A stretch of 33,398 bases of DNA, from assembly GCA_903920315.1 (NCBI GenBank), contig CAIXLU010000568.1:1-33398 (forward strand). The letters run 5' to 3'. The position numbers and the translations under genes are program-made. This DNA comes from an uncultured Oscillochloris sp. Its GTDB lineage: Bacteria > Chloroflexota > Chloroflexia > Chloroflexales > Chloroflexaceae. Below the pieces are notes generated by a model. That model was not told the DNA's origin. It was given only the letters and a program-made list of their open reading frames with translations, and searched no databases. Below, piece after piece: positions 1 to 33,398 of the stretch (its first letter is position 1; each line of letters starts with the position of its first letter).

Positions 1-30
1 GAACTTTCACGTAGCCCTAGTGTACAGCCC

Positions 31-417
31 CTACTTCAGCGCCCTCAAGATCGCCAGCCCCATCCCAACCGCCAGGTGCATGCCGATCATGACCCAGAAG
101 TAGACGCTGTGACCGCCCGCCGCCGCCTGCTCAGAGCTGAGGAACAGCGACTCGATGCGCTGGGCGATAAAGAAACTGAAGAAGTAGAGGCTGAAGCAGC
201 AGGCGAAGGCCAGCCCCACCTCGCGCCGTCGGGCGATGAGCCAGCCGATCAGAACCGCACCCGGGGTCGCACACACCACCCAGATTAGCGAGCGCATGGT
301 GGACTCGTTGCGGATCGGACCGGCCAGCAACAGGTTATAGACGGCCCAGGCCGCGCCGACGGCGGTTAGGCTGACGATCAGCGCGAAGCTGCGCAGATCA
401 AATGGTCGTTGGCGCAT
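31..417 (-). CDS. small polytopic membrane protein, unknown function
   Basis: The 128-residue product has about four hydrophobic segments (near residues 10-30, 42-62, 68-88 and 105-125) separated by short charged loops, one of them with a RRRE stretch, so it is an integral membrane protein. I do not recognise the family and assign no function. The ATG lies 8 bp after the TGA of the DUF4139 gene, so the two are probably co-transcribed, with the membrane protein second. The upstream GAGAG is only a weak ribosome-binding site, which fits dependence on the preceding gene. Codon use and GC content match the neighbours. Confidence 0.6.
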   Translation of the reverse strand: MRQRPFDLRSFALIVSLTAVGAAWAVYNLLLAGPIRNESTMRSLIWVVCATPGAVLIGWLIARRREVGLAFACCFSLYFFSFFIAQRIESLFLSSEQAAAGGHSVYFWVMIGMHLAVGMGLAILRALK

Positions 418-425
418 CGTGTCTC

Positions 426-2441
426 TCAGCTTGGCGTAATCTGCGCGAGCCGATCCACCACCTGCGCCTCCAGGCGTGTAATCGTCTGACGAAGATCCTG
501 CTCGCGGGTGGCGATCTGCGTGAGTGAGTCCTCCAGTTGGCCGAGGGTTGTCACATAACGCTTGCGCAGAGTTCCCTCATCACCCTCACGACCGAGGGGC
601 TGGATATTGCCCTGGATCTGGCGCTGCTGCTTGTAGATCGCCTCACGCTCCTGCTCGATCTGCCGCAGGCCGGCCTGAGCCACCTCAATTTGGCGGTAGA
701 GATCCAGCACTTCCTCAAGAACCTTCCCGACCGTGGCATCGAGCAGACCGCCACGCAGCAGATCCTTCAGCCGTGGGCCGGTCAGTCCACGCACTTGCTC
801 CTGACGACTCACCAGCCGCCGCTCGGTGACGGCAAACTTCGTCCGGGCCTGTGCCGGACACGCCACCCGCCAGCGGGCGAAACCGGCGCTCTCCTCGTCG
901 GGGGCGCGAGTATCGGCCAGTTCATAGTGGGCCAGGCGCGACTGCTCGATCATCACATCGGCGGGACGATCCAGCCCGCTCACCAGATCATAGTTGCGAA
1001 TGCGCAGGTCGTATTCTTCATACACCAGAAACTCGTTGCGGATATGCACCGTGCGCAGGCGGCGCTCGCTGCGGCTCTGCTCATTCACCGTGATCCCCAA
1101 CTCCACGGCGTAGGGCACAATCAGCTCGCCGCCGGCCCGCGTGAACGAAAGCACCGCCTCACCCGCATAGTCACCCGCGTCAAGCACCGTCACCGGACCG
1201 CGCTCCAGAGTCAGGCCGGTCTCGTTAGTCAGCCGCAGGGATGCCACCGGGTGCGCCGGCAGCTTGGCCTGATTGTAGAGAAGATCGCGGCGGGCGGGCA
1301 GGCGTCGGCTGACAATCGGCACCATCGCCGACTGGCCACGGGCCACGCTGACCGGGTGGCCGACGTGGTAGGCGAACAGGGCACCGCGATCATCGCCCGC
1401 AACGCTGCTGACCTCCACCGACTCCTCGACATCACGGAGCGAGAAGGAGGCGGCTTTGCTCGATCTAACCGCAGCGGGCGCGGGTGGGGGCGCTGCTGCC
1501 GCGATACCGAAGGACAACATATCGGAGGCTGGGGGGGCCTGGGGTGCGGCATCAAAGAAGATCGGCGCGCCCACCGTGCGCTCCTCATCCTCAACCAGCG
1601 GTCGCTCCGGCGTGTGCGGCTCATAGAGCCGATAGCGGAACGAGATCGGCATCCCAGCCACCAGGGTGAGATCCACGCCCTCCAGATCCTCATCAAGCTG
1701 GTTATCAAAGATACCCCAGCCTTGCAGGAGGACAAAGGATGAAGGCAGAGGGATGAAGGATGAAACTTCCTGCCCATCTGACTGCGCAGGTTCATCCTTC
1801 ATCCTTCCACCTTCATCCTTCTCCTCAAACAGCAGCCGGTAACTCACCCGCCATGCCGGGGCCGGGGCGATGTAGCCAATCAGCAGATCGTGGTCGCCGG
1901 GGCTGAGGTGGATGGTCGCGCTACGACGATCCTCCTCGCTCTGGGCGGTTTTCAGGAAGTAGCCCAGGTCGGCGGCTGCTGCGTCATCAAGGATGTCTAC
2001 GCGGGCCAGTTCGGTCAGAGGTAGAGAACATACTTGGCGCGTCTCCGCATCATAGAGCGACACCATTGCTCGGTGCAACGGCTCGTTCTCCTCGTAGTCC
2101 ACCCCAACGATCAGACCCTCAAGCGTAATCTCACCCTCAATATCGAGTACCAGCCGCACCCGGCGACCGCGCAGGTCGCGTAGCAGATCGAGCATACTCT
2201 GCCGGTCGGAGAGATGGATACTGCCGCGCTCAAGCATCGCCGCACGATCTTCAGGCGTCTCAAAATCAATGCTCTGCACCTGGCCCGCGCCCAGATCCAG
2301 GGCCACCAAACTCTTCAGCACATCATCCATCGCCTCGCGAGCGAAGGTGAGTCGTAGGCTCTCGCCGCTCAGCGGCCCGCGCCGCTCGAAATAGCCCACC
2401 CCATGCTTATAAACCGTGATTCGACTGATCGGCAGAGACAT
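426..2441 (-). CDS. DUF4139 / mucoidy-inhibitor A-like protein
   Basis: The 671-residue protein has the layout of DUF4139 (MuiA-like) proteins. An N-terminal region starts MSLPISRITVYKHGVGYFER, a beta-rich middle includes WRVSYRLL, LLQGWGIFDN and a DLEGVDLTLVAGMPISFRY-like stretch, followed by a PVSVARGQSAMVPI segment, and a predicted coiled coil lies near residues 575-665. There is no signal peptide, so a cytoplasmic location is likely. The biochemical role of the family is not established. Two insertions stand out. Residues near 205-238 (KDEGGRMKDE... to SSFIPLPSSF) are encoded by an inverted pair of GGATGAA heptamers placed between two conserved strands. An Ala/Pro-rich linker (AAAAPPPAPAA) lies near 312-325. 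The ATG is preceded by AAAGGAG at good spacing. It is probably the first gene of an operon with the small membrane protein. Confidence 0.8.
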   Translation of the reverse strand: MSLPISRITVYKHGVGYFERRGPLSGESLRLTFAREAMDDVLKSLVALDLGAGQVQSIDFETPEDRAAMLERGSIHLSDRQSMLDLLRDLRGRRVRLVLDIEGEITLEGLIVGVDYEENEPLHRAMVSLYDAETRQVCSLPLTELARVDILDDAAAADLGYFLKTAQSEEDRRSATIHLSPGDHDLLIGYIAPAPAWRVSYRLLFEEKDEGGRMKDEPAQSDGQEVSSFIPLPSSFVLLQGWGIFDNQLDEDLEGVDLTLVAGMPISFRYRLYEPHTPERPLVEDEERTVGAPIFFDAAPQAPPASDMLSFGIAAAAPPPAPAAVRSSKAASFSLRDVEESVEVSSVAGDDRGALFAYHVGHPVSVARGQSAMVPIVSRRLPARRDLLYNQAKLPAHPVASLRLTNETGLTLERGPVTVLDAGDYAGEAVLSFTRAGGELIVPYAVELGITVNEQSRSERRLRTVHIRNEFLVYEEYDLRIRNYDLVSGLDRPADVMIEQSRLAHYELADTRAPDEESAGFARWRVACPAQARTKFAVTERRLVSRQEQVRGLTGPRLKDLLRGGLLDATVGKVLEEVLDLYRQIEVAQAGLRQIEQEREAIYKQQRQIQGNIQPLGREGDEGTLRKRYVTTLGQLEDSLTQIATREQDLRQTITRLEAQVVDRLAQITPS
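1735..1823. repeat. inverted pair of GGATGAA heptamer arrays inside a coding region
   Basis: On the plus strand the left arm (1735-1765) reads AAAGGATGAAGGCAGAGGGA then TGAAGGATGAAA. The right arm (1791-1823) carries the complementary TTCATCC units. About 25 bp separate the arms. The whole segment is in frame within the DUF4139 gene and encodes roughly 33 extra residues between conserved strands. It uses the same unit as the array at 20218-20294. Confidence 0.85.
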
Positions 2442-2653
2442 CAGTGGCTCCTTTCGCCTTCACGTATTCCTACGCCCTCACCCTTGGCCCCCGCGCATGG
2501 TACCACATCACAAGAGGAAAATCGTCTGCCCCGCATACACCCTGCCTGCTCCCAAACATAGGTAGACATCTCTACGTTCGTGAGTATAATCATGGTAATC
2601 CTTCTACGCCTAACGCTGTTAGGGACATGGAAATTTCTAAGTATCCCGGTACC

Positions 2654-2842
2654 TGTCATGCTGAGCGAAGCGAAGCATCTATCCCGGCCTCCTGACAGAC
2701 CCTTCGCTGCGCTCAGGGTGACATGGTGTTCGTGATGGGATGATTAAAAAATTCCGCTTCCCCTAAGGTGCATGTCATGCTGAGCGCAGCGAAGCATCTA
2801 TCCCGGCCTCCTGTCAGATGCTGAGCGCAGCGAAGCATGACA
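2654..2842. repeat. two direct copies of a ~70 bp dispersed repeat bounded by TGTCATGCT / AGCATGACA
   Basis: Copies at 2654-2723 and 2773-2842 share TGTCATGCTGAGCG(A/C)AGCGA, then AGCATCTATCCCGGCCTCCT. They then differ: copy 1 ends in CCCTTCGCTGCGCTCAGGGT GACA, copy 2 in GATGCTGAGCGCAGCGAAGC ATGACA. Copy 2 has inverted ends (TGTCATGCT and AGCATGACA), so each copy can fold as a hairpin. The core TGAGCGAAGCGAAGCAT is a dispersed motif I have seen in many unrelated genomes, where it yields spurious HAERSEAS-type peptides. The repeats fill the 474 bp gap between the DUF4139 and SPFH genes; I see no gene in that gap. Confidence 0.85.
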
Positions 2843-2869
2843 TGTGGCAATAGCACGTAGGGTTACAGC

Positions 2870-2898
2870 GTGACTTCTGTGATGTTGCCTTCTACACA
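2870..2898 (+). promoter_or_regulatory. possible weak promoter of the SPFH gene
   Basis: GTGACT, a 17 bp spacer, then TACACA, ending 17 bp before the ATG of the SPFH gene. The match to sigma-70 consensus is modest and the leader would be very short, so this is only a candidate. Confidence 0.25.
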
Positions 2899-2915
2899 TA
2901 TTTCAGGAATTCTCT

Positions 2916-4049
2916 ATGAGTAACACAAGACGGTTTGTCCCTGCCCTAATGCTGATCGCACTCGTCTTTGTCTCCGCCGCTTTTGTGAGTTCGCAGGCAG
3001 GACAGAACCAGTTCCTGTCATTCGTCGCTGTCTTTGTACTCGGGTTTTCGCTCCTGCTGCTGTTCCTTGGCGCTGGGTTTCGGCGGGTTGAGCGAAAAAC
3101 CTTTGTTGCTCGTAGAGATATCTTCAACAACATCGAGACGTTTGAGCAGGGTTTTTACCTCTACATCCCCTACTTCCATACAGTCGAGGCGATGATGCCG
3201 AACTACATGCTTCGCCATGAGTTTTCGGTTGATTCGATTGATACAAAGACGTTACGTCTCAGGCAAATCAAGAACATAAGGGTGCGCGTTGTCTACCGGC
3301 TGGTGGCCAGAAACTTCTGTAACTGGCTCTACCCCGCGCTCTTCTTCCAGGATCGTCAGAAGAAGCAAGTATATGGGGCTGCGTCTACCGATGAAGGTAA
3401 TCAAATCGAGTCCAGCCCGTATGCCCTCATTAAGCGACACATGAAGGAACTCGATGAGACGGAGAAGCTGAAGCCGGACAACCCAGAGCTGTGGATTCAG
3501 ATCTTGAGCAAGACTATGGAATGTATTCTCGACGATATGATCCGTGAGTGGATCTGGAAATGGCAAGGCCACGTGGAGTTTGATGCGCAGCTCCAGTTGG
3601 TGACACCGTTCCCCATTCCTTTGAAGATTGAGGACGACCCCTACGCCATCAACCTCAACCGCAAGACGCTGGCCGATCAGATTAGAGTTGATGTAGACCA
3701 GCGCACGCAGAAGTGGGGTTTGAGGGTTCTCGACATTGTGTTTGAGAACATCACCATTGACAACGATATTGTTATGTTTAGGACGCGCAGTATGGGTTTC
3801 GAGATGAAGAATGCCGAACATGAGGCGAAGAAGGAGGCAATGGCTATCCGTGAGAGGGGCTTGGCAGAGGCTGAGGTGCGTGCAGAGGCTGTCGCCCAGA
3901 TTATCAAGAAACTGGTGGAGGAGAAGAGTATTTCGATCAGCGACGAGATGCTCTACAATATCGTGCGTGCGGCGATGTACAGTGACGGCGAGATGATCTG
4001 GAGCGGGGTTGTGGAGAAGGGTTCTCAAGGGGGTGGGCGCACGAAGTAG
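2916..4049 (+). CDS. SPFH/band 7 (stomatin-prohibitin-like) membrane protein
   Basis: The 377-residue protein starts with two hydrophobic segments (about residues 8-26 and 33-53). A band-7-like region follows, beginning near FRRVERKTFVARRDIFNN and running to about residue 300 (VLDIVFENITID). A charged Ala/Glu-rich helix (EHEAKKEAMAIRERGLAEAE, with AEVRAEAVAQ after it) is typical of the coiled-coil tail of SPFH proteins. Such proteins scaffold membrane microdomains and often protect or regulate membrane proteases; no partner protease is adjacent. An insertion with YGAASTDEGNQIESSPYALI near residues 150-170 looks lineage-specific. The start is preceded by CAGGA at about 8 bp. It stands alone, followed by the tRNA-Cys promoter. 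Confidence 0.75.
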   Translation: MSNTRRFVPALMLIALVFVSAAFVSSQAGQNQFLSFVAVFVLGFSLLLLFLGAGFRRVERKTFVARRDIFNNIETFEQGFYLYIPYFHTVEAMMPNYMLRHEFSVDSIDTKTLRLRQIKNIRVRVVYRLVARNFCNWLYPALFFQDRQKKQVYGAASTDEGNQIESSPYALIKRHMKELDETEKLKPDNPELWIQILSKTMECILDDMIREWIWKWQGHVEFDAQLQLVTPFPIPLKIEDDPYAINLNRKTLADQIRVDVDQRTQKWGLRVLDIVFENITIDNDIVMFRTRSMGFEMKNAEHEAKKEAMAIRERGLAEAEVRAEAVAQIIKKLVEEKSISISDEMLYNIVRAAMYSDGEMIWSGVVEKGSQGGGRTK

Positions 4050-4062
4050 GGGACTCCCTCGC

Positions 4063-4091
4063 TTGCACGCCCTGCGGCGCTGTGCTACAAT
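4063..4091 (+). promoter_or_regulatory. sigma-70-type promoter of tRNA-Cys
   Basis: TTGCAC, exactly 17 bp, TACAAT; the expected start is near 4098, about 6 bp before the mature tRNA 5' end. Near-consensus hexamers at ideal spacing in front of a stable RNA make this one of the firmest promoters in the window. Confidence 0.75.
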
Positions 4092-4103
4092 GCGCGGCGC
4101 TAG

Positions 4104-4178
4104 GGCGACGTAGCAAAGTGGTAATGCAGCGGTCTGCAAAACCGCCACTCGCCGGTTCGATTCCGGCCGTCGCCTCCA
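4104..4178 (+). tRNA. tRNA-Cys (anticodon GCA)
   Basis: The cloverleaf can be drawn by eye. The 7 bp acceptor stem is GGCGACG/CGTCGCC, the anticodon stem is GCGGT/ACCGC with loop CTGCAAA (anticodon GCA), and the T arm is GCCGG-TTCGATT-CCGGC. The discriminator base is U, as expected for tRNA-Cys, and the CCA tail is encoded (4176-4178). No attachment-site duplication or integrase is seen nearby. Confidence 0.97.
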
Positions 4179-4184
4179 TCTCAC

Positions 4185-4240
4185 GCCGAAGGGCGGGGGG
4201 GTCCGCAGATCATCTGTGGGATTGCCTCTCGCCCTTCGGC
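4185..4240 (+). terminator. hairpin downstream of tRNA-Cys
   Basis: An 11 bp perfect stem GCCGAAGGGCG (4185-4195) / CGCCCTTCGGC (4230-4240) encloses a second hairpin, CCGCAGAT/ATCTGTGG. It is followed by ATTTGTGTG, a weak U-rich tract. It probably ends or helps process the tRNA transcript. Confidence 0.55.
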
Positions 4241-4272
4241 ATTTGTGTGCGCCGCCAAGATCTGGCTTCGAT

Positions 4273-4303
4273 CTGAAACCCGAAACCTCGCCCCTGAAAC
4301 CTG
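4273..4303. repeat. degenerate heptamer array (CTGAAAC type)
   Basis: Units of 7 bp: CTGAAAC, CCGAAAC, CTCGCCC, CTGAAAC, then CTG. The array ends immediately before the ATG of the glycosyltransferase gene, so it forms that gene's leader. Confidence 0.75.
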
Positions 4304-4304
4304 T

Positions 4305-5447
4305 ATGCGAATTCTCTGCGCTCTCACCTACTATCGCCCCTATACGAGCGGGCTGACGATCTATGTGCAGCGCTTGGCTGCCGCCCTCGTTCGCCGTGGA
4401 CATAGCGTTACGGTGCTTACCTCGCAGTACGACCCGAGTCTGCCACGCCATGAACTCATGGATGGCGTGCGGGTTGTGCGCGCCCCGGTGGCGGCCCGCA
4501 TCTCGAAGGGCGTGATTATGCCCTCCTTCGGCCTGCTGGCCACCGTCCTGGCCTTTCAGCACGATGCGATGAGCCTGCATCTGCCGCAGTTCGACGCGCC
4601 TGGTCTGGCCCTGCGCGGGCGTCTGCTGCGCCAGCCGGTGGTACTCACCTACCACAGCGACCTCCAGCTTCCGCCCGGACTGATGAACCGTGTTGCCAAC
4701 CATGTGGTTGATGCGGCGAACGTTTCGGCGGGAATGCTTGCGACTCGTATCGTCGCCTATACTCAGGACTTCGCCGACCACTCGCCGTTCCTCCGGCGCT
4801 TCCGCGATAAGATCGTCGTTATCCCGCCGCCGGTTGAGGTGGCCCATGCCAGCGCCGACGATATTTCCGGATTCCGCGAGCGATGGAACATCCGTGGCCC
4901 GGTTATTGGCATGGCTGCTCGACTCGCCGCCGAGAAGGGGGTCGAGGTTTTGCTCAACGCCCTGCCGCGCATCCTCAGCATCTACCCCAACGCCAGGGTG
5001 CTTTTTGCCGGCCCCTACGAGAACGTCCTTGGTGAAGAGGCATATGCCCGGCATCTCGCCCCGCTCTTCGAGCGTTTCCGCAACCACTGGACGTTCCTCG
5101 GTACCCTCGGATCCTCTGATATGGCCACGTTCTTCCCAAACCTCGACATAATCGTCGTGCCCTCACTCAACTCCACCGAGACGTTCGGCCTTGTCCAGGT
5201 TGAGGCGATGCTCTGCGGCACACCATCGGTTGCCAGCGCCCTACCTGGCGTGCGCCAGCCGGTACTCCAGACGGGCATGGGCGAGGTTGTGCCGATTGGC
5301 GATAGCGCCGCCCTCGCCGACGCCATCCTTTCCATCCTCGCCAACCGCGACCGCTACGTGCGGCCACGGGCCGAGGTGGCGACAAGATTCAGCACGGAGA
5401 AGACCGCCGAGATGTATGAGGATCTGTTTCGCCAGTTGGGAGCGTAG
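4305..5447 (+). CDS. GT4-family (GT-B fold) glycosyltransferase
   Basis: The 380-residue protein has the two-Rossmann layout of GT4 enzymes. The N-terminal acceptor domain starts MRILCALTYYRPYTSGLTIY, whose SGL segment matches the GG(M/L) loop of the family, and includes LALRGRLLRQPVVLTYHSDL. The donor domain starts near GPVIGMAARLAAEKGVEVLL and carries the E-x7-E motif in STETFGLVQVEAMLCGTP, used for nucleotide-sugar binding. It is a cytoplasmic or membrane-peripheral enzyme that transfers a sugar to a lipid or polysaccharide acceptor; the substrate cannot be told. I chose the ATG at 4305 because the 20 extra in-frame codons upstream are encoded by heptamer-repeat DNA and have no place in the fold. 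No clear ribosome-binding site is present. Confidence 0.85.
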   Translation: MRILCALTYYRPYTSGLTIYVQRLAAALVRRGHSVTVLTSQYDPSLPRHELMDGVRVVRAPVAARISKGVIMPSFGLLATVLAFQHDAMSLHLPQFDAPGLALRGRLLRQPVVLTYHSDLQLPPGLMNRVANHVVDAANVSAGMLATRIVAYTQDFADHSPFLRRFRDKIVVIPPPVEVAHASADDISGFRERWNIRGPVIGMAARLAAEKGVEVLLNALPRILSIYPNARVLFAGPYENVLGEEAYARHLAPLFERFRNHWTFLGTLGSSDMATFFPNLDIIVVPSLNSTETFGLVQVEAMLCGTPSVASALPGVRQPVLQTGMGEVVPIGDSAALADAILSILANRDRYVRPRAEVATRFSTEKTAEMYEDLFRQLGA

Positions 5448-5456
5448 GACTGCAAA

Positions 5457-5477
5457 GGTTTCAGGTGCCAGGTTTCA
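5457..5477. repeat. short heptamer array (GGTTTCA type)
   Basis: GGTTTCA, GGTGCCA, GGTTTCA with exact 7 bp spacing; the complement is TGAAACC, the same family as 4273-4303 and 18824-18855. It lies between the convergent glycosyltransferase and Crp/Fnr genes. Confidence 0.7.
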
Positions 5478-5501
5478 GCGTGACAGGGCACGTTTTCTTA
5501 C

Positions 5502-6173
5502 CTAGCTGTTCGCCATCCGCTGAAGCTGAGCCAGATCCGTAAGCCAGATCGCGTCATCCTCAATGCGAATCAGCCCAGCCTCGCGGAACTCGCCAATGGC
5601 CTTGGTGATCGTCTCGCGGTAGGAGCCGATCATCTCGGCGAGCTGCTGGTGAGTGTAGCGCACAACGCTTGGCGGGCTGGTGCCGACAGGCTGGCCTGGG
5701 ACGATGCCGGACAGGCTCAGCAAGACGGTGGCGAGGCGCTGGGGGACGCTCTTAAAGGCGATATCCGCGAGCTTATTCTCCATCGCCCGCAGCCGCTGGC
5801 CCATCAGTTCCATAAAGGCGAGGGCCACCTGCGGGTGTCGCGTGAGGATCTGGCGTAGCGCATCGCGACCGATCACCCCGATCACGCACTCGATCATCCC
5901 CTCAGCGCAGGTATCGTGAACCCACTGGCCCACCAGAGTCATCTCGCCAAAAATTGTTGGCGGCTCCAGCACCATCAGCGTCAGGGCGCGGTTCTCGGGC
6001 GAGAGCTTGTAGACACGCACCCGACCCGAGCGCAGCACAAAGAGCTGCTGGCCAACCTCGTTGGGTACGTGGAAGATATACCCGCTGGGATAGCTGCTAT
6101 AGATGATCTGTCGCTCGACCTCAGCACGCTGTCGAGGCTCAAGTGAGCGGAAGATGTCGCCCTCGTCGCTCAT
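5502..6173 (-). CDS. Crp/Fnr-family transcription regulator
   Basis: The 223-residue protein has a cyclic-nucleotide-binding-like beta barrel (about residues 5-120, with YIFHVPNEVGQQLFVLRSGR and IFGEMTLVG). A dimerisation helix follows (ALAFMELMGQRLRAMENKLA), then a C-terminal winged helix-turn-helix (YTHQQLAEMIGSYRETITKA) whose SYRET recognition helix is typical of the family. It lacks an N-terminal cysteine cluster, so it is not an Fnr-type iron-sulfur sensor; the effector is unknown. I chose ATG 6173 (MSDEGDIF) because the 19 in-frame codons upstream (NPKSK, KIRNS) are encoded by a heptamer array. The targets may include neighbouring genes, but nothing here shows this. Confidence 0.85.
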   Translation of the reverse strand: MSDEGDIFRSLEPRQRAEVERQIIYSSYPSGYIFHVPNEVGQQLFVLRSGRVRVYKLSPENRALTLMVLEPPTIFGEMTLVGQWVHDTCAEGMIECVIGVIGRDALRQILTRHPQVALAFMELMGQRLRAMENKLADIAFKSVPQRLATVLLSLSGIVPGQPVGTSPPSVVRYTHQQLAEMIGSYRETITKAIGEFREAGLIRIEDDAIWLTDLAQLQRMANS

Positions 6174-6181
6174 AGAATTGC

Positions 6182-6262
6182 GGATTTTGGATTTTGGATT
6201 TTGGATTTTGGATTGACAGAGGTGCTGCAATCGGCAATCTACAACCTACAATCCGTAATCAT
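6182..6262. repeat. two heptamer arrays: GGATTTT x4 and a degenerate GCAATCT-like set
   Basis: At 6182-6209 there are four perfect GGATTTT units plus GGATT. At about 6228-6262 a second, degenerate run reads GCAATCG, GCAATCT, ACAACCT, ACAATCC, GTAATCA. Together they fill the whole gap between the argB stop and the Crp/Fnr start, so the regulator's leader consists of repeats. Confidence 0.85.
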
Positions 6263-7002
6263 AAAATACGTGTGCCACCGCTGCTGAACCCGGCTAGATT
6301 GGTGATCCTCGCTGAGGCGACCCCGGCATCCAAGGCGTCCATGGCGGCTTGTACTTTGGGGATCATGCCACCGATGATCTCGCCTGACGCGATTGCCGCC
6401 ACCACGTCGGCCCGACCGAGCTGCGGAGCCACACGCCCGCCCAGGATCACCCCCGGCACATTGCTCACAAAGAGAAGTTCGGCCCCGACGAAGGCCCCCG
6501 CAATCGCCTGGGCCACCTGGTCGGCGTTCACGTTATAGCTCAGGCCATCGCTCTCGTTGCGGGCCACCGGCGCAAAGACCGGCAACCAGCCCATGCCGAT
6601 CATGGCCTGGATAGCTGCTATGTCCACGCGGGTGATCATGCCGACCCGCCCGAGATCCGTGCCGCCCGGTCGCTGCGGCACGCAGCCCAGCAACGCCAGA
6701 TCGATCCCGCTCAGGCCAATCGCCCGAACACCGTCGGAGACCAACCGGCCCACCACCCGTTTGTTGATCGTCCCGCAGACGACCATCTGCATGATCGCCA
6801 TCGCCTCTGGCGAGGTGACGCGCAGCCCACCGATAAAATTGCTGTGGACATCATAATGCTTCAGGGCGGCGCTGATCTCCTTACCGCCGCCGTGGACGAG
6901 GATCATTGGCCTGTCGAATCCCATCACCGCCGCGCTCAGTTTATCAAGGAAGGCCGGATCATCAAGCTCATTTCCGCCCACCTTCACCACAGTAACCTGC
7001 AT
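6259..7002 (-). CDS. argB: acetylglutamate kinase
   Basis: The 247-residue amino acid kinase phosphorylates N-acetylglutamate in the second step of arginine synthesis. Visible motifs are VVKVGGNE (Lys7), LVHGGGKEIS (residues 35-44, phosphate-binding glycine loop), GGLRVT (58-63, acetylglutamate site), YNVNADQVAQA (ATP/catalytic region) and GGMIPKVQAAMDAL with the late catalytic Lys. It lacks the extra N-terminal helix of arginine-inhibited hexameric enzymes, so feedback inhibition is doubtful. The ATG at 7002 is chosen for its GGAGG at about 8 bp; a longer reading would add 26 residues encoded by a heptamer array. A LysZ-like role in a LysW pathway cannot be excluded, but no lysW is nearby. 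It overlaps no gene and is probably co-transcribed with the upstream HD gene. Confidence 0.88.
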   Translation of the reverse strand: MQVTVVKVGGNELDDPAFLDKLSAAVMGFDRPMILVHGGGKEISAALKHYDVHSNFIGGLRVTSPEAMAIMQMVVCGTINKRVVGRLVSDGVRAIGLSGIDLALLGCVPQRPGGTDLGRVGMITRVDIAAIQAMIGMGWLPVFAPVARNESDGLSYNVNADQVAQAIAGAFVGAELLFVSNVPGVILGGRVAPQLGRADVVAAIASGEIIGGMIPKVQAAMDALDAGVASARITNLAGFSSGGTRIL

Positions 7003-7009
7003 TCGGTCT

Positions 7010-7037
7010 CCTCCTGCCTCCTGCCTCCTACTTCCTG
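7010..7037. repeat. CCTCCTG heptamer array that supplies the argB ribosome-binding site
   Basis: Units CCTCCTG, CCTCCTG, CCTCCTA, CTTCCTG at exact 7 bp spacing. On the minus strand this reads (CAGGAGG)n, a repeated Shine-Dalgarno core, ending 8 bp before the argB ATG. The TAG of the HD-domain gene (7028-7030) lies inside the array. Confidence 0.85.
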
Positions 7038-7678
7038 TCCGCCCCTGTTCCCGCGATCCCCAGCCGTTCGGCAGATGCACGCAGGGCTGCGATCACCTCC
7101 GCGATCAGAGTCTCCAGGGGCATGCCGATCACCTCGGCACCGTGAGCGATTCCTTCGCGGCTAACCTTCGCTGCAAACGCCTTGTCCTTCATTTTTTTGC
7201 GTACTGACGGCACTTCTACCGTATACACGCTCTTGTCGGGGCGCACCAGCGTGACGGCGGTAACGAATCCGCTCAGCTCGTCCACCGCGTAGAGCGTGCG
7301 CTCCATCGGTGACTCGGGCAGGATGCCGCTGTAGTCGGCGTGGCTGAGGATAGCGCGCAGCACCTCGGGCGACCAGCCCTGCTCACGCAGGTAGGCAACA
7401 CCCACGAAAGGATGCCCGGGCAGCGGATCGGGCAGGGCTGCCCCATCAATGAGGGCGTGGGAGAGCGCGGTGGTCTCCGATCCCTCGGCAGGCATATCGG
7501 GGTATTGCTCGTAATCAAGATCGTGCAACAGTCCCACAGCGATCCACAGATCTGCATCGGCACCGGTCTTCTCGGCGAAATAGCCCATGCATGCGGCCAC
7601 CGCCTCGCAGTGTTTGCGCAGGCTTTCGGTCTTCACCCATGCATAGAGCGTCTCGCGGGCGCGCTCAGTGTACATCAT
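7028..7678 (-). CDS. HD-domain putative phosphohydrolase
   Basis: The ~216-residue protein is a metal-dependent HD-domain protein. It has an early helix with VKTESLRKHCEAVAACM (first metal His), then GLLHDLDYEQYP (the HD pair), HPFVGVAYL, and ILSHADYSG with a fourth metal His/Asp. The C-terminal half is helical (SVRKKMKDKAFAAKVSREGI). This matches small predicted HD hydrolases acting on phosphate esters; the substrate is unknown. I place the start at the first of two adjacent ATGs (7678); a GTG three codons upstream is possible. Its stop lies in the heptamer array that serves argB 26 bp further on, suggesting one transcript, though no functional link to arginine synthesis is evident. Confidence 0.75.
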   Translation of the reverse strand: MMYTERARETLYAWVKTESLRKHCEAVAACMGYFAEKTGADADLWIAVGLLHDLDYEQYPDMPAEGSETTALSHALIDGAALPDPLPGHPFVGVAYLREQGWSPEVLRAILSHADYSGILPESPMERTLYAVDELSGFVTAVTLVRPDKSVYTVEVPSVRKKMKDKAFAAKVSREGIAHGAEVIGMPLETLIAEVIAALRASAERLGIAGTGADRK

Positions 7679-7748
7679 TGCTGCCACTTTCTGCTGGAGT
7701 TTGGGTTTCGTTGCACATTATGCCTCAATGCGTGCATTCCCCCGGAAC

Positions 7749-7794
7749 ACACCAAATGGCGCGAGACTCTGGTGAGCTTCGCGCCATGCGGTGT
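7749..7794. other. strong imperfect hairpin between the HD gene and the small unknown gene
   Basis: The outer stem ACACC/GGTGT and inner stem ATGGCGCGA (7756-7764) / TCGCGCCAT (7779-7787) enclose a 14 bp loop. It lies downstream of the 99-residue minus-strand gene. There is no U tract, so it may be an RNA-stabilising structure or a factor-dependent end rather than an intrinsic terminator. Confidence 0.55.
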
Positions 7795-7829
7795 GCGAGC
7801 CAAAAACAGGAGCCCGTAGGCCCTCCGCG

Positions 7830-8129
7830 TTACTTTTTGGGTGCCAACTGGGCCGACGTATCGGAGACAGCCTTGCTGAGATCGCGTGTCACCGTACCGA
7901 GGCCGGTAACGACCGTCTTGAAGACACTCAGGTGAAGTGCGCCGATCGTATTGAAGAGATTGTTCGTTGCCGAGACGACATCCGTGCGGGATTTTTCCGG
8001 AAGGAAATAGGTCGGCGCGGTTACGACGGCAACACCCACACGTGAAATGTTGTTACCGATGGTCGTGACCGTCTCGATCAGGTCGCCGCTCTTCGGGGCC
8101 GTGCTGCTCACATCCTGCGGACTTGCCAT
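7830..8129 (-). CDS. small unknown protein (99 residues)
   Basis: I do not recognise the family. The product starts MASPQDVSSTAPKSGDLIET and has alternating amphipathic stretches (TVTTIGNNISRVGVAVVTAP; TNNLFNTIGALHLSVFKTVV) and a Lys-rich end (LAPKK). There are no cysteines and no obvious signal peptide, and the hydrophobic parts are too polar for confident membrane segments. A helical, possibly structural or membrane-surface protein would fit. The ATG at 8129 has an excellent GAGGAGG 6 bp upstream, arguing for strong translation. A longer reading from 8231 is rejected because it passes over this site. It is flanked by long non-coding regions and is probably monocistronic. Confidence 0.65.
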   Translation of the reverse strand: MASPQDVSSTAPKSGDLIETVTTIGNNISRVGVAVVTAPTYFLPEKSRTDVVSATNNLFNTIGALHLSVFKTVVTGLGTVTRDLSKAVSDTSAQLAPKK

Positions 8130-8393
8130 GAAATGCCTCCTCGTGTTCTGCTCCTCAATTGTGAGGGGAAGATACCATCTACGGGGCCTTGAGGCCCATC
8201 CATCACCACCTGTTTCTCGTTTGTCCGACACAACCGATGCCCCGTTGGGGCTTTATTGTGGGGACGGATCGTTACGCAGGTGACGATGATGCCAATTATA
8301 GTACCGAGAGCAGAGTCTGTCTAGCGTTATCTCGAAAATAGCCTTTTTCGGCAATAAGGGCAGAACAATATCGTAACCTATCCCGATACCCGC

Positions 8394-8500
8394 ACAGAGA
8401 GAGGTCTGGAATTTCTCTCTGAGATCGTATGTATGGCGTCTACGATACGCCATATCGCCACTTGCGTAGGTGCGGTATGATGGGCTTTGCACAGCCCACA
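8394..8500 (+). other. series of hairpins in the 497 bp region upstream of pgi
   Basis: No gene is visible between 8130 and 8626. Three inverted repeats occur: CAGAGAGA (8395-8402) / TCTCTCTG (8414-8421), TATGGCGT (8432-8439) / ACGCCATA (8446-8453), and GGGCT/AGCCC around 8480-8494, inside TAGGTG/CACCTA. I recognise no riboswitch class. They may form a structured pgi leader or bind regulators; no convincing promoter was found. Confidence 0.35.
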
Positions 8501-8626
8501 CCTATCGGTCAGACGTATGCTGCACACTTGCATCATCAGCGACCACCACGTTGTGCCTGCGTTGTTTCTCGTGGCTGTATGCTGATGTGAGTACATCGAG
8601 AGTCCCCAGAAGCATGAGGAAAAGTT

Positions 8627-10261
8627 ATGAGCATCCCTAGCCGGAGCCTTACGGCCCGCCCCGAGTGGCGAGCCTTGGCCGAGCATTACAAGACGGTCGG
8701 TAAGGCGCACTTGCGCGATCTGTTCGCAGCGGATCCTGGGCGCGGCGAGCGGCTCACTGCCGATGCCGCCGGTCTCTTCCTCGACTACTCAAAGCACCGT
8801 GTTACCGATGAGACCCTCGGCCTGTTGGTGCGGCTCGCTGATGCCTGCGACCTGTCGGGGCGCGCTGATGCTATGTTTAGCGGCGAGAAGATTAACATCA
8901 CCGAGGGTCGTGCGGTGCTGCACACCGCCCTGCGTGCCCCCCGCGATGCGGTCATCTTTGTTGATGGACATAATGTTGTTCCTGATGTTCATGCTGTTCT
9001 CGACCGTATGGCCGACTTCAGTGATCGTGTGCGGACGGGCGAATGGCTAGGGCACACGGGCCAGCGCATCCGCGCGGTGATCAATATCGGAATCGGTGGC
9101 TCCGACCTCGGCCCGATGATGGCCTACCGAGCGCTACGCCACTATAGCCAGCGCGACATTTCATTCCGCTTTGTCTCAAATGTGGATGGCACGGACTTTG
9201 CTGAGACGGTGCGCGACCTCGATCCGGCCAGCACGCTCTTCATCGTCGCTTCAAAGACCTTCACCACCCTGGAGACGATGACTAACGCCCGCAGTGCGCG
9301 GGCATGGCTGCTGGCCGCCCTCGGCGATAATGCTGCTGTGGCCAAGCATTTCGTCGCTGTCTCCACCAATGCCGCCGAGGTGTCCAAGTTTGGCATTGAT
9401 GTCACAAACATGTTTGGTTTCTGGGACTGGGTAGGCGGGCGTTACTCGATGAACTCGGCCATCGGTCTCTCGACGATGATCGCCCTCGGGCCGGAGGGCT
9501 TCCGCCAGATACTGGCCGGTGCCCGTGCGATGGACGAGCATTTCCGCAGCGCACCCCTGGCCCAGAATCTGCCTGCCCTCATGGGCCTGCTGAGCGTCTG
9601 GTACAGCAGTTTCTTCGACGCCGATACCGTGGCCGTGCTGCCCTACGACCAGTACCTGAGCCGCTTCCCCGGCTACCTCCAGCAGCTTACGATGGAGAGT
9701 AACGGCAAGCGGGTGACCCTGAGCGGGGCTGAGGTGGACTACCAGACCGGGGCGATCTACTGGGGGAAACCGGGTACGAACGGCCAGCACTCGTTCTACC
9801 AACTCATCCATCAGGGTACGAAGCTCTTCCCGTGCGATCTGATCGGATTTTGCAAGAGCCTGAACCCCCTGGGAGATCATCACGATCTCCTGATGGCCAA
9901 TATGTTCGCCCAGAGCGAAGCCCTGGCCTTCGGCAAAACCGCTGAGGAGGTAGCGTCTGATGGTACGGCGGCATGGCTGGTGCCTCACCGCACCTTCCCC
10001 GGTAACCACCCGACCAGCACCATCCTGGCAGAAAAGCTCACCCCGGCAGTGCTGGGGGCGCTGGTGGCTCTCTACGAGCATAGCGTCTTTACCCAAGGCG
10101 TGATCTGGGACATTGGCTCATTCGACCAGTGGGGCGTAGAACTCGGCAAGGTACTGGCCGGACGGATTGTCCTTGCGCTGCGCGCCGAGGGCGAACCCGA
10201 GCTGCATCACGATAGCTCGACCAATGCGCTGATTCGGCGCTACCGTGCGAGGAAGGCATAG
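8627..10261 (+). CDS. pgi: glucose-6-phosphate isomerase
   Basis: The 544-residue cytoplasmic enzyme interconverts glucose-6-phosphate and fructose-6-phosphate. Its length suits the long bacterial/eukaryotic type. Signature regions are present in order: [19 protein letters not shown], then [17 protein letters not shown] (phosphate binding), [32 protein letters not shown] with the catalytic Glu, [20 protein letters not shown] with the catalytic His, and [17 protein letters not shown] with the catalytic Lys. The start is well supported by GAGGAAAAG a few bases upstream. It stands alone and converges on the EamA transporter gene through a shared terminator. It serves glycolysis, gluconeogenesis and, in an autotroph, polysaccharide synthesis. 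Confidence 0.97.
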
Positions 10262-10277
10262 AGAGAGGCATAGAGAG

Positions 10278-10310
10278 AGGCATAGAGAGAGCTTTGCTCT
10301 CTCTATGCCT
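10278..10310. terminator. bidirectional terminator between pgi and the EamA gene
   Basis: A perfect 15 bp stem AGGCATAGAGAGAGC (10278-10292) / GCTCTCTCTATGCCT (10296-10310) with a TTT loop. The left arm is the third tandem copy of a 12 bp unit GGCATAGAGAGA that begins at the pgi stop codon. The right arm contains the stop codon of the EamA gene. U-richness is modest on both sides. Confidence 0.75.
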
Positions 10311-11211
10311 TTGTGTACAGCAGCCCCATGCTCGCCAGAAGGATCGCGGCACCGACGATACCGAGGGGGGCCAGATGTTCGCCGAGGAAGAGGACGGCCA
10401 GGATCGTTGAGCCAAGGGGTTCAAGCAGCGCAAGAGTGGTAGATACGGTCGCCGAGGTGGTGCTGAGTCCGCGCAGGTAGAGTATGTAGGCTGCGGTGGT
10501 GGGCACTAGGCCCAGGTAGAGCAGAATGCCCCAGCCAGCCGGCGGGTAGGCCAGGTACAGGCCGTTACTCAGGGCCAGGGGGGCCAGGAGCAGCGCACCC
10601 AGGCTAAAGGCCAGCGCAATGGGCTGGAGCGGGTGATAGCGGGCGGCCACAGCCCGCCCGGTCATTGTCACCACGCTATACGAGAGACCCGCGCCCAGGG
10701 CCAGGGCCGCGCCGCTCAGCAGGGTGGCCGTATCGCCCGCCTGCGGCACCCCGCCTATCAGCAGGCCCGTACCTACCATCGCGCCACCCATAGCCAGGAG
10801 CGCCGCCCGACCTAGGCGCTCGCCGAGGAATACGCGGGACAGCAACGCCGTGATCACGGGCGCACTACAGATATTGATCATCACGGCAGCCGCTACCCCC
10901 AAGCGAGGGATGGCGGCGAAATAGCAGACTTGGTAGGACGCAAAGGCCACGCCCATCAGCGCGATTACCCCCAGGTCGGCACGGCGCACCCGTAAGAAGC
11001 CTGGCCCCACCACTACCTGCCCGAGAATGAGCAGGGCCGGGGCCGAGATCAGCAGGCGCAGAAACCCCACCCCCAGCGGGTCGGCGGGGGCCAGCCGGTA
11101 AAGCAGGCTCACCGCTACCCCGATTGTTCCCCAGATCAGCGCCGCCGCCGTGATCTGCGCCATCCCCATGCGCGTTCTTCCTGTCGGCGCGATCCGCTCT
11201 GCTGTTGTCAC
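10303..11211 (-). CDS. EamA-family (drug/metabolite superfamily) transporter
   Basis: The 302-residue protein has about ten membrane helices arranged as two EamA repeats (about residues 15-145 and 160-300). The second ends in LALLEPLGSTILAVLFLGEH, the typical late signature with E/P in helix 9. Such carriers export or exchange metabolites or amino acids across the cytoplasmic membrane; the substrate cannot be predicted. The GTG at 11211 is preceded by AAAGAGG at 8 bp and is preferred over internal ATGs near 11169. It is transcribed away from the CBS/REC regulator gene across a 127 bp gap that contains a perfect CTTCGCGAAG palindrome (11265-11274), a possible operator. Confidence 0.85.
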   Translation of the reverse strand: MTTAERIAPTGRTRMGMAQITAAALIWGTIGVAVSLLYRLAPADPLGVGFLRLLISAPALLILGQVVVGPGFLRVRRADLGVIALMGVAFASYQVCYFAAIPRLGVAAAVMINICSAPVITALLSRVFLGERLGRAALLAMGGAMVGTGLLIGGVPQAGDTATLLSGAALALGAGLSYSVVTMTGRAVAARYHPLQPIALAFSLGALLLAPLALSNGLYLAYPPAGWGILLYLGLVPTTAAYILYLRGLSTTSATVSTTLALLEPLGSTILAVLFLGEHLAPLGIVGAAILLASMGLLYTKA

Positions 11212-11338
11212 GTTTTGCCTCTTTCAAAGGAATGCTCTCACAGTTGCCGGTCATATTGAGGTACCTTCGCGAAGAGAGGTAGCGCAATCATTACTGTGCA
11301 TGTAGAATATATAGTAGTCGTCTGCACATTTTACCGCG

Positions 11339-12982
11339 ATGTCCTCCAACGCTTTCCCGCGTCTCATCTACTGCGCTTCCCGTATTTCTAAGCCTGTCGT
11401 GAGCAGAATGAACGTATCATACGGATCTACCTTCCTTCCTAGCCTTGCTGAGGTTACGAATACCGATCCGCTCATTGTTGACCATGAGACCCCGGTTAGC
11501 ACAGTGCTGGCACAGCTCAATCAGCACGGTGCGACATGCGCCCTCATCCGCGCCAACGGGCACCTCACCCATGTCTTCACGATGCGTGATATCGTTCACC
11601 TGGCGGCGAATGGAGCTACGTCGGGCAATGTACTGGGGGGGCACCCGATCATCACGATCTCCCACAGCCACCCCGAGGGTATCGGGGCTGCCCTGCGGCT
11701 GCTCATGCAGCACCAGATTCACCACTTGGTGGTCATTAACGACGAAGGCCACGTTGCCGGGGTGATCTCGCACGAGAGTATCTGCGCCGCGATTACTCCG
11801 GCGATGCTCATGCGTCTACGCACGGTGGCCGAGGTGATGGTAACAGATCCGATCACCGCCGAGGCCGACCAGCCTCTGATCGGGGTTGCCCGTATCATGG
11901 ACGAGTATAAGGTGAGCTGTGTGGTGATCGTCATGCCCGGCGCGGGCAACAGACTCCTGCCCCTCGGCCTGATCACCGAGCGTGACATCGCCCGCGCCCA
12001 CGCTGCGCCGATGAACCTCGCTACCACCTCGGCCCGTCAGATCCTGGCCCCGCAACTGATCAGCGTCGCCCCAGAAGCCTCGCTCTGGGATGTTCACCAA
12101 GCTATGGATCGTGCCCATGTGCGCCGGATCATTGTGGTTGGTTCTGCAGGCGAACTGGTCGGCCTAATCACCCAGAGTACCCTGCTCTACCCCACCGACC
12201 CGTTGGAGATACAGCGCACGGTTGATTTGCTGCAGCGCAGCCTCACCATACCCACACCGCAGCCACTTGCCCAGATCCGCCCACCATCTAGCGATGCCCA
12301 TCCACGCGGGAACATCCACCTGCTGCTGGTGGATGATGATGAACTCTTCCTTAAAGTGATTAAGCGCCTGCTGATTAGCCGTGGTTTCACCATTGCCGGG
12401 GTAGCCAGCAGCGGTCGGTCGGCGATTGAGCAGGCCCGTGCGCTCCAGCCCGACATCATCCTGATGGATGTGGAAATGCCCGAGATGGGTGGTCTGGAAG
12501 CCACCAGCGCCATTATGGATGAGCGGCCCGACGCACGGATCGTCATGCTCACGATGGCCGAAGACGACGCCACGCTCTTTGAGGCGGTACGCCACGGTGC
12601 AGCAGGCTACCTGCTCAAGAATGTTGATATTGACCGGCTGAGCGAGTACATCCTTGGCCTGATGCGTGGCGAGGCGGCCCTCTCACCCGTGCTGGCCCAG
12701 CGCGTGCTTGGTGCTCTGGCCAGTCAGATGCGTCAGGACGATACCCACCAGCCGGATCCCTCCAGTATGCTCACGCACCATCAGATCCGCATCCTCACTC
12801 TGCTGGCCCAGGGGAATACCTATAAAGAGATTGGCCGCCTGCTTGGCTACAGCGAGCGGGCGATCAAATATCATACCGGCGAGGCCATTCGCCAGCTCCA
12901 GCTCAAAGATCGTGCCGAGGCGGTGGCCTACACCCGTGCCCATATGCGCCGTCGCTCCTGGCCCTGGATCGGCGACGCCTAA
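11339..12982 (+). CDS. four-CBS-domain / receiver / LuxR-type HTH fusion regulator
   Basis: The 547-residue protein joins sensor and response-regulator parts in one chain. Residues ~35-155 and ~160-280 form two Bateman modules (four CBS domains; for example IHHLVVINDEGHVAGVISHE and RRIIVVGSAGELVGLITQS). Residues ~325-445 are a receiver domain with LLLVDDDELFL, the phosphoacceptor Asp377 in LMDVEMPEMGG, LTMAEDD and GYLLKN. Residues ~475-540 form a helix-turn-helix of the NarL/LuxR type (LTHHQIRILTLLAQGNTYKE, IGRLLGYSERAIKYH). CBS pairs usually bind adenine nucleotides, so it may combine energy sensing with phosphorylation to control transcription. No histidine kinase is adjacent. The first ATG lacks a ribosome-binding site; the ATG at 11408 is an alternative start that leaves all domains intact. 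Confidence 0.85.
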   Translation: MSSNAFPRLIYCASRISKPVVSRMNVSYGSTFLPSLAEVTNTDPLIVDHETPVSTVLAQLNQHGATCALIRANGHLTHVFTMRDIVHLAANGATSGNVLGGHPIITISHSHPEGIGAALRLLMQHQIHHLVVINDEGHVAGVISHESICAAITPAMLMRLRTVAEVMVTDPITAEADQPLIGVARIMDEYKVSCVVIVMPGAGNRLLPLGLITERDIARAHAAPMNLATTSARQILAPQLISVAPEASLWDVHQAMDRAHVRRIIVVGSAGELVGLITQSTLLYPTDPLEIQRTVDLLQRSLTIPTPQPLAQIRPPSSDAHPRGNIHLLLVDDDELFLKVIKRLLISRGFTIAGVASSGRSAIEQARALQPDIILMDVEMPEMGGLEATSAIMDERPDARIVMLTMAEDDATLFEAVRHGAAGYLLKNVDIDRLSEYILGLMRGEAALSPVLAQRVLGALASQMRQDDTHQPDPSSMLTHHQIRILTLLAQGNTYKEIGRLLGYSERAIKYHTGEAIRQLQLKDRAEAVAYTRAHMRRRSWPWIGDA

Positions 12983-12987
12983 GACAA

Positions 12988-13015
12988 GGGGGCAGGGGGC
13001 AGGGGGCAGGGGGCA
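12988..13015. repeat. GGGGGCA heptamer array, four units
   Basis: Four perfect GGGGGCA units followed by GGG, starting 5 bp after the stop codon of the CBS/REC regulator. Confidence 0.9.
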
Positions 13016-13057
13016 GGGAAGAAAATTCATCTCTGTCCCTTCCCTGCACAACAATCC

Positions 13058-13090
13058 AGAGGGGTGATCGCCCACGGCGCTCACCCCTCT
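13058..13090 (+). terminator. hairpin after the CBS/REC regulator gene
   Basis: A 10 bp perfect stem AGAGGGGTGA / TCACCCCTCT with a 13 bp loop, followed by CGTATT. It probably ends the regulator transcript, though the U tract is poor. Confidence 0.5.
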
Positions 13091-13094
13091 CGTA

Positions 13095-13539
13095 TTACGG
13101 AAATAGCCCGTAAAGCCCAGGAGCTTTAGAGACTGCTGAAAAATGTGGGCCGCCGTGGTACGATTCGCTCAAAGCAAGGAGCGCGCTATAATGTTGCCTT
13201 TCGTCATCTTCTTGCACCTGGGACTGACCGCTTGCCTGCCCCATCCGAGCGTGCTGACGGTGTTCCGCGCCCGCCTGGGCGGGGAGGTGTACGAGCAGAT
13301 CTTTAATGGGGTTGTCGCACAGGCTCGCACGGCCGGATTGGTCAAGGATCGCCTGCGCCTGAAAGACGATAGCCAGGCGGCTTAATCGCCTCCCTCCACA
13401 CGGGGATAGGCACCGACTTAGGCGGTGGGCGCAGACGAGATTCGTATGTTGGATGCGTGTACCCATAGATTCACCTGCTGAAGGCCGGACTTTTTCAGCA
13501 GTTTCTAAAGCTCCTGGGCTTTACAGGCTCTTTCTGTAA
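13095..13539. mobile_element. truncated insertion sequence with ~45 bp terminal inverted repeats
   Basis: The ends are near-perfect inverted repeats. The left end reads TTACGGAAATAGCCCGTAAA then GCCCAGGAGCTTTAGAGACT GCTGAAAAA. The right end, complemented, reads TTACAGAAAGAGCCTGTAAA then GCCCAGGAGCTTTAGAAACT GCTGAAAAA; there are four differences. Only ~345 bp lie between the ends, with an 80-codon transposase-like fragment. It is therefore an internally deleted, non-autonomous element that could be mobilised in trans. No target-site duplication is obvious. Confidence 0.8.
13143..13385 (+). pseudogene. N-terminal fragment of an IS5/IS1182-like transposase
   Basis: The 80-residue reading frame lies inside the inverted repeats. 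Its second half, HPSVLTVFRARLGGEVYEQI then FNGVVAQARTAGLVKDRLRL, resembles the N-terminal dimerisation/DNA-binding region (DUF772-like: R-x-RLG-x-E...F) of IS4/IS5-superfamily transposases. The frame stops just where the DDE catalytic core would begin. No catalytic residues remain, so it cannot be an active transposase; a truncated product might still bind the element ends. A start at the ATG at 13191 is as likely as that at 13143. Confidence 0.7.
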
Positions 13540-13578
13540 GGGCGCAGCAGTCGGCATGCTGCGCTGACTGTTACGTCC

Positions 13579-14427
13579 CTACTCAAACCCCTCAAACACG
13601 GTTACACCCATGGCACCGGATCCGAGATGTGCGGCGATGCTGGGACCAAAGCGAGCGATCTGTACTTTTTCACGCGGAAAGATCGGCTCAACTTTTTCCA
13701 GCAATTTCTCGACATCCTCAGGGGTAGTGGCGAAAAGTACAATCACCTCTTGGACTCGCGGGAAATCCTCGATAAAGGTGAAAAGACCCTCGATTGCCTT
13801 AGCGCGGGTGCGGGTGCGTTCGTAGGGCACGATCTCGCCCTCATCCAGGATCATCAGCGGTTTGATCCGCTGCATCGAGCCGAGTACCGAGCCAGTGATT
13901 GTCAGACGACCCGCCGACTCCAAATGCTCCATCGTATCAACAAAAAAGCAGACGTGGGTGTGGCGCACCATCGCATTGATCAGGCGGCTCACCTCATCAG
14001 GCGTCGCGCCCTCGCGGGCGGCGCGAGCAGCCGCCAGCACCACCGAGCCGAGTCCCGCCGAAGACGACTTGCTATCTACTAGCTCGATCCGTGTTGTTGA
14101 AGCAGGCACTTTGCTGCGTGCCTGTACCGTATTTGCGTAAATATCGCCCAGGTGCGTACTTAGGTGGATCGAAAATACGTAGTCCACATCACCCACCAGA
14201 CGCCGGTAGAGTTGCTCAAACACCGCCGCCGAGGGCGATGCCACCTTAAATCGCGGGTGGCCCGAGATCAGCATATCGTAGAGTTGCTCATCCGTGACAT
14301 CAATGCCGACCCGATAAATTTTATCGTCGGCATGAATCAGCAGTGGCACCACTTCAATTCCAAGCTCGCGGGCCAATTCAGCGGGGATGTCAGCCGTCCC
14401 GTCAGTCACGATCTTTATCTTCGCCAT
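13579..14427 (-). CDS. DegV-family fatty-acid-binding protein
   Basis: The 282-residue protein matches DegV proteins along its length. It starts MAKIKIVTDGTADIPAELAR (the TDS/TDG-x-AD lipid-site motif) and has LISGHPRFKVASPSAAVFEQ (the T/S-SxPS region). HLSTHLGDIYANTVQAR follows, with the conserved S-L-S/T pattern, then DTMEHLESAGRL. It ends in HLGSGAMGVTVFEGFE, close to the family's H-x-GPGA-x-G end. DegV proteins bind fatty acids and, in Firmicutes, act as FakB subunits delivering the acyl chain to a FakA kinase. No fakA is seen nearby. The ATG is preceded by AGGTG. It is probably monocistronic and divergent from rpmB. Confidence 0.9.
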   Translation of the reverse strand: MAKIKIVTDGTADIPAELARELGIEVVPLLIHADDKIYRVGIDVTDEQLYDMLISGHPRFKVASPSAAVFEQLYRRLVGDVDYVFSIHLSTHLGDIYANTVQARSKVPASTTRIELVDSKSSSAGLGSVVLAAARAAREGATPDEVSRLINAMVRHTHVCFFVDTMEHLESAGRLTITGSVLGSMQRIKPLMILDEGEIVPYERTRTRAKAIEGLFTFIEDFPRVQEVIVLFATTPEDVEKLLEKVEPIFPREKVQIARFGPSIAAHLGSGAMGVTVFEGFE

Positions 14428-14494
14428 TAGGACACCTATCTCAGTCAGGCTGACCTACCGCCGACGGCGGAGGCCAGTCCCAAGCGCCAAACGT

Positions 14495-14523
14495 TTGCCA
14501 AAGGGGGTACGGTATGGTATATT
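14495..14523 (+). promoter_or_regulatory. promoter of rpmB
   Basis: TTGCCA, 17 bp, TATATT, about 58 bp before the rpmB ATG. The -35 element overlaps a perfect palindrome CAAACGTTTG (14489-14498), a possible regulator site. Confidence 0.65.
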
Positions 14524-14581
14524 CTCGCAGATACACGCAAAATACAATCTTTATTACGATACTATCTGGAGTACCACTGAA

Positions 14582-14767
14582 ATGGCGAAGTGCAAGATGT
14601 GCGGCAAGGCTCCCTCGTTCGGTCACAACGTTAGCTTCTCAAAGCGCCGCACCAACCGCATGTGGCGGCCAAACCTACAGAAGACAACGGTTCTGAACGA
14701 TGCGGGCAAGCCCGAGCAGATTCGTATTTGCACCCAGTGCATACGGACGCTGACAAAGGTCCGTTAG
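14582..14767 (+). CDS. rpmB: 50S ribosomal protein L28
   Basis: The 61-residue basic protein starts MAKCKMCGKAPSFGHNVSFS and continues with KRRTNRMWRPNLQ, the core L28 signature. It is the zinc-binding (C+) form: CKMC near the N-terminus and CTQC near the C-terminus give four cysteine ligands. L28 sits near the E site of the large subunit. The length is normal for compact bacterial L28. The ATG at 14582 is preceded by CTGGAG about 12 bp upstream. It has its own promoter and terminator, so it is monocistronic. Confidence 0.97.
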   Translation: MAKCKMCGKAPSFGHNVSFSKRRTNRMWRPNLQKTTVLNDAGKPEQIRICTQCIRTLTKVR

Positions 14768-14802
14768 CCCTTTTCGCGGTGGCCGTAGCAGAATTCAGAG
14801 GA

Positions 14803-14836
14803 GGCCCGTATCCTAACTCAGGATGCTGGCCTTTTT
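14803..14836 (+). terminator. rho-independent terminator of rpmB
   Basis: The stem GGCC...ATCCT / AGGAT...GGCC, with a small internal loop, is followed directly by TTTTT. An alternative overlapping hairpin ATGCTGGC/GCCAGCAT (14823-14849) is also possible. Confidence 0.75.
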
Positions 14837-14911
14837 GCTTTGCCAGCATAGGGACGGCCCGAGGCCGCCCACAAGGTCGCATTATAGCCCAACGAATCCG
14901 CCCGCGCAATA

Positions 14912-14969
14912 GGGAGGAAGGATGAGGGATGAGGGACGCCTCATCCTTTCTCCCTCATCCCTCATCCCT
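14912..14969. repeat. inverted GGATGAG heptamer arrays at the ilvE stop codon
   Basis: The left arm has GGATGAG, GGATGAG, GGA (14920-14936). The right arm is the complementary TCCCTCATCCCTCATCCCT (14951-14969). The right arm runs into the ilvE stop codon (14968-14970). The hairpin could also act as the ilvE terminator. Confidence 0.85.
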
Positions 14970-15894
14970 ACGCATGAGCATATTCAAGCCAGCCGTGGGA
15001 ATTCTCACGCTCGCCATGGACAATGGCGAAGAAGATCGCCTGCACCTCGGCGGTAATCGGGCCGCGCCGACCCTTGCCCACCGTGATGCGATCCACCGAG
15101 CGGATCGGCGAGACCTCGGCGGCGGTGCCGGTGAAGAAGAGTTCATCGGCCACGTAAAGCATCTCGCGTGGGACGATCTGCTGGCGCACTTCCACACCCA
15201 TCTCGCCCAGCAAGGTAATCACCGTGTCGCGGGTAATCCCGCTCAGGATGGACGAACTGGCTGGCGGCGTGTAGACCACGCCGTCGCGAACGAGGAAGAG
15301 GTTCTCGCCGCTGCCTTCGCTGACATGACCATTGCTGTCGAGGGCGATACCCTCAGAGTAGCCGTTGGCCAACGCCTCCATCTTGATCAGTTGCGAGTTC
15401 ATGTAGTTGCCGCCAGCCTTTGACATCGCTGGCAGGGTGTTGGGCGAAAAGCGGTTCCACGACGAGACGCAGACATCCACGCCGTTCTCCATGGCGTCGG
15501 CACCCAGATACTTACCCCACTCAATTGTGGCAATTGCCACCTCAACCGGGTTGCCGTGCGGGTTCACGCCGATCTCACCGTAGCCCCGGTAGACCACCGG
15601 GCGGATGTAGCCAGCCCGCAGCTTGTTCGCCTGCACCGTCTCCTTGACGGCCGCCACCATCTGATCAAGCGAGTAGGGAATCTCGGTGCGGTAAATCTTC
15701 GCCGAGTCCACCAGCCGACGCATGTGCGGCGTCAGCCGGAAGATCGCCGTGCCCTTGGGTGTCTCGTAGCAGCGGATACCCTCAAAGAAACTTGTGCCGT
15801 AGTGAACCACATGCGAGAGCACATGGATCGTCGCTTTGTCCCACGCAACCAGTTCGCCATTAAACCAGATATAGTCCATTTTCGCGATTGGCAT
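14968..15894 (-). CDS. ilvE: branched-chain amino acid aminotransferase
   Basis: The 308-residue class IV (fold type IV) PLP enzyme carries out the last step of valine, leucine and isoleucine synthesis with glutamate as amino donor. It starts near [28 protein letters not shown] contains the substrate-gate region, [15 protein letters not shown] the PLP phosphate region, [13 protein letters not shown] the PLP lysine (Lys159), and [14 protein letters not shown] the family signature. [18 protein letters not shown] closes the active site. Length and motifs agree with IlvE rather than D-amino acid or aminodeoxychorismate relatives. The first ATG has AAGG at 8 bp. It appears monocistronic. Confidence 0.95.
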
Positions 15895-16006
15895 CGAGCA
15901 ACCTTACTTTCCTGGGGCTGTGCCCCACATTCTAGGCACTATTTCACTATCCGATTGAGTACTCTTAGACAAGGTTCAAATCAGCTTTACAGTGTGCGGC
16001 GTTCGT

Positions 16007-16073
16007 AGTTCGTAGTGCGGGCTTCCAGCCCGCTAGATGCGCGTCGGCAGGCTGGAAGCCTGCACTACGAACT
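16007..16073. repeat. 67 bp dispersed palindromic repeat with two nested hairpins
   Basis: The outer arms AGTTCGTAGTGCGGGCTTCC AGCCCGC and GCAGGCTGGAAGCCTGCACT ACGAACT are inverted copies with two mismatches. Each arm also folds on itself (GCGGGCT/AGCCCGC and GCAGGCT/AGCCTGC). It lies between ilvE and rdgB, where there is no gene. The CTTCCAGCC core is a dispersed motif I associate with several environmental bacterial phyla. Confidence 0.85.
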
Positions 16074-16106
16074 GTCATGCTGACATCTGGTACCTGAAAC
16101 CTTGTC

Positions 16107-16694
16107 TCACATCATCCCTGCCAGGATCTCCCGTACCGCCCGCGCCGCCTCGGCACGATGGCTGATCTGGTTCTTCGTCTCAGCCGGTAATTCAGCCATG
16201 GTCTGATCGTAATCCAGCAAATAAAACAGCGGGTCGTAGCCGAATCCACCGGAGCCGCGTGGAGCCAGTTCGATCACACCGGGCAAGGTTCCTTGGACGA
16301 ACTGAGTGGGTTGGCCGGGGCGGGCCAGGGCAATCACGCAGACAAAGCGGGCCAGACGCTGGTGCCAGGGTACATCCTGCATCTGATCGAGCAGATACTG
16401 AAGCTGGGCCTCGCCCTTCACCCCACCGTAGCGCGCCGAGTAGATACCGGGGGCACCGCCGAGTGCCGCCACCTCCAGCCCGCTATCGTCGGCCAAGGTG
16501 GGCAGACCGCTGAGGGCCAGGTAGCCCTCGGCCTTCAGGCGAGCGTTCTCCTCAAAGGTTGTCCCTGTCTCCTCCACATCCTCGCGGATGCCGAGGTCGT
16601 CAAGGGTGCGCAGGGTCAGGCCAAGGCCATCGAAGATCGCGGCGAACTCACGCAGCTTGCCAGGGTTATGGGTAGCGATCAGTAGCTCATGCAT
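16107..16694 (-). CDS. rdgB: RdgB/HAM1 non-canonical purine NTP pyrophosphatase
   Basis: The 195-residue enzyme hydrolyses dITP, ITP and XTP to the monophosphate and pyrophosphate, keeping damaged purines out of DNA and RNA. The family motifs are complete. ATHNPGKLREF lies at residues 7-17, TTFEENARLKA in the metal and triphosphate region, and LADDSGLEVAALGGAPGIYS then ARYGG in the middle. GFGYDPLFY and the late base-recognition SHRAEA follow near residue 180. Length is typical. It is divergent from the UbiA gene, with a GC-rich gap between. The stop codon is followed by a short CTGAAAC-type repeat trace. Confidence 0.95.
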   Translation of the reverse strand: MHELLIATHNPGKLREFAAIFDGLGLTLRTLDDLGIREDVEETGTTFEENARLKAEGYLALSGLPTLADDSGLEVAALGGAPGIYSARYGGVKGEAQLQYLLDQMQDVPWHQRLARFVCVIALARPGQPTQFVQGTLPGVIELAPRGSGGFGYDPLFYLLDYDQTMAELPAETKNQISHRAEAARAVREILAGMM

Positions 16695-16794
16695 AGTGCT
16701 AGAATCTACGCCCGACAGGCCGCTCTGTCAAGGGGCAATTATGCTCATTTCTGATGCGGCTGCAAATGATCACAACCCACCACCGAGAGTCGTA

Positions 16795-16823
16795 TTGACG
16801 CCCCTAGATGGCTCGGGTACAAT
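16795..16823 (+). promoter_or_regulatory. promoter of the UbiA / isopentenyl phosphate kinase operon
   Basis: TTGACG, exactly 17 bp, TACAAT; the start is expected near 16830. Its position downstream of the ATG at 16808 shows that this upstream ATG is not the translation start. Confidence 0.75.
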
Positions 16824-16858
16824 CCAACGGCTTTGCACTGTTCACTCAGCAGGAGATC

Positions 16859-17821
16859 ATGAACAATCTCTCAACAGATCGCCCCGTCGGCGCAACAAGC
16901 GTTGCGCTGCAACCGCATATGTTTGCTCTGCTCCTACGGGCCATGCGCCCGCGTCAGTGGGTGAAGAATATCTTTGTCTTCGCTGCCCTGGTCTTCTCTG
17001 AGCAGCGGCTATGGCTGTTTTGGCAGAACCCCTGGCCCACGCTGAGGGTGGTTGCAGCTTTCGGTGCCTTCTGCATGGCCGCTAGCGCGATCTACCTTGT
17101 TAACGACCTCGTTGATATTGAGAAAGATCGCGCCCACCCGAAGAAGCGCAACCGGCCCTTTGCATCCGGCCAACTCAGCCCGATCGTCGGGATCGTCGCT
17201 GCCAGCATCCTGATCATCGCGGTAATCCCCATCGCCGTGATGATTGATCCGCGCATGCACTTTCTCGGCATACTCCTCACCTATATCGCTGTCCAGGGTT
17301 TCCTCTACACCTACTGGCTCAAAAACGTCGTCCTGCTCGACATCCTCGTCCTGGCGACGGGCTTTGTGTTGCGGGCAATCGGCGGCGGGGTGGTGATCCA
17401 CGTGCTGATTACGCCCTGGCTGCTGCTCTGTATGCTGCTCCTGGCGCTCTTCCTGGGCATTGGCAAGCGCCGCCACGAACTGGTGCTGCTTGAGGGCGGG
17501 GCCGGCGAACACCGGCGCATCCTTCAGGAGTACTCGCTACCAATGCTCGACCAGATGATGTCAATCGTCACGGCGAGCATTATCATGACCTACAGCATCA
17601 CTGCTTTTCTGGCTCCCGTGGCCCCCCAGAAGCCTTACCCAATGCTGATGGCGACGATCCCCTTTGTGATCTACGCAATTTTTCGCTACCTCTATCTGAT
17701 CTATATTCGGGGTGAGGGCGGCTCTCCCGATGAACTGCTGCTGAAGGATATACCCCTAGCTGGCAGCGTTATGCTCTGGGGGATCGCAGTGCTCACAGTG
17801 CTGCTCCTCTTTCCTAAGTAG
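16859..17821 (+). CDS. UbiA-family prenyltransferase, resembling decaprenyl-phosphate phosphoribosyltransferase
   Basis: The 320-residue membrane enzyme has about eight or nine helices. The allylic-diphosphate site is seen in NDLVDIEKD (Asn82-Asp83, Asp86, Asp90), followed by RAHPKKRNRPFASGQL, which with RPRQWVKN near residue 30 is the pattern of the subfamily that moves phosphoribose to a polyprenyl phosphate (DPPR synthase). A second polar loop GKRRHELVLLEGG matches that group too. Other UbiA roles, such as bacteriochlorophyll or quinone prenylation, are less likely but open. I chose ATG 16859 because it has AGGAG just upstream and lies after the promoter. The kinase gene follows at 9 bp, so the two form an operon. 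Confidence 0.8.
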   Translation: MNNLSTDRPVGATSVALQPHMFALLLRAMRPRQWVKNIFVFAALVFSEQRLWLFWQNPWPTLRVVAAFGAFCMAASAIYLVNDLVDIEKDRAHPKKRNRPFASGQLSPIVGIVAASILIIAVIPIAVMIDPRMHFLGILLTYIAVQGFLYTYWLKNVVLLDILVLATGFVLRAIGGGVVIHVLITPWLLLCMLLLALFLGIGKRRHELVLLEGGAGEHRRILQEYSLPMLDQMMSIVTASIIMTYSITAFLAPVAPQKPYPMLMATIPFVIYAIFRYLYLIYIRGEGGSPDELLLKDIPLAGSVMLWGIAVLTVLLLFPK

Positions 17822-17830
17822 GCAGCGCCC

Positions 17831-18655
17831 ATGTACACTTTCATCAAGCTCGGCGGCTCTGTGATCACCGATAAGACCGGGCGCGAGGCCGCCGACCTGC
17901 CCCTGATTACGCGGCTAGCTGAAGAGATCGCCCAGGCCCGCGCCGCCAATCCTCATCTACGTCTGCTGATCGGCCACGGCAGCGGTTCCTTCGGCCACCA
18001 TTACGCCGCCATGTATGGCGTCCATCGTGGTCTGGCTCCCGATGCCGACTGGATGGGATTTGCCCTCACCGCCGGGGCCGCCCTGCGCCTCAACCGAATT
18101 GTGGTGGATGCTCTGCTCGTCGCAGGGGTGCCCGCCGTCGAGATCCAACCCTCCGCCGCCATGCGCTGTAGCGGTGGCCAGATTGTCGCCTGGGATACCG
18201 CATCGGTCGCCGCCGCCCTCGCTCACGGACTCATTCCGGTGATCCACGGCGATGTGGCCTTCGATAGCCAGCAGGGTAGCGCGATCATCTCTACCGAGCA
18301 ACTCCTGGCCCACCTCGCTCTCGCCACCGACTTACATCCGACACGAATCATCCTCGTCGGCGAAGATGCTATCTATACCGCCGATCCGCGAACAGATCCG
18401 TATGCCGAGCGCATCCCGCTGATCACATTCGCCAACCTCGATGCGGTACTTCACGCCACAGGTGGCTCGCACGCGGTGGATGTGACCGGCGGAATGCGCA
18501 GCAAGCTCGATCTGATGTGGCGACTGGTTTCTGCCATCCCCGGCCTAGAAGTGCGACTGATCGGCCCGCATCCTGGCCTGCTAACCGACGTCCTTGGCGC
18601 GGGGTTGCGTGACGCTGGGACGATCATTCGCACCGATGCGAATCCCGGCGTGTGA
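17831..18655 (+). CDS. isopentenyl phosphate kinase
   Basis: The 274-residue amino acid kinase superfamily member phosphorylates isopentenyl phosphate to isopentenyl diphosphate. It starts MYTFIKLGGSVITDK (Lys near residue 7, Gly-Gly-Ser loop). GHGSGSFGH (residues 48-56) carries the His that in characterised enzymes contacts the substrate phosphate. VIHGDVAFD and VDVTGGMRSKLDL complete the nucleotide site. It has no extra regulatory domain. Biochemical work on Roseiflexus established an alternative mevalonate branch using such a kinase in Chloroflexi. The pairing with a prenyltransferase supports an isoprenoid role. Translation may be coupled to the upstream gene; only a poor TAGGCA site is seen. 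Confidence 0.9.
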   Translation: MYTFIKLGGSVITDKTGREAADLPLITRLAEEIAQARAANPHLRLLIGHGSGSFGHHYAAMYGVHRGLAPDADWMGFALTAGAALRLNRIVVDALLVAGVPAVEIQPSAAMRCSGGQIVAWDTASVAAALAHGLIPVIHGDVAFDSQQGSAIISTEQLLAHLALATDLHPTRIILVGEDAIYTADPRTDPYAERIPLITFANLDAVLHATGGSHAVDVTGGMRSKLDLMWRLVSAIPGLEVRLIGPHPGLLTDVLGAGLRDAGTIIRTDANPGV

Positions 18656-18681
18656 TCTATCACGCTGAGCGAAGCGAGAGT

Positions 18682-18734
18682 CTTTGCGCCTTTGCGTCAA
18701 ACGTATGATGATGATGTGACGCAAAGACGCAAAG
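18682..18734. repeat. inverted CGCAAAG repeat
   Basis: The 18 bp arms CTTTGCGCCTTTGCGTCA (18682-18699) and TGACGCAAAGACGCAAAG (18717-18734) differ at one position and enclose 17 bp. They are preceded at 18661 by CACGCTGAGCGAAGCGAGAG, a fragment related to the repeats at 2654-2842. The structure sits just after the isopentenyl phosphate kinase stop and may end that transcript. Confidence 0.8.
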
Positions 18735-18823
18735 AAAACGAAGACAGCGTGACTTCTGCGGTAGGACAAGGTTCGCAGATACTTTACAGTTCAGGCCGGA
18801 ATGTGGCATCGTGATGCGCTCGA

Positions 18824-18855
18824 CCTGAAACCTGAAACCTCACACCTGAAACCTT
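18824..18855. repeat. CCTGAAA heptamer array
   Basis: CCTGAAA, CCTGAAA, CCTCACA, CCTGAAA, CCTTA at exact 7 bp spacing, ending 14 bp before the stop codon of the large membrane protein gene. Same family as 4273-4303 and 5457-5477. Confidence 0.85.
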
Positions 18856-18868
18856 ATCTAGTGCGTAA

Positions 18869-20923
18869 TTACGGCAGCAGCCGGATCGACTCCACTGTTA
18901 CCCCTCCGCCATCCCCTGCCCCCACCGGGTCAAGGCGCAGCCCGCTGACCCGACTGCCCCAGCCCGATACACCGCGCAGATCCAGGCGGTAGGTGTGCAT
19001 TGCTGGGCCGGGCTGGAGTGTAACGCGCAGCGAGCGATCTTCGCTGGCCTGTCCATCCGCATCGAGAAAGAAGATTTGGGCATCGCGGGCTGTCGTGGAC
19101 GCCGCTATTCGCAGTTCGATTGCACTGTAGCGCGAAACATCAATCGTGAGGGGTGGGCTGCGCAGCGACGGGTCGGCCCCTGGGGTCAGCACCCATCCGG
19201 CGGCGCTCTTGTCCGTCGGGCCGATATTCTCTCCCCGCCAGCCCCACGCGCCGCGCCGAAAGTCCCAGCCAACACCGTCGGCCAGTTCCTGGGACGGGGC
19301 GATGCGGCGATAGTCGGGAAGTCCCGGCCCAAGGCGCGCCACCTGAAACATCGGAGAAAGCGGCGCATAGCAGTCCGCCACCTGGTCAGGTGTCAGCCGG
19401 AAGCGCTCCATCATTGACGGTGGCTCGCCAACGGGCGCAGGGTTGGGCCGCAGCGCGTCGCCCACGGCAACAACCGCGTAGCCACTAGACAGAGCCAATT
19501 CCACCCGCCCGCGCAGAGTGCCGCATGCCGCAGGCCAATCGCTGCCACTGGCCGTCATCGCCTGAGTCAGCGAAATCACACTCTCACGACCCGCGTAGTA
19601 GGGCAGGTAGAGTTCGAGCAGGCCATCGGGCACCACCAGCAGGTCGCCGGGCGCGCTCTTGGTCGCCAGGGCATTGGTCATCTGCCGCTGCAAGTCGGTT
19701 GATTCATCGCCGCGCTGATGAATCGCGCTTATGTTGATGCCGAACATGGCGAGCCCAAGTACGAACAGAGCAACAACTGACCACCGACCTCCCGCATTCT
19801 GTCCCGACACTGCTAAGAGAATCAGAAGGTAAAAGGGTGGCAGACTCGCAATCCAGAACTCGATATTGCTTGGCTCCCACCAGAGAAAGAACGCCCCGTA
19901 AGTCAGCAGCCAGGCCAGCAGTACCCAGGTCAGGCCACGTGGCGCAGATCGCAGGCCACGTAGATTAACGATCAGAACAACCAACAGCCCAAGTGGTAGA
20001 ATCTCCCAGCCCGGTGGAGTTACTGCCGTACTCAGCCCTACGCCCAATCCGGCAATCTTCGATCCGTCCACCGTCCCGCCCCACCACCCCGTCCGAGCAT
20101 AGCCCTCCATCCACGCCGATAGCTCGGCCCAACTACGGAACCCGCTCACCCCCAAGCCAACCCACAAGTAGGAACCACCAACAATCAGGGCAAGGGGCAG
20201 GAGGTAGGCGGGGAGCAGGATGAAGGATGAAGGATGAAGGATGAAGGATGAAGGATGAAGGATGAAGGATGAAGGATGAAGGATGAAGGATGAAGATCGA
20301 CTCCCTCCTCCTTCATCCCTCCTCCCTCCTGCCAACAACGCCACCGCCACCGGCACGCTCAGCAGCACGTTCGTCTGGTGGAAGAGGACAGCGAAACCCT
20401 GGGCGAGACCAAGGGCTGCAGCCAGGGCGAGGGATGGGCGATGCAGGAGATCACTCAGCAGTGCGAGGGCGAGAATCAGGAAGAGACAGGCAATCGTGTA
20501 GACCTCAACCTCGACGGCGTAGTACCAGAAAGCGTAACTCGATCCAAGCAGGAGCGCCCCAACGACAGACAGATCAACCCGACCTGTGGCCCGTCGCACC
20601 ACCCCGGCGAAGATTGTCACACCAACGGCCCCGGCCAAGGCGTTAGTCGTCTGGATGAGCAGGGCCGCACTGCCGCGCCAGCCAAACAACAAGGCGACAG
20701 CGCGCAGCAAGGCACCCAGGGGGCCATAGGCCAGGTGATGCGGGTGAAACAGCTCGGGCCAGGGTTTGCGATCAATATCAAGGATGTACGAGAGCGCATC
20801 AAAGGTGTGAACCTGGGTGAGGGTGAGTAGGTAAAGACCAAGGCAGCAGGCAACGGGTAACAGGAAACCGACAACAAGCTCCCTATTCCCTATTCCCCGT
20901 TTCCTGTTCTCTGGTGCATTCAC
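18869..20923 (-). CDS. large polytopic membrane protein with a C-terminal carbohydrate-binding-like domain
   Basis: The 684-residue protein has about ten membrane helices in its first ~400 residues and a soluble end. The start resembles GT-C/DUF2723-type proteins: ALSYILDIDRKPWPELFHPH then HLAYGPLG puts acidic and His residues in the first outside loop. A beta-rich module near 545-684 (DVSRYSAIELRIAASTTARD) suggests a galactose-binding-like fold. A lipid-linked sugar transferase role is an inference. Residues near 205-235 (SSFILHP repeated about four times) are encoded by the GGATGAA array, and the first ~30 codons by a degenerate heptamer run. It begins at a GTG overlapping the DUF192 stop by 4 bp (GTGA), so translation is coupled. 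Confidence 0.75.
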   Translation of the reverse strand: MNAPENRKRGIGNRELVVGFLLPVACCLGLYLLTLTQVHTFDALSYILDIDRKPWPELFHPHHLAYGPLGALLRAVALLFGWRGSAALLIQTTNALAGAVGVTIFAGVVRRATGRVDLSVVGALLLGSSYAFWYYAVEVEVYTIACLFLILALALLSDLLHRPSLALAAALGLAQGFAVLFHQTNVLLSVPVAVALLAGGRRDEGGGSRSSSFILHPSSFILHPSSFILHPSSFILLPAYLLPLALIVGGSYLWVGLGVSGFRSWAELSAWMEGYARTGWWGGTVDGSKIAGLGVGLSTAVTPPGWEILPLGLLVVLIVNLRGLRSAPRGLTWVLLAWLLTYGAFFLWWEPSNIEFWIASLPPFYLLILLAVSGQNAGGRWSVVALFVLGLAMFGINISAIHQRGDESTDLQRQMTNALATKSAPGDLLVVPDGLLELYLPYYAGRESVISLTQAMTASGSDWPAACGTLRGRVELALSSGYAVVAVGDALRPNPAPVGEPPSMMERFRLTPDQVADCYAPLSPMFQVARLGPGLPDYRRIAPSQELADGVGWDFRRGAWGWRGENIGPTDKSAAGWVLTPGADPSLRSPPLTIDVSRYSAIELRIAASTTARDAQIFFLDADGQASEDRSLRVTLQPGPAMHTYRLDLRGVSGWGSRVSGLRLDPVGAGDGGGVTVESIRLLP
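20218..20294. repeat. GGATGAA x11 perfect tandem array inside a coding region
   Basis: Eleven perfect 7 bp units (77 bp), followed by partly related CCTCCTCCTTCATCCCTCCT. Read on the minus strand it encodes the heptapeptide SSFILHP in every frame, without stops. Because 7 is not a multiple of 3, gain or loss of one or two units shifts the frame of the membrane protein downstream of the array; three units restore it. Confidence 0.95.
20840..20909. repeat. degenerate heptamer run over the N-terminus of the membrane protein
   Basis: Ten consecutive 7 bp units can be read: AAGGCAG, CAGGCAA, CGGGTAA, CAGGAAA, CCGACAA, CAAGCTC, CCTATTC, CCTATTC, CCCGTTT, CCTGTTC. They encode the first ~28 residues (NRKRGIGNREL and the first membrane helix VVGFLLPVACCLG). 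Confidence 0.7.
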
Positions 20924-21273
20924 GAGCCACCCAGCACCAGCACATCGCCCACCTCTGTCCGGCTTGCAACAATCACGCCAGAGGGCAGTTCAATCACCGC
21001 ACGGGCATGCCACGCCCCGGCATAGGGTTTGCCGGGGGGCATCTCGGCGCGTAGGCCAACCACCCGCCCGGCGCGGTCAATAAAGACCACATCTATCGGG
21101 AAGCGCATGAAAAAGGTGTGGATGCTTGAGCAGGGGTCAATCAGGAGACCGGAGCCAGGGCCAAGCTGATCACGGCCCATAAGCCCACGTCCACGGGCGA
21201 AGAAACTGCGGGCCTGCTCGCACTGCTCAGCGAGTACGGTACCGCGAGTGGTATTGGCAACGCGCAGGTTCAT
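20920..21273 (-). CDS. DUF192-family protein
   Basis: The 117-residue protein matches DUF192 proteins. ARGRGLMGRDQL near residue 30 is the family's GLM signature, GSGLLIDPCSSIHTFFMRFP follows with conserved CxxIHTxFM, then IDVVFID, VVGLRAEMPPGKPY and VIELPSG. The function of the family is not settled; members are often secreted or linked to surface systems, but no signal peptide is visible here. The ATG at 21273 is preferred to a TTG three codons upstream. A strong hairpin (21283-21312) sits directly before the start. Its stop overlaps the start of the membrane protein gene, so the two form an operon just downstream of tadC. Confidence 0.85.
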   Translation of the reverse strand: MNLRVANTTRGTVLAEQCEQARSFFARGRGLMGRDQLGPGSGLLIDPCSSIHTFFMRFPIDVVFIDRAGRVVGLRAEMPPGKPYAGAWHARAVIELPSGVIVASRTEVGDVLVLGGS

Positions 21274-21282
21274 CACACACAA

Positions 21283-21312
21283 CGCCCCCGACCAACCTAG
21301 TGGCCGGGGGCG
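21283..21312 (-). terminator. hairpin between tadC and the DUF192 gene
   Basis: 12 bp arms CGCCCCCGACCA / TGGCCGGGGGCG with one mismatch and a 6 bp loop. It lies 18 bp after the tadC stop and ends 9 bp before the DUF192 ATG. It probably terminates the Tad transcript, though there is no U tract, and it could hide the DUF192 ribosome-binding site. Confidence 0.6.
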
Positions 21313-21330
21313 CCCACAGAAAGAGAGATC

Positions 21331-22251
21331 CTAGAGCCCGCCGAAGCTCTTCATGATACGCGGTATCGCCGGCCCGAGGATCACGACGAAGAGGGCGGGG
21401 AAGATCAGGAACACCATTGGGAAGAGCATCTTGATTGGTGCCTGCTGGGCCGTCTCCTCCGCGCGCTGCCGACGCCGTACCCGCATCTGATCCGATTGGA
21501 GGCGCAGGATCTTCGACATCGAGACACCGAGTTGGTCGGCCTGAATCACGGCGGCGGTGAAGGTCTGTACATCCTCAACACCGCAACGGATCGACAGATC
21601 TTTCAGCGCCTCGCGACGTGTCCGACCAAGGCGGATGTCCGACAGAACCTTTTTAAACTCACGCGCCAGCTCATCGTCCCATTTCTGGGTCACTCGCTGG
21701 AGGGCGAGGTCAAATGCGAGACCAGCCTCTACACTAATACACAGCAAATCGAGGGCGTCAGGGAGTGCTTTTGTAATCATCTTCTTGCGCCCCCCGATCT
21801 TCCGACCAAGCCACATCACCGGGAGCATATAGCCGAGAACAAAGCCGACGGCGCTGTACAGCAACCCTTGGGAGAGCGGCATGGACTGCATCGTCACCAC
21901 TGTAATGATCACACCGATCACCAGGGCAAGCACCACACGCAGACCAACAAACATCGTTGGCGTGATGCCACCGGGGTTACCAGCCTGCTGTAGATTTGTG
22001 CGTAGACGCTCACCGCTTTGTTTGGCTCCATACTTGCCAAGTACCGCCAGAACCGATCGCATCGCAGGCACAAATACCCGCTGCATCAGCGGCTGCTGAA
22101 GCTCCATTTCTTCCAGCGTCATTTGCCGTTCAGTGAACTGGTTGAGCCGTTTACTGATCTCATCCGGCTTGCGGGTGCGCCTTACGACAAAGACCGTCAG
22201 CACACCCAGCACTACCACCGCCAGTACCAGCACTATCAGAGGAGTGGTCAT
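21331..22251 (-). CDS. tadC: Tad pilus platform protein TadC
   Basis: The 306-residue type II secretion F-domain protein has one N-terminal helix (residues 3-23), a helix pair near 108-150 and a last helix near 275-297. The conserved cytoplasmic F domain lies between (ALPDALDLLCISVEAGLAFD then LALQRV; FTAAVIQADQLGVSMSKILR). TadC pairs with TadB to form the inner-membrane platform on which the CpaF ATPase acts to polymerise Flp pilins. The ALPDALDLL...VEAGL pattern is diagnostic for the family. It starts 11 bp after the tadB stop and is the last gene of the cluster before a hairpin. Confidence 0.92.
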   Translation of the reverse strand: MTTPLIVLVLAVVVLGVLTVFVVRRTRKPDEISKRLNQFTERQMTLEEMELQQPLMQRVFVPAMRSVLAVLGKYGAKQSGERLRTNLQQAGNPGGITPTMFVGLRVVLALVIGVIITVVTMQSMPLSQGLLYSAVGFVLGYMLPVMWLGRKIGGRKKMITKALPDALDLLCISVEAGLAFDLALQRVTQKWDDELAREFKKVLSDIRLGRTRREALKDLSIRCGVEDVQTFTAAVIQADQLGVSMSKILRLQSDQMRVRRRQRAEETAQQAPIKMLFPMVFLIFPALFVVILGPAIPRIMKSFGGL

Positions 22252-22262
22252 TGCAGCACCTC

Positions 22263-23261
22263 TTAGACCTCAATATCCATGATCTTCATGATCGCAAAGA
22301 ATCCGATGACAATCATCACAATAGAGGCTACCGGTAGGCAACACCAGCTCTGTGGTGGCATGCCGAAGGTGAAGATTGGTGCCATATACGTAGGGTTTAC
22401 CACCGAAATAAATATAGCTAGGCCAACCGGCAGGGCGGTGATCACCCATCCCGATATTCGTCCTTGGGCAGTGAGCGTCTGAACCTCACCCTTGATCCGT
22501 ACGCGCTCGCGGATCGTGTGGCCAATCGTATCGAGAATCTGAGCCAGATTACCGCCCACCTCCATCTGAATGTTCACCGCCGTGATCAGCAAATCAAGAT
22601 CCTCGGAAGGCATACGACGGAGCAGGCTCTGGAGTGCCTCCTCGGTAGATCGTCCCAGACCAACCTCTTGCACCACCCGCCGAAATTCCGCCGACATCGG
22701 TGCAGGAGCATCACGGGCCACCATATCGAGGGTTTGCAGGAAGCTGAAGCCGCCGCGCAAGGCGTTGGCCATCATCGTGATGGTATCGCCAAGCTGGTTG
22801 TTAAACGACTTGATCCGACCCTTCGCCCGCGAGCCCATGTAGATGTTCGGCGCAAACGAGCAGATAACAGCGCCCATCAAGCCTGCTCCAAACATGGCCA
22901 TCGTGTTGGCCCGTCCAAGATACAAGCCGATGAAGAAGCCGATCACCGCCGTTACGAGCTTTACCCCCATGAATTCGGCCACCGTGAACTTCAGGTCGGC
23001 CCGCGCCAAATCACGGGCCAGATCACCGCCCCGCTTACTCTTCGAGACAACCTTGTCAATGCGTTCCATGGCCTGCTTTGCAGCAGCTGGCCCGCTTGAG
23101 GATTCGTCAGTGCGACCGGCAAATTCCGCAAGGCGCTGTGAGACATCGGGAGTGCTTGGTTTGCGCGAAAGGATCCAGATCAGCGCAAGGATCAGGATCA
23201 CCAGCACGCCAATGCCCACTAAAGTGATCGGCAACTTGTCTGGAGCGAACATCCTGTCCAT
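22263..23261 (-). CDS. tadB: Tad pilus platform protein TadB
   Basis: The 332-residue protein shares the F-domain layout with TadC. It has an N-terminal helix (residues 12-30), a helix pair near 100-145, a cytoplasmic F domain with QLGDTITMMANALRGGFSFL (the family's L-x-L-ANALRAG-xSL box) and MPSEDLDLLITAVNIQMEVG then GNLAQIL, and C-terminal helices near 265-325. Partner of TadC in the inner-membrane platform. The start lacks a clear ribosome-binding site; an ATG three codons downstream is an alternative. It follows cpaF by about 94 bp. Confidence 0.92.
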   Translation of the reverse strand: MDRMFAPDKLPITLVGIGVLVILILALIWILSRKPSTPDVSQRLAEFAGRTDESSSGPAAAKQAMERIDKVVSKSKRGGDLARDLARADLKFTVAEFMGVKLVTAVIGFFIGLYLGRANTMAMFGAGLMGAVICSFAPNIYMGSRAKGRIKSFNNQLGDTITMMANALRGGFSFLQTLDMVARDAPAPMSAEFRRVVQEVGLGRSTEEALQSLLRRMPSEDLDLLITAVNIQMEVGGNLAQILDTIGHTIRERVRIKGEVQTLTAQGRISGWVITALPVGLAIFISVVNPTYMAPIFTFGMPPQSWCCLPVASIVMIVIGFFAIMKIMDIEV

Positions 23262-23355
23262 AGTATTCCGCGTATCATCCTGGCCTTCTGGAACAGTTGG
23301 CTACGGCATCAACTCCAGTGCCTTTAACCTTCTCAGAAGCATGAAGAAGGTATCG

Positions 23356-24750
23356 TTAGATCCCAAACCTATCGCCGCCCATGCCAAAGGTATTGGAAGG
23401 CAGAAAGATATTCATTGACTCGAACTTCTCAATAAATCTGGGGCGAACGCCGGTGGGGCGAAGCTGCCCAACGATCTTTCCGCGCTCATCAAGGCCGGTC
23501 TGCTCAAAAACAAAAATATCCTGGAGAACGACTACATCACCCTCCATCCCACTCACCTCGGTGATCTGCGTGATGCGGCGCGAACCATCTTGCATACGCG
23601 ACTGCTGTACGAAGACATGAACTGCCGACACCACCTGCTCACGGATGGCGCGAGCAGGCAGATCCATGCCAGCCATCAGGCACATCGTCTCGATGCGGCC
23701 AATCCCATCACGCGGGGAGTTTGCGTGGATCGTCGTCATCGATCCGTCGTGGCCTGTATTCATTGCCTGAAGCATGTCGAGCGTCTCGCCACCACGACAT
23801 TCGCCTACCACAATCCGTTCGGGGCGCATACGCAAGCAGTTGATCACCAAATCGCGGATGCTCACCTCGCCACGTCCCTCTACATTGGGTGGCCGTGACT
23901 CAAGTGTGACAACGTGATCCTGAACTAATTGGAGTTCCGCAGCATTCTCCACCGTGATAATTCGCTCGTCCTCAGGAATAAAAGATGAAAGCACGTTCAG
24001 CAGGGTCGTTTTACCAGAACCCGTACCACCAGCGACCACCACATTCAGTCGGGCCTTCACACACGCTTCCAGGAAATCAGCCATCTCGCGACTTATTGAG
24101 CCGTAGCGAACGAGATCGGCGATTGTCAGGGGATTCTTGCGAAACTTTCGGATGGTGATCGTCGGCCCGTTAAGTGCCAAGGGCCGAATAATTGCGTTGA
24201 CACGCGATCCGTCCTGAAGACGAGCGTCCACCATCGGCGACGACTCATCAATGCGTCGGCCAAGCGGAGCGACGATCCGATCAATAATCCTGAGTACATG
24301 GTCATCGTTGGCAAAAGTGATGTCGGTGCGGATCAACTTGCCCTTTTTTTCAATGTAAATCCGCTTAGGGCCGTTGACCATAATTTCGCTGATCTCATCG
24401 TCAGAGAGCAGTTGTTCGATAGGCCCAAGGCCAATAATATCGGCCTCAATGGTATCGAAGAGCCGAGATCGCTCGCCACGGGTCATCACAATGCTTTCGC
24501 CGTCAAGGATGGAGTTAAACGTATCCTCCACCTGCTTGCGCACCTTCGCTTTATTCGCAAGATCAAGCTTTGGGTCAAGTTCATTGATTAGGCGATTCTG
24601 AACACGTATTTTGATCTCATTAAACGTATCATCGTTACTGCCAGCCGGGCGTACGGGAGAATCGAACCGTGGAGTTGTACTGCCTTGGCGCTGGGCAGAC
24701 GACGGCACCTCGCTCGGTGCTGCCCCGCCGATTCGCTTGAGGAGAGACAT
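23356..24750 (-). CDS. cpaF: Tad pilus assembly ATPase CpaF/TadA
   Basis: The 464-residue secretion ATPase of the VirB11/TadA type powers pilus polymerisation. An N-terminal helical domain (about residues 45-180, [20 protein letters not shown] then [11 protein letters not shown]) leads to the RecA-like domain. Walker A is [14 protein letters not shown], the Asp box is [14 protein letters not shown], Walker B with the catalytic Glu is [20 protein letters not shown], and the His box is [15 protein letters not shown]. All catalytic residues are present. I chose ATG 24750 because GGAGGA lies 9 bp upstream; a start at 24789 would add 13 residues. It is 63 bp after the tadZ stop in the same operon. 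Confidence 0.95.
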
Positions 24751-24813
24751 AGGTGCAGTTCCTCCGGTGGGAGACATCGGGGCGAACACCGCTCACCCCA
24801 ACGCCACTGTTAC

Positions 24814-26082
24814 TTAGCGTCGCGGGCTCAGCCGCGAGAACAATCCGGGCTTCTTCTCAGGCACGGGAGGCTGCCCCGCGACGGTTGGCTCAGATGCCTT
24901 TGCTCCCGCGCCCAGTTCTTTTGCCAGGGCGACAATATCACGCACGACCTGGTGGGTTGGCTTGCCAATGACCAGAGGCACGCCCTGATTAATCGAGAAG
25001 GTAATATCGGGACCGGCATCACCGATCTGGAATGCCACCTTGCGCTGGATATTTTTCTCCACGTCCTCAGCCCGGATGCCGGTGCGGTTGGATGCCTTAT
25101 TCAGCACCAGCATGACTTTTTCGTGGGGATATTCCAGCAGTTCGGCGACCTCAAGGAAGAGCTTAATGTTGCGGATGCAGTGCATCTCTAAGGTCATCAG
25201 TGTCACGATCCGATGAGCCATATCGAGGACGGCCAGGGAACGATCCTGGAAGGAGGCTGGCGTATCCACAACGATGTAATCAAACTCGCGGCGCATCAGA
25301 TCGAGGATCGTGCGGATATGATCCGACGTCACCAACTCGCCGCGCTGCGGATCGGGTGGTGCGAGGAGTACCTTCACCTGCGAAGTATGGGTAACCAGCA
25401 CATCATTAAGCAACTCACGATCAATATCATCAATACGAGTAGCGAGATCGATAATCGTCTTGTCGGAGCGCAGATTGAGGATGACACTGAGGTCGCCAAA
25501 TATTACATTCGCATCAACCAGGGCAACCTTCCTATTGGTCATCTGACGTATAGCGACCGCGAGGTTTGCGGCGACAGAAGATGTACCAACGCCACCCTTG
25601 GGGCTGAAGACCGCGATGATGTGGCCCTCACTTGATGGACCGCCTGCGCTGGCCCCACCACCCGAGTCACTCGTCGCGGCCACTGGTCGTGGGCGGGAGG
25701 TGGTCAAGCGATGAACGTGGCGGATTGACTTATACAAGTCATCAGCACTGATCGGCTTGGTGAGAAACTCCCGCGCCCCGGCCAGCATGGCCCGGCGCAG
25801 GTAGTCAGTCTCGCCCTGGACGCTCATAATGATGACCTGAACCGACGGATCCTGGGACATGATCGCCTCAGTGGCGGCGATCCCGTCCATATCGGGCATA
25901 TTAATATCCATGAGGATGACATCGGGGTGAAGCTGTTTGGACATCGCGACAGCCTCGCGCCCGTTGCTCGCCTTGGCGATAACCTCAATGTCTTTCTCAA
26001 AGAACAGCAACTTCTCTAACTGTTCGCGTGTATCGACGATATCATCAACGATCATCACACGAATTTTTTCACCCTCACTCAT
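24814..26082 (-). CDS. cpaE: CpaE/TadZ-like receiver-ParA ATPase fusion
   Basis: The 422-residue protein has a receiver domain (residues 5-125) and a ParA/MinD-like ATPase domain (about 153-385). The receiver is complete: acidic pair D13-D14, phosphoacceptor Asp59 in LMDINMPDMDG, Ser87 and Lys109 (FLTKPI). The ATPase has the deviant Walker A SPKGGVGTSSVAANLA (Lys162 to Ser168) and FDYIVVDTPASFQDRS. CpaE/TadZ proteins go to the pole or pilus site and recruit the machinery. Many have a degenerate receiver, so this intact one suggests control by phosphorylation. A Gly/Pro/Ser linker (129-152) joins the domains. The ATG has GAGGAG at 7 bp. It probably has its own promoter in the 193 bp upstream gap, where the -10 candidates are only weak. 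Confidence 0.9.
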   Translation of the reverse strand: MSEGEKIRVMIVDDIVDTREQLEKLLFFEKDIEVIAKASNGREAVAMSKQLHPDVILMDINMPDMDGIAATEAIMSQDPSVQVIIMSVQGETDYLRRAMLAGAREFLTKPISADDLYKSIRHVHRLTTSRPRPVAATSDSGGGASAGGPSSEGHIIAVFSPKGGVGTSSVAANLAVAIRQMTNRKVALVDANVIFGDLSVILNLRSDKTIIDLATRIDDIDRELLNDVLVTHTSQVKVLLAPPDPQRGELVTSDHIRTILDLMRREFDYIVVDTPASFQDRSLAVLDMAHRIVTLMTLEMHCIRNIKLFLEVAELLEYPHEKVMLVLNKASNRTGIRAEDVEKNIQRKVAFQIGDAGPDITFSINQGVPLVIGKPTHQVVRDIVALAKELGAGAKASEPTVAGQPPVPEKKPGLFSRLSPRR

Positions 26083-26219
26083 GAGCTAGCTCCTCAGTGC
26101 GATCATCTGGCAGCGCGCCGGCTCAGCAGGTTAGATCGATTCAATACAATAATATGTGTATGGTATCACTGTTTTGTTCGTTTTGGCTACTTTTCGAGTC
26201 AAAGCTACTGTCTGAAGGG

Positions 26220-26264
26220 TAAGGCGTGAGGTGTACCTAAGGTAGGTCACTCCCTCACGCCTTA
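26220..26264. terminator. inverted repeat between cpaB and cpaE
   Basis: A 12 bp perfect stem TAAGGCGTGAGG / CCTCACGCCTTA around a loop that contains TACCTAAGGTA. It begins 12 bp after the cpaB stop (minus strand). No U tract follows in that direction, so it may be an attenuator, a processing site or a factor-dependent end rather than a full terminator. Confidence 0.5.
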
Positions 26265-26275
26265 GATTACATCCG

Positions 26276-27325
26276 CTAGGGAACTCTCGTGGGTGCAGGG
26301 GTACGGGTTGGCTCGGGGGTAAACACCTGGTTGGGACTGATCACATTTGGCGGCTGCTGCTGTGGTAGGGGGACGCCGAACTCCGAGACCAGCAGGTCGA
26401 AGGTTGCACCGATGGACGGCTCAAAGGTCGTATCACCGGCACCACGCAGCACGAGTACCATCCGCGAATTGGTCGAAAGCGAGAACTCAATCAGTTCGAC
26501 CTCCTGGTCATTCACTGCCAGAAGAAGTGTCCATATGCCCTGCGTGATGGATGAAGGATCCCCGCCGCCGGGTGAGGTTGCGGTAATCGGCTTACCCGAG
26601 GCGTCTACTAGCGGCAGGCTGCTCGATTGTGGCTGTGGCGCGGCGGCCCCATTCGCTACCGGCGTCGCATCGGGAGGAGCGACCGGGGGGCGCATAATCT
26701 TAAGGACCTGAGCGCGCTGCACAATCGTCTTCGTCACACTGTAGCCCGCCTCCGTCACCTCGCGCTGGAGCATCGGCACCTGCACTGCCCCCTGTTGTAC
26801 CATTGTCTCCCCGATAGGGAAGGAGGTACGCCGAGAAATCACGAACGTAGCGACAATATCAACGAAGTCGCCGGGCTTGATCTGGTCGGACACGCCAGAA
26901 AGGTTATTCACGACGAAGGGGTATGCCTTATCGCGGGGGCGCGGGGACTCCGCCGTGGGGATTTGCTGCGAGAGACCCGGCTCAGTCAGATCTGACTTCC
27001 CAATCGGGTCGCCGGCTCCAATATCGCGCAGCGCCAGTTGACCCTGGACATCAACAATCTTCGAGAAATCCTTCTTCACATCGAACTCAGACTGCGGAAC
27101 CTTGCCCAGTTCAAGCTGCATGTCGCTGTTCGTGATCACCGTGTTGGCCTTAATATCAACACGAGCGCGCACGATGTCTACCAGGGGAGGCTCGGTTGGC
27201 AACGTCGTCGTGGCGGAATTACCGCCGACTCCTGTGCCTTGCCCCTGAAGAAACATGAAGACCATAACGCCGCCAACAATGACGATCATGACGATCAAGA
27301 GGATGAGTACACCACCACGCCTCAT
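26276..27325 (-). CDS. cpaB: Flp pilus assembly protein CpaB (RcpC-like)
   Basis: The 349-residue protein has an N-terminal membrane anchor (residues 5-27), then a SAF domain (about 48-115: VDIVRARVDIKANTVITNSD, with FSKIVDVQGQLALRDIGAGD). A second beta domain starts at VSDQIKPGDFVDIVATFVIS, the RcpC/CpaB signature. Proline- and Ser-rich linkers (215-250) and a Pro/Thr-rich end (PEPTRTPAPTRVP) look like extracellular spacers. In other phyla CpaB works with the secretin. No secretin gene lies here, so its partner in this cell envelope is unclear. The ATG has AAGGAAG at good spacing. Confidence 0.9.
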   Translation of the reverse strand: MRRGGVLILLIVMIVIVGGVMVFMFLQGQGTGVGGNSATTTLPTEPPLVDIVRARVDIKANTVITNSDMQLELGKVPQSEFDVKKDFSKIVDVQGQLALRDIGAGDPIGKSDLTEPGLSQQIPTAESPRPRDKAYPFVVNNLSGVSDQIKPGDFVDIVATFVISRRTSFPIGETMVQQGAVQVPMLQREVTEAGYSVTKTIVQRAQVLKIMRPPVAPPDATPVANGAAAPQPQSSSLPLVDASGKPITATSPGGGDPSSITQGIWTLLLAVNDQEVELIEFSLSTNSRMVLVLRGAGDTTFEPSIGATFDLLVSEFGVPLPQQQPPNVISPNQVFTPEPTRTPAPTRVP

Positions 27326-27416
27326 ACGGGGCTTCCTTCCTAGTCAGGTAGAGCGAGGGGGACGGCGTTCAATGTCAGCACAGTATAGCATAGGCTGACG
27401 TTGCACTACCCCCATA

Positions 27417-30101
27417 CTAGCGAGTCACCACCGGTAGCATCACAAGATACAAGGGATCAGTATTCAGCGTGAAGGTGAGTATCTCGCTCCGATTGTTTAA
27501 CTCGCCTGCTGACGTTACCTCACCCTCAGGCACATTGTTACCCTGATCGATAACAAGACCGATCTGGTAGTGCCCACTTGTGTTGATTAGGTCCGTGATA
27601 GCGCTGATCGGTTTTAACGTTGAGGTGTCATACCACCGTGATTCGCCTCCAGAATTCTTTGATTGGAGCAAATCAATAATTGATCCCTTCCCCATCTCAG
27701 AGTTAAGAATTGACGCATAGGCCGGACATGTCTTCTCGTAGTTGGGGGGGAGAACAAGAAGCGGATCGGGCAGGGTTAGATTGGGCAGATTCGGGTCGGT
27801 GAGGCTGCTATATGCCTTACAGAATAAGACAAAGAAGTTCCCAGATCCATACACATAGGATGATCCTAGGGACGAAGCAGCCAACACATCAGCGACAGAG
27901 AGGGTCAGATCCTGGTTATTCCCATTGAGGTTTTGTATGTTCATCACCGTGGTGATGCGATTATCGGCGGTTGGGGTTACTGAGAATCCGTTTGTTGGGA
28001 TGTTGATGTCGGCGTTACCAGAGATCTCCTTTTCGACATAGACACTCAGGAGTTGCGGTGAGCTTGATGGATCTGCGGCGGCGGCACCAGTGGCATCCTG
28101 CGTAAGATGGGCGCGATACTGGATACAACTGGCGTCGAGATCTTGAGTACCAAAGGTGGCACTGTTGTAGAAGGTTGTCGCGTCGGCCGCCTGTGAGTAG
28201 AGAGGACTGCTTGCGAAGCCATCGAGCGGGCTACTCCAGGCATCTGATGCGGAGGTGAGACTAAAAACACCATCGTTTGGACACTCGCCACTGGCGGTGA
28301 TTGTTTTACGAAACTGTATCTCGATATCGGCGTTAGTGTTTCTTGTGCGGTCAATATTTGCCGCCCAGTGGAATGACAGCACCTTTGCCTTTAAATTAGT
28401 GCTGCCAAATGCGAACGAGGTTTTGATCACTCCCGAGTAGTACCAGCCATCGGGGGTACGCATGGTGGGAACCGAATCATCGCCGCCGACGCTACCGAGG
28501 AAGATCGTATCTTGCAGGGTATTTGACGCATTCGTTCCGCCTGCCACATAGACCCAGGCCGAGTTAATCGTCGTCGTAATGACACCCGTTGGCGGCTCGG
28601 CACGCACAACAGCGGCCCCAAGCTGTAATCGGGGGGCAGGTCCACCGTTATTGAGAACGTTGGTATCTATACCGATAAAATAATCGGTATTGCCGATCTT
28701 GATTAGATCGAGTTTATCATCAAGGAAGGCCGTTGGCACGGTGGCCACACCGGTGGATGGGCTATCACCTGTACGTCCGCCGATCATGTAGAGCTTATTG
28801 TGATAGGAAATGCTAGCCATACTACGGCGACCACCGAGGGCGATCTGCGTTTTGCTCCCTGTGATTCCCGTGCCCCAGGTAAGTGCGCCGGTGTCCGGAT
28901 TCACATCGGCTCGATAGATGAAGGGGTTAAGCTTGACGGCGGGATTCACTGTCGTATCATCGGCATCGAGTGATCCACCGGTCAGGAAGATCGCCGTCTT
29001 TAGCGCCGTGGTACCAGAGAGCACGCTGGTGGCGGTGGCGGAGGCATCCCAAAGCCCCTCTCCCGCTGCCGGAGTCGGGATCAAGAGGATATTCTTGTCG
29101 CGCTTCCAGACGCTGGAGAGGTCGCCGGTTATGGGGTGTTTCAGGCTCCCGTTGGCGATGTTGATCTCAGTATAGTAGACCGCTGAAAGCGCACGGAGTT
29201 TCGGTACTTTGTTGATGAGATCATAATAGACATTCCTCCCTCCGATCACGTAGAGATAGTAGTGTTCGCCGGTGCTGCCTTTTGTGTGGGCGATCACCAC
29301 CGAGGCACCTTCCACACCAAGATTGTCAGTGTCAGTTGTGCCATCATCAGGATCCACCGGACTAGGAACATAGATCCCCATGGTGGTAGGTAACGACAGA
29401 GTCGCCCAGGTGATCGTGCCATTGGCGGCGACCGTGCCGCGCTGAACAAGGGGTGTTGAGAGTGCCTGGATTGTGCATCCTAGCTTGTCAGGTATGACTG
29501 CGCCGCCAATCACATAAATATAGCCCGTATCGGTACCGGTGGTAACACTAACCACACCGGCACGGGTACGCTTCGCGGTTGTCTTCTTGCAGCCCGTAGG
29601 CGCAGCCGGGTCTGCAATGGTCACGGCGGAGGGCATAGGCGTATTTGTCCACATGCCGCTACCGGAATCGACAAACGCACCGGTTTTCGGATCAACCTGT
29701 GCGTGCCATGCGGCGTCGGTAAAACCGGTACCCGTAATGTTTTCTGTCCCACCGATCACGTAGATATGCTTACCCACAGCGGTCATGCCCATTTCGGACA
29801 AGGGAGTGGGCAAGTGGTAGGGGGCGTTCCAGCTCTTCAGCACGCCGGCGGGGGCGAGTTGTACCAGACCCTCGACATCAGCGGGATTGGAAGGAGGAGT
29901 AACCGTAAGCTTTGAGGAACCGATGGAGGTACGCTGAAATTCACCGTCGGCAAATTCGCCCTGCGTATTATCAATCTGCTGTGGCACGACTGACACTACT
30001 GTGGCGGTGGAACGTCCAGGGGGCAACATAATCAGCCCAAGGCAGAGGAACAGCAGGGCCAATCCGTGAACATAGAGGCGGATTCGTGAACCTGGTACCA
30101 C
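27417..30101 (-). CDS. secreted kelch-repeat protein with a CARDB-like C-terminal module
   Basis: The ~894-residue protein has an N-terminal hydrophobic signal (YVHGLALLFLCLGLIMLPPG). At least five kelch-type strands follow: HIYVIGGTEN, YIYVIGGAV, YLYVIGGRN, KLYMIGGRTG and WVYVAGGTN, spread over about residues 110-525, enough for a beta propeller. A beta-sandwich region (about 540-690) and a CARDB-like end (QIGLVIDQGNNVPEGEVTSA then GELNNRSEIL) complete it. The last residues, YLVMLPVVTR, resemble the hydrophobic-Pro-Arg tails I associate with Chloroflexota secreted proteins (not verified). Embedded between tadG and cpaB, it is likely surface-exposed, perhaps an adhesin or pilus-associated protein. 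The GTG at 30101 has GGGAGG 6 bp upstream; an ATG at 30122 is the alternative start. Confidence 0.75.
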   Translation of the reverse strand: MVPGSRIRLYVHGLALLFLCLGLIMLPPGRSTATVVSVVPQQIDNTQGEFADGEFQRTSIGSSKLTVTPPSNPADVEGLVQLAPAGVLKSWNAPYHLPTPLSEMGMTAVGKHIYVIGGTENITGTGFTDAAWHAQVDPKTGAFVDSGSGMWTNTPMPSAVTIADPAAPTGCKKTTAKRTRAGVVSVTTGTDTGYIYVIGGAVIPDKLGCTIQALSTPLVQRGTVAANGTITWATLSLPTTMGIYVPSPVDPDDGTTDTDNLGVEGASVVIAHTKGSTGEHYYLYVIGGRNVYYDLINKVPKLRALSAVYYTEINIANGSLKHPITGDLSSVWKRDKNILLIPTPAAGEGLWDASATATSVLSGTTALKTAIFLTGGSLDADDTTVNPAVKLNPFIYRADVNPDTGALTWGTGITGSKTQIALGGRRSMASISYHNKLYMIGGRTGDSPSTGVATVPTAFLDDKLDLIKIGNTDYFIGIDTNVLNNGGPAPRLQLGAAVVRAEPPTGVITTTINSAWVYVAGGTNASNTLQDTIFLGSVGGDDSVPTMRTPDGWYYSGVIKTSFAFGSTNLKAKVLSFHWAANIDRTRNTNADIEIQFRKTITASGECPNDGVFSLTSASDAWSSPLDGFASSPLYSQAADATTFYNSATFGTQDLDASCIQYRAHLTQDATGAAAADPSSSPQLLSVYVEKEISGNADINIPTNGFSVTPTADNRITTVMNIQNLNGNNQDLTLSVADVLAASSLGSSYVYGSGNFFVLFCKAYSSLTDPNLPNLTLPDPLLVLPPNYEKTCPAYASILNSEMGKGSIIDLLQSKNSGGESRWYDTSTLKPISAITDLINTSGHYQIGLVIDQGNNVPEGEVTSAGELNNRSEILTFTLNTDPLYLVMLPVVTR

Positions 30102-30252
30102 AGGAGACCTCCCTTGAAGCATGGAGTATGGACAAGAACGCAGAGGGCGGGTTATAGCGTACTACTCAGCATCATAGAAGCCGGACAATGGGAGGCCGAT
30201 CCTCCCACCGCCCGGCCCATGATAGCCCATATCCACCTATTAATCCAGATCC

Positions 30253-30302
30253 GTAGGGGCGGTTCGCGAGCCGCGTAGGGGCGGCTCGCGAGCCGCCCCT
30301 AC
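30253..30302. repeat. GTAGGGGCGG dispersed palindrome
   Basis: A 20 bp unit GTAGGGGCGGTTCGCGAGCC (30253-30272) is followed by a perfect 28 bp palindrome (30275-30302; half-site GTAGGGGCGGCTCG). It sits 9 bp after the tadG stop on the minus strand, where it could act as a terminator or processing hairpin. This sequence type is a common dispersed repeat in several phyla. Confidence 0.9.
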
Positions 30303-30311
30303 ATCTCGGTT

Positions 30312-32849
30312 TTAGGGAGCGCAGACTTCGCCGCTTAGCTTGAGCGTAATGGGATGGTCAATACGCTGAGCGAAGCTCGTCATCTGAGTTGTGGGACTGA
30401 CATCAATCGTAGCGACGTTACTCGCTGCGCCCTGGGCCCAGAACATACCGTACACACGCGAGGTCCGGTCGTGCGGGTCGTAGTAGTAGAGCCACGCCTC
30501 CATCGTATAGGTTCCAGCGGGCACACTCGGGAAGTAGTAGCTCAACGAGCCATCCGAAGCTGCCACGATCGGTGTCTCGATTGCAGGAGTCGTGCTGTTA
30601 TAGATTACCACCTTACCCACATTCGGGTAGGTCAGGCCACTACTGGGCGAGGACTGACCAGACGTAAGCACATTGGTGGCGGAACCGTTTGGCCCAGGGA
30701 CACAATCGCCAAGCTTCACCTTGGAGCTAATGGTATTGATGATGTCGTCTACGTTCGTCGTCCCATTAGCGTTGGTTTTCAGACTGCTGGCCGAAAAGTA
30801 GTAACTGGCGGAAGAGGAGACGCCGCCATTCAAGCCTGTGGCTGAGACGTTTGAGAGTGCGAGGACGAAAACCTCGGCATTGATCGTGGTGTTACGCAGG
30901 TTAGTGCCGCTAACGGTCATCATCTGGGTGATCGGACGATCCCATCCCTCGGGTATCTTCTTACTGCCGCCAGCACCATCGGTGGTTTGGCACTTAGCGC
31001 TCTCAATAACATTATTGCCGAGACCAGCACAGAAACTCCCTGACGGATAGGTGTTAGCGCTGCTCGAACCGCCGCTCAGGTTCGTCGCAGAGGTTTTCAA
31101 AAAGTTATTGGAGACACCGTCGGTGACGAAGAGAACCACCCGCTTATAGGTATAGGTCGTTCCGTTGAACGTGACCGTTGAAGGGGCGGTACCATACATC
31201 AGGCTGGCCCGGTACAAGGCAGCGGCACCGTTGGTACCACCATTACCAAAGTAGCCACTATTAGAGTTGGTGATAAAGGTCTTCAGTGCAGCCGGGTCAC
31301 TTGAGAAGGTCTTGACGTTATTGGCACTCACGCTTTCGGTAAACCAGACCACGCCCATTTGGTCAGGAGGCCGTGCGGTGCTGTAATCAACGTTGCCCGG
31401 CATATTAGTCAGGCCCACGAGGCTTTCCAGTGCCTTCTTGGCCACATAAATACGCCGCTGATTCTGAGGATTCCAGTATTTGCCGGTACCTGTCCCTGTC
31501 GTCGTCGCGGGACCAAGATTACCACCGGCACACTGCTCCAGGCCGTTGGTATTGCACTGGCCGTCAAAGTTTGCACTCATCGAGCCGGAGGTATCGAGTA
31601 CCACGATGTACTGAACAGGGGCGCGATTGTCGGGGATAACCGCGTACTCCGGGTAGAACGAGACGCTCCCGGCCAGTTCCAGATTGTTACTCGCGGAGGG
31701 TGGGGCCGTCGCTGTGCATGCGGTCAACTGGCTTGTCGGATCGCCGAGATAGACCATATCAAAGTAGGGGCCCTTGCTACTGGCGGTATTGCTGGTTTCG
31801 TTACCCTGGGCAACGATGACAAATGCACCGAGGCGATTAATGCGTGCCTTGACATTAACGCCTTGCGACACCATGTCGCTATAGATCGGCATGATCATCC
31901 GAGTCCCGTTTTTAATATGCTCCTGGATAGCCGCGTCCAACGAGCTACTATTCTTCCAGCCTGCGCTGCCCCAGACCCAATCACCGACATCAACAGTGCC
32001 GGGGTTGATCGGATAGCCTGCCGGAGCCGAAGGAGTGAAACCAGACGGCCAGGGAGCCTCTTCAAAGCCGGAGGCGGCATTCCCTTTGCCGGTCATGCTT
32101 GCGGTGAGTGCGGGAGAACTGGCGGCACCCGGAGTGCTGTCCATCCAACGCAGCCAACCGAAGTTACCGGGGGAATTTCCGTCTCGCACGTAGATGCGGC
32201 GCTGGGTATACCCCCGATAAGGGCCGCTGGTGAAGGTTTTAAACTCATTGACATTCACAGGCTGGTTTAGGCCACTAGAGTTGAACATAGTGGCATTGAG
32301 CAACGTAAGATCAACCCCTATGGGATAGATACCCGTGTTCATTGCACATTTGGTGGCGTACGACGCCGCACTGATGGGCAGATCGTTTCGGCCAACCACG
32401 CGGGCGAAGGAGGTATCAACCTGGCCATTAATCTTGACCTGGATGAACGATGCGTCCGACGGAGACGTCTGGCCACTATTTTCCACAATCTGATCCGGAT
32501 GTGAATCGAGGGTATGGCCCTGAGCGTTCAGGTAATAGACCGCAACTTGCACGGTGTTATGGGTACCGTCACCAGGGGTGATGCCATTGGACACCAGGGT
32601 ATCCTTGACCGACCTGTAGATATCTGCGTCGGTAAGGTTGCCCTTGAGATAGGTCGTCATCGCGGCAATCGCAGCAGCGTTACTCGCAGAGACCGCCTGG
32701 CGCTCATGCGAGAACGTATTGCCCACATCAACCGAGAGACCGATCATCGCAATCAGCACCACGATCATCAGAGCGATGATAGGAATGCTCTGACCGTTCC
32801 TACGACGGCTCGCAAGCCGTCGGCGTTGAGGTCGTCGGATTGTACGCAT
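30312..32849 (-). CDS. TadG-like protein with a von Willebrand factor A domain
   Basis: The 845-residue protein starts with a basic stretch and one membrane helix (GQSIPIIALMIVVLIAMIGL, residues 19-38). The Tad/DUF2134 signature follows (DVGNTFSHERQAVSASNAAA then IAAMTTY), which marks TadG proteins. A VWA domain begins near residue 410 with a complete MIDAS (VVLDTSGSMSANFD) and includes YKRVVLFVTDGVSNNFLK. The C-terminal part (NVGKVVIYNSTTPAIETPIV; PSVPAGTYTMEAWLYYYDP) looks like a Cna-B/Ig-like strand module. It is membrane-anchored with a large external part, a plausible metal-dependent adhesin of the pilus. Ribosome-binding site GGAGG lies 6 bp before the ATG. It follows the TadE-like gene by 75 bp. 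Confidence 0.88.
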   Translation of the reverse strand: MRTIRRPQRRRLASRRRNGQSIPIIALMIVVLIAMIGLSVDVGNTFSHERQAVSASNAAAIAAMTTYLKGNLTDADIYRSVKDTLVSNGITPGDGTHNTVQVAVYYLNAQGHTLDSHPDQIVENSGQTSPSDASFIQVKINGQVDTSFARVVGRNDLPISAASYATKCAMNTGIYPIGVDLTLLNATMFNSSGLNQPVNVNEFKTFTSGPYRGYTQRRIYVRDGNSPGNFGWLRWMDSTPGAASSPALTASMTGKGNAASGFEEAPWPSGFTPSAPAGYPINPGTVDVGDWVWGSAGWKNSSSLDAAIQEHIKNGTRMIMPIYSDMVSQGVNVKARINRLGAFVIVAQGNETSNTASSKGPYFDMVYLGDPTSQLTACTATAPPSASNNLELAGSVSFYPEYAVIPDNRAPVQYIVVLDTSGSMSANFDGQCNTNGLEQCAGGNLGPATTTGTGTGKYWNPQNQRRIYVAKKALESLVGLTNMPGNVDYSTARPPDQMGVVWFTESVSANNVKTFSSDPAALKTFITNSNSGYFGNGGTNGAAALYRASLMYGTAPSTVTFNGTTYTYKRVVLFVTDGVSNNFLKTSATNLSGGSSSANTYPSGSFCAGLGNNVIESAKCQTTDGAGGSKKIPEGWDRPITQMMTVSGTNLRNTTINAEVFVLALSNVSATGLNGGVSSSASYYFSASSLKTNANGTTNVDDIINTISSKVKLGDCVPGPNGSATNVLTSGQSSPSSGLTYPNVGKVVIYNSTTPAIETPIVAASDGSLSYYFPSVPAGTYTMEAWLYYYDPHDRTSRVYGMFWAQGAASNVATIDVSPTTQMTSFAQRIDHPITLKLSGEVCAP

Positions 32850-32924
32850 AACAGTCCTCCGTGTCTCTAGAAAAATAACTAATAAACTAAGGATTCAGGT
32901 TTAGCGTTCGTCTCGGATCCTTAC

Positions 32925-33398
32925 CTAGCCAATAAATGAACTACGGACGTGTATCATAAATGAGGTTCTTAGTTGAACTTTTCCGCCGAAAACGGGCGCG
33001 AAAGGAAAGATGAATTTATAATCGTATTTTACTGTGACACGCACATAACAGTCTTTCCCTGCACCGCGCATATCTACACCTGGGGTTGTCGTCGTGCAAA
33101 TATCGGGTGTAATTGCCGCACCCGTGTCGGGGTCTTTCAGGAAATCGTTCGGATATTTGAGGAGCTGGACATAGATATAGGAACTCTCAGATTGAGGATC
33201 TATTATCCCGCCTGTGCCGGGAACATCAACGACACCATCGCTATTCAGGTCGAGCAAGTTGGCAAAGCCGGCAGACTTCTCGCCACTAGAGAAGCGCACG
33301 CGCTTTACAATCTCGTCATAGTTCAGATTAACAGCCTGGATACTTGTGCCGCTCATCACCATTATCGGGTGGCTGCCGAAAGTGGCACCTTCTTGGGC
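32925..33398 (-). CDS. TadE-like pseudopilin, 5' part outside the window
   Basis: The reading frame is open to the right edge, so the start and the expected N-terminal membrane helix are not seen. The visible part begins AQEGATFGSHPI, which matches the R/E-G-A-x-x-G segment that follows the helix in TadE proteins. It continues as a small beta-rich domain with cysteines (ICTTTTPG and GKDCYVRVTVKYDYKF) and the end FGGKVQLRTSFMIHVRS. TadE-type proteins are minor pseudopilins of the Tad system. An internal acidic stretch DLNSDGVVDVPG looks like a calcium-binding (dockerin-type) loop. An internal ATG at 33362 is not the true start. Confidence 0.7.
   Translation of the reverse strand, partial: AQEGATFGSHPIMVMSGTSIQAVNLNYDEIVKRVRFSSGEKSAGFANLLDLNSDGVVDVPGTGGIIDPQSESSYIYVQLLKYPNDFLKDPDTGAAITPDICTTTTPGVDMRGAGKDCYVRVTVKYDYKFIFPFAPVFGGKVQLRTSFMIHVRSSFIG

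Follow-up and report, generated by a model that had tools for sequence, protein, structure and literature searches.

Among the longer simple repeats of many bacterial genomes, no class is more abundant than the heptanucleotide repeats, and the sets described lie mainly in intergenic DNA (PMC4692102, PMC4679880). Examples of such LSSR/STRR families come from Calothrix and Nostoc and include GGGAATC in Xanthomonas, GGGGA(C/T)T in Nostoc, and TAACTGA in Beggiatoaceae (PMC4692102, PMC4679880). According to the same two papers, Mrazek et al. 2007 proposed that the choice of 7 bp is linked to how much DNA the polymerase holds. Repeats that enter genes in frame are represented by the Rickettsia palindromic elements (RPEs) of Ogata et al., which, in the description given in PMC10969869, form families of approximately 150 bp with a conserved sequence and peptide and are found in frame in unrelated genes. 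Slippage contingency loci form another related class and include the heptanucleotide repeats of Haemophilus influenzae HMW1A (PMC8262952; reviewed in PMC11868660). In addition, inverted repeats with arms that are kept or made identical occur in translated genes, both as the mitochondrial coding palindromes of Nematomorpha (PMC6649704) and in yeast (PMC8604942). Template switching between inverted repeats has been reported in yeast coding genes (PMC8604942), and template switching has also been reported for RNA hairpins (PMC8794818). Among the papers available for searching, none described in-frame palindromes of heptamers from bacteria or Chloroflexi.

The window analyzed here, a stretch of 33,398 nucleotides from an uncultured Oscillochloris genome (G000), carries a heptanucleotide array within a glycosyltransferase gene (Table 1). 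This genome falls in the Oscillochloris group of Chloroflexales, and its closest named relatives are Candidatus Oscillochloris fontis, strains ZM16-3 and ZM17-4, and other uncultured Oscillochloris genomes. A preliminary description of this DNA reported eleven perfect GGATGAA units at 20218-20294, and both TRF and the sequence itself bear this out. Its further statement that the array is open in all frames and always encodes SSFILHP holds for the gene strand, on which the unit TTCATCC has no stop in any phase and yields (SSFILHP)n; on the plus strand, TGA is met in every frame. Successive 7-bp units fall into each of the three frames in turn, so that the stop-free orientation encodes one short peptide in any phase. 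The stop-prone arm, where it is translated, consists of interrupted units such as RMKDEGG. The focal array is not a product of chance, and Markov-1 resampled sequence contained no period-7 runs of its kind. Dozens of arrays in this genome, the focal one included, share this unit: two GGATGAA units in tandem were matched 85 times (overlapping matches) and a reversed control pattern was matched 0 times.

Table 1. Coordinates of the glycosyltransferase gene, the parts of its repeat element, and the other palindromic elements in the window.
Feature	Position	Strand	Basis
Host gene; ArnT/PMT-like GT-C membrane glycosyltransferase with C-terminal beta-sandwich, 684 aa, GTG start	18869..20923	-	Pfam, AlphaFold, Foldseek, relatives
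Expanded arm, (TTCATCC)11.3 on the gene strand, (GGATGAA)11.3 on the plus strand; encodes SSFILHP repeats, ~residues 210-236	20217..20295	-	TRF (period 7, 100% matches)
Opposite degenerate arm and spacer, gene strand GGCAGGAGGGAGGAGGGATGAAGGAGGAGGGAGTCGATC; pairs with the TTCATCC array and 20196-20217	20295..20333	-	Sequence; DNA fold
Distal flank, gene strand TGCTCCCCGCCTACCTCCTGCC; closes the outer stem with the opposite arm	20196..20217	-	DNA fold
Second palindromic element, in frame in gene 426-2441 (KDEGGRMKDE...SSFIPLPSSF), balanced arms	1735..1825	-	TRF; fold z = -10.2
Gene that contains this second element; 671 aa, without a match in Pfam or NCBIfam	426..2441	-	ORF list, profile searches
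Third palindrome, AGGGATG / CCTCATC, 3' end of gene 14968-15894(-)	14911..14969	.	TRF

Assignment of the host protein is based on a Pfam PMT_2 match at residues 72-200 (E=4.3e-6) and on an AlphaFold model, built from 25 orthologs with a mean pLDDT of 87, for which Foldseek matched ArnT (5f15, E=1e-6) and other GT-C enzymes and found the C-terminal beta-sandwich to resemble carbohydrate-binding modules. Matches to the host gene were present in 40 of the 41 genomes searched, its own genome counted, with the closest relative showing 78% identity across residues 20-684. Since the 449 codons past the array are conserved, the gene is read through the array in its true frame. The model falls below a pLDDT of 50 only at residues 1-10 and 205-223, the latter stretch sitting between helices 183-199 and 231-259, and an alignment of 25 proteins showed no invariant column from P191 to Y240. 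The array was absent from all 35 relatives that could be aligned across the loop, four of them of the same genus, and some of these relatives carry other insertions in what is a length-variable loop. Given this absence and the low pLDDT and variability of the loop, the insert is lineage specific and lies in a disordered, dispensable loop. As a separate observation, the ortholog in strain ZM16-3 (G005; L025/L044) is broken near residue 370 into two parts in different frames; the break does not coincide with a heptamer array in the focal position and may be a real frameshift or a sequencing error.

The effect of slippage was modeled by in silico translation of the host gene with the number of units changed. 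Eleven units give the 684-residue protein. Ten and 13 units give products of 243 and 250 residues, with a stop 10 residues past the array, and 9 and 12 units give 258 and 265 residues, with a stop 28 residues past it; the full protein is kept with 8 units (677 residues) or 14 units (691 residues). A slip of one or two units thus leaves 10 or 28 residues downstream of the array, compared with 449 normally, in agreement with the earlier claim that gain or loss of a single unit shifts the frame of some 450 codons. The DNA around the array fits a palindrome in which the array, at 11 units, is the expanded right arm and faces a short degenerate one, with GGCAGGAGG/CCTCCTGCC as the outer stem in the fold. 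None of 200 shuffles was equally stable (z = -2.9), and the hairpin is modest because the element is lopsided, with eleven units facing one short degenerate arm.

The focal array belongs to a much larger set of repeats. In 76 kb of contigs from this genome that were not chosen for repeats, we found 30 period-7 runs, compared with 0 at periods 2-6, 1 at period 8, and 6 at period 14, and resampled sequence gave 0 period-7 runs. Among the other genomes, G004, of the same genus, had 12 period-7 runs in 44 kb and 5 at period 6; G030 had 6 in 100 kb; and none was found in 77 kb of G002 or in 100 kb of the order-level relative G025. GGATGAA in at least 3 tandem copies occurred in 16 of the 41 genomes, these genome-wide counts resting on contig samples and pattern searches. 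The unit families of this genome comprise many different heptamers that have only the period of 7 in common. Tandem and dispersed 7-bp units enriched over other periods are thus found here, as in the heptanucleotide LSSR/STRR families. Loss of mismatch repair was considered as a cause and rejected: MutS was matched in all 25 of 25 genomes, 24 of them over the cut-off, and in array-rich G000 and array-poor G002 alike.

Many of these arrays lie in frame within genes. A simple codon model trained on G000, with a frame recovery of 87% in that genome and less in G004, placed 25 of 99 G000 array clusters in coding sequence on both flanks, in one frame, and open through the array, in a sample of loci that, for this count and for the palindrome counts below, were mostly chosen for containing GGATGAA arrays; the model did not itself call the focal site. 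Many of the remaining clusters in this GGATGAA-biased sample lie at gene edges. In-frame hosts over the profile cut-off in G000 are mfd (TIGR00580), dnaE (NF004226, TIGR00594), and mnmG (TIGR00136), and other hosts code for a glycosyltransferase, an aminotransferase, an AMP-binding (MenE-like) protein, a BTAD/AAA regulator, and an Eco57I-type methylase. The GIDA match of the mnmG product is split by the insert, with the first part ending at residue 240 and the TIGR00136 match restarting at 292. Elements are thus found both between genes and in frame within them, and the in-gene cases compared lie in linkers or variable loops. The eight cases classified as having differing frames and the three classified as having a stop were inspected, and since all are gene junctions, no surveyed in-gene array splits its gene into two frames. 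Sister genomes also carry in-frame arrays, including one in mutS of G003. This TTCATCC/AGGCGGC element (L088, 1586-1680) constitutes a slippage-prone repeat within a mismatch-repair gene.

A second property of the family is mirror symmetry. With an inverted partner defined as a reverse-complement match within 100 bp of at least 12/14 positions in G000 and at least 13/14 in G004, partners were found for 36 of 86 arrays in G000, compared with 10.3 when flanks were shuffled, and for 49 of 86 in G004, compared with 5.8. The excess was not significant in the small unbiased G000 set (4 of 21, against a shuffled mean of 1.8 and maximum of 5) or in G003 (12 of 24 against 10.4). Hairpins predicted for the linkers had z values of -3.4 to -10.2 and MFE values down to -101 kcal/mol.

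Comparison between species, which covered six linkers and the second element of the window, showed that the arms at shared linkers often differ in sequence among sister species, are complementary within each, and preserve the reading frame. One mfd linker holds GGATGAA/TTCATCC in G000 and G004 and GGGCTGA/TCAGCCC in G001; the mnmG linker holds GGATTGT/ACAATCC in G000 and TTGAATG/CATTCAA in G004 and G005; and the glycosyltransferase linker holds GGATGAA-type arms in G000 and GGAGTCA/TGACTCC in G005. The mean left/right arm-match score was 19.9 within species versus 9.3 across species, with 0 of 2000 permutations as high, for sequences cut by hand around visible repeats and with unit-sharing species pairs retained, which works against the difference. 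G002 has no palindrome at a shared linker, nor do G001 and G004 at the glycosyltransferase site. At the second element, the G003 insert is identical in DNA and the G004 insert has a different right arm. The G003 copy is unchanged while the flanking coding DNA differs, for which recent conversion, transfer, and DNA-level constraint are candidate explanations. A further observation concerns G001, in which units near 8 bp (such as GAGTCACC) stand where its sisters have 7-bp units (L166, the mfd 3' linker; L214; L218), including a 357-nt stretch inside mfd.

Several known systems share features with these elements. Heptanucleotide LSSR/STRR are likewise short, dispersed 7-bp tandem arrays, some inverted and a few within open reading frames. 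However, the published families lie mainly between genes, whereas many arrays here are in frame, core genes included, and the arms here are complementary and covary between species. Like RPEs, they are palindromic repeats in frame in unrelated genes that add a peptide to the protein. The conserved sequence of approximately 150 bp is not found, however; only the heptamer unit is common, and lengths and units vary even at one site, so that, set against RPEs as they are described in PMC10969869, the elements here have a 7-bp unit, a variable length, and a sequence that differs between sister species at a single site. The heptamer elements therefore combine features of heptanucleotide repeats and RPEs and yet are not RPEs. 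The Nematomorpha and yeast inverted repeats likewise lie in translated genes and have arms kept or made identical, but those arms encode conserved protein or are short and nonrepetitive, whereas here they are tandem heptamers in variable bacterial linkers.

We consider it probable that these are in-frame palindromic heptamer repeats that grow by slippage, have arms homogenized probably by template switching in the hairpin, and are filtered for reading frame, with the focal array as an expanded right arm. The elements, built as (heptamer)n - short spacer - (reverse-complement heptamer)m, form a large family in Oscillochloris-type genomes. Replication slippage would add or remove units, template switching within the hairpin (quasipalindrome correction) would homogenize the two arms, and selection at the protein level would purge versions that break the frame. 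Template switching is suggested by the complementarity of the arms, with no single event seen between close strains. The lopsided focal element with its modest hairpin speaks against this reading, as do the length of its array and the surface-glycan type of the host enzyme. In the focal gene, a lineage-specific element occupies a dispensable loop between two helices of the GT-C glycosyltransferase, and the loss of protein that a one-unit slip would cause is more likely a passenger's cost than a selected switch. Because the focal array belongs to a genome-wide family of mirror-image heptamers that lie in frame in the loops and linkers of many genes, those for DNA polymerase and DNA repair among them, it looks less like an on/off switch built for that purpose than like a passenger that the gene tolerates. 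A bolder version, plausible and put forward here tentatively, is that these are self-copying coding palindromes: slippage in one arm, followed by hairpin template switching into the other, would renew the symmetry, the stop-free unit that gives one peptide in all phases would allow linkers to be colonized in any frame, and linkers in core proteins, DNA polymerase and Mfd among them, would be continually rewritten in this genus.

The preliminary description read the array as a candidate phase-variation switch with the logic of contingency loci. On such a reading, slippage of the 11-unit array would toggle the glycosyltransferase, and the switch would be under selection, perhaps as a means of changing a surface glycan in response to phage or grazers. 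The locus does resemble such systems, in that a perfect repeat with a unit that is not a multiple of 3 lies within a reading frame and, at a surface-related gene, the number of units in a short perfect array could determine expression or frame. In the translation model, a change of one or two units in either direction truncates the product to ~240-265 aa and three units restore it. Furthermore, the host is an ArnT-like membrane glycosyltransferase of the surface-glycan type that adjoins a Tad-pilus-like gene cluster (read from ORFs), and its array is longer than every other classified in-gene GGATGAA array, which reach 62 bp. Copy number would therefore set the frame, as had been claimed, but the idea of a dedicated switch fared poorly. 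The array is not retained at the focal locus in any of the 35 aligned relatives, and, unlike in contingency loci, the family is not restricted to surface or variable-trait genes: membrane genes are only part of the hosts, which also include dnaE, mfd, mnmG, metabolic genes, and mutS of G003. No OFF-state gene was seen at any of the in-gene arrays surveyed, the frame changes being gene boundaries, and ON/OFF expression of the focal gene is a prediction from translation. Multiples of three units, which the preliminary description had held to speak against a switch, are what separates the orthologous in-gene arrays that could be compared, at other loci of the family and between sister species: the mfd arrays of G000 and G004 differ by a net 6 units (42 bp) and the mnmG arrays of G000 and G001 by a net 3 units (21 bp), the frame being kept in both. 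A selected switch at this locus is accordingly quite unlikely, and, in genomes of this kind, a 7-bp array within a surface gene should not on its own be taken to indicate phase variation.

Alternatively, the repeats could be mobile palindromic elements, MITE- or RPE-like units placed by a transposase, with the heptamer arms as internal sequence. Speaking for such elements are the inverted arms, the scatter of copies in either orientation, their in-frame fusion to unrelated genes, which recalls the Rickettsia elements, and the presence or absence at the focal site. Yet there is no single consensus, one linker holds unrelated heptamers in different species, no fixed ends or length were seen, and the many heptamer families have only the period of 7 in common, all of which makes a transposed unit unlikely, if still worth keeping in mind. 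We would give a similarly small chance to a selected hairpin, that is, an mRNA or cruciform structure kept for function, such as translation pausing between domains, mRNA stability, or a nucleoid-protein site. Such a role is consistent with the very stable stems predicted in coding sequence (MFE to -101 kcal/mol), the covarying arms, their frequent positions between domains, and the second element, the DNA of which is identical in two species; however, the palindrome is missing from a shared linker in G002 and, at the glycosyltransferase site, in G001 and G004, the focal element folds weakly, and template switching without selection would also yield covarying arms. An assembly or read artifact is highly improbable. 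The genome is a draft of 716 contigs, but the 79 bp of the array are shorter than a usual short read, and similar features recur in several independent genomes, orthologous linkers included. Nor do arrays appear to break the assembly, as they were found at 2 of 38 contig starts and in 1 of 38 cases for a control stretch close by, which is no enrichment.

Palindromic heptamer repeats of the kind proposed here would have consequences beyond the focal gene. Extrapolation from one run per 2.5 kb gives approximately two thousand slippage-prone non-triplet repeats per genome, which raises the question of how a genome with such repeats, some of them in core genes, keeps its reading frames. In such a system, replication slippage, template switching, linker evolution, and the reason for the period of 7 could be studied under natural conditions.

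Other repeats were noted in the window. Another heptamer family, (GGATTTT)4.7 at 6182-6214, spans the region in which the ORF of a CRP/FNR-like regulator starts; it would put SKIQNPKSKIRN near the N terminus of the regulator. The intergenic stretch at 18660-18860 contains inverted GACGCAAA 8-bp repeats beside (ACCTGAA)4.6. Finally, a 22-bp self-complementary unit, CGTAGGGGCGGCTCGCGAGCCG, is present twice at 30252-30296, between two large genes, and is REP-like.
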